Shown: piece by piece, positions 1 through 39,763 of the stretch
How positions within the stretch are numbered: the stretch's first letter is position 1
How the letters are laid out: every line of letters starts with the position of its first letter
Assembly (NCBI GenBank): GCA_035533075.1
Contig: DATLUO010000011.1
Location: forward strand, 1 to 39,763
DNA length: 39,763 nucleotides
Reading direction: 5' to 3'
Source of the DNA: Pirellulales bacterium
GTDB lineage: Bacteria; Planctomycetota; Planctomycetia; Pirellulales; JAICIG01
Notes under the pieces: model-generated
The model's database searches: none
What the model was told of the DNA's origin: nothing
The model's input: only the letters and a program-made list of their open reading frames with translations
Made by a program: the position numbers and the translations under genes

Positions 1-123
1 GAACTCGGTACGCGGGCCCCGTACACCAACCCGAAGCGCCAGCGAGGAACGTGAAAAGGCGGCAAAACCTCGCTTGCGCTTCGGGTTAGTGTGAAAATGG
101 GAACGGGTTCGGCGAAGCTTTAC
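1..123 (-). mobile_element. MITE-like palindromic element, copy 1 (cut by window start)
   Basis: Bases 24-123 are the reverse complement of 14634-14732 with about one indel, and bases 1-23 align less well with the rest of that element. The right end carries the same 20-base terminus (CGGGTTCGGCGAAGCTTTAC). Inside are inverted arms AACCCGAAGCGCCAGCGAGG and CCTCGCTTGCGCTTCGGGTT. The far terminus lies before base 1, so the target duplication cannot be checked here. It codes for nothing credible. Bases 124-294, between this element and the hydrolase stop, show no other feature. Confidence 0.8.
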
Positions 124-294
124 CCGGCTTGCCGCGCAACACAAATCAGACCAAGCGCTTACGTCGATCATGCTGGGCCACTCCGCGCCACGCACGGGCG
201 TGTCGAAGACTCCCAGCCTTTTTCGACGGGGCAATACGTCGCGTTCAAGCGGTTACATAGTCAGAGGGCCTGGCCCCAGCCGCCGTTGCGTCCG

Positions 295-1257
295 TCAGCG
301 TTTCGCCGGCTCTCCTACCGGCTCCAGGTGCGCCTTGCGGAGGGGGTTGCGACGCGTCTTGGCCGCCAGCGAAAAGTGGACCGGCCGGCGGGTCGCCGAG
401 TGCCGCGTGTCCGTCGCCGCGACATGAAGCGCCCGTTCGCACAGGTCGTGGTCGAGCATCTTTTGATGATCGTGGGCCACGCCGGGCACAATCACAAGCT
501 GCCAATTGAACTTCCAGCCGTTTTCCAACGCCAGGTGTCTGGCCGCTCTGAAGGCGTTCGCGGAGCGCTGCCGGCGATTGGCGCCTTGCAGCTCGGCACT
601 GTCGGTGACGTCGAGAAACTCGTCCCGCTCGCAATCCTCTTCCGCGATGTAGAGTGTCAGCGGCTGGGCCAGAAATCGTGACAAGGCCGCGTCGTCGCTC
701 ACTTCTTCCGGCAACCCGCCGAAGCCGTAAGGATACGGCAATTCGCGCGACGGGAAGAGCAGAGCGCCCGGATTCGAGACCACGATCCGCTGAGCATCGC
801 TCGTGATAAAGCCGGCCATCCGCACCAGGAACTGAGCGCCGCCGGAGTGCCCGAACAGATAATAGGGCATGTCGGGCCGGTCCTCGCGGCGCCGCATTTC
901 GTTAATCAGTTCGAGCAAGAGCTGCCAGGTCCAAGCGTCGCGCGGCGCGAGCCGGCCCTCGTCCAGCAGGCCCCCGGCCTGGTAGCGTTCATAGGGAAAA
1001 TCGTCGGTCGGGAACAGCGGGGCCACGACCAGGGCACCCAGCCGGTCGGCCAGCGACCGAGCGTGATCGCGATACTCGTCGGCGTTGCGCAACATGCCGT
1101 GGCAGACCACGATCATCGGCCCGCCGTCGAACGTCTCCGGCTTGTACGTGAAAACTTCGATTCGGGCACGACCCGCCTCGACAAACGAGCTGGAACATCC
1201 TTGAGGAACTTCACCCGGCGTCGCCAGCATCAAGCAGGCGGCCACGAAAAGACCCAT
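295..1257 (-). CDS. alpha/beta hydrolase, probably exported
   Basis: A 320-residue alpha/beta-hydrolase-fold protein, likely an esterase or peptidase-like hydrolase of unknown substrate. The nucleophile elbow FGHSGGA puts the catalytic Ser near residue 138. VVCHGM near residue 53 fits the oxyanion strand-loop, and PGVAHDHQ near 259-266 supplies the catalytic His. The acid is probably one of the Asp residues near 208-212. The hydrophobic N-terminus MGLFVAACLMLA suggests export or membrane anchoring, but the n-region is weak. I chose the ATG at 1257; an in-frame TTG at 1290 would add 11 residues, including two lysines, and make a better signal peptide. The last 45 residues are basic and unlike a hydrolase core. 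It stands alone, divergent from the RND exporter. Confidence 0.8.
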   Translation of the reverse strand: MGLFVAACLMLATPGEVPQGCSSSFVEAGRARIEVFTYKPETFDGGPMIVVCHGMLRNADEYRDHARSLADRLGALVVAPLFPTDDFPYERYQAGGLLDEGRLAPRDAWTWQLLLELINEMRRREDRPDMPYYLFGHSGGAQFLVRMAGFITSDAQRIVVSNPGALLFPSRELPYPYGFGGLPEEVSDDAALSRFLAQPLTLYIAEEDCERDEFLDVTDSAELQGANRRQRSANAFRAARHLALENGWKFNWQLVIVPGVAHDHQKMLDHDLCERALHVAATDTRHSATRRPVHFSLAAKTRRNPLRKAHLEPVGEPAKR

Positions 1258-1402
1258 CTTTGCATCCTTGCACGGACTGGGAATCGTCAACTGCGACGTA
1301 TCGGAAGCGGCGGTTTATAGCCGACCGTCCGGGGCGGGTCGATAGCGGCTGCGGCAAAGGACGCGGAGGTGCCAGATTGGGACCGCTGGGCAGCCAAGGA
1401 AA

Positions 1403-1473
1403 GGGTTCAGGGTTCAGGGTTCAGGGTTCAGGGTTCAGGGTTCAGGGTTCAGGGTTCAGGGTTCAGGGTTCAG
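1403..1473. repeat. GGGTTCA heptamer tandem array (10 copies)
   Basis: Ten perfect head-to-tail copies of GGGTTCA fill 1403-1472, plus one more G. The array lies in the 435-base gap between the divergent hydrolase and MMPL genes, about 220 bases before the MMPL start. The same heptamer appears twice at 35757-35778. Reading frames through it give a spurious repeat (GSGFRVQ) because the unit is not a multiple of three. The rest of the 1258-1692 gap shows no gene; promoters for both flanking genes must lie here but I cannot pick them. Confidence 0.95.
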
Positions 1474-1692
1474 AAGTACTTGAGGTTTGCCCGACGCCTG
1501 ATGCCCGATTCCTCTTACTGCCAGCCGCTTCCTCTTTCCACGCTCGCTCCCTGCCGCTACAATCCGCCGCCCATTTCTTCAGGCCGGGCGGCGCGAGACA
1601 GCCCTCCGCTGAAGCACCACCGGGACGTCACAACGTGAGTAATAAAAGCGGCGCCGCGTCGCTTCGACCAGGCAGTTTTGGCAGGGAGGTCC

Positions 1693-4500
1693 ATGTCCGC
1701 CGATCACGCTAGCGCGCCGCGGCCGTCGTTGTTGGCGGGCCCGCTCAATCTGGCGACGCGCATCGCGCTGCGCTACCCGGCCGCCACGCTGGCCCTGGCC
1801 GTCGCCCTGACCGTCGTGTCGGTGGTCTACACCTGGCAGCATCTCGGCTATCGGACGAGCCGCCTCGATCTGCTCAATCCGGAAAGCGATTACAACCGGC
1901 TGTGGATCGACTACATCAACGAGTTCGGCGACGAAGACGACGCCGTGGTGGTCGTCGAAGGCCCCAGCCGCGAGCACCTGGTGCCGGTGCTCGAAGAAAT
2001 CTCCACCATGCTGGCCCGCGAAGACCGGCTGTTCCACGCCGTGCTGCACGGCGTCGATCTGGGAAAGATCCGCGCCAAGGGGCTGCACTATCTCTCGCAA
2101 GAAGAACTGCACGGCATCGAGCAGTTTCTGGACAGTGTCAGCCCGATCATCGACCAGGGGAACTGGTCGCGGCTGAATCTTGGCCGCCTGCTCACGGGCA
2201 TGAACGAACGGCTGGAGGCGGCCGCGGCCCATCCTCAGGCCGTCGATCCGGCTCTCGCTCGCCACGAGGCCGAACGCTTGACCGACTGCCTGCTGGCCAC
2301 GCTCACGCAAAAAGCCCGTTATCAGTCGCCCTGGCCCGAAATGCCGCAGTCGTTCGCCACGCTCAGCGAGTTGAACGCCGAATACCTGCTCACCAAAGAC
2401 GGCACGCTGGGCTTCGTCTTGCTGCGGCTGGCCCAGGACCCCAACGGATTTGCCCGCAACAGTCAGGCCGTCGATGCCCTGCGGACCATGATCGCCCAAA
2501 TCAATGCCGGGCACCCCGACATCAAGATCGGCCTCACCGGACTGCCGGTGATGGAAAACGACGAGATGCGTTCCAGCGAAACCTCGATGTATTGGTCGAG
2601 CCTGCTCTCGCTGGTGGGCGTGGCCTGCTTGTTCGTGGCCGGGTTCGGGGGCATACGACACGCCTTGCTGGCCAACGCGGTGCTGATGGTCGGCATCGCC
2701 TGGTCGTTCGGCTATTTGACCTATGCCATCGGCCACCTCAACATTCTCAGCATGTCGTTCACCGTCACGCTGATCGGCATCGGCATCGACTACGGCGTCT
2801 ATTATGTGGCCCGCTACCTGCAGCTTCGGGCGACCGTTTCGTCGTGCAAAGAGGCCCTGCTGCAAACCACGCACGCCGTCGGGCCGGCCATTCTCACGGG
2901 GGCCATCACCACCGCCATCGCCTTCTTCGCGGCGTCGTTCACCGATTTTACCGGCATTGCCGAGCTGGGCACCATCGCCGGCGGCGGAATCCTGTTGTGC
3001 GCCGTGGCGGAACTGCTGGTGCTGCCGGCCCTCATTGCCTTGGTCGACCGCAGCGGGCTGGGGATGCGCATTCCCGAACCGCTGGCGGTCCATACGTGGA
3101 TCGCGCCGCTGTTGAAACGCCCGAAGCTCCTGCTGGCCTCGACGGCGGCCTTTACACTGGTCGTGGCCATGGGCATCGAGCACCTGTGGTACGACCACAA
3201 CCTGCTCAACCTGCAGGCCGAGGGGTTGGAAAGCGTCGAGCTGGAGCAAAAGCTGCTGTCGGAGTCGAACCAGAGCGTCTGGTATGCCCTTTCGATTGCC
3301 GAAGACCGCGATGCGCTCTTGGCCCGCAAAGAGGCGATGCTCGAGCTTCCCAGCGTCGAACGCGTGGAAGACATCGTTTCGCTCTTGCCCAAAGACCACG
3401 AGATCAAGCAGCCGATGATCAAGCGCATTCAAGAGCGGCTGAAGGATCTCGACGAGCGGCCGCAGGCGATTCCGGTCGATCGGCCGGAGTACATCGGCCG
3501 CGTGCTGGCCCACACGCAGCAGTTGCTGGATGCAAGCCCCGAAGGCCGCGCGGGTGCCCGCGAGGTCGGGCAGATCCGCGACCGTCTGCGCCGTTTAGTG
3601 CCGATCGATTACAATCAATGGCTGTTGCAATTTCAGCAGAACATGGCAGGCGACTTGTTGAGCCGCTTGCACATTCTGCGGAGTATGGCCAATCCGGAAA
3701 AGCCGGAGTTGAGCGACCTGCCCGAAAGCCTCACGCAGCGGTTCGTCGGCAACCACGGCCACCACCTGCTGAAGATTTACGGCCGCGGCAACATCTGGGA
3801 CATGGACGCTCTGGAGCGGTTCGTGAAAGAGGTGCGCTCCGTCGATCCGCGGGCCACCGGCAATCCGCTGCAGGCTTACGAGGCGTCGCTGGAAATGAAG
3901 TCGAGCTACGAAGAGGCGGCCCTCTATGCCCTGCTGGTGATCATGGTCGTGCTGGTCATCGACTTGCGCAGCGTGCGCTTTGCGATTCTGGCCGCCTTGC
4001 CGTTGGGCCTGGGCGTGCTGCAAACGTTCGGCCTGTTGGGCATTTTGGAGATTCCGCTCAACCCGGCCAACATGATCGCCCTGCCGTTGATCCTGGGCAT
4101 CGGCGTCGACTACGGCGTGCATCTGATCCACGAATATCGCGAACAGACGGGCCCTTATCGCATGTCGCCGGCGACGGCGGTGGCCGTGCTGGTCGATGGC
4201 TTGACGACGGTCGTGGGTTTCGGCTCGCTGATGATCGCCAGCCATCGCGGGCTGCAAAGCCTGGGTCGAGTGCTGACGCTGGGCGTGAGCTGCTGCATGT
4301 TCACGTCGATGATCATGTTGCCGGCGCTTTTGGTATTGATGTCGCGCAACCGCCGTGCCGCGCCGGAGGAACCGGAGGTCGGGCCGCCGGCCAGGCTATC
4401 GCCGCGGCGGCGCGTGGACGCGCCGGAGCACCCCGGCACGGGTCCGCATGCGGCGCCGCGCCGCGTGCCAAGTCCGGCGTCGAATTCGGGCAACCGGTAG
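1693..4500 (+). CDS. MMPL/HpnN-like RND superfamily exporter
   Basis: A 935-residue inner-membrane RND exporter of the MMPL type, with two repeats, each a large periplasmic domain followed by a membrane bundle. The family signature in the proton-relay helix occurs twice: GIGIDYGVYYVARYL near residue 361 and GIGVDYGVHLIHEYR near 802. The N-terminal region (LGYRTSRLDLLNP, then a D/E-rich EFGDEDDAVVVVEG) resembles hopanoid-associated HpnN transporters, which move lipids to the outer membrane. Substrate is therefore inferred only. I chose the ATG at 1693 because AGGGAGG lies just upstream (1683-1689); a TTG at 1678 is also in frame. The last 70 residues are Pro/Arg-rich and probably cytoplasmic. 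No hopanoid biosynthesis gene lies in the window. Confidence 0.88.
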   Translation: MSADHASAPRPSLLAGPLNLATRIALRYPAATLALAVALTVVSVVYTWQHLGYRTSRLDLLNPESDYNRLWIDYINEFGDEDDAVVVVEGPSREHLVPVLEEISTMLAREDRLFHAVLHGVDLGKIRAKGLHYLSQEELHGIEQFLDSVSPIIDQGNWSRLNLGRLLTGMNERLEAAAAHPQAVDPALARHEAERLTDCLLATLTQKARYQSPWPEMPQSFATLSELNAEYLLTKDGTLGFVLLRLAQDPNGFARNSQAVDALRTMIAQINAGHPDIKIGLTGLPVMENDEMRSSETSMYWSSLLSLVGVACLFVAGFGGIRHALLANAVLMVGIAWSFGYLTYAIGHLNILSMSFTVTLIGIGIDYGVYYVARYLQLRATVSSCKEALLQTTHAVGPAILTGAITTAIAFFAASFTDFTGIAELGTIAGGGILLCAVAELLVLPALIALVDRSGLGMRIPEPLAVHTWIAPLLKRPKLLLASTAAFTLVVAMGIEHLWYDHNLLNLQAEGLESVELEQKLLSESNQSVWYALSIAEDRDALLARKEAMLELPSVERVEDIVSLLPKDHEIKQPMIKRIQERLKDLDERPQAIPVDRPEYIGRVLAHTQQLLDASPEGRAGAREVGQIRDRLRRLVPIDYNQWLLQFQQNMAGDLLSRLHILRSMANPEKPELSDLPESLTQRFVGNHGHHLLKIYGRGNIWDMDALERFVKEVRSVDPRATGNPLQAYEASLEMKSSYEEAALYALLVIMVVLVIDLRSVRFAILAALPLGLGVLQTFGLLGILEIPLNPANMIALPLILGIGVDYGVHLIHEYREQTGPYRMSPATAVAVLVDGLTTVVGFGSLMIASHRGLQSLGRVLTLGVSCCMFTSMIMLPALLVLMSRNRRAAPEEPEVGPPARLSPRRRVDAPEHPGTGPHAAPRRVPSPASNSGNR

Positions 4501-4519
4501 TCGGCGCCGCCCAGGCGAG

Positions 4520-4539
4520 TCCCGGCGCGCCGGGATGCC
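4520..4539. repeat. CCCGGCGCGCCGGG palindrome (family D)
   Basis: A perfect 16-base palindrome TCCCGGCGCGCCGGGA at 4520-4535 followed by TGCC, sitting 20 bases after the MMPL stop. It is a partial copy of the 24-base palindrome at 14391-14414. Its place between two convergent genes would suit a transcription stop, but no T-run follows. Confidence 0.75.
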
Positions 4540-4647
4540 GCCGAACAGTCAAACGTAAACCGTAAACTTTAGTCGGTTTTCGCGGGTGCCTGAAAAGCGG
4601 GCAGCGCCCTAGAGGCTTTGCAGAACCTTGAGCGCATCGCGGGCCGG

Positions 4648-4899
4648 TTACTTCTTTGGGTGGACCCATTCCTGCGGTTGTTCGGATACTTGCTGGAGCG
4701 TCTTCGTTCCATTCGGCAGCGTGATTAGCCTAGCGGGACCGAAAAGGGGATAGACCCTAACGGCATCCTCTCGCTTTGCAGCCGCTTCGGCTGCTAGCCG
4801 GCGCCGCTCTCGCTCAAAGTGAATTCCGCCAAAGAACGCGGCCACGACCAGCATGGCCACCAGCAACGCTCGCAAGCTGAACTGAAATCGTCGGGGCAT
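4648..4899 (-). CDS. small single-pass membrane protein (FSLRALLV type)
   Basis: An 83-residue protein with one N-terminal transmembrane segment, RALLVAMLVVAAFFGGI (about residues 10-26), preceded by the basic MPRRFQFSL and followed by a charged helix ERERRRLAAEAAAKR. From general knowledge, very short proteins that open this way are frequent in planctomycetes, and their function is unknown. The C-terminal half (FGPARLITLPNGTKTLQQV) may be a small soluble domain. The gene faces the MMPL exporter, and a truncated relic of a paralogue lies directly upstream. Confidence 0.7.
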   Translation of the reverse strand: MPRRFQFSLRALLVAMLVVAAFFGGIHFERERRRLAAEAAAKREDAVRVYPLFGPARLITLPNGTKTLQQVSEQPQEWVHPKK

Positions 4900-4934
4900 G
4901 GGGGTAGCTTAACGGGTTTCGGGCACCGTTCGCC

Positions 4935-5000
4935 AGTCTGAACCAGCAGGAACCGCAGCGAGAATTGGAGGCGCCCCCGCGTATTATTGCTCTTGTTCAT
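4935..5000 (-). pseudogene. relic of a second FSLR-type small membrane protein
   Basis: Reading from an ATG at 5000 gives MNKSNNTRGRLQFSLRFLLV, which parallels the start of the intact neighbour (MPRRFQFSLRALLV). After the first 20 codons the frame departs from the family and runs into the out-of-frame start of the downstream gene, ending at 4794. It looks like the 5' stub of a tandem duplicate. The match is short, so chance cannot be excluded. Confidence 0.45.
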
Positions 5001-5154
5001 CCGCCTGCTCAGCAAAAAACGTCGCTTGCGACTTCGGACCTTCTTGCTTTGGCGCTGGCCACTGCTCGACAATCGCTGGCGCTTTGCTAGCAACGCAGCC
5101 GTTAGGGCACTACCGCTCTTCCTGCACTGGAGACGGGAACGTATCATTGATGGT

Positions 5155-5502
5155 ATGACGACCTCGATTCCCGCTCCTCCAGGCACGATTTTGAGCCCCG
5201 CGGACTACATTGTGAAAACCCCCGGCACCTGCGGCGGGCAACCGCGGATTGCCGGCACGCGCATCAAGGTCAAGCACGTCTACACTTGGGTCGAACGCAT
5301 GGGCATGGCCCCAGCCCAGGTGGTTGCCGACCATCCGCACCTGACGATGGCCCAAATCTACGCTGCGCTGGCCTACTACTGGTCGCATCGCGACGAAATC
5401 CAGCAGGACATCGAGAACGAAGAGAAACTGGCCTCCGAGCTGCGGGCCAAGGCGGGACCGTCCAAGATCCAGGAAAGGCTGGCCGATCTCGATGCTGCTT
5501 GA
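5155..5502 (+). CDS. DUF433 family protein (antitoxin-type)
   Basis: A 115-residue DUF433 protein. The core is GQPRIAGTRIKVKHVYTWV (about residues 25-43), then a winged-helix-like stretch (MAPAQVVADHPHLTMAQIYAALAYY, described in two parts) and an acidic tail. DUF433 proteins commonly act as antitoxins paired with a PIN-like DUF5615 toxin, whose start usually overlaps the antitoxin stop. Here the partner is absent: an ATG at 5492 overlaps the stop but opens only nine codons. I chose the ATG at 5155; the frame is open upstream to 4987, but that part is Arg/Leu-rich and not family-like. The DUF1501 gene begins 15 bases downstream. Confidence 0.82.
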   Translation: MTTSIPAPPGTILSPADYIVKTPGTCGGQPRIAGTRIKVKHVYTWVERMGMAPAQVVADHPHLTMAQIYAALAYYWSHRDEIQQDIENEEKLASELRAKAGPSKIQERLADLDAA

Positions 5503-5521
5503 CGAAAAAGGACCGCTATGA
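5492..5521 (+). pseudogene. nine-codon overlapping ORF where the DUF5615 toxin would start
   Basis: The ATG at 5492 overlaps the DUF433 stop, as expected for a toxin partner, and encodes MLLDEKGPL then TGA. DUF5615/PIN-like toxins typically begin with a short hydrophobic strand and an Asp-Glu pair (LLLDEN-like), so MLLDE is suggestive. The stop overlaps the DUF1501 ATG at 5518. It may be a stub left by toxin loss, or coincidence. Confidence 0.25.
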
Positions 5522-6882
5522 TTCCCGCTCGCTGTCCAGGCCCTTTTCCACGGCGGGAGTTTTTGCGCCTCGGCACGCTCGCGCTGGGCGGCCTGGGCCT
5601 GAGCGACATTCTGTTAGCCCGCGCCGCGGCCGGGCAGGCGCCGCTTGATACCTCGGTGATTCTCTTCTGGATGTGGGGCGGGCCGAGCCAGTTGGAGACC
5701 TATGATCTCAAGTCCGACGCGCCGAGCGAATACCGCGGGCCTTTCCGGCCGATCGCGACGAACGTGCCCGGCCTCGATATCTGCGAGCTGTTTCCGCGGC
5801 AGGCCCGGCTGGCCGACAAGTTTTCGCTGGTCCGCTCGCTGCACCACGAGATGTCGTCGCACAACGACGGCTCGATCGAGCTGCTGACCGGCAAGACTCC
5901 GGCCAAGGCCGACCCGACTTCGACGGCCAAGTCGGAACATCCCGACTTCGGCATGGTGGCCAGCAAGTTGCTCGGCGTTCGCCGCAGTGGAATGCCGCCG
6001 TATATCGGCATTCCGCGGCAGCCGTTCATGACGCAGCCCACCTACCTCGGCCTGAGCCACAAGGCGTACGAGGCGGGCGATCCCTCCGTCGCGAACTACC
6101 GGCCGCAGAACCTCTCGATCGCCGCCGGCCTCGACGGCAGCCGGCTCGGCGATCGTCGCGGCCTGGTCGAGCAGTTCGACCGTTATCGGCGCGATCTCGA
6201 CCTCAACGGCTCGCTGGAGGCGACCGGCGACTTCCGCCGCCGGGCGTTCGAGCTGCTGTTGACCAGCCAAGTCGTTCGGGCATTCGACCTGGAGCGGGAG
6301 CCGCCCCAAGTGCGCGATCGCTATGGCCGCCACCTGTGGGGCCAAAGCTGCCTCTTGGCCCGGCGGCTGGCCGAGGCCGGCTCGGCGGTGATCACCATCG
6401 ACGCGCTGGCGCCCAAGGCCGGCATGCCGCTCTACTTCAGTTGGGACGACCACGCCAACGCCCAGCCCGGCTGGGACATGGTCACGGGCATGCGGTTGCG
6501 CGCCGAGTACATGGACCCCGCACTTTCGGCGCTGATCGAAGACATCTACGCTCGCGGCCTGGACAAAAAGATCTTGGTGGTGGCCTGCGGCGAATTTGGC
6601 CGCACGCCGCGCCTGAGCACGGCCAACGGCTGCCTGGGCCGCGACCACTGGCCCGGCGCCATGACGGCGCTGGTTTCCGGCGGCGGCTTGCGGATGGGCC
6701 AGGTCGTCGGCGCCACCAACTCGAAGGCCGAGTATCCGACCGAGCGCCCCATGTCGCCGCAGCATCTGCTGGCCACGATCTATCGCCACCTCGGCATCGA
6801 CCCCCGCGCCTCGCTGGTCGACTTTTTTGGCCGCCCCGTGGCGCTGCTCTCCGAAGGCGAGCCAATCCAGGAGTTGGTTTAA
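5518..6882 (+). CDS. DUF1501 domain protein with Tat signal
   Basis: A 454-residue DUF1501 protein, a sulfatase/alkaline-phosphatase-like family very abundant in planctomycetes. The twin-arginine motif RREFLRLG (residues 12-19) with a following hydrophobic stretch indicates Tat export. Recognisable blocks include LFWMWGGPSQLETYD (about 49-63), SSHNDGSIELLTG, and CGEFGRTPR (about 357-365) in the usual C-terminal position. These genes normally sit beside DUF1549/DUF1553 cytochrome-like partners, and none is present here. Molecular function is not established. The GH13 gene starts 7 bases after the stop, so the two are probably co-transcribed. Confidence 0.9.
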   Translation: MIPARCPGPFPRREFLRLGTLALGGLGLSDILLARAAAGQAPLDTSVILFWMWGGPSQLETYDLKSDAPSEYRGPFRPIATNVPGLDICELFPRQARLADKFSLVRSLHHEMSSHNDGSIELLTGKTPAKADPTSTAKSEHPDFGMVASKLLGVRRSGMPPYIGIPRQPFMTQPTYLGLSHKAYEAGDPSVANYRPQNLSIAAGLDGSRLGDRRGLVEQFDRYRRDLDLNGSLEATGDFRRRAFELLLTSQVVRAFDLEREPPQVRDRYGRHLWGQSCLLARRLAEAGSAVITIDALAPKAGMPLYFSWDDHANAQPGWDMVTGMRLRAEYMDPALSALIEDIYARGLDKKILVVACGEFGRTPRLSTANGCLGRDHWPGAMTALVSGGGLRMGQVVGATNSKAEYPTERPMSPQHLLATIYRHLGIDPRASLVDFFGRPVALLSEGEPIQELV

Positions 6883-6889
6883 AGCAAAG

Positions 6890-8272
6890 ATGCCGCATTC
6901 ATGGGCGCAGGAGGCATTCTTCTACCACATCTACCCGCTCGGCCAGTGCGGGGCGGAGGATCGCAACGACTTCCACTCGCCGCCTAACGCCCGCCTGGAC
7001 CAGCTCCGCGGCTGGATCGACCATCTTCGTTGGCTCGGTGCCGATGCCCTGTACCTCGGCCCCGTGTTCGAATCCACCGCCCACGGCTACGACACGGCCG
7101 ATTACTACCACGTCGATCGCCGCCTCGGCGCCGACGAAACGCTGGCGGGACTGACGACCGCTTTGCACGCGGCGGGCATCCGCGTCGTTCTCGACGGCGT
7201 CTTTCACCACGTCGGCCGCGACTTTTGGGCCTTCCGCGACCTGCGGCAGAACGGCGAGCAGTCGCCCTACCGAGATTGGTTCGCCGGCGTGGACTTTGGC
7301 CGCCGCAGCCCCTGCGGCGATGCCTTCGCCTACGATGCCTGGGAAGGGCATTTCGACCTGGTGAAGCTGAACTTGCACCATGCCCATGTGCGGGAGCATC
7401 TCTTCGGCGCGGTCCGCTCTTGGGTGGAGCGTTTCCATATCGACGGCCTGCGCCTGGACGTGGCCTACGCTCTCGACCCTGGCTTCGTCCGCGAGCTGGC
7501 CGCTTTCTGCCATTCACTACGGCCGGACTATTGGCTGCTGGGCGAGGCGATCCACGGCGATTACCGCCGCCTGGCCGGGCCGGGCTTGCTGGACGCGGCG
7601 ACCAACTACGAGTGCTACAAGGGCCTCTATTCCAGCCACAACGACCGCAACTACTTCGAGATCGCTCACTCGCTGAATCGCCTGTTTGGCGAAGGCGGCC
7701 TGTACCGCGAGCTGACCACCTACAACTTCGCAGATAATCACGACGTCAACCGCGTCGCGAGCACGCTACGGAATCCGGCCCACTTGTACCCGCTGCACCT
7801 CTTGCTGTGTACGATGCCGGGCGTGCCGTCCATCTACGCCGGCAGTGAATGGGCAGTGGAAGGCGTGAAAGTGAAGGGCGACGATCGACCACTTCGACCG
7901 GCACTGCCCTCGCCGACCGACGCGGCGGCGCGCGGTAGCCATCCCGATCTGGCGCAGGCCATCGCTCGGTTCGCGGCCGTCCGCCGCAACTCGCCGGCGC
8001 TCCGGCTGGGCTCCTACCGCCAACTCCACGTTGCGTCTGAGCAGTTCGCGTTCGAGCGCAAGCACATGGGCGAAACTGCGATCGTTGCTGTCAACGCATC
8101 CGCGGCACCAGTGCAGATGGAATTCCAGCTTGCTCCACTCGGCAGCCACACGTTCGAGGACCAGTTGGAGCCCGGCAAGGTGTTCGGCGTGCGGCGCAAT
8201 CGGCTGCGCGTGGAACTGCCGGCGTGCTGGGGCCGGGTACTTTTCGAGCGGCCGTCACTTTCGGCAGAATAG
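6890..8272 (+). CDS. GH13 alpha-amylase family glycosidase
   Basis: A 460-residue (beta/alpha)8 enzyme of family GH13, acting on alpha-glucans or maltodextrins. The four conserved regions are visible: DGVFHHVG (about 101-108), GLRLDVAY with the nucleophile Asp near 190, LLGEAIHG with the acid/base Glu near 219, and FADNHDVNR with the third acidic residue near 285. A C-terminal beta domain follows (about 365-460). There is no signal peptide, so it is probably cytoplasmic; overall form resembles neopullulanase/cyclomaltodextrinase types, which I infer only loosely. The ATG at 6890 lies 7 bases after the DUF1501 stop. An upstream in-frame start at 6827 would overlap that gene and is not favoured. 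Confidence 0.88.
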   Translation: MPHSWAQEAFFYHIYPLGQCGAEDRNDFHSPPNARLDQLRGWIDHLRWLGADALYLGPVFESTAHGYDTADYYHVDRRLGADETLAGLTTALHAAGIRVVLDGVFHHVGRDFWAFRDLRQNGEQSPYRDWFAGVDFGRRSPCGDAFAYDAWEGHFDLVKLNLHHAHVREHLFGAVRSWVERFHIDGLRLDVAYALDPGFVRELAAFCHSLRPDYWLLGEAIHGDYRRLAGPGLLDAATNYECYKGLYSSHNDRNYFEIAHSLNRLFGEGGLYRELTTYNFADNHDVNRVASTLRNPAHLYPLHLLLCTMPGVPSIYAGSEWAVEGVKVKGDDRPLRPALPSPTDAAARGSHPDLAQAIARFAAVRRNSPALRLGSYRQLHVASEQFAFERKHMGETAIVAVNASAAPVQMEFQLAPLGSHTFEDQLEPGKVFGVRRNRLRVELPACWGRVLFERPSLSAE

Positions 8273-8362
8273 GCATAAGCCAGCGAATTGGCTGAAATGG
8301 CCTAGCTCGCCTCGTCGATAATAGCCACAGCGTCGATTGTCAACGTGCTTCCGCGGACTGTG

Positions 8363-9829
8363 ATGCAGCGTCTTTTCGTATGGTTTCTGGCAGCGGGCAT
8401 TCTCCAGCAAGCAACGCTGGCCCAGGAAGCTGCGCGGCCACCAGCCCCCGCCGTGCAATTTGCGCGTCCAGCCCAGCCTGCCGCGCGCCTCGCGCAGGCG
8501 CGGGTTGCTCCCGGCGCAGCGCCATCGATGCCGCGGCCGCTGGCGCTGGCCGACATGGAGGCGTGGGCCCTGCGCAATAATCCGACGATCGCGTCGGCCC
8601 AGGCGCTGGTGCGCGAAGAACAGGGTCTTTGGCGCCAAGCGGGGCTCTACCCCAATCCGACGGCGGGGTATGTGCGGACCGATCCCAACCAGTCCCGGCA
8701 AAGCGAAACTCAGGGGCTCTTTCTCAGTCAGGAATTTGTGACCGCCAAAAAGCTGCGGCTGGCGCAGGCCGCCGACCGGCAGGATATTGAATGGCGGCGG
8801 TGGCAGCTTGACGCGCAGCGCCGCCGCGTGCTCAACGACGTGCGGATTCGGTTCTATGAAGTGCTGGGAGCACAATGGGCCATCCGCGAAACCATGGCGA
8901 TGGAACGCTTGGCCGCGGAGGGAGTGCGCGCCGTCCAGCGCATGATCGAGGCCCGGCAGGCGACGCGCCCCGACCTGTTGCAGGCCGAGTTGCAGTGGCA
9001 CGCTTTCCGCATCGCCGTCGCCGACGCCCGTTACCGCCATGCCACGGCCTGGCGGCAGTTGGCGAATGTGGCCGGTGTTCCGCGCTTGCCCCCGACCGAC
9101 TTGATCGGCGAACTGGAGCGCATTCCGCAGCTCGACTGGGAGACGAGCCTGCGGCGGCTGTTGACGGAGAACCCGGTGCTGCGGTCGCAACGCAATTACA
9201 TTCAGGCCGCGCGGATCGACGTGCGGCTGGCCCGCGCTCAGGCGGTGCCGAACGTGAACATCCAGATGGTGCTGCAACACGACCAGGTGATGAAGTACAA
9301 CCAGGTGAGCACGCTGGCCGCCCTCCCCTTGCCGATTTTCAATCGCAATCAGGGCAACATCGACTTCGCGGCGGCCGAGCTGCAGCATCAACAGCGGGAA
9401 TACCAGCGGATCGAGCTGGCCTTGCAAGACCAGCTTGCCGGCGCCTTCAACGAGTATTTGAGCGCCAAGAACCACGCCGAGGTGTTCCAGCGCGAGATGC
9501 TGCCGAGGGCGAAAGAAAACCTCGAACTGACGCTTCGCGGGCAGCAGCTCGGCGAGTTCGACCTGGCCAAGGTCGTCAACGCGCGGCAACAGTTCTTTCA
9601 AACGACGCTGGCCTACGTCGATGCCTTGACGGCGCTGCACAAGGTGGCCATCGAAGTGGAGGGCCTGGAGTTGATCGGCGGACTGAACCCCACGGAGATC
9701 GGCACCGCTTTGCAGCGTCAGGCGACGGGGCCCGCCGGCACACGCAACGTTCTGTTGCAACAGTTGCAGCAACAGGGGTTGCAGGGCAGCCAGATGTTGC
9801 CGGGCGCGATCCAGGGTTCGACGAGATAG
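8363..9829 (+). CDS. czcC: TolC/CzcC-family outer-membrane efflux protein
   Basis: A 488-residue outer-membrane channel subunit of a heavy-metal RND pump. MQRLFVWFLAAGILQQATLAQ is a clear signal peptide (given here as residues 1-21 and split: MQRLFVWFLA then AGILQQATLAQ). Two OEP repeats follow, with the long amphipathic helices expected of TolC proteins, and the family-typical GLYPNPTAGY near residue 94. The order outer-membrane protein, adaptor, pump (C-B-A) matches czcCBA operons. An in-frame GTG at 8345 is the alternative start. The C-terminus is Gln-rich (QQLQQQGLQG). Confidence 0.85.
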   Translation: MQRLFVWFLAAGILQQATLAQEAARPPAPAVQFARPAQPAARLAQARVAPGAAPSMPRPLALADMEAWALRNNPTIASAQALVREEQGLWRQAGLYPNPTAGYVRTDPNQSRQSETQGLFLSQEFVTAKKLRLAQAADRQDIEWRRWQLDAQRRRVLNDVRIRFYEVLGAQWAIRETMAMERLAAEGVRAVQRMIEARQATRPDLLQAELQWHAFRIAVADARYRHATAWRQLANVAGVPRLPPTDLIGELERIPQLDWETSLRRLLTENPVLRSQRNYIQAARIDVRLARAQAVPNVNIQMVLQHDQVMKYNQVSTLAALPLPIFNRNQGNIDFAAAELQHQQREYQRIELALQDQLAGAFNEYLSAKNHAEVFQREMLPRAKENLELTLRGQQLGEFDLAKVVNARQQFFQTTLAYVDALTALHKVAIEVEGLELIGGLNPTEIGTALQRQATGPAGTRNVLLQQLQQQGLQGSQMLPGAIQGSTR

Positions 9830-9891
9830 TCACGCACGGGTGCTACAATGGAAGTGGTTGCGGATGGCAAAGAAGTACAATCAGGCCGGAG

Positions 9892-11145
9892 ATGATCGTG
9901 TTCAAAAATGGACGACAGGTGCTCGTGCTATTGCTGGGCACGCTCTTGCTGTCTGCGGCGGGCGTGGCCTGGTTTCGCCGCGATTTGTGGCAGGACTGGT
10001 TGAGCCGTTGGCCGGCGTTCGCGGCGGCGGACAGGGGCGCCGAGGAGATCGCCGACGATGATGACGAACGAGCCTCTGACCGCGTGCGCTTGGCCTCGCC
10101 CGATATGGCCCGGCGCATCGGTATCGAAACGGCGCAGGTGACCACCGAACGCCACGCGCATCGGCTGACGGCCAACGCCGAGGCGGCCTATGATGGTCGC
10201 CGCTATACCGAGGTGTTGGCCCGTGTGACGGGCATCGTTCATGAAGCTCGGGTCGAACCGAGCCAGGTCGTTGGCGCGGGAGACGTGCTGGCCGTGCTCG
10301 ACTCGGCCACGGTCGGCAACGCCAAGACCCAGTATCGCACGGCCCGCGCCACCGTCGAACTGGCACAGGCCACCTACGACCGCCTCCGCACGCTGGCCCA
10401 GCAGGAGATTGTGGCGGGCAAAAGCGAGCTGGAAGCGCTCACCGCGCTGACGCAGGCGAAAAACAACCTGCTCGACGCCGACCAGAAGCTGCGCAACTTC
10501 GGCTTTCACGACGACGACCTGAAGCGGATCGCCGCGGCCCAATCGACCACCAATCGGATCGATGTCGTCGCGCCTATCGGCGGGCACGTGATTCTGTGGG
10601 ACGCCACGATCGGAGAGGCCGTCGAGCCGACCACGCCGCTGTTCATCCTGGCCGATACCGAGACGATGTGGCTGTGGATCGATGTCTACGAGTCGGACAT
10701 TGCCTCGGTGAAGATCGGGCAGCCCGTCACCTTCGAAATCTCGGGCGCCGCCGCGCCGCGGTTCGCAGGAACCGTGGCGGCGATCGGCACGGAAGTCGAC
10801 CGCGTGACGCGTACCACGCGAGTGCGGGCCGAGCTGGCCAATCCCGACGGTCGGCTGCGGGCAAACCAGTTCGGCTTGGCTGAAATCGAAGTCGAGCCTG
10901 ACCACGAGGCGCTGGTCGTCCCCGCCGACGCGGTGCAGCGCCACGAAGGCGATCAAGAGATGGTCTTTTCACCCGACGGTCCGCAGACGTATCTTCCGCG
11001 CCAGATCGTCACCCGCGCGACCGACGACAAGCAGAAGCGGGAGGTCCTTCGCGGCCTCGAAGCCGGCGAGACGGTGGTCACGACCGGGGCGTTTATCTTG
11101 CTGTCGGAGCTGCACAAAGAGCGGATTGCCGAAGACGTGGATTGA
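9892..11145 (+). CDS. czcB: CzcB-type RND periplasmic adaptor
   Basis: A 417-residue membrane-fusion protein joining the CzcA pump to the outer-membrane channel. An N-terminal membrane anchor (VLVLLLGTLLLSAAGVAWF, about residues 10-28) is followed by an acidic linker (ADDDDER), the barrel-sandwich and helical hairpin (YTEVLARVTGIV; NRIDVVAPIGGHVILW), and a C-terminal membrane-proximal domain ending in ETVVTTGAFILLSELHKE. The ATG at 9892 abuts GGAG, leaving no spacer. The in-frame GTG at 9898 has a better 6-base spacing and may be the true start. No His-rich metal-binding N-terminal domain is present. Sixty-two bases separate it from the channel gene; the pump gene begins two bases after its stop. 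Confidence 0.88.
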   Translation: MIVFKNGRQVLVLLLGTLLLSAAGVAWFRRDLWQDWLSRWPAFAAADRGAEEIADDDDERASDRVRLASPDMARRIGIETAQVTTERHAHRLTANAEAAYDGRRYTEVLARVTGIVHEARVEPSQVVGAGDVLAVLDSATVGNAKTQYRTARATVELAQATYDRLRTLAQQEIVAGKSELEALTALTQAKNNLLDADQKLRNFGFHDDDLKRIAAAQSTTNRIDVVAPIGGHVILWDATIGEAVEPTTPLFILADTETMWLWIDVYESDIASVKIGQPVTFEISGAAAPRFAGTVAAIGTEVDRVTRTTRVRAELANPDGRLRANQFGLAEIEVEPDHEALVVPADAVQRHEGDQEMVFSPDGPQTYLPRQIVTRATDDKQKREVLRGLEAGETVVTTGAFILLSELHKERIAEDVD

Positions 11146-11147
11146 AC

Positions 11148-14100
11148 ATGCTCGACGCACTGATCGGCTTTAGCCTGCGCAACCGATTCATCGTGCTGCT
11201 GCTGGCTGCGCTGTTGGTCGCCGTCGGCGTGCGTTCCGCGCTGGTGCTGCCGCTCGACGCCTTTCCCGATACGACGCCCGTGCAGGTGCAGGTCAACGCG
11301 GTGGCGCCCGCGCTGGCGGCGGATGAGATCGAGCGGCAAATTGCTTTCCCCGTCGAGCTGGCCCTGGGCGGGCTGAAGGGCCTCGACGAGGTCCGCTCGT
11401 CGTCCAAGGCCGGGCTGTGCCAGGTGGTGGCCACGTTCTCCGACGACACCGACATCTATTTCGCGCGGCAGCAGGTCAACGAGCGGTTGGAAGATTTGCA
11501 GTTGCCCGATGGGGTCGATCGCCCGATGCTCGGGCCGGTGGCCACGGGGCTGGGCGAAGTTTATCACTATCTGCTCACCAGCGAAATCTACGACCTGATG
11601 GAGCTGCGCACGCTGCAAGACTGGGTGGTCCGCCCGCGGCTGCGGCGCGTGCCAGGCGTGGCCGAGATCAGCGCTTGGGGCGGTTTGGCCAAGCAGTTCG
11701 AGATACGCTACGACCCCATGAAGCTGGCCAAGTACGGGCTGACCCTCGACGACTTGACGCGCGCCTTGCGCGAGAACAACCAGAACCAAGGCGGCGGCAA
11801 CATCATCCGCGCCGGCAGCGAAACGCTCGTGCAAGGCATCGGCCGCGCTCGCGACACGCGCGACCTGGCCGCCATCGTCATCGCCGCCCACGACGGCGTT
11901 CCCATCCGCGTGCGCGACGTGGCCGAAGCGGCGGTCGGCTACCGCATCCGCCGCGGCGGCGTCACCTACAGCGGCAAAGGCGAAGCCGTGCTGGGCCAGG
12001 CCTTCATGCGCATGGGCGAGAACTCGCGGCAGGTGACGATGGCCCTCGACGAGGCCCTCGACGACGTGCGCCACGCGCTGCCGCCGGGCGTCGAGGCCAA
12101 GGTCGTCTATCGCCGCACCGACCTGGTGAATCAGGTCCTGCACACGGCCCGGAAAAACCTGTTCGAAGGCGCGGTGCTGGTCATCGCCGTGCTGTTCGCG
12201 TTTCTCGGCAATCTACGCGCCGGGCTGATCGTGGCTTCGGTCATCCCGCTGTCGATGCTGTTCGCGGTGACGATGATGGAGCGGGTGGGCATCGCCGGCA
12301 GCTTGCTGAGCCTGGGCGCGATCGACTTCGGCCTGGTGGTCGATAGTTCGGTGGTGATGGTCGAAAACTGCGTTCGCCGCCTGGCTCACGATCGGTCCGA
12401 ACGTTCGCGGCTGGAAGTGATCCGCGAGGCCGCCGTCGAGGTCCGCAAGCCGACCATGTTCGGCGAGCTGATCATCATGATCGTCTATTTGCCGGTGCTC
12501 ACGCTGGAAGGAATCGAGGGCAAGCTCTTTCGGCCGATGGCCTTGACGGTCGTCTTCGCGCTGTTGGGTTCGATGGTGCTGTCGCTGACCTTGATGCCCG
12601 TGCTGGCCTCGTTGGGCTTGCCGCGCCGGCTCCAAGACAAGCCGACCTTCGTCGACCGCTGGTTGCACCGTTTGTTTCAACCGCTGCTGCGGAGCGGCCT
12701 GCGGTTTCCCAAGACCACGTTGGTCGGAGTCGCGGCGGTGACCGTGGCGGCCACGGTCTTGGGCCTGCAGCTCGGCTCGGAGTTCATTCCCAAACTGCGC
12801 GAGGGCACGATCGTCATCACCACGATCCGCATGCCCGGCATCAGCTTGCAGGAATCGGTGCGCTACGGCCTGAAGATCGAGCGGATGCTGCTCGACGAGT
12901 TCCCCGATGAAATCGAACAGGTGGCGAGCTGGGCCGGCGCTCCGGAGGTCGCCACCGACCAGATGGGGCCGGAAGTGACCGACATCTTCGTGATCCTCAA
13001 GCCGCGCAGCCAATGGCGTCGGGCAAGCACGCAGGAAGAACTGGTGACGGCCATGAGCCGCGTGACCGACACGCTGCCCGGTATGCGGTCGGTTTATACC
13101 CAGCCGATCGAAATGCGGATCAACGAGATGGACGCCGGCATCCGCACCGACATCGGCATCAAGATTTTCGGCGACGATCTCGACACGCTCGTCGAACTGG
13201 GCGAGCAAGTGGCGGCCGCGGTCAAAGAGGTGCCCGGCGCGGCCGACGTGGGCGCCGAGGAGATCACGGGCATGCCGATGCTGCGGGTGTCGATCGACCG
13301 CGACGCGCTCTCGCGCTACGGCGTGGCCGGACGGCAAGTGCTCGAGGCCGTCGGCACGGTGGGCGGTATCGAGGTCGGAGAGATTCTGGAGCCGGAGCGG
13401 CGGTTTCCGCTGGTCGTGCGTCTGCCGCCGGACCAGCGCGACGATGCCGACCGGTTGCGCAACATTCTTATTCCGACCGCGGCCGGCGAGCGGCTGCCGC
13501 TGGTGCAGCTTGTCAACTTGCAGCGGACCGCCGGCCCGGCGACCATTCTTCGCGAATGGGGCCTGCGCCGGATTGTCGTGCAGGCCAACATCCGCGGGCG
13601 CGACATGGCGTCGTTCGTCGCGGAGACGCGGCGGCGCGTGGCGTCGCAGGTGAGTCTGCCGAGCGGCTATACCGTCGAGTTCGGCGGCCAGTTCAAGAAC
13701 CTGATTCGTGCCGAGCGGCGCCTGTGGCTCATCGTGCCGACGGCGCTGCTGCTGATTCTGAGCCTGCTTTATATCACGTTCTATTCTTTGCGCGACGCGC
13801 TGATGATCTTCAGCGGCGTGTTGTTCGCGCGGGTGGGCGGCGTGATCGGGTTGTGGGTGATGGACTTGCCGTTCACGATTTCGGCGGGCGTCGGGTTCGT
13901 CGCCTTGGCGGGCGCGTCGATGCTCGAAGGGCTGGTGTTGGTGAGTGCCATTCGCGAGCGAATGGCGCGCGGAGCGACGAAGCGCGAGGCCATCGAAGAC
14001 GCTCGTCTCACGCGTTTGCGGCCGGTGCTGATGACCGGGCTGGTCGCCGCCTTGGGATTTGTTCCCATGATGCTTTCGACCGACGTCGGCTCCGAGGTGC

Positions 14101-14225
14101 AGCGACCGCTGGCCACGGTCGTGGTGTTCGGCATTGCTTGCGACACGTTTCTGACGATGCTGGCGCTGCCCGTTCTGTACCTGCTGTTTGGCAAAGGGCC
14201 TGCCGCGACGGAAGCCAATGCGTAG
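11148..14225 (+). CDS. czcA: CzcA-type heavy-metal efflux RND pump
   Basis: A 1025-residue inner-membrane proton antiporter of the HME-RND family. Helix 4 carries DFGLVVDSSVVMVE starting at residue 393. The acidic residues D393, D399 and E406 repeat the spacing of the essential D402, D408 and E415 of Cupriavidus CzcA, pointing to divalent-ion (Co/Zn/Cd) rather than Cu/Ag export. The start (SLRNRFIVLLLAALLVAVG, then LPLDAFPDTTPVQVQ) and the periplasmic pore and docking regions are typical, and length matches the family. The ATG at 11148 lies two bases after the adaptor stop, so translation is probably coupled. No czcD, czcRS or merR-like regulator is adjacent. Confidence 0.93.
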   Translation: MLDALIGFSLRNRFIVLLLAALLVAVGVRSALVLPLDAFPDTTPVQVQVNAVAPALAADEIERQIAFPVELALGGLKGLDEVRSSSKAGLCQVVATFSDDTDIYFARQQVNERLEDLQLPDGVDRPMLGPVATGLGEVYHYLLTSEIYDLMELRTLQDWVVRPRLRRVPGVAEISAWGGLAKQFEIRYDPMKLAKYGLTLDDLTRALRENNQNQGGGNIIRAGSETLVQGIGRARDTRDLAAIVIAAHDGVPIRVRDVAEAAVGYRIRRGGVTYSGKGEAVLGQAFMRMGENSRQVTMALDEALDDVRHALPPGVEAKVVYRRTDLVNQVLHTARKNLFEGAVLVIAVLFAFLGNLRAGLIVASVIPLSMLFAVTMMERVGIAGSLLSLGAIDFGLVVDSSVVMVENCVRRLAHDRSERSRLEVIREAAVEVRKPTMFGELIIMIVYLPVLTLEGIEGKLFRPMALTVVFALLGSMVLSLTLMPVLASLGLPRRLQDKPTFVDRWLHRLFQPLLRSGLRFPKTTLVGVAAVTVAATVLGLQLGSEFIPKLREGTIVITTIRMPGISLQESVRYGLKIERMLLDEFPDEIEQVASWAGAPEVATDQMGPEVTDIFVILKPRSQWRRASTQEELVTAMSRVTDTLPGMRSVYTQPIEMRINEMDAGIRTDIGIKIFGDDLDTLVELGEQVAAAVKEVPGAADVGAEEITGMPMLRVSIDRDALSRYGVAGRQVLEAVGTVGGIEVGEILEPERRFPLVVRLPPDQRDDADRLRNILIPTAAGERLPLVQLVNLQRTAGPATILREWGLRRIVVQANIRGRDMASFVAETRRRVASQVSLPSGYTVEFGGQFKNLIRAERRLWLIVPTALLLILSLLYITFYSLRDALMIFSGVLFARVGGVIGLWVMDLPFTISAGVGFVALAGASMLEGLVLVSAIRERMARGATKREAIEDARLTRLRPVLMTGLVAALGFVPMMLSTDVGSEVQRPLATVVVFGIACDTFLTMLALPVLYLLFGKGPAATEANA

Positions 14226-14390
14226 GGTGGGACTGGCCTGCGCAAAAACTCGCGGCCGGCGAGCATGCCCTAACGCCAGTTTTGTTCCGACCGGATGCCG
14301 CCCGCTTGCCGGGCGGAGGTGTACGGTCTCACCCGAGCGCAGGCGACACGTTTGTCGCGTCCCACGAGGTGCGCGGCCAATCCTCTGTAG

Positions 14391-14414
14391 GGCATCCCGG
14401 CGCGCCGGGATGCC
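14391..14414. repeat. 24-base perfect palindrome (family D)
   Basis: GGCATCCCGGCG followed directly by its exact reverse complement CGCCGGGATGCC makes a perfect 24-base palindrome. Related cores are at 4520-4535, 36195-36214 (imperfect) and 36675-36688. It lies in the czcA downstream region, which holds no gene. No T-run follows, so it is not a standard terminator. Confidence 0.9.
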
Positions 14415-14516
14415 GTTCCGCCGAATTGAGCGATTCGGTCTTTGAGCACTTTGAGCGCTGGCTGCACTGCTCGGCTGGCGCGTGCGGGCAAACGCGCCGC
14501 GCGCGGCGCGCTGCTT

Positions 14517-14550
14517 AACAAAAGCGACACGCGCGCGTCGCTTTTGTTTG
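14517..14550. terminator. terminator-like hairpin, possibly bidirectional
   Basis: Perfect 12-base stem AACAAAAGCGAC (14517-14528) / GTCGCTTTTGTT (14537-14548) with an 8-base loop. The T-rich right arm and A-rich left arm would give a U-tract in either direction. It is about 290 bases after the czcA stop. It could equally be another dispersed palindromic repeat. Confidence 0.45.
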
Positions 14551-14633
14551 GGCGCCGTCGCGGACGCGGGTGCGGCGTCGCCAGCCTGATCGCCGTAAAT
14601 GCGTTCGCTGACTAGGTTTGCGACGTTAGGCAT

Positions 14634-14767
14634 GTAAAGCTTCGCCGAACCCGTTCCCATTTTCACACTAACCCGAAGCGCAAGCGAGGTTTGCCGCCTT
14701 TTCACGTTCCTCGCTGGCGCTTCGGGTTGGTGTTCGTGCCTGCGTACCGGGTTCGGCGAAGCTTTAC
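14634..14767 (+). mobile_element. intact MITE-like element with 20-bp TIRs and 8-bp target duplication
   Basis: The 134-base element begins with GTAAAGCTTCGCCGAACCCG and ends with its exact reverse complement, giving perfect 20-base terminal inverted repeats. It is flanked on both sides by TTAGGCAT (14626-14633 and 14768-14775), a perfect 8-base direct duplication typical of DDE-transposase insertion. Inside are two further inverted arms around AACCCGAAGCG. It has no coding capacity, so it must be moved in trans. A second, inverted copy lies at 1-123. Confidence 0.88.
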
Positions 14768-15068
14768 TTAGGCATGACTTTCGTCACCACCTCCGAGCGC
14801 GTCGGAAAGGAAAAGGAGCCTGGCCGAAGCCTCGAGAGGGGCCGGGAAGTGGGCCCGTCGGCGGAGAATGAGGTGGCGTTGGAGCTTCGATTCGCCGCCG
14901 CGGGGCTGACGCTCATGCCCGAAGTCCGGCAGATCCAAGATGCGGATGGCAATTATACCACACGGGGCGGTCGCTGAGACAACGTCCGCGGATCGTTGGA
15001 GCCGCGTGACTTTGGGCGGCCAATGCTTTAAGATCGCGTCTTACGGCGTCCAGCGGTAGTTTTCAAGG

Positions 15069-17261
15069 ATGGCCACGGTTCAACCCAGCTTGTTCAGCCC
15101 CCGAAAACGCGCGCCGTCCCAGGAGCGGGCGGTTGTCGATGTGCTTGCGCTCACTCGCGTCAAAGGCCTAGGCGACGACGGTCTGGCGAGGCTGCTGGCC
15201 CAACTGCGGCGCGAAGGCGGCGAGCCACGCGACGCTTTGCAGGCGTCCGACTCGCACCTCTGCGAGCATTTTTCTCTTCGGTCCGAAGCGGCCCAGGTCA
15301 TCAGCCGCGAAGCGCAACGCCTGAGCGTCGAGGCCCAGCAACTTTATCAAAAGGCGCAGTCACTGGGCGTGAGCGTGCTTCTGCCGGGGACTGCGGAATA
15401 CCCGGAACGGCTCGAATCGTTTTACGACTCGGCCCCGCCCGTGCTGTACCTGTTTGGCAACCGCGATCTGCTGAGCTCGCCATGCTTCGCGGTCGTCAAT
15501 TCCGCGGCGCCGGCCTCTCAATCGCTGGCCTACACATTCGGCATCGCCAGCCGGTTGGCCGAAGCCGGCCGCACGCTTCTAACGAGCCCCGAAAGCCCGT
15601 CGTACAATCTGGTTGGCCTGAGCGGCAAGCTTGCCGGCGCTCGCATGGTGGTGACTCTGCACCGCGGCCTGTTCGATTTCTTCGACGGCCCGACGCCGCG
15701 CGAGCCGCTACCTCTGGCGCGGCGCGCGGGCGGCGACCTCGACTTGGACAGCGCTTTGCTCGTCTCTCCCTTTCGGCTCGATGGCCGCTGGCAAAAGGCC
15801 AACGGCGCGCGGCGCGACGCGCTGCTGATCGCCCTGGCCGACACGGTAGTCGCCGTTGAGGTCAAAACAGGCGGAGTGATGGAAGCGTTGTGCAACCAGG
15901 CGCGGGCGAGCGGACGCCGGCTATTTGCTTGCCAGTTTGCCGGACCGCCCGCCGCCAGCGCCGCCAACAATGCGCTGTTGGCCGGCGGCGCCATGCCGCT
16001 CGTTCCCGACGAGACAGGCACGAACGTCGATCTATTGCTGCGCGAGGTCCACTTTTTGGCCGCCGAGGCCCGCCCGGCCGACGATCTCGCTCGGCGTCGG
16101 GCCATCGGCCAGTTCTTCACCCCTCCGCTCGTCGCCAGGTTCATCTGGGAAGCTCTCGATTTGCTCGGGGCGCCGAACGAACTTTCGCGGAGCGCGCGGG
16201 CAATTGATCCGGCCTGCGGCGACGGCGTGTTTCTCCGCGCCGCCCTGGACCGCGGCCACGGTCCCGCCGCGCTCGTGGGAGTCGATATCGACGAGAACCT
16301 GCTGCACCTCTGGCGGGCCGACTCGCGTCTCCAGCATGTTCGGCTATTCCGGTCGAATGGCCTGGTCGATAATCCGGCGATCGGCTTCGGGCCGGCGTCG
16401 TTTGACGTGGTTGTGGGCAATCCGCCGTTCGGCGGGCAAGGTCTCAAGCAACTTCTGCGGCTGGTCGAGCAGTCTCCGGCGCCGCGCGGCAAAACTCAGC
16501 TCGATCTGCTGGGCGACAAGGCCGAAAACTCGGCGGCAGACTCGGCAGCCTTGCCTCAACATGAACGGGCCATTCTCGACAACCTCGTGCGCCACCTGAG
16601 CAAGTACTTTTGCTGGCGGCTGCGCGAGACCGACGACGATCTGGAGGCCGTGGCCGGCGAGAACGAGGCGGGCAGCCTGTTTGCCGACTTGGATTTGCCG
16701 CCGGACCGTGCCGCTCGCCCCGACGACTACCAGACAATGGCGGCGCTCATCGACCAATGGTCGGCGGGGCGGCCGTTGGACGTTTCGCAGCCCGGTTTGA
16801 AGAACGCGATCCGCCGCATGGCCTCCACCGCCATCGAGGTCTTTTTCATGGAGCGCTTCGTGCAGCTTGCCAAGCCCGGCGGCCTGATCGCGGTGATCGT
16901 GCCCGAGAGCATTTTGGCCAGCGACCGCCTGGGGCCGTTGCGCTCGTGGCTCATGGAGCAGGTGGTATTGCTGGCGTCGATCACGCTCCCGCAAAAGGTT
17001 TTCAGCGGTGTCGGCGCGAACGCGCGCACGGGCATCGTTTTCGCCCGGCGTTTTACGACGTCCGAGCAGCTCGCGGTGCCGACCGCCAAGCGAACCGGCG
17101 ACTCCCGCATTCCCGCAGAGCTTTTGGAGCAACGGATTTTCATGGCCTCGCCTCGGCCCGAAGACGACGGATTCTCGTTGGAAAGCTATTTGAGCGGACT
17201 CTTGGAGATGATCGCCGAGAAACGTGAAATTCTGCAGCAGAAAGGGCCCTTGCGGGTATGA
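15069..17261 (+). CDS. DprA/Smf-like domain fused to N6-adenine DNA methylase
   Basis: A 730-residue two-domain protein. Residues about 22-330 follow the DprA plan: a helical N-terminus (VKGLGDDGLARLLAQL), AEYPERLESFYDSAPPVLYL then FGNRDLL (about 109-134), a Rossmann core, then GARRDALLIALADTVVAVEV (246-265), which parallels the DprA RNRIISGLSD segment. The usual GSR loop reads VVNSAAPAS (142-150), so binding may be altered. Residues about 345-700 form an HsdM-like methylase: FFTP (349), DPACGDG (380-386), GVDIDE, and catalytic NPPF (451-454), with KPGGLIAVIVPES and LPQKVF later. The stop overlaps the next ATG as ATGA. I infer the modification subunit of a type I-like defence system with a DNA-sensing module; I know of no described system with this fusion. 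Confidence 0.82.
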   Translation: MATVQPSLFSPRKRAPSQERAVVDVLALTRVKGLGDDGLARLLAQLRREGGEPRDALQASDSHLCEHFSLRSEAAQVISREAQRLSVEAQQLYQKAQSLGVSVLLPGTAEYPERLESFYDSAPPVLYLFGNRDLLSSPCFAVVNSAAPASQSLAYTFGIASRLAEAGRTLLTSPESPSYNLVGLSGKLAGARMVVTLHRGLFDFFDGPTPREPLPLARRAGGDLDLDSALLVSPFRLDGRWQKANGARRDALLIALADTVVAVEVKTGGVMEALCNQARASGRRLFACQFAGPPAASAANNALLAGGAMPLVPDETGTNVDLLLREVHFLAAEARPADDLARRRAIGQFFTPPLVARFIWEALDLLGAPNELSRSARAIDPACGDGVFLRAALDRGHGPAALVGVDIDENLLHLWRADSRLQHVRLFRSNGLVDNPAIGFGPASFDVVVGNPPFGGQGLKQLLRLVEQSPAPRGKTQLDLLGDKAENSAADSAALPQHERAILDNLVRHLSKYFCWRLRETDDDLEAVAGENEAGSLFADLDLPPDRAARPDDYQTMAALIDQWSAGRPLDVSQPGLKNAIRRMASTAIEVFFMERFVQLAKPGGLIAVIVPESILASDRLGPLRSWLMEQVVLLASITLPQKVFSGVGANARTGIVFARRFTTSEQLAVPTAKRTGDSRIPAELLEQRIFMASPRPEDDGFSLESYLSGLLEMIAEKREILQQKGPLRV

Positions 17262-18133
17262 CCGATCGTTACCAAGCTACAACGGCCGACGTACTGACAA
17301 TGGGCGACATCGCCCCGCGCAATCGTTGGAATGAAGGTTTCTATGAGGATCGGTACATGGAAATTGAGCGACGCCTGGCAGAGCTGGCCGCGGCGTCCCT
17401 GGGCACGTTCATACCGGACGAGCACCCGGACCGCTCCAAGGGAATTACCTACGGCCAGGTCGGTGCGCGGCACCTCGACCCCCGCGGCGAAGTGCGCTAC
17501 CTACAAGTGATCAACATTCGCGACACGGGGATTGACTTCGCGATTAAGCCCGATCGTGTTGCCGAGGGAAGTCATAACGACCCAGAACGCAGCCGAGTCG
17601 CAAAGGGGGACATTCTATTTACAAACAACGCGTTCCGAGACACAGAGACGTTGCTCGGAAGGTGCGTCGTCGTCACCAAAGACTATGGCAAGCTGAACAT
17701 CAGCCAGCATATTGATCGCATTCGCGTCGCAGACGTATCTCCGTTTTACGTATGTTCATTCCTCAAGTCGCGCTTTGGGAAGGGTCAGATTGACCGCGTC
17801 ATGCACGGCGTCGATTCAACGGGCATCAGTTTCGGACGAATTCGCGCCTTACTGATTCCGAGATTGCCGGACGCGATACAGGAGGAGGTCGAGTCGCAAT
17901 ACCTCGCCATGTCCCGCTACCACGACCGCGCGATGGCGATCAAGGAGCGGCTGCTTGCGGAAAGCGACATTGAGCCGGGCCGTTACGGCGAGGAGATCAA
18001 CTCGCTGGCGGAAGAAAAGCCGGCTTATAACCGCGCCATGCGCGAGGCCAAGGAACGTCTCGACCACCTCATCGGCCAACTGGAAGCCATCATCGAAGGC
18101 CGCCAAAAAAACCTCGAACCGTTCCCCGAGTGA
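17258..18133 (+). CDS. HsdS-like specificity subunit with one target-recognition domain
   Basis: A 291-residue HsdS-type protein. Residues about 60-215 look like one target-recognition domain (SKGITYGQVGA; RSRVAKGDILFTNNAFRD; GISFGRIRALLIPRLPD), followed by a long helical spacer (about 215-285, SRYHDRAMAIKERLL and later AKERLDHLIGQLEAIIEG). Two-domain HsdS proteins are 400-600 residues, so this half-size form would probably act as a dimer or read a half-site. Its ATG at 17258 overlaps the methylase stop. The recognition segment is visibly more AT-rich than its neighbours, as is common for exchanged TRDs. The next gene starts 18 bases after the stop. Confidence 0.8.
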   Translation: MTDRYQATTADVLTMGDIAPRNRWNEGFYEDRYMEIERRLAELAAASLGTFIPDEHPDRSKGITYGQVGARHLDPRGEVRYLQVINIRDTGIDFAIKPDRVAEGSHNDPERSRVAKGDILFTNNAFRDTETLLGRCVVVTKDYGKLNISQHIDRIRVADVSPFYVCSFLKSRFGKGQIDRVMHGVDSTGISFGRIRALLIPRLPDAIQEEVESQYLAMSRYHDRAMAIKERLLAESDIEPGRYGEEINSLAEEKPAYNRAMREAKERLDHLIGQLEAIIEGRQKNLEPFPE

Positions 18134-18151
18134 GCCCACGGCGGGCAGAAA

Positions 18152-19930
18152 ATGAAAACCAACGGTCGCATTCAAGATCTGTTGTCGACGGTCTGCGCCA
18201 ACGACATCGAATACGGCCACCGTGTGATTTGGCCGCTGCTCGATTATCTGGCTGTGCCGTCCGCCGCGCGCCGACCGGAGTTTCAGATCGAGAACCCATT
18301 CAACGACAAGCAGCTCAGAGTCGACTTTTTGATCCACGTCGGCGACATCCCGATGGTCACGATCGAAGGCGAGCCTCACGCCCGGCAGTTCGACGAAGGC
18401 TATCGGCAGGCGAAGAACTACAGCAAGAGCTTCAGGCCGCGGCAGCGCGATTGCCCGATGCGGGAAATGACCGTGCCCTTCGTGCTGGTTGCGGCCGGCA
18501 GCCGTGCGGAGACGTATCGCGCCGTCGCGCACGGCATCAACGTCGATTACGAATTGATCGAGCAGGACGGTAAGCCGGCCTTTCTCGAATGGACCGACAT
18601 TCTCGCGGAAGCCGCCAAGATTCCCGCCTTCGGCGCCGCCGCAGAGCAACTCGACTTGTTCGGCGCGCGGCCCGGCCCGGTGTCGGAAGCGCAGCAAGTG
18701 CTCAAAGCCGACGCCGCGCGGCAGTTCTTCTCCGACCTCTACTCGGCGATCGGCTCCGCCCGTGCGCTGCGCGACAAGGAGGACCGGTCGATCGTGCTCT
18801 TCAATCGAATCATCGACCTGGCCAGGCACGGGCAAGCCTCCAAGATCGACCGCACCTGCCGGAAGGAAGGGCTGACCGGACGGGCGACGGACCGCGTGAT
18901 GGAGGCCCTCTCGTGGTACGAGCGGCAGATGGAGGCAAACGAGTTCTCCGGCGCGGCGGTCGCGCGGGGCTACCGTAACTTCCTGGTGCAGCCCGCCGGC
19001 CGCGGCGGCCACTACTTTTTCACGGGCACCACGCAGCACCGGCCGGTCATTACGGGCGGCCAGGTCCGCTATCGCAAAGTTGCCCGCTACTTCACGCCCA
19101 CCGAAATCATCCAGCAGATGGTGCGGTTGGCCGCTCCCAAGTCGGACGAGCGGGTGATCGACATGACATGCGGCGGCGGCGGTTTTTTGGCCGAGTGCGT
19201 CGACTACATTGCGCAGAACGAAGGCGAACCGCAAGCACGGCGGTTCTTGAAGCAGCGGCTGGTCGGCATCGACGACGATCCTTTTTGCGTTTCCTGCTCG
19301 CGCGAGCTGCTGACCTTCATGTACCCCGACTGCGCCGACGACATCCACGTCTATCTGCACAACTGTCTCTATCGCCGGGCGCCGGCCGAAAGCGAAGTGC
19401 GCGAAGACCGCGAAGCCGAGCGGCACCTCGCCGACGGGCGCTACGACCTGGTGATCGGCAATCCGCCGGGCAACGACAAGGGCCAGCATCTAGTGCCGCT
19501 TCCGCTTCAGGCGTTTCACGTTTTCCAGGACGCTTGGTCAGAAAACGGGTCAGAAATATTTGCGGGCGCGCATTGCGGCCCGTCGGGACCCGGTTGTTCC
19601 GCCGCCGGCTCAGGCTACGGCCGCCCCGCCGCCTCGACCAGGGCAGACTGCGGTTGCGGCTGGGGTTCCGGCTATGGTCCCGACTCCGGGGACGGTCCCG
19701 GTTGCCCCACTCGCGGAAGCGGGTCCGGCGCTCCCCCCGCTTCCGCCCACAACGAACACTCGCCGGCAGCCCGCGCCGGGACCGCGGAGAACCGGACAGA
19801 TCGAATTCGTCACGCTCATCAGGCTTTGGCTTTGATCAACGACCGCAGCGCTTCATTAACAGCCTCATCGGTCGGAAACGCCGCGCGAACGTCGGGTTCC
19901 AACAACGCCAGATTGGTCCCGCTGCGGTAG
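18152..19930 (+). CDS. HsdR_N-like nuclease domain plus N6 methylase, 3'-truncated
   Basis: The N-terminus (about 1-160) resembles the type I HsdR N-terminal nuclease: VDFLIHVGDIPMVTIEGE at 57-74, then DEGYRQAKNYS. The usual D...ExK reads D58...E72-G-E74, with Glu where Lys is expected. A methylase follows: YFTP (313-316), VIDMTCGGGGFL (335-346), VGIDDDP (371-377) and NPPG (437-440). Position four of NPPx is Gly, not the usual aromatic. After about residue 445 (base 19480) family resemblance ends and the frame runs through Gly/Ser/Pro-rich sequence to 19930, overlapping brnA on the other strand. The missing part is probably 200 or more residues. It is third in the operon; activity as it stands is doubtful. 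Confidence 0.7.
   Translation: MKTNGRIQDLLSTVCANDIEYGHRVIWPLLDYLAVPSAARRPEFQIENPFNDKQLRVDFLIHVGDIPMVTIEGEPHARQFDEGYRQAKNYSKSFRPRQRDCPMREMTVPFVLVAAGSRAETYRAVAHGINVDYELIEQDGKPAFLEWTDILAEAAKIPAFGAAAEQLDLFGARPGPVSEAQQVLKADAARQFFSDLYSAIGSARALRDKEDRSIVLFNRIIDLARHGQASKIDRTCRKEGLTGRATDRVMEALSWYERQMEANEFSGAAVARGYRNFLVQPAGRGGHYFFTGTTQHRPVITGGQVRYRKVARYFTPTEIIQQMVRLAAPKSDERVIDMTCGGGGFLAECVDYIAQNEGEPQARRFLKQRLVGIDDDPFCVSCSRELLTFMYPDCADDIHVYLHNCLYRRAPAESEVREDREAERHLADGRYDLVIGNPPGNDKGQHLVPLPLQAFHVFQDAWSENGSEIFAGAHCGPSGPGCSAAGSGYGRPAASTRADCGCGWGSGYGPDSGDGPGCPTRGSGSGAPPASAHNEHSPAARAGTAENRTDRIRHAHQALALINDRSASLTASSVGNAARTSGSNNARLVPLR
19560..19818 (+). other. Pro-rich foreign fragment after the methylase break
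   Basis: In a second frame (TTG at 19560) this stretch reads as a Pro/Ala-rich chain (PVVPPPAQATAAPPPRPG, later LPPLPPTTNTRR), a plausible linker from an unrelated secreted or surface protein. It begins within about 80 bases of where the methylase ends and stops at the brnA gene. I read it as sequence joined by deletion or rearrangement. No domain can be named. Confidence 0.35.
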
Positions 19931-20025
19931 CGATTGAAGTACTTGCCCCGAACACCTCCCTTGAGCACCGAAGGGTCGTATTCGCTGCGCAGTTCATCCT
20001 CCGGCAAGAATTCATTCTGATTCAT
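19819..20025 (-). CDS. BrnA-type antitoxin
   Basis: A 68-residue small acidic protein directly following the BrnT toxin. MNQNEFLPEDELRSEYDPSV is the N-terminus and a short conserved block GKYFNRYRSGTNLALLEPDV (split GKYFNRYRSG, TNLALLEPDV) lies mid-protein. It is the expected antitoxin by position, but it lacks an obvious ribbon-helix-helix and differs from classic BrnA; it resembles the short partner often seen next to DUF497 toxins. I chose the ATG at 20025, which overlaps the toxin stop by 14 bases, giving coupling. An upstream frame start at 20061 lies inside the toxin. Confidence 0.7.
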   Translation of the reverse strand: MNQNEFLPEDELRSEYDPSVLKGGVRGKYFNRYRSGTNLALLEPDVRAAFPTDEAVNEALRSLIKAKA

Positions 20026-20284
20026 ACAATTTCCTCTCGCGGCGCGTCGCACGCCGCGCACTGATGATTCGGGTGCGGTCGTCTCGATCCGTATGCGAAA
20101 CGACTACCAACACGCCCTTGCTCGTGTAGCCAAAAGTCAGGTATCGCTCTTCGTCGTCGGAGTGGTCGGGGTCGAAGAAGGTGACGGCCAGCGGATCGCC
20201 AAAGACGGTGGCTGCCTCTTCAAAGGAGATCCCGTGCTTCGCTAGATTCTTCGCCGCTTTTTCCGGATGCCATTCAAATTCCAT
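20012..20284 (-). CDS. brnT: BrnT family toxin (DUF497)
   Basis: A 90-residue RelE-fold ribonuclease toxin of the BrnT/DUF497 family. Typical features are FEWHPEKAAKNLAKHGISFE at the start (residues 3-22), FGDPLAV, DPDHSDDEERYLTFGYTSKG with the second strand pair, and the C-terminal RIISARRATRRERKLYE, whose Arg and Glu/Tyr pattern is diagnostic. It should cleave mRNA and be held by the antitoxin encoded immediately downstream. Length is normal and no residue appears missing. The pair lies exactly where the restriction-type operon breaks off. Confidence 0.88.
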   Translation of the reverse strand: MEFEWHPEKAAKNLAKHGISFEEAATVFGDPLAVTFFDPDHSDDEERYLTFGYTSKGVLVVVSHTDRDDRTRIISARRATRRERKLYESE

Positions 20285-20320
20285 CGACCATTATGCTCCG
20301 AGCCGTGGCCAGGAATAGCC

Positions 20321-20329
20321 ATTATAGCA
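20321..20329 (-). promoter_or_regulatory. extended -10 promoter of brnTA
   Basis: On the minus strand the sequence reads TGCTATAAT, a perfect consensus -10 with the TG extension, 37 bases upstream of the brnT ATG. No good -35 is seen at 17 bases, which fits an extended -10 promoter. brnTA operons are autoregulated, so an operator may overlap this site. Confidence 0.6.
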
Positions 20330-20858
20330 TCGCGCAGGCTCAACGCATTACACGGAAAAAGGGTCAGAACGACGTTTGGCGATCGGCTGTTGGCTGAGCT
20401 CACCAGCGCGCTGGTGAGCGCCCCCCACCTGGTTCCAATTCACGACCAGGCGCATAGAACCTCGGCGGCGGTCAGCCCGTTAGCGACGTTGGCCTCGACC
20501 CAGGCCGAACACTTGCCTTTCGGGCAGATTTCTCTCGCTTCGAACGCGGCCCGGCCGACTTCCAGAGCCTGAGCGACCCGCTTCCTGCAGCGCGGCGGTC
20601 AGGGAGCGGGCAGCAGGCGTACCGCGTTATTAGTCGACAGCCGCCGGCTCAGTTGAACCACGAGCCGATTTGGCGCGCACTTGCTCCCGGCGAGCTGCGT
20701 GCCGGCACGATTGAGTGGCTCAGCACGGCACAGGTCGAACGGCGAGGGCAACGGCGGCGGTGGTGAGGCATTGCTTGGGCCGGCGCGGCCTGAGTAGAGT
20801 AGGGTGTCACGCTTCGTTTGCCTGAAGCGGCACGGGGAACCGAAAATGAGGGTCAAAG
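20330..20858. other. gene-poor stretch with relics
   Basis: Between the brnT promoter and the VapBC relic there is no intact gene. A decayed DUF3102-like segment is on the minus strand at 20440-20592. An open minus-strand frame at 20599-20856 (ending LSTNNAVRLLPAP) has no recognisable family. The motif AAAAGGGTCAGAACG at 20356 resembles AAAACGGGTCAGAAA at 19542, perhaps ends of a lost mobile unit. Confidence 0.4.
20440..20592 (-). pseudogene. DUF3102-like fragment
   Basis: Minus-strand reading gives AQALEVGRAAFEAREICPKG and then a W-V-E-A-N segment, ending at a stop after CAWS. This matches the DUF3102 pattern (helix, then EAKE-x-x-x-x-G-x-W-x-x-W-x-E/D). Only about 50 codons survive, without a start. 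A second fragment on the opposite strand is at 21195-21300 and a longer copy at 21492-21938. Confidence 0.35.
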
Positions 20859-21302
20859 ATGAATGTCTTTCGCGGCACCATGCACGGCAAGATGATCGAA
20901 CTCGAGCGCGAGTCGGGGCTGCCCGACGGTGAGCAGGTTACGGTGGTGGTTCAACCGAACGAGCGCAAGCGGCTGCCGCCCGGCGAGGGCATTCGGCGGT
21001 CAGAGGGGGGCTGGGCCGACGACACCGAAGGGCTCGATGCGTTCCTCGATTTGGAACCGGCAACAGCGCAAGCTCGATCGACCGGAGATCGAGCCGTGAG
21101 CTTTCTGCTCGACACCGACACGTGCTCGTTCCATTTGAAAAAGAAGGGCGCCCTGTCGTCGCGTTTCTTACAGTACCTGGAACAGGACAAAGACCAGCGG
21201 CTCTCGCCGCGGGCCGCGCGCACCTACATGCAGCTCGCCCGCAACTGGTCGCGGCTGACCGCGCAGCACCCGCGGGCGTTTCGTCGCAACGCCAGGGGCT
21301 GA
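20859..21302 (+). pseudogene. VapBC-type module, frameshifted and truncated, joined to a DUF3102 piece
   Basis: The frame from ATG 20859 starts as a short antitoxin (MNVFRGTMHGKMIELERESG). After GLDAFLD it leaves the family. Shifting one base at about 21051 restores WNRQQRKLDRPEIEP and a TGA at 21097-21099, so an extra T in the TTT run is likely. A GTG at 21096 overlaps that stop and begins SFLLDTDTCSFHLKKKGALS, a PIN-domain VapC start with its first catalytic Asp. The PIN domain ends after about 30 residues and continues as LSPRAARTYMQLARNWSRL, a DUF3102-type tail. The toxin is therefore inactive, and the antitoxin is fused to its remains by the frameshift. Confidence 0.65.
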
Positions 21303-21491
21303 AAGCACTTGCGGCGATCGTGCAGACGGACGGACGGGATCCGGACGCAGCCAGTTCGGCAGCACGCTGCCAAAGTGCCGTCGCCAGTTCGGCCGCGCGC
21401 GGCCAAAGTGCGGACGGCAAGCGCAGGCGCACCGGTCCCGTGTGGCGGGCCTCGGGGCCGTTCGTCCGCGAGGTCCCGCGCCTGGACGCAG

Positions 21492-21938
21492 ATGGCCGAC
21501 GAACGGCGAAACACGCTGGCGCTGCTGGCGAAATCCGCCAACCAAAGCCACCGCTGGTCGGTGGCGGCGGCCGGCGCCGCGATGGCCCACGTCGTGGCGG
21601 CCGGAAACGCGCTGGTCCGGGCGCGCGATCTGTGCGAACAAGGGGGCTGGCTCCGCTGGTTGCGGACGGATTTCGAGGGCTCGGTCCACACGGCGCGGCG
21701 CTATATGAGGGTCGCGAGGCACCTGCCCGCCAGCGGCATCGATGCGACGCGCGTGTCGCATCGGCCGCTGACGGCGCTCTTGCGCGGCGTGGTGTTTACG
21801 GAGCCGTCCGCCGCGGCGTGGTACTTGCCATCGGAACAAAAACTGAATGTGGTCTTACCGGCAAGTTCGTCGATTCTCGACGATTTTGCACATGCCAGGG
21901 TGGGAGCGAGCGCGCTTGCGAGCGCCGGCCCACCATGA
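21492..21938 (+). CDS. DUF3102-like protein, probably degraded
   Basis: A 148-residue frame with a clear helical DUF3102-like core: MAHVVAAGNALVRARDLCEQ, GGWLRWLRTDFEGSVHTARR and YMRVARHLPASG (consecutive pieces from about residue 31). DUF3102 proteins occur on plasmids, phages and genomic islands, with unknown function. The C-terminal third (from about FTEPSAAAW) does not look conserved, and the frame ends inside the GGGTGGGA repeat at 21898-21934. The frame is open upstream to 21309 but that part is Arg-rich. It may be a relic rather than a working gene. Confidence 0.45.
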   Translation: MADERRNTLALLAKSANQSHRWSVAAAGAAMAHVVAAGNALVRARDLCEQGGWLRWLRTDFEGSVHTARRYMRVARHLPASGIDATRVSHRPLTALLRGVVFTEPSAAAWYLPSEQKLNVVLPASSSILDDFAHARVGASALASAGPP

Positions 21939-22081
21939 AGGACCGAGGGACGGAGGGAAGGAGAGACAGAGCGACGGAGGGAAAGGGCAAACGACGGTCG
22001 AGCGGTTGTTGTCGCCCCTTCTCTCCTTCTCTCTGTCGCAACGGTGGGCCGGCGCTCGCAAGCTCGCTGGTCCCACCCTAC
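21898..22081. repeat. inverted GTAGGGTGGGACCAGCGAGC repeats around a purine/pyrimidine tract
   Basis: The left arm (21898-21934) and right arm (22043-22081) are inverted copies of the family C repeat seen at 26038-26125 and 35589-35627. The left arm is divergent (GAGCGAGCGCGC). Between them are a purine-rich run (21935-21990) and a pyrimidine-rich run (22014-22038). It sits just upstream of the SAM methyltransferase. Confidence 0.75.
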
Positions 22082-22118
22082 GATGGGTCTGCGTCCGTAA
22101 GGCCAACTTAGGAAGCCG

Positions 22119-22757
22119 ATGCCGAAGGAACATAGCAAAACGATGACCGACCATTCGCACGTCCGCCGCTCGTACGACGAACTGGCTGCGTCGTACGACA
22201 CACGCTGGAGAAAGTACATTGATGCCACGCTGGCCCTGGCGATGGAGCCGCTGGAACTGACCGGGCACGAACGCGTGCTCGACGTGGGCTGTGGCACCGG
22301 CGAGCTACTTCGGCGGCTCTTCGACCGCTGGCCGAGGCTGCGCGTGACCGGCGTTGACGTCAGCCCCAACATGCTGCGGCGCGCGGCCGAAAAGTGTACG
22401 GGCGCCGCGCTGCTGGCCGCGGAGGCGCACCGGCTGCCGTCGACCGACGGCTGCTTCGATGTGGTGATCTGCGCCAACGCTTTCCATTACTTCCGGCGGC
22501 CCGATTGCGCGCTGGCAGAATTCCGCCGCGTGCTGCGCCCGGCGGGCCGTCTGCTGTTGGTCGATTGGTGCGACGACTACCTGAGCTGCAAACTGTGCAG
22601 CCTCTGGCTGCGCTGGACCGATCCGGCCTTCCATCACGCATACACCCTGCGCGCGTGCCGCGAGATGCTTCAACAAAGCGGTTTCGTCGTCGGCATGGCG
22701 TTTCACCGTCGCATCGACTGGCTATGGGGCCAGATGTGCCTGACGGGCGAAACTTGA
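22119..22757 (+). CDS. class I SAM-dependent methyltransferase
   Basis: A 212-residue Rossmann-fold methyltransferase of the UbiE/Methyltransf_11 type. Motif I is VLDVGCGTGELLRRL (53-67), the SAM-ribose acidic residue is in VTGVDVSPNML, and motif IV-VI regions FDVVICANAFHYF and RVLRPAGRLLLVDW are present. The typical N-terminus YDELAASYDTRW precedes. The substrate cannot be told; small molecules, lipids or quinones are all possible. ATG 22119 was chosen; ATG 22143 is also possible. The TPR gene begins 78 bases downstream with its own ribosome site. Confidence 0.85.
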   Translation: MPKEHSKTMTDHSHVRRSYDELAASYDTRWRKYIDATLALAMEPLELTGHERVLDVGCGTGELLRRLFDRWPRLRVTGVDVSPNMLRRAAEKCTGAALLAAEAHRLPSTDGCFDVVICANAFHYFRRPDCALAEFRRVLRPAGRLLLVDWCDDYLSCKLCSLWLRWTDPAFHHAYTLRACREMLQQSGFVVGMAFHRRIDWLWGQMCLTGET

Positions 22758-22824
22758 CATCTTTCAGCAGGCGAGTGAAGATGGCCACGGTCGGAAATCT
22801 TTGCTTTGCTCTCGACAAGCCGAC

Positions 22825-22830
22825 AGGAGG
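22825..22830 (+). promoter_or_regulatory. strong ribosome-binding site of the TPR gene
   Basis: A full AGGAGG with a 5-base spacer before ATG 22836. It is the clearest Shine-Dalgarno in the window, where most genes show weak ones. Confidence 0.85.
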
Positions 22831-22835
22831 TAAGC

Positions 22836-25800
22836 ATGACGAGCACACCGCGCCCAAGAGCGCGGCTGTCACAAGCGGCGCGGGCGCTGATCGTCGTGGC
22901 CCTCGGTTTCAGCAATTCGCGGGCACAAGACGCGACGCCCGAAAACGCCGCCACGCGCGATTATGCCGTCGCCGTCGGACTGGAAAACCGGCGGCTCTAT
23001 CCGCAGGCCGCCGCCCGCTGGCAAAAGTTCATCGACACCTATCGCGGCGATGCGCGGCTCGACCGGGCGAACTATCATCTGGGCGCCTGCCAGCTTCAGG
23101 CCGGCGAAGCGGAAAAGGCGGCCGCCACCTATCGCAACCTGCTGGCCGCGTTTCCCAACTTCAACGCCCGCGACGCCGTCCAGTTCAACCTGGCAATGGC
23201 CCTTTACCAGACCGGGCTGAAATCGAAGCAGCCCGAAGATTTGAAGGCCGCGGCCGATGCCTTTGCCGCCGTCGCCAGCGGCTACCCTCAGAGCAAGCAC
23301 CTGCCGGCGGCGCTGTTTTATCAGGGCGAATCGCTCTACGCGGCCGGGCAGTCGCCGGCCGCCGCGGCGCTGTATGAAAAACTGATCGCCGGCTACCCGG
23401 CCAGCGATGTTGCGCCTCAAGCTCGTTTTGCCTTGGGGACCGTGCAGCAAGAAAACGGACAAGACGCCGCGGCCGTGACCACCTTTCAGAGCTTTCTCGC
23501 GGCCCATGCTCAAGACCCGCGGGCCAACGAGGCCCGCTTGCGGCTCGGCATGTCGTTGATGGCCGAAAAGAAGTACGCCGAAGCGGCCCAGTCGTTGGCC
23601 GCGGCCGCGGCAGCCGCCGATTTTGCACTGGCCGATCTGGCCCTGCTGCGGCAGGCGCAGTGTCTGGCGGAACAGAATCAGATCGACGCCGCGGTGGGCC
23701 TCTATCAATCACTGCCGGGCAAGTTTCCCAAGAGCAAGCACGTCGGGGCCGCGCAAGTGGCCGCCGGCAAGCTGCTCTATCAAGCGGCGAAATACCCGCA
23801 GGCCCAGCAGGCGCTGGCGCCCGCGATGGCGGCCGCAGGCGAGGTTTCGCCCGAAGCGGCCTACTGGCTCGGCAAGACGCTGGTGAAGCTGAACCAGGCG
23901 CCCGCGGCGTTGGCGGAGCTCGACAAGGCGATTCAAGCCTATCCGCAAAGCGGCTTTCTGCCTTGGCTGAGGCTAGGCCGCATCGACGTGCTCTTTGAGA
24001 TGCCGGACCGCCGCAAAGAAACCGTGGCCCTCTATCCGCAGTTTGCCGCACAACACGCCGAGCACGAGTTGGCTCCCCAGGCCGCGTATATGGGGGGCTT
24101 CGCCGCCTTATCGGTCAGCGACTACGCCGAGGCGCATCGACAGGCGACGGCCTTTCTGGCCAATGCAAAGTGGCAGAAAGATGCTCTGCTGCCGGAGGTG
24201 CTGTTCGTGGCTGCCGAAAGCCTGGTGCTGGCGGGCGGCGCCACCGACCCCGTGCCGCAGGTCGCCAGGGCCGAGCCGCTCTATCGGCAGATCGTCGACA
24301 AGTTTCCCAAGCACCGCAACATGCCGGCCAGCCGCGTGCGGGTTGGACTCTGCCTCTATCTGCAAAAGAAGTACGACGCGGCCGTCGCTGAGCTGTCTCA
24401 AAGCTTGCCGCAATTGGCCGACCAGGAACTCGCGGCCGAGGCCCAGCTTCTGATCGGCCGCTCGCAGCACGATGCCAAGCGTCTGCCGCAGGCCGTGACA
24501 GCCTTCCGCGAGTCGCTGCGATTGAAGCCCGATTGGTCACGCGCCGACGAAGCGCTGCTCGCCCTGGCGGACAGTTTGCAGGGCGAAAAGAAACTCGACG
24601 AGGCGGCCGCCGAGTTGGACCGCCTCGTCAGCACGCTGCCCAACAGCAGTTGTCGTCCTCAGGCCCACTACGAGCTGGGCGAAATCGCCGAGCGCCGGCA
24701 GAAGCACGATGACGCCATCCGAAACTTCGAGGTCGTCCTGAACCAGTTCGCGGCCAGCTCGTTTGCTGCGCCGGCCGCTTATGGCATTGCCAAGGCAAAG
24801 TTCGCCAAAGACGATTTCACCGGCGCGGTGGCCGCTGCCACGGTGGTGATCGACCGTTTCGCGATGAGCGAGGCTGCGCCGCGGGCGCGCTACGTGCGCG
24901 GGCGGGCGCATCAGCGCCTGAAGCAATTTCAGCCAGCCATCGCCGATTTCGAGGCATTTGTCGCCGCCAAGCCGCCCGCGGCCGACGTCCACGACGCGCG
25001 GTATGCGATCGCGGTCTGTCAGATCGGCCTGAAGCAGCCGGAACAAGCCGCGGCTACGCTCAAAGCGCTAGTGAATGAGGCGCCCACGTATCCGCGCGCC
25101 GACGAGGCGTACTATGAACTCGCCTTTGCGCTGGCCCAAGCGAAGCAAGAGCAGGCCGCGGCCGAAGCCTGGCGCACGCTCGCCACAAAGTTTCCTAAAA
25201 GTGAACTGGCGGCCGATGCCTGGTTCCGCGTCGGCGAGTATCACGAGTTGAAAAAGGAATGGAACCCTGCTCGCGAGGCCTATCAGCAGGGCCGGCAGCG
25301 GGCCAAGGCGCCGCAACTGCAGGAGAAGCTCCAATTCAAGCTCGGCTGGGTCCAGTTTCAGGCCGAGCACTTTCCCCAAGCCGCGGCGGTCTTTCAGGCG
25401 CAGATCCAGTCGTTTCCCGCCGGGCCGCTCTTGGCCGACGCCACCTATTTCGCCGGCGAGACGCTCTATCGTCAAAAGCAATACGCCCCGGCACTGGAAC
25501 GATTCAATCAGGCGGTTGGCCAGAAGCACGAGAAGTATCTGGCCCGCGCCCTCTATCGGGCGGGCGACTGCGCCGCCCGCTTGAAGCAGTGGGCGGCCAG
25601 CGAAGGGCACTATCGGGCGCTCGTCGGCCAGTTCCCGAAATTCGAATTGGTGAGCGATGCGCGCTACGGCCTCGCCTGGGCCCAGCAGAACCAGGAGAAG
25701 CTTGCCCAGGCCAAGCAGACGTACGAGCAAGTGACCAAAGAGACCGACACTGAGACGGCGGCCAAAAGCCGCTTCATGATCGGCGAGTGCGCCTTTCGCG

Positions 25801-26021
25801 AAAAGAAATACGACGAAGCCGTCGAACATTATCTGACGGCCGCGCTGGGCTATCCCTATGAAGACTGGCAGGTGCTTGGCTATCTCGAAGCGGGCCGCTG
25901 CTTGCTGGAACTGAAAGACAACGCCAAAGCCAGGGACATGTTCGAGACCGTCGTGAAGAAATACCCGAAGCATCCCAAGGCGAAGGACGCCGCGAAGCTG
26001 CTGGCCAATGTGAAGAAGTAG
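22836..26021 (+). CDS. large periplasmic TPR protein linked to a Tol-Pal/ExbBD-like system
   Basis: A 1061-residue protein with a signal peptide (LSQAARALIVVALGFSNSRA, cleaved before QDA) followed by tandem tetratricopeptide repeats across almost its whole length. Recurrent blocks such as AYYWLG/YELG, YPxS and FPKSxxxxxA show 34-residue periodicity. It resembles greatly enlarged YbgF/CpoB-like TPR proteins, acting as a protein-protein scaffold in the periplasm. A strong AGGAGG at 22825-22830 is 5 bases before the ATG and decides the start; an upstream in-frame start at 22806 is rejected. The TolQ/ExbB and TolR/ExbD genes follow, separated by a palindromic repeat. Confidence 0.85.
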   Translation: MTSTPRPRARLSQAARALIVVALGFSNSRAQDATPENAATRDYAVAVGLENRRLYPQAAARWQKFIDTYRGDARLDRANYHLGACQLQAGEAEKAAATYRNLLAAFPNFNARDAVQFNLAMALYQTGLKSKQPEDLKAAADAFAAVASGYPQSKHLPAALFYQGESLYAAGQSPAAAALYEKLIAGYPASDVAPQARFALGTVQQENGQDAAAVTTFQSFLAAHAQDPRANEARLRLGMSLMAEKKYAEAAQSLAAAAAAADFALADLALLRQAQCLAEQNQIDAAVGLYQSLPGKFPKSKHVGAAQVAAGKLLYQAAKYPQAQQALAPAMAAAGEVSPEAAYWLGKTLVKLNQAPAALAELDKAIQAYPQSGFLPWLRLGRIDVLFEMPDRRKETVALYPQFAAQHAEHELAPQAAYMGGFAALSVSDYAEAHRQATAFLANAKWQKDALLPEVLFVAAESLVLAGGATDPVPQVARAEPLYRQIVDKFPKHRNMPASRVRVGLCLYLQKKYDAAVAELSQSLPQLADQELAAEAQLLIGRSQHDAKRLPQAVTAFRESLRLKPDWSRADEALLALADSLQGEKKLDEAAAELDRLVSTLPNSSCRPQAHYELGEIAERRQKHDDAIRNFEVVLNQFAASSFAAPAAYGIAKAKFAKDDFTGAVAAATVVIDRFAMSEAAPRARYVRGRAHQRLKQFQPAIADFEAFVAAKPPAADVHDARYAIAVCQIGLKQPEQAAATLKALVNEAPTYPRADEAYYELAFALAQAKQEQAAAEAWRTLATKFPKSELAADAWFRVGEYHELKKEWNPAREAYQQGRQRAKAPQLQEKLQFKLGWVQFQAEHFPQAAAVFQAQIQSFPAGPLLADATYFAGETLYRQKQYAPALERFNQAVGQKHEKYLARALYRAGDCAARLKQWAASEGHYRALVGQFPKFELVSDARYGLAWAQQNQEKLAQAKQTYEQVTKETDTETAAKSRFMIGECAFREKKYDEAVEHYLTAALGYPYEDWQVLGYLEAGRCLLELKDNAKARDMFETVVKKYPKHPKAKDAAKLLANVKK

Positions 26022-26037
26022 GGGACAGGGGACACGT

Positions 26038-26125
26038 GTAGGGTGGGACCAGCGAGCTTGCGAGCGCCGGCCCACCATGAGCGCGTGGTGGGCGGGCGCT
26101 CGCAAGCTCGCTGGTCCCACCCTAC
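26038..26125. repeat. 39-base inverted repeat, near-perfect hairpin (family C)
   Basis: Arms 26038-26076 and 26087-26125 match at 38 of 39 positions and are separated by a 10-base loop (ATGAGCGCGT). The arm begins GTAGGGTGGGACCAGCGAGC. The hairpin lies between the TPR stop (26021) and the ExbB ATG (26166), so it could attenuate or shield the transcript of a presumed operon. Confidence 0.92.
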
Positions 26126-26165
26126 GCGGATCCTGCAAAACTCACCGTTAAGTCACAGGCTTACT

Positions 26166-27056
26166 ATGAACGTTTCAGCATTCCTCCGGTGCCCGGTGCT
26201 CCGATTTTACCGGCCCTCTTTGCTAATCGCGGCCGCCTCGCTTGTGCTGTCTTTCGGCATTGGTCTTCGCGGGCAATTGCGTGCCGACGAAGCCGCGGCG
26301 CCGCCCGTATCGAACAACGCCACTGATGCTCAGGACGGTGCTGCATCGCCGACATCTGTATCGGCCAAGAAGCCGCCGGGCAACCTGTGGGAAATGATCG
26401 TCGCGGGCGGACCGCTGAACCTGGCGTTTATGGCCGTTTTGGGACTGATCTCGTTAGCGGCCGCCGCCGCCGCGCTGGAGCGGCTGGCCAACTTGCAACG
26501 CGGCAAGCTCGCGCCGCCGGCGCTGGCCCGCGGCCTCGACGAACTGGTGCGTGCCGGCGATCATCGAATCGAGCGATACCAGACGCTTTGCGAGCAGTCT
26601 CCTTCTCCGCTGGCCAGCGTGTTGCGGGCCGCACTGTTGCGCGTCGGGCGGCCGCTGACCGAAATCGAAAAGGCGCTCGAAGACGCCGCGGCCCGAGAGA
26701 TGGCGGAACTGCGTGCCCGCGTGCGGCCGTTGTCGGTGGCCGCCAACGTGGCTCCGATGGTCGGCCTTTTGGGCACGGTCGTGGGCATGTTGGAAGCGTT
26801 CCGGGTGGCCAGCCAGGCCGGTCTGGGCAAGGCCGAGCTGCTGGCCGAAGGAATCTATCTGGCGCTGGAAACAACGGTAGCGGGGCTGCTGATTGCCATA
26901 CCGGCCATGTTGTGCGCGGCGTATTTCAGCGGCCGCAACGAGCGGCTGCTGCGTGAAATCTGCGACCGCATGACCGAGGCGTTGCCCGTGTTGGGTCAAG
27001 TGAATCAGCGCGGTACTGCGCGGCCCGCCGCCGGGAATCCGCTGATGGAGTCGTGA
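26166..27056 (+). CDS. MotA/TolQ/ExbB proton channel protein
   Basis: A 296-residue proton-channel subunit that, with the TolR/ExbD partner, turns proton-motive force into work on envelope proteins. It has an N-terminal signal-like segment (SLLIAAASLVLSFGIGLRG, about 18-36), a low-complexity periplasmic spacer, then three membrane helices: about 83-105, 195-218 (VAPMVGLLGTVVGMLEAF, the conserved core) and 238-260 (TTVAGLLIAIPAMLCAAYF). The long N-terminal leader is typical of planctomycete ExbB proteins. The ATG at 26166 was chosen; the frame is open upstream only through the hairpin repeat. Its stop and the upstream GTG of the exbD frame overlap. Confidence 0.88.
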   Translation: MNVSAFLRCPVLRFYRPSLLIAAASLVLSFGIGLRGQLRADEAAAPPVSNNATDAQDGAASPTSVSAKKPPGNLWEMIVAGGPLNLAFMAVLGLISLAAAAAALERLANLQRGKLAPPALARGLDELVRAGDHRIERYQTLCEQSPSPLASVLRAALLRVGRPLTEIEKALEDAAAREMAELRARVRPLSVAANVAPMVGLLGTVVGMLEAFRVASQAGLGKAELLAEGIYLALETTVAGLLIAIPAMLCAAYFSGRNERLLREICDRMTEALPVLGQVNQRGTARPAAGNPLMES

Positions 27057-27112
27057 GGACCGGCAAGTTTCGCATGCCCCAACGCCTAACGCCCAACGCC
27101 TATTACCTACCC

Positions 27113-27526
27113 ATGCGACTTCCTGAAACGAACGCCGAACTCGACGGACCGAACATGACGCCGGTCATCGACATGGTCTTTTTGCTTTTGATCTTCTTCC
27201 TGTGCGCCACGCGGTTCGATCAGGAGGAGCGCGAGTTGCCCACCAAGTTGCCGGAGGTGGTCCGGGCCGAGCCTCTCTCGATGCCGCCGCACGAATTGGT
27301 CGTCAATGTCACGCAGGACGGCCAATACGTGGTCATGCGGCAGTCGCTCAGCGAAGAGCAACTCGCCGCGTTGCTTCGCGAAGCGGGCCTGAAGAACCCC
27401 GGCACGCAAGCAGTGCAGATTCGCGGCGACGCCCGGGCCGCCTGGGAAGCCGGCGTCCGAGTCATGGGTCTTTGCAACAAGGCGAACATCACGAACTACA
27501 GTGTGACCGTGCGCCAGACGGAATAG
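27113..27526 (+). CDS. ExbD/TolR family protein
   Basis: A 137-residue partner of the ExbB/TolQ channel. The single helix contains the essential proton-carrying Asp: NMTPVIDMVFLLLIFFL, Asp at residue 20. The periplasmic domain ends VQIRGDARAAWEAGVRVMGL, normal for the family. I chose ATG 27113. The in-frame GTG at 27053 would overlap exbB by 4 bases but would add a leader encoded by a CCTAACGCCCAACGCC-type repeat (27078-27096), which is not family-like. The stop is 18 bases from the convergent HtrA stop. Confidence 0.86.
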   Translation: MRLPETNAELDGPNMTPVIDMVFLLLIFFLCATRFDQEERELPTKLPEVVRAEPLSMPPHELVVNVTQDGQYVVMRQSLSEEQLAALLREAGLKNPGTQAVQIRGDARAAWEAGVRVMGLCNKANITNYSVTVRQTE

Positions 27527-27544
27527 CAGGTGCGCGGACAACGC

Positions 27545-28582
27545 TCACGTCCGACTGGCGAATTGCGGTTCCACGTCGACTTCCAGCCGCCGCTGGCCGC
27601 GCACGATCGACAGCGTCACCGCCGTGCCGCCCACGCGCGAAAGCAAACGGTGCAGGTCGTCGAGCCCCGTCACAATGCGGCCGTCGATCGCCACCACCAA
27701 ATCGCCCGGCCGCAGACCGGCCCGCGCCGCGGCGCCGTGCGGTTCGACGCTGACGATTTCGACCGCCATATCGAGCAGCAAGTCAAGCCGCCGGGCAAGC
27801 TCCCGGCCTACCGGACGCATCGAGACCGATAGCCCCAGCATCGGCCGGCGCACGCGGCCGTGGCCCAAAATCTCGCTGACCACCCACCGGGCGGTGTCGG
27901 CCGGCACGGCGAAGCCGAGTCCCTGGGCCATCGCGATGATGGCCGTGTTGATGCCGACCACTCGTCCCAGCGAATCGACCAGCGGCCCGCCGGAGTTGCC
28001 CGGATTCAAGGGGGCCGTGTGCTGCACCACGTTCTCGATCAGCCGTCCCTGTTGGCTGCGCAGCGAGCGTCCCTGCGCGCTGACTACGCCGGTGGTGACG
28101 GTCGATTGGAAACCGAACGGATTGCCGACGGCCACCACCAACTGGCCCACGCGCAAAGCCGCCGACTCGCCCAGCGGCGCGGCCGGCAGGTCGCGGGCAG
28201 ACACGCGCAACAGGGCCAGGTCGGTGGCCGGATCATCGCCCACGACGTGCGCGTCCAAGGCATCGCCGTCGTGGGTGGTGACGACCACGCGTTGCTGCCC
28301 GCCCACGACGTGACTGTTGGTCAAGGCGTATCCCTCGGCGCTAATCACGGCGCCGGAGCCGACGCCGCCCGACTCTTGTCCGCGTCGCCGGGCGACCGCC
28401 ACCACGGCCGGACCGATCGACTCGACCACGCGAATCACGGCCCGCGAATAGGCGTCGAGCAATTCGGCGTCAGGCGGCCCCGGCGGCTGGGCCGGCGACG
28501 GGCGGACTGCGTCGCCTGGGGATGGTTCGTCACCCGCCAGCCAATGTGGCTGCCATCGTGTAAGTGGGTTGAAGGACCGCAT
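27545..28582 (-). CDS. HtrA/DegP-like S1C serine protease with one PDZ domain
   Basis: A 345-residue trypsin-fold protease. The catalytic triad is intact: His91 in LTNSHVV, Asp121 in DPATDLALLR, Ser197 in NPGNSGGPL. A single PDZ domain covers about 245-335 (GLRPGDLVVAIDGRIVTGL). Unusually, the N-terminus (MRSFNPLTRWQPHWLAGDEP) has neither a signal peptide nor a membrane helix, so the enzyme may be cytoplasmic or may start elsewhere. The frame is open upstream to 29176 without a plausible signal sequence. It is divergent from the GT39-like gene, with 135 bases between, and ends 18 bases from exbD. Confidence 0.88.
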   Translation of the reverse strand: MRSFNPLTRWQPHWLAGDEPSPGDAVRPSPAQPPGPPDAELLDAYSRAVIRVVESIGPAVVAVARRRGQESGGVGSGAVISAEGYALTNSHVVGGQQRVVVTTHDGDALDAHVVGDDPATDLALLRVSARDLPAAPLGESAALRVGQLVVAVGNPFGFQSTVTTGVVSAQGRSLRSQQGRLIENVVQHTAPLNPGNSGGPLVDSLGRVVGINTAIIAMAQGLGFAVPADTARWVVSEILGHGRVRRPMLGLSVSMRPVGRELARRLDLLLDMAVEIVSVEPHGAAARAGLRPGDLVVAIDGRIVTGLDDLHRLLSRVGGTAVTLSIVRGQRRLEVDVEPQFASRT

Positions 28583-28717
28583 GTAAGATCTCCGTGCAGC
28601 AGTGTGATGATGAATCTTACGGTGGTGGTCGAGGGCCATCACGGTCCGAACATCGCGGCCTTCCACCGCCGACCGAAAACCTATATAGAGACCGTAGTTC
28701 GGACTGATTAAACGGTA

Positions 28718-30070
28718 TTGAACCGAGCGGAGGTGCGTGTGACATCGTGTGCGGTGGCTGACGCTGCCCATAGGCCCGGCGCGGTTTCGATCGCGGCCTG
28801 GCTGGCGCTTGCACTGGTGCTTGCGGCCGGGGCGGTTTTGCGCCTGACATGGCTCGACGACATCGAGTTCAAGGCCGACGAAGCCTGGACATGGCGCCAT
28901 GCCATGCTGGCCGGCCGCGGCGAGCCGCTCACCTGGGTCGGCATGCCGACGAGCGCGGGACCGGAGAATCCGGGCATGAGCCTCTGGGCGTTCATTCCCC
29001 TGCGCTGGCTTGGCAACACGCCGGTCGACATGGCCCGTGGCGTCGCTTGGCTGAGCATCGCCTCGATGGCGGCGATCGTCGTCCTCGCTTGTACGCTGGT
29101 GCCCGCCAGCGAACGAGAGATTTGGCTTTGGGCGGTGGCGTTGGAGGCGGTCCATCCGCTTTCGGTGCTGCACCACCGAAAGATCTGGCCTCCCTGCCTG
29201 TTTCCGTTGCTGCTGGCGCTGTTTTTGGCCTGCTGGTGGCGGCGCGACCGCCGGTTGAGCGCGTTTTGCTGGGGCATGCTCGGGCCGGTGCTGGCCCAGA
29301 TCAACCTTTCGGCGGCCTTCTTCGCGGGTGCGTTCGCGCTTTGGACCTGGTTCAGCAAACGCTCGCGGACGGCCTGGAAAAGTTGGCTGGCGGGCAGCGT
29401 CATCGCTTCACTGCCGGCCATCCCCTGGTTGCTGTATGTGTCAACCGTCTCGACGCAGCCGCGTCTCACCACGCTGAAGTGGAGTCGCGCGCTCGAAGGC
29501 AAGTTCTACTTGCGTTGGTTTACCGAGCCCTTCGGCTGCGGTCTCGATCACGCCCTGGGCGAAGACTACCTCGACTTCTTGAGCCGGCCCGTCGTCGGTG
29601 GAAAGTCGACCTGGTTGGTGGGCGCTCTGCAAGTGGCGGGGCTGGTGATCGCGGTGGCCATCGCCTGGCGGTGGATCCGTAAAAAGCCGTGGCAGCGACC
29701 CGCTTGGCGGGCCGTCTTTTCGCGGAACGCCACAGAGGGCGTTCCCTACAGAGGCACGGCCCTGGTGTGCAGTGCGGCCTTCTGGGGCTATGGAATGCTG
29801 CTCACGTTGAGCTGCCTGCCGTTGCACCGGCAATACTCGATCATCGTCTATCTGCTGAATTTGCTGTGGGTTGCCTATGCAGCCTTGAGCGTGGCTCAGG
29901 GCGACCGTGCGGCGCTCCGGTCCGGCCGGCGCCTGCTGGCTGGACTGCTGATCGTCGAGTTGCTCATCTCCGCCAGCTTTCTCAGCTACATTCACGACAG
30001 ACAAGTGATCGACGGCGATTACGGTGTCACGTTCGCCGCCCAACGCTCCACGTTGGGCGTTAGGCGTTAG
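28718..30070 (+). CDS. GT39-like membrane glycosyltransferase
   Basis: A 450-residue multi-pass GT-C-type protein, of the dolichyl-phosphate-mannose or aminoarabinose transferase class. The first periplasmic loop has the acidic pair in EFKADEAWTWRH (about 49-60), and about ten hydrophobic helices follow. It probably transfers a lipid-linked sugar to protein or lipid. The start shown is TTG 28718; GTG 28739, eight codons on, has a GGAG upstream and may be used. Two oddities: RNATEGVPYRG (about 337-347) is encoded by a repeat element, and the final codons and TAG come from a CCCAACG/CGTTAGG repeat. Confidence 0.72.
   Translation: MNRAEVRVTSCAVADAAHRPGAVSIAAWLALALVLAAGAVLRLTWLDDIEFKADEAWTWRHAMLAGRGEPLTWVGMPTSAGPENPGMSLWAFIPLRWLGNTPVDMARGVAWLSIASMAAIVVLACTLVPASEREIWLWAVALEAVHPLSVLHHRKIWPPCLFPLLLALFLACWWRRDRRLSAFCWGMLGPVLAQINLSAAFFAGAFALWTWFSKRSRTAWKSWLAGSVIASLPAIPWLLYVSTVSTQPRLTTLKWSRALEGKFYLRWFTEPFGCGLDHALGEDYLDFLSRPVVGGKSTWLVGALQVAGLVIAVAIAWRWIRKKPWQRPAWRAVFSRNATEGVPYRGTALVCSAAFWGYGMLLTLSCLPLHRQYSIIVYLLNLLWVAYAALSVAQGDRAALRSGRRLLAGLLIVELLISASFLSYIHDRQVIDGDYGVTFAAQRSTLGVRR
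29723..29753. repeat. family E repeat inside the GT39-like gene
   Basis: CGGAACGCCAC followed by AGAGGGCGTTCCCTACAGAG matches the element at 36021-36060 except that 9 bases (GGAGGCCAC) are absent. It is read in frame as part of the membrane protein. Confidence 0.75.
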
Positions 30071-30077
30071 GAACAGC

Positions 30078-30231
30078 GGTGGCTGGGGCAGAGCCTGGCC
30101 AAGGGGAGGCCGGCACTTCGTTCGTCTCGGCGGCCAGGCGATGCCCCGGTTGGACGCGCCGGGGCATCGCTTGGCCGCCACGCTCTTGAAGGGTGCCGGC
30201 CGCCATCGGGCCAAGCTCTGCCCCAGCCACC
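30078..30231. repeat. 154-base long imperfect hairpin between convergent genes
   Basis: Outer arms 30078-30101 and 30208-30231 match at 22 of 24 (GGTGGCTGGGGCAGAGC at each end in inverted form). Inner pairs GGCCGGCAC / GTGCCGGCC and GGCGATGCCCCGG / CCGGGGCATCGC continue the stem. It fills nearly all of the space between the GT39-like stop and the PgpH stop and may stop transcription both ways. No protein is encoded. Confidence 0.8.
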
Positions 30232-30244
30232 GAAAATGACGTAT

Positions 30245-31942
30245 TCACGCGGTCCGCTGATCGGGATACTTGACCCGTCCGTGATAGACCGCCGTGAGCG
30301 ATTTCACCAAGCTGTCTTGCACCTTGCGAAGCTGTTGCAACGTCAGCCCGCAATCGTCGAACTGGCCGTCGAGCAGCCGCTTCTTGGCAATCTCATCGAC
30401 CAGGTTTTCGATGCGCGAGGGGGTCGGCTCGACCAAGGCACGGCTGGCGCTTTCGACCGCATCGGCCATCATCAGCACGGCGGCCTCAGTCGTCAGCGGC
30501 TTGGGGCCGGGATAGCGAAACGAGCTTTCGGGCACGCTCGCCGCCTCGCTGCCCGGCTCCGATTGTTGGCTGGCACGCCGGTAAAAATACTCCACCAGCG
30601 TCGTGCCGTGGTGCTGCTCGATCATGTCGATGATCGGCTGCGGCAAGCGGTGCTGCCGGGCCAGGTCGGCCCCGTCTTTGATGTGGGCAATGATAATCAG
30701 CGTGCTCATGGCGGGCACGAGCGCGTCGTGCCGGCTTCCTTCGAGGCCCTGGTTCTCGACGAAGTAATGGGGCTTGAGCATCTTGCCGATGTCGTGAAAA
30801 TACGCGCCCACGCGGACCAGCAGCCCGCGGGCGCCGATACTCTCGGCCGCCGCTTCGGCGATCGAGGCCACGTTGATCGAGTGGTTGTAGGTGCCCGGCG
30901 CCCGGCGGACCAGCTCTTGCAGCAGCGGATGGGCCACGTCGCCCAGTTCCAGCAGGCTGATTTCGGTCAACACGCCGAACAGCCCTTCGACAAAGGGGAG
31001 CAATCCGGTGATCAAGAACCCCGCCAGCAGCGTCCAGACGGCGTTATGAGCGGCCAAAGTGAGCAGCGGCGAGCGTAGCGGCTGGCCGTCGAGCAGGCCG
31101 GCGGCGACGGTCAGCAGCGGCGCCACCGCGCCGGAGGTCACGCCCACCCAAATCAGCTTCCGCCGGCTGCGGATGCGGCCCAACTGCACGACGGCCGAGG
31201 CCAAGATACCCAAGAGCAGGGCCATGTGGGCCAGGCTGGCCCCATCGGCCAGCACGAAAACCATGACCACGGCCAGTGACAGCACCAGGGCCAACTCGCG
31301 GCCGTAGGCGATGCCGATGGTCATGCCGAACAAGAGCAGCGGGATGATTTCCGCCCGCCAAGGGTCGGCCGCCGTCCAACGGGCCAGCAAGATCGCCATG
31401 CACGACAGCGCCAGCACCAGCGAGAGGTGGTAAAGGTCGTGGATCAGCCGTCGGTCGCGGAGGTAGACGTAATAGGCGGCCAATGCCAGCAGGCCGGCGA
31501 TCAGGCCGAACATGGCCAGGCTCCGCTCGACCTGCCGTTCGGTCGAGAAGAGCGGATCGGCCAGATAGGCCTGGTATTCCGCCTTCAGCAGGTCGACGCT
31601 CTTTTGCTGCAACGGCTCGCCGGCCAGGGCCAGCGCTTCGCCCGGCTCGTATTGCAGAAACTTTTGTTTGCTGGTGACGATGGCCCGCGGGTCGTCGACG
31701 CGGAATTGCACGCGGGCCGTAATGTTGCGCTGCGGCACATAGCCCACATGGTAGGGAAACGGCGGCTGCCAGCCGAACGCCACCGTCCAGATCGCCACGG
31801 CGGCCGATAAGGCCAGCGCGATGCGCAGCAAAACGTCGCCGCGGCGGAGCGCCACGATGGCACGGGCGAACCAGCCGGGGGCAAGATCGAACGAGGTGAC
31901 GCGGACGCTGCGCGACCGTTTGCGACTCACGGAAGTGTTCAT
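30245..31942 (-). CDS. PgpH-like 7TM-HD c-di-AMP phosphodiesterase
   Basis: A 565-residue membrane protein with an N-terminal helix (about 40-57), an extracytoplasmic domain (about 60-140), a seven-helix 7TMR block (about 143-325) and a C-terminal HD phosphohydrolase domain. The HD site is visible: TYNHSINVAS with His354, YFHDIGK with His383-Asp384, and later IIAHIKDG and IEQHHGT. Related PgpH proteins hydrolyse cyclic di-AMP. Its extracytoplasmic part is much shorter than in Listeria PgpH, which is about 700 residues. The ATG overlaps the PhoH stop as ATGA, so the pair is translationally coupled. YbeY, usually next to them, is absent. Confidence 0.87.
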   Translation of the reverse strand: MNTSVSRKRSRSVRVTSFDLAPGWFARAIVALRRGDVLLRIALALSAAVAIWTVAFGWQPPFPYHVGYVPQRNITARVQFRVDDPRAIVTSKQKFLQYEPGEALALAGEPLQQKSVDLLKAEYQAYLADPLFSTERQVERSLAMFGLIAGLLALAAYYVYLRDRRLIHDLYHLSLVLALSCMAILLARWTAADPWRAEIIPLLLFGMTIGIAYGRELALVLSLAVVMVFVLADGASLAHMALLLGILASAVVQLGRIRSRRKLIWVGVTSGAVAPLLTVAAGLLDGQPLRSPLLTLAAHNAVWTLLAGFLITGLLPFVEGLFGVLTEISLLELGDVAHPLLQELVRRAPGTYNHSINVASIAEAAAESIGARGLLVRVGAYFHDIGKMLKPHYFVENQGLEGSRHDALVPAMSTLIIIAHIKDGADLARQHRLPQPIIDMIEQHHGTTLVEYFYRRASQQSEPGSEAASVPESSFRYPGPKPLTTEAAVLMMADAVESASRALVEPTPSRIENLVDEIAKKRLLDGQFDDCGLTLQQLRKVQDSLVKSLTAVYHGRVKYPDQRTA

Positions 31943-32916
31943 GGATTCGGTCGGCGGCGTGTGGTGTCTTCGTCATAGGCGCGCACGATCTCGCGCACCA
32001 GCCGGTGGCGGACGATGTCGGCGTTGGTCAGCCGCACGTGCGTCAGACCTTCGATTCCTTTCAGCCGCCGCGTGGCGTCGATCAGGCCGCTCTGCGTGTG
32101 GCTGGGCAGGTCGACTTGCGTCACGTCGCCCGACACCACGATCTTCGAGTTGCGGCCCATGCGGGTGAGGAACATTTTCATTTGCGAAATGGTCGTATTC
32201 TGGGCCTCGTCGAGGATGATGAACGCTTCGTTGAGCGTGCGGCCCCGCATATAGGCCAGCGGAATCACCTCGATCAGGTCCTGTTCTGTGTAGCGTTTGA
32301 TCTGGTCGTAGTCCATCATCTCGCGCAGGGCGTCGAGCAACGGGCGGAGATAAGGGTTGATTTTGGCTTGCAGGTCGCCGGGCAAATAGCCCAGGCTCTC
32401 GCCGGCCTCGACCGCCGGCCGCACCAGCACGATTTTGCGAATCCGCTCTTGTTTCAGGGCGGCGACGGCCATGGCCACCGCCAGGTAGGTTTTGCCCGTG
32501 CCGGCCGGGCCGACGCAGAACACCAGGTCATGGTCTTGAATGGCCCGCAAATAATTGGCCTGGCCGGCCGTGCGGGCCTGGATTTTGCGGCCGGCCTGAA
32601 AGACTTCGATGGTCGGCGGCTCTTCCAGGGCCGGCCCGCCGGTGGCCACCGCCAACGCCCTGGCCACATCGCCCGGCGCCACGACGCCCTGGCGGACGGC
32701 CAGCGACTGCAATTGCTCCAGCACTCCGGTGGCCTTGCTGACGGCTTCTTCCTCGCCCTCGATACGGATTTCATCGCTTCGGGCAGAAATGCGAACGCCA
32801 AGGGTATCGCGAATTTGCTTGAGGTGCTGGTCGCGAGGCCCGAAGAGCGAGAGTAGCGCTTTGGAATCGACGACAGCGATGGTGGCTTCGGTCATTAAGT
32901 TCAGCGCCGGCGTCAT
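31939..32916 (-). CDS. phoH: PhoH family ATPase
   Basis: A 325-residue PhoH protein, a P-loop ATPase/putative RNA helicase linked to ribosome and RNA maturation. The N-terminal third (about 15-75, SLFGPRDQHLKQIRDTLGV) is a KH-like nucleic-acid-binding domain. Walker A is GPAGTGKT (136-143), and Walker B is FIILDEAQN (232-240). VSGDVTQVDLP and RHRLVREIVRAYD near the end are also typical. Two starts are possible, ATG 32916 and ATG 32895, the second giving MTEATIAVV. It is coupled to PgpH. The 110-base gap upstream holds a small stem AAGGTAA / TTACCTT near 32933-32960. Confidence 0.92.
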   Translation of the reverse strand: MTPALNLMTEATIAVVDSKALLSLFGPRDQHLKQIRDTLGVRISARSDEIRIEGEEEAVSKATGVLEQLQSLAVRQGVVAPGDVARALAVATGGPALEEPPTIEVFQAGRKIQARTAGQANYLRAIQDHDLVFCVGPAGTGKTYLAVAMAVAALKQERIRKIVLVRPAVEAGESLGYLPGDLQAKINPYLRPLLDALREMMDYDQIKRYTEQDLIEVIPLAYMRGRTLNEAFIILDEAQNTTISQMKMFLTRMGRNSKIVVSGDVTQVDLPSHTQSGLIDATRRLKGIEGLTHVRLTNADIVRHRLVREIVRAYDEDTTRRRPNP

Positions 32917-33026
32917 AGATGCCCGCGCCAGAAGGTAAGGCTAGACAGAGTATTTTACCTTAGCGGGTGCCCGCACGGCTAGCTGAGCCGGCACGGTTGG
33001 CGTAAGTCGTTGTGGTCCAACAGCTT

Positions 33027-33812
33027 TCAATACGGAAACCGGCCATTCGTCTCCGCATTCGACAGGTCCACCAGAAACGTCGCGAGGCGCTCGACCAGCA
33101 ACTCCATCATGCGGCGGCCTTTTTCGGCGGTCGCGGGGTGTGGGTTGCCGGCACCCGTGTTCGTCGTCAGCAGGTGCCAGGGCCGCGTCATCGCCACCCA
33201 GCCGCGATTGACCGCCTCGAACCGGGTGGCGGCCATCAGCCCCTCATCGGCATCGAGGCTGCCGTCTGCCCGATGGGCCACCAACTCCGGCCGATACGCC
33301 AGAATCAGCGAGGTCTCCATCTCGCCGCCGTGGTCGCCCGGATCGGTGAAGATCTCCCGCTCGACGTCGTTCAGCACGCGGAACCAGTTGCACAAGAACA
33401 CGTGCGCCGCGGTCTTGCCGTACAGCTCTCGCAGCAGCGGCTTCAGGTCGTTGCCGCCGTGACTGTTGAGAAGCACGACCTTTTTGATGCCGTGCCGGGC
33501 CAGCGAATCGACCAGGTCGGTCACCACGGCGAACAGCGTCGAGGGGTTGAGGTTCATGGCCAGCGGAAAGGCCATCTGGTTCGTCTCGGTGCCGTAAGGG
33601 ACCGTCGGCAGCAGCACCACCCTGGCCCCGCGCTCGTGGGCCGCATAGCAGATCGCCTCGCCCACGATGTCGCCCTCGTAGGTATCGGTGCCGTAGGGCA
33701 GGTGCAGGTTGTGCGGCTCGGTCGCGCCCAGCGGGAGCACGGCCACTTCGAAGGGGTGCGTCTTGGTATATCCGTAATTGGTTTCGGCCAGCTTCCACGG
33801 TCGCATCGTCAT
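33027..33812 (-). CDS. creatininase family protein
   Basis: A 261-residue metal-dependent amidohydrolase of the creatininase fold. Metal ligands are recognisable: GATEPHNLHLPYGTDTY with Glu32, His34 and Asp43, NSHGGND with His118, and HGGEMETS with a Glu near 164-166. Family members act on creatinine, formamidopyrimidine or mycofactocin peptides; the substrate here is unknown. ATG 33812 was chosen because it overlaps the DUF1570 stop (ATGA), and ATG 33806 is the alternative. The open frame upstream to 34094 belongs to the other gene's shadow. Confidence 0.88.
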   Translation of the reverse strand: MTMRPWKLAETNYGYTKTHPFEVAVLPLGATEPHNLHLPYGTDTYEGDIVGEAICYAAHERGARVVLLPTVPYGTETNQMAFPLAMNLNPSTLFAVVTDLVDSLARHGIKKVVLLNSHGGNDLKPLLRELYGKTAAHVFLCNWFRVLNDVEREIFTDPGDHGGEMETSLILAYRPELVAHRADGSLDADEGLMAATRFEAVNRGWVAMTRPWHLLTTNTGAGNPHPATAEKGRRMMELLVERLATFLVDLSNAETNGRFPY

Positions 33813-35248
33813 GGCAGGTGTTTCAGAAACTGGTGATATTGCTCGTCGTGCTTGCTGAAGGAAGTGCCGGTCAGATCGGCCAGCGTCTGCGGCCGGTCGC
33901 GGTTGGCGTAAACCGCCGAAAGGTAATCGACCAGCGCCTGTCGATACCGCCCCTCGCCGGCGAACAATAAATAATACGTCATGCCCGACGCCTCGCTGTA
34001 GATCATCTTGATCTCGCCGTGGCCTTGCAAGTCGTCCATGCCCAGGCCGCACAACTCGGCCAGCGGCAGGTACTGGCCTTTTTCCAGCAGCCACATGCGG
34101 GCATTATCGAGCCGCAGGGCGTCGGCCCCGCCCAGTGTCACCAGCCGGTTGCCCGGCTTATACGACTCCATGAAGCAGGCGATCCCCTCGACGACCCAGA
34201 AATTGGCGTCGCGGCCGATCTGGCTGACTTGCTTCAGCTCGCTGAACAACTGGTGCGTCGCCTCGTGATAGACCGTGCTGTCGTCTTCCTCGTCGCCGAC
34301 GAAAAAGTAGGCCATCCGCTGCGGACCCGCGTAATAGCCGGTGGTAATTCCGATCGCCGGATGCTCTTTGCCCAGCGCCCGCATATATTCTTCGCGATTG
34401 CGGAAATACGTCACCTGCTGCCGGCGGTGTACGCGGTTCGCCGGCGCCCCCTCGCGAAACAGCCGGGCGAGCTGCTCGTCGGGCAAAACATATCGCACGA
34501 ACAGTTGCCGCCATACGCCATAGAACTCTTCCAGCCGCGACGCCATCCGCACGCCTTCTTCCAGGCTATGGTTGGTGCGGACCTGGTAGTGCTCCGTGAC
34601 CACGTCCCAGCCGCGCTCGATCTCGGCGTGCAGCCGCTCGTCTTCGTCGGCCGAGATCCAGCGGCCTTTGAAGAACCGCTCGCCCGACTCATACCGGGCA
34701 ACCTGCTTTTCCGGCAGCCAGCCGAAGCGTTCGTGCCACACCTGGTGCGCCTGCGCCTTGTTCGACTCATAGGCGCTTAGCCACCGGCCCTCCTGCCGCT
34801 TATACCCCAACAGCCGCCGTGCGGCCTGGTGGTCGGGGTCTTCTCGCAACGTGGCATGCACCCGTTGAAACGCCAGGGCAAACTGTCGTTCTTTCGCCGC
34901 CCTCTGTGCCAGCTCGAACCACTGCTTGCCTTGAGCCTGGCGCAAGCGTCCAAATCGCTCGGCCCATTCTCGCACGGCCTGGCTTGCGAGGTCTCCCGCT
35001 TCCGGCAAGCGATCATCGGCCAGCGGCACGACGAGCGTGAGCGGCGCCTGCGGCGCAATCCACTCCCGCGTGGCCGCCGCCTGCTCCGGCAGTTTCTTTT
35101 CGTCGCACCCGCGGGCCAGCGCTTCGAGTTGTGCCGCGTACTCGCGCTCGGCTGCCGCCTGCTGTTCGACGATCGTTTCCGCATTGGCCGGCCGCGCCGC
35201 CAACAGGGCGACGAACAACAGGCCTGCGGCAATACAAGGTTGAAACAT
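33809..35248 (-). CDS. DUF1570 secreted putative metallopeptidase
   Basis: A 479-residue exported protein. MFQPCIAAGLLFVALLAARP is the signal peptide, cleaved near ANA-ET. A central helical and TPR-like part (about 85-180) is followed by the DUF1570 domain with a zincin signature, VYHEATHQLF (HEATH at 328-332), and a downstream Glu in WVVEGIACF (354), the usual gluzincin pattern. Function is probably proteolytic, substrate unknown. Its stop overlaps the creatininase start, so the two are made together. A short inverted repeat GGGTAAAC / GTTTACCC (35273-35280, 35297-35304) is 25 bases upstream of the ATG. Confidence 0.85.
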   Translation of the reverse strand: MFQPCIAAGLLFVALLAARPANAETIVEQQAAAEREYAAQLEALARGCDEKKLPEQAAATREWIAPQAPLTLVVPLADDRLPEAGDLASQAVREWAERFGRLRQAQGKQWFELAQRAAKERQFALAFQRVHATLREDPDHQAARRLLGYKRQEGRWLSAYESNKAQAHQVWHERFGWLPEKQVARYESGERFFKGRWISADEDERLHAEIERGWDVVTEHYQVRTNHSLEEGVRMASRLEEFYGVWRQLFVRYVLPDEQLARLFREGAPANRVHRRQQVTYFRNREEYMRALGKEHPAIGITTGYYAGPQRMAYFFVGDEEDDSTVYHEATHQLFSELKQVSQIGRDANFWVVEGIACFMESYKPGNRLVTLGGADALRLDNARMWLLEKGQYLPLAELCGLGMDDLQGHGEIKMIYSEASGMTYYLLFAGEGRYRQALVDYLSAVYANRDRPQTLADLTGTSFSKHDEQYHQFLKHLP

Positions 35249-35588
35249 CCGGGACTTCGACCACGGGCAAAAGGGTAAACAACTTCCTTGCTTTCAGTTT
35301 ACCCGCCAGGCGTCGCGTGTGCCTGACCGATCCGTCTCCGCCGGCGCGTTTCTGGGGGGTGGGCTCCGGGCCCCGTCCACACGGAAGCATGGGCCGCGCC
35401 GAAGTGCTTGCACTTGCGAAAAACAAAGGGTCGTCCGTCGTTCTTTTGCCTCGTAAGTGCCTGCCCGGAGTGGGACTTGCGCCATCGCTCGCGACCGGCG
35501 AAAAATCGCTGACGCAACCACCCATCTGGGGACAAAACGCAAGCGCCATCCTCGCCGGCCTCGCGCGGTTTCGACCCGGCCCGCGGCC

Positions 35589-35627
35589 GTAAGGTGGGGC
35601 AAGCGAGCTTGCGAGCGCTGGCCCACC
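35589..35627 (+). repeat. family C repeat, single arm
   Basis: GTAAGGTGGGGCAAGCGAGC and on to GGCCCACC, 39 bases, a diverged single copy of the arms at 26038-26125. It interrupts the minus-strand relic at 35627-35745. Confidence 0.8.
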
Positions 35628-35745
35628 GTTGCGTCTTGCCGCGCAGGATGCGTTGTTCGTAGATTCCGCAATCGCCCTCGCCGGGCGGCCGTTCGTCCGC
35701 CGCCGCGCGTTTGACGGGTGGCTGCGTCTTTTCTCGCTTGGGCAT
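35627..35745 (-). pseudogene. 5' stub of an unidentified small gene cut by a repeat
   Basis: From ATG 35745 the minus strand encodes MPKREKTQPPVKRAAADERP and then PGEGDCGIYEQRILRGKTQR, a plausible charged N-terminus. Exactly at base 35627 the family C repeat begins, and the rest of the frame is repeat and random sequence. No family is recognised. Confidence 0.25.
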
Positions 35746-35756
35746 GGTGTTCGGTT

Positions 35757-35778
35757 CTCAGGGTTCAGGGTTCAGGGG
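35757..35778. repeat. short GGGTTCA heptamer run
   Basis: CTCAGGGTTCAGGGTTCAGG contains two full GGGTTCA units, the same heptamer as the ten-copy array at 1403-1472. Confidence 0.7.
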
Positions 35779-35950
35779 GCTGATTTGCTTGTGAAAAATA
35801 AAAATCAAGCGCGCCGCCTGGGCTGTCTAAGCCGGTAGGGACTCGTGGTTTACGGTCGGTGCGCGAAAAGATCGACGCCGACTTGTACAAGCGCGGAACG
35901 ATCGGCACGGCGGCGCGCGAAGGCGTAGGAGCCACGAATGGCTGGCGGCT

Positions 35951-36060
35951 CTGTACGCAACGCCCTCCGTGGCCTCTGGGGCGTTCCGCGTAGCGGGGTC
36001 GGCACCAACCCGCACGACCTCGGAACGCCACGGAGGCCACGGAGGGCGTTCCCTACAGAG
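35951..36060. repeat. family E inverted repeat hairpin
   Basis: Arms 35959-35987 and 36022-36050 pair at 27 of 29 positions, with a 34-base loop, and the outer CTGTA / TACAG extends the stem. The core reads GGAACGCCACGGAGGCCACG. A shortened copy lies inside the GT39-like gene at 29723-29753. Confidence 0.88.
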
Positions 36061-36284
36061 TGCTCCCCGTGGGCGCAAATTTGCGCCCGTGGGAAAAACC
36101 CGAGGGATTTCATCATCTCGTAGTTCCCTGGTGGCATGTTTCCCGTCTACGGTCTACCGTCTACGCTCTTGTGTTGTACTCGCCGGCTGGCTTGGGCATC
36201 CCGGGCGCCGGGACAGGCCTCACGCACCGCCGTGATGAAACCCGTGGCGTCGAACACGCGGGGTATCCGCTGAGTTCTCAGCGC

Positions 36285-36312
36285 ACGGCTTTTGCAAATT
36301 TGCAAATGCCGT
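36285..36312. repeat. TTTGCAAATTTGCAAA palindrome
   Basis: A perfect 16-base AT-rich palindrome (36291-36306) extended by ACGGC / GCCGT with one mismatched pair. A second, GTTGCAAATTTGCAAC, is at 36554-36569. It may be an operator or a repeat; no intact gene is adjacent. Confidence 0.7.
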
Positions 36313-36553
36313 AGAAACACGGCGGATTTGCTCCCTCTCTCATCATGTAGGGAAACTGGCTTGCATCGCTCTCGCGATGCACTCGCCCCTCGCTTCGCTG
36401 TTTCCGATCCATCGTCTCTCATCCCTCGTCGTTATCCACAATTGCCTAATATATAGGCATTGAAATCGACGTATGCGTACAGATTAGGCACTCCGCGCTG
36501 ATCGCCCCTCCAATTAGGTACGAGATGATAAAAAACGCCGTGTTCCAACGGTT

Positions 36554-36569
36554 GTTGCAAATTTGCAAC
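36554..36569. repeat. GTTGCAAATTTGCAAC palindrome
   Basis: A perfect 16-base palindrome sharing the 14-base core TTGCAAATTTGCAA with 36291-36306. Confidence 0.7.
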
Positions 36570-36854
36570 CACCGTGCGCCGAGGTGCCGCGCTCGACCGC
36601 CGCGCGGCCCCGCTGCTCAATTCTTAGGCACGCATCCGCGGCTGCCGCGAAGGCTGCCTGACGCTCCTCGTCTCTCCCGGCGCGCCGGCATCGACCATTT
36701 GCTTTCGCGGCCAACTGGCTTGATGGCTGCTTTCCGGCGGCCACGCGGCCGGAACAGGGAGGCGGCCACGGATGGAGACGGACGGGCACGGACAAGAGTC
36801 GGCCAGCATCGTACGACGCCGATGGCTTGGGTTGTTCCAGTCGCGCGACACCGC

Positions 36855-36947
36855 CAATCCAAAATCCGCTTTCTCTCGATTGAGCCGTTGCTGGAAGACC
36901 TCGGCCCCATCAACCTTGCGGGCATTCACTGGGTGATCGCCGCCTCC
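36855..36947 (+). pseudogene. DUF5131 (phage Gp37/Gp68-like) fragment
   Basis: Thirty-one codons read SKIRFLSIEPLLEDLGPINL then AGIHWVIAAS. This is the conserved middle of DUF5131 proteins, where the usual continuation is W-V-I-x-G-G-E-S-G. Both flanks are unrelated and no start is present. The fragment sits just before the truncated hsdR, so an island rearrangement probably joined them. Confidence 0.6.
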
Positions 36948-37030
36948 GACGACTCGTTTAGGTTGCGACCTGCTCCGCGGCATCGTAAACTTGTGGTCAG
37001 TCCCAGGTTATACGTCTGACTGACAATGTG

Positions 37031-37567
37031 ATGGCCGCATGGAACTTCAAGCAATTCATCGCCGACAATAAAGACGAGTTGGAGGCGGTCCGCGTCTTTT
37101 ACAGCCGGCCCTATCGAGCGGGCCTGCGCTTCAAGGCCGTCAAGGAGTTGGCCGAGGCGATCAAGTCGCCGCCCTTGTGTGCCACGGCCGACCGTCTCTG
37201 GCTGGCGTTTCAGGCCGTCGAGCCCGAGGCGGTGAGGGGCAAGTGCGGCAAGCTCGTCGATCTGATCGCCCTGGTGCGCCACGCCATCGATCCCAACTTG
37301 CCGCTCGTCCCCTTCGGTGCCACGGTGGAAGAACGTTACCGAGAATGGCTCGCTCAGCAGCAATCGTCGCGCGTCACGTTTTCCGCCGATCAACGCCGCT
37401 GGCTCGACGCCATCAAAGACCACATCGCCGCCAGCCTGAGCATCGACCAGGACGATTTCGAATACGCTCCCTTCGCACAGCTCGGCGGCCTCGGCCGCGC
37501 CTACGACCTCTTCGGCGAGCGGCTCCCCGCCGTCCTCGAAGAGTTGAACGAGAGGTTGGCGGCATGA
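37031..37567 (+). CDS. type I restriction HsdR, C-terminal fragment
   Basis: A 178-residue open frame equal to the helical C-terminal domain of EcoEI-type HsdR proteins: AWNFKQFIADNKDELEAVRV (3-22), FYSRPYRAGLRF, LVDLIALVRHAIDP and the terminal LGGLGRAYDLFGERLPAVLE (about 151-170). The nuclease and helicase domains, some 600-900 residues, are missing upstream, where a DUF5131 fragment lies instead. The product cannot restrict DNA. Its TGA overlaps the ATG of the next small frame as ATGA, so it may still serve to couple translation to hsdS. Confidence 0.8.
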   Translation: MAAWNFKQFIADNKDELEAVRVFYSRPYRAGLRFKAVKELAEAIKSPPLCATADRLWLAFQAVEPEAVRGKCGKLVDLIALVRHAIDPNLPLVPFGATVEERYREWLAQQQSSRVTFSADQRRWLDAIKDHIAASLSIDQDDFEYAPFAQLGGLGRAYDLFGERLPAVLEELNERLAA

Positions 37568-37752
37568 ATGACGCGAAGGTTTTTTTTGGCGACGCGGGCC
37601 GCGCTCGATTTAGAAGGCCGAAGGCCGTCCGTAGCCCGGAACGGGCGTCATTCGATAGCCCAGGGTGCAACCCTGGGTTATCGAACCGCCGCGCTACAGT
37701 AGCCCTGAAAGGGCGTGACCAACTACGGGCGAATGAGAGGTTGGCCGCATGA
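37564..37752 (+). CDS. 62-residue bridging ORF made by a repeat insertion
   Basis: It starts at the ATG overlapping the hsdR stop, runs through a palindromic repeat (CCCAGGGTGCAACCCTGGG at 37659-37677), and ends NERLAA with a TGA overlapping the hsdS ATG. NERLAA repeats the last residues of HsdR. The flanks 37546-37567 and 37731-37752 are a 22-base direct repeat with two mismatches. It is probably not a functional protein. Confidence 0.45.
   Translation: MNDAKVFFGDAGRARFRRPKAVRSPERASFDSPGCNPGLSNRRATVALKGRDQLRANERLAA
37636..37730. repeat. AGCCC(A)GGG hairpin repeat between hsdR and hsdS
   Basis: Contains an AGCCCGGAACGGGCG block, a hairpin CGATA...TATCG around CCCAGGGT / ACCCTGGG (37654-37683), and AGCCCTGAAAGGGCG. 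From general knowledge, similar AGCCC...GGGCG blocks recur as dispersed repeats in planctomycetes and verrucomicrobia. Confidence 0.65.
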
Positions 37753-39763
37753 GGCGAGTTGAGGCGGCCACCATCGACTTTTCGCAGCTTCCGCCGCTGG
37801 CAAGCGGATGGGCTTGGTCAATCCCTGCGGAGATTTGCAGCGTCGTCGCCAGCGGGAGTACACCTGCCGCCGACAAGATGTTTGAGCGTGAAGGCGACGT
37901 CCCATTCATAAAAGTCTACAATTTGACCCACCGCGGGTTTCTGGATTTCAGCATCCGTCCAACATTCGTTTCCGCGGAGACACATGAAAAGGAACTGAAA
38001 CGGTCCATTACGCGACCCGGCGACGTCTTAATTAACATCGTAGGTCCGCCGCTCGGCAAAGTCTCGTTGGTGCCGAACGATTTTCCAGAATGGAATATTA
38101 ACCAGGCGGTTGTTCTTTTCCGGCCGCACGACGGCGTCTGCAATCGATACCTCGTTAATGCGTTCTTAAGCGAGGCAATCATGCGCCGCGTAACGCGTCT
38201 TGCGAAGGCGACTGCTGGCCAGTTTAACATCGGCGTTGGCATGTGCCGCCAACTGCTGCCGGTGCCCATAGCGCCGTCTAACGAACAACGCCGCATCGTC
38301 GCCAAAATCGACGAGCTTTTCTCCGACCTCGACGCGGGCGTGGCGGCGCTGGAGCGGGTGAACGCGAACCTCAAGCGGTATCGCGCGTCGGTGCTAAAGG
38401 CCGCTGTCGAGGGCCGGCTGACCGAATCATGGCGGGCGCAGTATCGACCGCAGGAAACCGGCGAGCAGCTTCTCCAGCGCATCCTCAAAGAGCGTCGCCG
38501 CAAGTGGGAAGAAGATCAACTCGCCGCCTTCGCCGTCGCTGGCAAACAGCCGCCGACGAACTGGCAAGCTCGATACGTGGAGCCGGCAACTCCGGATACG
38601 ACCAACCTCCCCACTCTTCCGGACGGCTGGTGCTGGGCGACTCTCGAAGCGTTATCAGATTTGGTCGGCGGGATCACCAAGGACCAAAAACGCGCCGCTG
38701 AGAGAGGCATTTGCGAAGTACCATATCTTCGAGTTGCCAATGTGCAGAGAGGTTTGTTAGATCTCGCTGAAATCAAGACGATCCACGCGTCCCCCGCGGA
38801 CATCCGGGATCTCCGCCTACTGGTCGGCGACATTCTTTTCACCGAAGGAGGAGACCGAGACAAGCTTGGTCGAGGATGGGTCTGGGGCGGGCAGCTTCCT
38901 GATTGCATCCACCAAAATCACATTTTCCGAGCTCGACTATTTTCAAACGAGATGCAGCCCGAGTTCATTTCACATCATGGAAACACATTCGGAAGGCATT
39001 GGTTCACGGCTGCGGGAAAGCAAACAACCAATCTTGCCTCAATCAATCTTGGGATCCTCCGCCGGTTCCCGGTTCCTGTTGCACCATCGAACGAACAAGC
39101 GCAAATTGTCTCCCTTGTCTCTGAGCGGCTTTCCCAAATCGATGCCGCCGAAATGGAAGTTGAGCAATCGCTGCTTCGTGCCGTGCGTCTTCGCCAGAGC
39201 ATCCTCAGGCAAGCTTTCGCGGGCAAACTTGTCGCTCAGGACCCTGCCGACGAGCCAGCAGCGGCGCTACTTGCTCGTATCCAACAATCGCGGGCTGCGA
39301 CAACTGTGATCCGCACAAGGGGCAAACAAGCGAGTGACGAATTCCTGCGGCGGGCGGCCATTGTTTCCTACACGGTCAATCGGCTGGCGTCGCAGCCTTC
39401 GTTCGGGCGAACGCAGCTTGAAAAAACGCTGCACCTGGCCCAAAGCCATCTTGGCATCGACCTCGGCCTTGAATTCGAGCGGTATGCCGCCGGACCCTTC
39501 GACAAGTCGCTTTACCGTCTGGAAGGGGTGGCCAAGAGAAGCGGCTGGTTCACCAAGCACGACCGCCGCCGCTTCGGCGTGACCTATCACCCCGGTCCCA
39601 AGATCGACGCCATGTGCCAGCACGCCGCGCGCCTGCTCGGCGACAAGCAAGCCGGTTTCGACCGCTTGCTCGACCAGATTGCCACCATGAATACCGACGA
39701 AGCCGAGCTCTTCGCCACCGCCTACGCCGCCTGGAACGATCTCCTCATCGACGGCCGACCGGC
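37749..39763 (+). CDS. hsdS: type I HsdS with two TRDs and a Panacea-like C-terminal extension (partial)
   Basis: The frame is open from ATG 37749 to the window end, at least 671 residues. TRD1 covers about 10-170, and conserved helical region 1 begins LLPVPIAPSNEQRRI (about 170-235). TRD2 is about 285-435, and region 2 (FPVPVAPSNEQAQIV) about 440-515. From about 530 a further domain follows: RRAAIVSYTVNRLA, FGRTQLEKTLHLAQSHLG, FERYAAGPFDKSLYRLE. This resembles DUF4065/Panacea. Both TRDs are more AT-rich than the repeats. The methylase partner is not upstream and may lie beyond the window. Confidence 0.85.
   Translation, partial: MRRVEAATIDFSQLPPLASGWAWSIPAEICSVVASGSTPAADKMFEREGDVPFIKVYNLTHRGFLDFSIRPTFVSAETHEKELKRSITRPGDVLINIVGPPLGKVSLVPNDFPEWNINQAVVLFRPHDGVCNRYLVNAFLSEAIMRRVTRLAKATAGQFNIGVGMCRQLLPVPIAPSNEQRRIVAKIDELFSDLDAGVAALERVNANLKRYRASVLKAAVEGRLTESWRAQYRPQETGEQLLQRILKERRRKWEEDQLAAFAVAGKQPPTNWQARYVEPATPDTTNLPTLPDGWCWATLEALSDLVGGITKDQKRAAERGICEVPYLRVANVQRGLLDLAEIKTIHASPADIRDLRLLVGDILFTEGGDRDKLGRGWVWGGQLPDCIHQNHIFRARLFSNEMQPEFISHHGNTFGRHWFTAAGKQTTNLASINLGILRRFPVPVAPSNEQAQIVSLVSERLSQIDAAEMEVEQSLLRAVRLRQSILRQAFAGKLVAQDPADEPAAALLARIQQSRAATTVIRTRGKQASDEFLRRAAIVSYTVNRLASQPSFGRTQLEKTLHLAQSHLGIDLGLEFERYAAGPFDKSLYRLEGVAKRSGWFTKHDRRRFGVTYHPGPKIDAMCQHAARLLGDKQAGFDRLLDQIATMNTDEAELFATAYAAWNDLLIDGRP

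What the first reader, a model, noticed from the sequence alone, without database searches (positions are those of the whole stretch)
14626..14775. Complete MITE-like element with perfect 20-bp TIRs and 8-bp target duplication
TTAGGCAT flanks both sides of a 134-bp element whose first and last 20 bases are exact inverted copies. The interior is also palindromic. This is strong evidence for transposition of a non-autonomous element, most likely moved by a DDE transposase making 8-bp duplications.
Basis: seen in the sequence. Interest (0 to 1): 0.75.

Follow-up and report, generated by a model that had tools for sequence, protein, structure and literature searches.

The report
IS66-type MITE with a hairpin core
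A 134-bp non-autonomous transposon present in about 45 places in this planctomycete genome has the same 20-bp ends and 8-bp target duplications as a complete IS66-family insertion sequence found in the same genome, but carries a common local hairpin repeat instead of a transposase gene.

Summary
The interpretation (a MITE moved by a DDE transposase that makes 8-bp duplications) is supported and can be made specific. The genome holds 36 distinct fetched copies with both ends, plus truncated ones. Of the 36, 24 have an exact 8-bp duplication (mismatched-pair control 0/1260; no exact duplications of 5-7 or 9-12 bp). Empty versions of occupied sites exist elsewhere in the genome, one of them in this window. 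The same genome has one complete 1864-bp insertion sequence with identical 20-bp ends. It encodes an intact 556-aa IS66-family TnpC, has no TnpA/TnpB, and is flanked by AACCAGCG on both sides. The MITE is not a plain deletion of that IS: homology stops about 22 bp in. Its middle is a hairpin found across the whole order, mostly without these ends. In Singulisphaera sp. GP187 the same exact ends, with 8-bp duplications, enclose a different local palindrome. This is an ordinary mechanism and a new member of a known kind. The mildly interesting part is that abundant hairpins recur as MITE interiors. Mobility itself was not tested.

The parts
14626..14633 (.). left target-site duplication TTAGGCAT
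   Evidence: exact 8-bp repeat of 14768-14775
14634..14767 (+). complete IS66-type MITE, 134 bp
   Evidence: 36 distinct copies with both ends fetched from the genome
14634..14653 (+). left terminal inverted repeat GTAAAGCTTCGCCGAACCCG, identical to both ends of the IS66-family element at G000:C288:22812-24675
14665..14689 (+). left arm of the internal hairpin core (ACACTAACCCGAAGCGCAAGCGAGG), a repeat found across the order
14709..14733 (+). right arm of the internal hairpin core (CCTCGCTGGCGCTTCGGGTTGGTGT)
14748..14767 (-). right terminal inverted repeat, exact inverse of the left
14768..14775 (.). right target-site duplication TTAGGCAT
1..123 (-). second copy of the same MITE, cut by the contig start inside its terminal repeat
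14500..14625 (.). resident ~125-bp repeat; this copy is an empty version of the site occupied by the MITE at G000:C29:37676-37810, and of the position occupied by a truncated MITE (C42) and an IS66 fragment (C260) in other copies

Best explanation
14634-14767 is a miniature inverted-repeat transposable element of the IS66 family (single-ORF, ISBst12-like type). It codes for nothing. Its 20-bp ends are the recognition ends of an IS66-family TnpC (DDE) transposase encoded by one complete 1864-bp IS elsewhere in the same genome; that enzyme, acting in trans, inserted it here and duplicated the 8-bp target TTAGGCAT. Shown by sequence: end identity, 8-bp duplications at many different targets, paralogous empty sites, and an intact candidate transposase gene. 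Inferred: that this TnpC acts on the MITE; that the MITE arose when IS66 ends came to enclose a resident hairpin repeat rather than by simple internal deletion; that it spread recently (copies differ by 4.4% on average, some not at all).
For: Exact 20-bp TIRs and TSD. 24/36 distinct copies with exact 8-bp TSD at diverse targets; 0 of 1260 mismatched left/right pairs match; no exact TSD of 5-7 or 9-12 bp. Paralogous empty sites: the C32 insertion (TSD AACGGATA) against the uninterrupted sequence at C148, 85% over 154 bp; the C182 insertion against C32, 92% over 143 bp; the C29 insertion against window 14506-14627, 85% over 123 bp. Complete IS at C288:22812-24675 with identical ends; its ORF of 556 aa matches Pfam DDE_Tnp_IS66 (1.1e-57, profile positions 1-282 of 284) and NCBIfam IS66 transposase NF033517 (299 bits, cut-off 180). 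Flank AACCAGCG on the C288 side and, after the shared 140 bp of the IS end, on the C226 side. It is the only complete IS66 transposase in the assembly. An IS66-end fragment (C260) and two MITEs (C29, C42) occupy the same position in three copies of one resident repeat. Published single-ORF IS66 element ISDge4 transposed with an 8-bp duplication and has a GTAAC.. end (PMC12898284).
Against: No transposition was observed. 12 of 36 copies lack an exact 8-bp TSD (six have 6-7 of 8 matches; the others are shifted, decayed or rearranged). Only one complete IS copy was found, and its right flank is joined across a contig break. Outside the first ~22 bp the MITE and the IS share no sequence, so descent from this IS by deletion is not shown. 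C29 and C42 could be copies of one insertion duplicated with its host repeat.
Confidence: 0.93

Rival explanations
1. A MITE mobilised by a DDE transposase of another 8-bp-duplicating family (IS256, ISAs1, IS1595 or similar).
For: The 8-bp TSD alone does not pick the family (general knowledge). Only one IS66 copy is present and the assembly is fragmented (296 contigs).
Against: The only element found with both exact ends encodes IS66 TnpC; a 66%-identical TnpC in Singulisphaera sp. GP187 sits between similar ends, GTAARCCTTCGCCTAACCCG.
Confidence: 0.04
2. A REP/BIME-type palindrome spread by a RAYT (Y1, HUH) transposase, with the outer repeats and the direct repeats incidental.
For: The core is a hairpin found across the order, often alone, and the genome has Y1-transposase genes.
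Against: HUH enzymes make no TSD (general knowledge), whereas 24 copies have exact 8-bp TSDs at their outer ends; none of the 12 Y1 loci fetched has the core hairpin arm (up to 3 mismatches) in its flanks. This could still apply to the solo hairpin cores, not to the 134-bp element.
Confidence: 0.02
3. A static palindromic repeat (terminator-like or regulatory hairpin) copied by recombination or segmental duplication rather than transposition.
For: Two copies (C182, C183) share both flanks at 97-98% and so were duplicated with their surroundings. The element folds strongly.
Against: Most copies have unrelated flanks and their own 8-bp TSD; empty sites exist.
Confidence: 0.01

Closest known systems
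ISBst12-type (single-ORF, TnpC-only) IS66-family insertion sequences, e.g. ISDge4 of Deinococcus geothermalis (PMC12898284)
   Same: 8-bp target duplication; an end beginning GTAA; a single TnpC-type transposase in the partner element at C288
   Different: The MITE itself has no gene, is 134 bp long, and shares only about 22 bp with the IS ends
Bacterial MITEs, e.g. MITEPsy1 (100 nt) and MITEPsy2 (228 nt) of Pseudomonas syringae (PMC3189936)
   Same: Short, non-coding, IS-like terminal repeats, presumed mobilisation in trans; MITEPsy1 was shown to transpose
   Different: Those are linked to IS5-like and Tn3-family elements; this one is linked to IS66 and has a resident hairpin repeat as interior
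REP/BIME palindromes, including GTAG repeats reported from Planctomycetes (PMC3733652)
   Same: The interior is a short palindrome repeated in the genome, as REPs are
   Different: The outer element has TIRs and 8-bp TSDs; no Y1 gene with the core hairpin beside it was found in this genome
The non-autonomous elements with the same ends in Singulisphaera sp. GP187 (this work)
   Same: Exact or near-exact GTAAAGCTTCGCCGAACCCG ends; exact 8-bp TSDs in L133, L137 and L145
   Different: Interior contains a different palindrome (GTAGGGTGGGCACGGCCCACC type); size about 176-506 bp, with one copy enlarged to 1980 bp by a sequence that looks like another IS (family from eye, not tested)

Membership tests
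MITE | Short (<~300 bp in most descriptions) and non-coding | tested here: met
   134 bp; no listed ORF of 80 aa or more lies within it
MITE | Terminal inverted repeats matching an autonomous IS | tested here: met
   Exact 20-bp match to both ends of the C288 IS
MITE | Multiple dispersed copies with target-site duplications | tested here: met
   36 distinct copies, 24 exact 8-bp TSDs
MITE | Mobilised in trans by the IS transposase | not testable with these tools
   needs a transposition assay
IS66 family (partner element at C288) | TnpC with the IS66 DDE domain | tested here: met
   PF03050 1.1e-57 and NF033517 above its cut-off
IS66 family (partner element at C288) | Ends beginning GTAA and 8-bp target duplication | tested here: met
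   GTAAAGCTTCG.. ends; AACCAGCG on both sides across the C288/C226 join
ISBst12 subgroup of IS66 | Single tnpC ORF, no tnpA/tnpB | tested here: met
   The 1864-bp element is filled by one 556-aa ORF with an IS66 match; other ORFs overlap it
MITE by internal deletion of the resident IS | Subterminal homology to the IS beyond the TIR | tested here: not met
   Homology stops after ~22 bp at one end and 20 bp at the other
REP/RAYT element | Association with a RAYT (Y1) gene and no TSD | tested here: not met
   TSDs present; no core hairpin beside the 12 Y1 loci

The most novel reading that the evidence does not exclude
The 71-bp hairpin core (ACACYARCCCGAAGCGCNAGCGAGG..) is a separate module that has repeatedly become the interior of unrelated MITE families in this planctomycete order. 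In the copies examined it is enclosed by IS66 ends here, by CCCGGATTATTCA-type inverted repeats in this genome and a genus of the same family, and by other outer repeats in further genomes, while IS66 ends in Singulisphaera enclose a different local hairpin. If so, abundant hairpins may be preferred targets or favoured cargo for building MITEs.
Probability: 0.35. Interest if true: 0.6.

Novelty: new member of a known kind. Interest (0 to 1): 0.4.

Why it matters
It links a high-copy MITE to a single-ORF IS66 element in the same genome, with clean 8-bp duplications and empty sites; my literature searches, in the open-access library only, turned up no IS66-derived MITE. The interior shows that a MITE need not be a deleted IS: resident hairpin repeats can become the cargo between transposon ends. 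It probably also explains why this assembly breaks at such copies, including at this window's first base.

Tried and rejected
RAYT origin of the 134-bp element: rejected because of the TSDs and no association with the 12 Y1 loci. Internal deletion of the C288 IS: rejected because homology ends after ~22 bp. Known RNA family: two sub-threshold matches only (MIR1437, naRNA4), taken as chance. Shared ancestral element in the order: rejected, since among 396 genomes of the order only this one has the TIR in many copies; the three other hits are single and mismatched. A sampled 392 genomes of the phylum likewise show only single mismatched hits outside this genome. One repeat finder failed on coordinates and was not needed.

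Full report
Observation. The sequence at 14626-14775 is exactly as described: TTAGGCAT, a 134-bp element with identical inverted 20-bp ends, TTAGGCAT. The 20-bp end is not expected by chance anywhere in the window, and the element folds far better than shuffles (z -10.7). A second copy lies at window 1-123, cut by the contig start.

Copies. In the 8.54-Mb genome (296 contigs, 99% complete) the element gives 41 distinct full or partial placements (the remaining rows are the same places matched by the palindrome on the other strand), and the end sequence gives 88 matches with up to 3 mismatches, against 3 for the reversed control. I fetched 36 distinct copies with both ends (including one 272-bp copy with an insertion). 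24 have an exact 8-bp flanking duplication, six more match at 6-7 of 8 positions, and none has an exact duplication of 5-7 or 9-12 bp; pairing left flanks with the wrong right flanks gives 0 of 1260. Duplicated targets show no strong consensus. The copies differ by 4.4% on average (0-10%), and the ends and the hairpin are better conserved (97-99%) than the spacers between them (92%).

Empty sites. Some copies sit in older repeats, so uninterrupted versions of the same site exist in the genome. Joining the flanks of the C32 copy (minus one TSD) aligns without a break to C148 (85%, 154 bp, one AACGGATA); the C182 copy aligns to C32 (92%, 143 bp). The C29 copy's joined flanks align to window 14506-14627 itself (85%, 123 bp), so the repeat just upstream of this MITE is an empty site of another. 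In that same repeat an IS66 end fragment (C260), the C29 MITE and a truncated MITE (C42) occupy the same position; C29 and C42 might be one insertion copied with its host, but C260 is a different element at the same position.

Partner IS. C288:22812-24675 is 1864 bp with the exact 20-bp sequence at both ends. Its one IS66-matching ORF (556 aa) carries the IS66 DDE domain over nearly the whole profile and passes the NCBIfam IS66 cut-off. The contig ends at the last base of the IS; contig C226 starts with the same 140 bp and then reads AACCAGCG, the same 8 bases that precede the IS on C288, so the IS too shows an 8-bp duplication, read across a contig join. It is the only complete IS66 transposase in the assembly; two other hits are fragments. 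A single-ORF IS66 element, ISDge4, is reported to have transposed with an 8-bp duplication (PMC12898284).

Interior. The MITE and IS share the TIR plus at most two bases. MITE positions 31-101 are a hairpin that occurs across the order without these ends: 34 of 146 genomes searched (this one included) have a match, mostly to this part, and this genome has at least 29 places with the arm sequence outside MITEs among the first 100 listed arms (18 read). Some of those copies lie inside other outer inverted repeats: of 33 core copies tested here and in relatives, 15 have an outer inverted repeat of 10 bp or more within 100 bp, against 8 of 660 with shuffled flanks; several belong to one CCCGGATTATTCA family, so the number of independent events is smaller. 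Mismatched pairs of flanks also gave 111 of 1056, as expected when family members share ends.

Elsewhere. Among 396 genomes of the order only this genome has the end in many copies. Singulisphaera sp. GP187 carries a 66%-identical TnpC (one in-frame stop) with similar ends, and 22 matches to the end pattern, several of them exact copies of this genome's end sequence. There the ends enclose non-autonomous elements whose interior contains a GTAGGGTGGGCACGGCCCACC palindrome, with exact 8-bp duplications in three (L133, L137, L145); that palindrome occurs 249 times in that genome (up to 2 mismatches). So the same ends have gone with different local hairpins in two planctomycetes.

Mechanism and confidence. 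Best explanation: trans-mobilisation of a short element by IS66 TnpC with 8-bp staggered insertion (0.93). Shown: anatomy, duplications, empty sites, candidate enzyme. Inferred: the enzyme-substrate relation and the origin of the interior. That the organism is a planctomycete is inferred from DUF1501 and DUF1570 proteins in the window and from the nearest TnpC relatives. In the window the element lies between a CusA/CzcA-type RND gene (11142-14225) and a gene starting at 15069, so it interrupts neither.

Noticed in passing
window 26030-26133, 22037-22082, 21896-21934, 35588-35633: A second palindromic repeat family (GTAGGGTGGGACCAGCGAGCTTGCGAGCGCCGGCCCACC) with a GTAG start, resembling GTAG-type REPs and the palindrome inside the Singulisphaera elements; similar motifs lie in the flanks of three Y1-transposase loci.
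   Followed up: partly
L113-L126 and L151-L154 (G000 and G001): Another MITE-like family with CCCGGATTATTCA-type outer inverted repeats around the same hairpin core; one copy is inserted inside a MITE at C182:191-462.
   Followed up: partly
L164-L165 (G138), L155/L157 (G144), L153 (G001), L160 (G046): The hairpin core lies inside other outer inverted repeats in further genomes.
   Followed up: partly
window 15069-19930: A run of ORFs with N6-adenine methyltransferase domains, the first joined to a DprA-like domain and with a weak partial match to the MADS2 defence methyltransferase; possibly a restriction or defence cluster.
   Followed up: no
window 1402-1478: Tandem array of the 7-bp unit AGGGTTC.
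   Followed up: no
G000:C176:8299-8463: Fragment of an IS66 transposase with a stop codon, 128 bp from a MITE copy at C176:8592-8726.
   Followed up: no

Follow-up and report, generated by a model that had tools for sequence, protein, structure and literature searches.

Duplicated hsdR-hsdS junction segments around unrelated inserts in type I restriction loci of Planctomycetota

In the window, which is the whole analysed stretch of 39,763 nucleotides, the segment where hsdR ends and hsdS begins is duplicated, with one copy on each side of a short insert. The Shine-Dalgarno sequence within this segment is conserved, relatives show the junction in its empty state, and duplications of the hsdR end recur in other genomes around unrelated inserts. 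Overlaps between the stop of one gene and the start of the next occur commonly in bacterial operons; as a single stretch of DNA then serves both genes, insertions should be blocked there. The window and its relatives reveal a recurrent way round this constraint, in which the shared stretch is present twice. The recurrence at this junction suggests how tightly overlapping genes can survive splitting; probably, insertions last at this place when the segment common to both genes has been duplicated.

The duplicated junction in the window

Copy 1 of the junction (37546-37567, forward strand; GAACGAGAGGTTGGCGGCATGA) comprises the end of hsdR, a Shine-Dalgarno sequence and a stop-start overlap, whereas copy 2 (37731-37752, forward strand; GAATGAGAGGTTGGCCGCATGA) provides the Shine-Dalgarno sequence and the start of hsdS. 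The two copies are identical at 20 of 22 bases and are spaced 185 bases apart. Both contain GAGAGG 8 bases 5' of the ATG and the overlap ATGA; in copy 1, the ATG at 37564 shares bases with the TGA at 37565-37567 that ends the upstream gene. The sequence-only reading had described two 22-base copies with 20 identical bases and an ATGA overlap in each, and both the coordinates and the sequence agree with this description. By our own arithmetic, the chance that a random pair of 22-mers differs at no more than two positions within 200 bases is about 2e-8. When positions 37546-37625 were searched against the whole 8.5-Mb genome, copy 2 was, besides the query itself, the sole match spanning the 22-mer. 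A motif survey of 392 genomes returned a closely spaced double match in the window only, and upstream controls compared in 102 loci never had fewer than six mismatches.

The gene that ends in copy 1 is a remnant. Its frame (37028-37567, forward strand, 179 codons) encodes only the EcoEI_R_C domain (PF08463, E 2.1e-34) and corresponds to the last ~175 codons of an hsdR of ~940 codons, so that about 760 N-terminal residues are missing. The alignment with HsdR relatives of ~940 amino acids begins at about 37040, and the sequence upstream of it has no match. The N-terminal nuclease and motor domains of a functional HsdR were absent from the window and from the genome, where the best candidate was a weak helicase match (E 6e-5). 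Thus, the name hsdR, which had been given to the upstream gene from the sequence alone, is borne out by the C-terminal homology to EcoEI-like HsdR, but applies to a fragment rather than to a whole gene. The remnant contains no stops, and compared to its nearest relative (L012, 73% identical) it has 39, 26 and 94 differences at codon positions 1, 2 and 3; it thus stayed under coding constraint during most of its history. Directly 5' of the remnant lies a fragment of a DUF5131 gene (36525-37016; PF07505, E 4e-8), and the hsdR truncation therefore joins two broken genes. Near this break, we observed an inverted repeat with 53-base arms (36277-36329 and 36531-36583, 79% complementary) that include the palindromes ACGGCTTTTGCAAATTTGCAAATGCCGT and ACGGTTGTTGCAAATTTGCAACCACCGT.

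The downstream gene, hsdS (37749-39763, forward strand), is open to the contig end and carries the Methylase_S domain in two stretches (PF01420, E 1.1e-7). Since the ends of the two contigs overlap by 141 identical bases (window 39623-39763 and positions 1-141 of L200, the start of contig C110), hsdS very likely continues on C110. That contig encodes an IrrE-like protein, a TIR-domain protein and a 988-residue protein (L200 3004-5970) with Schlafen AlbA_2, HATPase_c_4, HsdM_N and N6_Mtase domains. Taking a Schlafen/AlbA_2 protein as such to be hsdM proved wrong; the match in the window's own genome fuses the AlbA_2 part with HsdM_N and N6_Mtase. In locus L036, the Schlafen part is a separate gene, unlike in the 988-residue fusion. 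Hence hsdS and hsdM look retained, and hsdR is broken.

The insert between the copies comprises 163 bases, has a strong central palindrome of 35 bases (37651-37685) and, as RNA, folds with z = -3.2 compared to shuffles. Around this palindrome, two GTAG-tagged stem-loops (37631-37646 and 37699-37714, with GTAG at 37631 and 37699) form the core of a REP-like repeat at about 37614-37719 (forward strand). The repeat has 50 further matches in its own genome (51 with itself), mostly to insert positions ~47-152, and is thus a high-copy short palindrome with a GTAG tag, as GTAG REP repeats are. It is not the inverted REP pair of a REPIN, as the GTAG units are direct, with insert positions 64-81 matching 132-149 in the same orientation. 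Among the 12 PF01797 matches in the window's genome, repeat matches lie near two (L098 and L099), more than 1 kb away, and three matches are at contig ends; no cognate transposase adjoining the window's repeat was identified in this genome. The 163-base insert has small frames only and no integrase gene, unlike an integrase-borne island. Outside the repeat core are the last ~11 bases of the insert, ten or so, and its first 46 bases (37568-37613, forward strand), which do not belong to the genome-wide repeat and for which a search of the own genome found no source. These 46 bases may represent a stub left from an earlier hsdS start, given that the encoded MNDAK... resembles the MSDA and MNEA starts of other hsdS genes.

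Related junctions with and without inserts

To describe the junction in relatives, loci with an hsdR end were gathered by genome searches and contig scans, which resulted in 102 distinct loci after deduplication, the window included; three loci running off their contig were set aside. In 65 of the 102 loci, hsdS starts on the hsdR stop, and 61 of these 65 have an AGG-type Shine-Dalgarno sequence. The 37 loci other than those with direct overlap were sorted by hand: hsdS starts 4 to 35 bases past the hsdR stop in three (L022, L072 and L155), a truncated hsdS starts at the junction in two (L045 and L057), no hsdS was found in the stretch examined in 11, and hsdR and hsdS are separated in 21 (hsdS was located in 20 of these; the other, L033, has an hsdS-like start at its end). 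This comparison with insert-free homologous junctions, which the sequence-only reading had named as a check, supports the view that the junction without an insert is the ordinary state. The nearest genome with an empty site has a protein identity of 73% at best. Among plasmids, blastn found no match and tblastn seven distant ones; viral contigs yielded no relative.

Codon usage at the junction points in the same place to a dual role of the sequence. Within a set of 64 distinct junctions, 56 overlap, and codon -4 encodes arginine in 45 of the 56. This arginine codon is AGG in 45 of 45 overlapping junctions, compared to about 3.8 of 45 expected from the upstream hsdR coding sequence, where 8% of arginine codons are AGG (binomial ~1e-49, a value that is overstated as the sequences are related). 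The codon bias is nonetheless evident, and the last hsdR codons also serve as the Shine-Dalgarno sequence of hsdS.

A second copy of the hsdR end between hsdR and hsdS was detected in seven of the 21 separated loci at the DNA level, where a copy had to score above all of 60 shuffles, and in eight when L164 is included, which has a protein-level copy only (E 0.005; DNA score 21 vs 26) and a PIN toxin gene as insert. All eight cases are found in Planctomycetota. The copy comprises 22 bases in the window (score 34 vs 28 in shuffles), where the insert is the REP-like repeat, and 53 bases in L033 (50 vs 30), where it is a Y1 transposase with REPs. Copies of 72 bases in L160 (114 vs 32), 95 bases in L162 (85 vs 28) and 90 bases in L165 (44 vs 26) go along with a PIN toxin gene, a DUF3800 protein and a YhcG nuclease, respectively. 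In L042, a copy of 130 bases (~180 at the protein level; 195 vs 31) accompanies an AF2212-like antitoxin and a PIN-like gene that Pfam did not recognise, and in L166 a copy of 70 bases (100 vs 27) is fused to a fragment that resembles RAYT by eye and was likewise not recognised by Pfam. A further candidate, L157 (50 vs 25), was not counted, as it is a simple repeat and not an hsdR tail.

The tail copy ends on the hsdS start in six of the eight loci (the window, L033, L042, L162, L164 and L166); in L160 and L165, it does not end at an intact hsdS start. The copy attached to hsdR has lost either the Shine-Dalgarno sequence or the overlap in four of the eight (L042, L160, L164 and L165), a loss that is expected once hsdS has its own. 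The remaining 13 of the 21 separated loci have no tail copy, and in several of them (L054, L060) a cargo gene is coupled at both ends; the duplication is thus one solution at split junctions and not the sole one. In L174, the intervening gene looks like hsdM, which may represent another gene order instead of an insertion. The region from the hsdR stop to +1300 in L160 contains three hsdR-end pieces and two successive antitoxin-like starts; the last of the tail pieces continues into a fragment of hsdS.

Explanations for the duplication

The reading that we consider rather probable is that foreign DNA persists at the hsdR-hsdS overlap mainly when the shared segment stands on both sides, so that both genes keep their ends. 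As hsdS begins on the final hsdR bases in this family and has its Shine-Dalgarno sequence within the last hsdR codons, a clean insertion at the overlap would either truncate HsdR at its C-terminus or separate hsdS from its ribosome-binding site. With the shared segment on both sides, the end of hsdR would be kept and hsdS would have a ribosome-binding site of its own. In the window, the insert is a REP-like repeat and the duplication is limited to the minimal 22 bases; the N-terminal three quarters of hsdR are gone, lost either before or after the insertion, whereas hsdS and the linked hsdM-type methylase remain. We infer that selection for both gene ends explains the duplications, and copy 2 would be what drives hsdS translation. 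The shortness of the copy in the window counts against this reading. The sequence-only reading had seen preserved coupling to hsdR as the key point, which our results do not support, because hsdR is fragmentary and copy 2 carries its own Shine-Dalgarno sequence for hsdS. The duplication may have arisen through a tandem duplication before the insertion, break repair, or recombination with a circle carrying an hsdR end.

The sequence-only reading had further attributed the duplication to the repeat insertion itself. A target-site duplication, in which insertion of the REP-like element duplicated 22 target bases, would explain why the repeat sits between two direct copies, but we consider it very unlikely. 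When 29 further copies of the repeat in the genome were examined, direct repeats at their flanks were not above shuffles in 28 and marginally so in one (21 vs 20), so the repeat lacks the fixed-length direct repeats of a transposon target-site duplication. The duplications also range from 22 to about 180 bases across loci, and in the window unique sequence of 46 and about 11 bases parts the repeat core from the 22-base copies. The proposed tie between insertion and junction duplication thus holds in that duplications recur around inserts in other genomes, but not with the repeat as their cause. Chance or decay, with a repeat happening to lie between similar stretches of a dead locus, would fit the truncated hsdR and is highly improbable: the 20/22 match falls on a functional motif, the upstream controls never came close to it, the duplication recurs in other genomes, and the hsdS frame is intact and linked to a methylase.

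Two further explanations involve DNA from elsewhere. We give a minor chance to an exchange of hsdS, where copy 2 arrived with a new hsdS from a genome carrying its own hsdR end and the stub after copy 1 is the old hsdS start. Copy 2 is as near to the junctions of other genomes (GAATGAGAGGTTGGCGGCATGA in L013) as to copy 1, the frame following copy 1 opens with MNDAK, which resembles the starts of other hsdS genes, and is unlike the hsdS that follows copy 2, and L033 has hsdS-like starts after both copies. However, an exchange leaves the toxin-antitoxin and nuclease inserts with tail copies unexplained, and the stub in the window is very short. Circles with cargo and a piece of the hsdR end might also integrate by homologous recombination into the hsdR end and so duplicate it automatically, which we regard as unlikely. 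L160, with two consecutive units of hsdR end and antitoxin start (score 93) plus a third tail piece, is in line with such cassettes, although units in a row fit a tandem duplication as well. We further compared both copies to the 20 best-matching relatives. In L042, 19 of the 20 are nearer to the hsdS-side copy, as would be seen if the end on hsdR had been imported, whereas in L160, L162, L165 and L166 the hsdR-attached copy is the nearer one (20, 14, 19 and 18 of 20); L164 gives a mixed picture. Import of the hsdR end was therefore rejected as an explanation for all cases. A free cassette was not seen.

In the window, a frame of 62 codons without a known family (37564-37752, forward strand; MNDAK...NERLAA) bridges the two copies, and its stop at 37750-37752 overlaps the hsdS ATG at 37749. 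Hence the palindromic insert is indeed open in frame with stops that overlap the next starts at both ends, as had been noted from the sequence alone. The bridging phase is open in 16.5% of shuffled inserts and in 10 of the 29 other copies of the repeat in the genome, both before counting the one-in-three chance of the phase. Because openness is this ordinary, the bridging frame needs no selection, and we dropped it by itself as a sign of selection. In L033, a frame of 305 codons bridges the two junction copies, for which we estimate a chance of ~0.1%, the product of 0.10 (transposase part, synonymous shuffling) and 0.012 (remainder, base shuffling), although the repeats in L033 look intrinsically stop-poor. 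The bridging frame of L033 (4525-5442) overlaps a Y1 transposase gene that is read in a different phase. No bridging frame was among those listed for the remaining six tail-copy loci. A ribosome relay from hsdR to hsdS via the bridging frame is possible but unproven, and L033 keeps the idea alive. We are doubtful of a wider version, where the hsdR end, which encodes the HsdR C-terminus and holds the ribosome-binding site of hsdS, is a portable adaptor through which cargo can be spliced into the operon with translation left intact, and where the bridging frames in the window and L033 are kept open to relay ribosomes. If true, the cargo of this adaptor would be repeats, transposases, toxin-antitoxin genes and nucleases.

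Implications and comparison with known systems

From our results follows a rule, open to testing, for the way in which operons of overlapping genes acquire cargo. Such events can be searched for by a sequence mark, a displaced gene end that contains a Shine-Dalgarno sequence. They also bear on how toxin-antitoxin and nuclease genes enter type I restriction operons.

Genomic islands of the Islander type and those at dusA or trmE reportedly restore the target gene that they split and leave a displaced fragment behind. The junctions described here are alike in that a gene end is present twice, one completing the gene and the other displaced beyond the insert. They differ in having no fixed att length, and the displaced piece is the ribosome-binding site of the next gene. 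No integrase was recognised by eye among the longest insert frames; the Pfam search covered ten proteins, not all of them from those frames.

GTAG-tagged REPs, some of which end inside or at open reading frames, have been reported in Planctomycetes among other phyla (PMC3733652, in extract). The window's insert resembles these GTAG REP and RAYT (Y1) systems, as described in the same extract, in its two GTAG-tagged stem-loops of a high-copy repeat, and L033 in its Y1 transposase among similar repeats at the same junction. Unlike in those systems, the GTAG units of the window are in direct order and no cognate transposase was identified adjoining the repeat. In EcoKI, hsdM and hsdS overlap by one base and are translationally coupled (PMC3510504, in extract). 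The window likewise has type I restriction genes joined by a stop-start overlap, but hsdS is paired there with hsdR, coding for an EcoEI-like HsdR, and their overlap occurs twice, on either side of an insert.

In a limited literature search, mostly of titles and listings, we found no report of duplicated hsdR-hsdS junctions or of cargo between the two genes. The coupling of type I genes through stop-start overlaps, REP repeats and islands with a displaced gene fragment are already known; within the limits of that search, what we have not seen reported is that a segment with both coding and ribosome-binding functions is duplicated around varied inserts at a single pair of overlapping genes.
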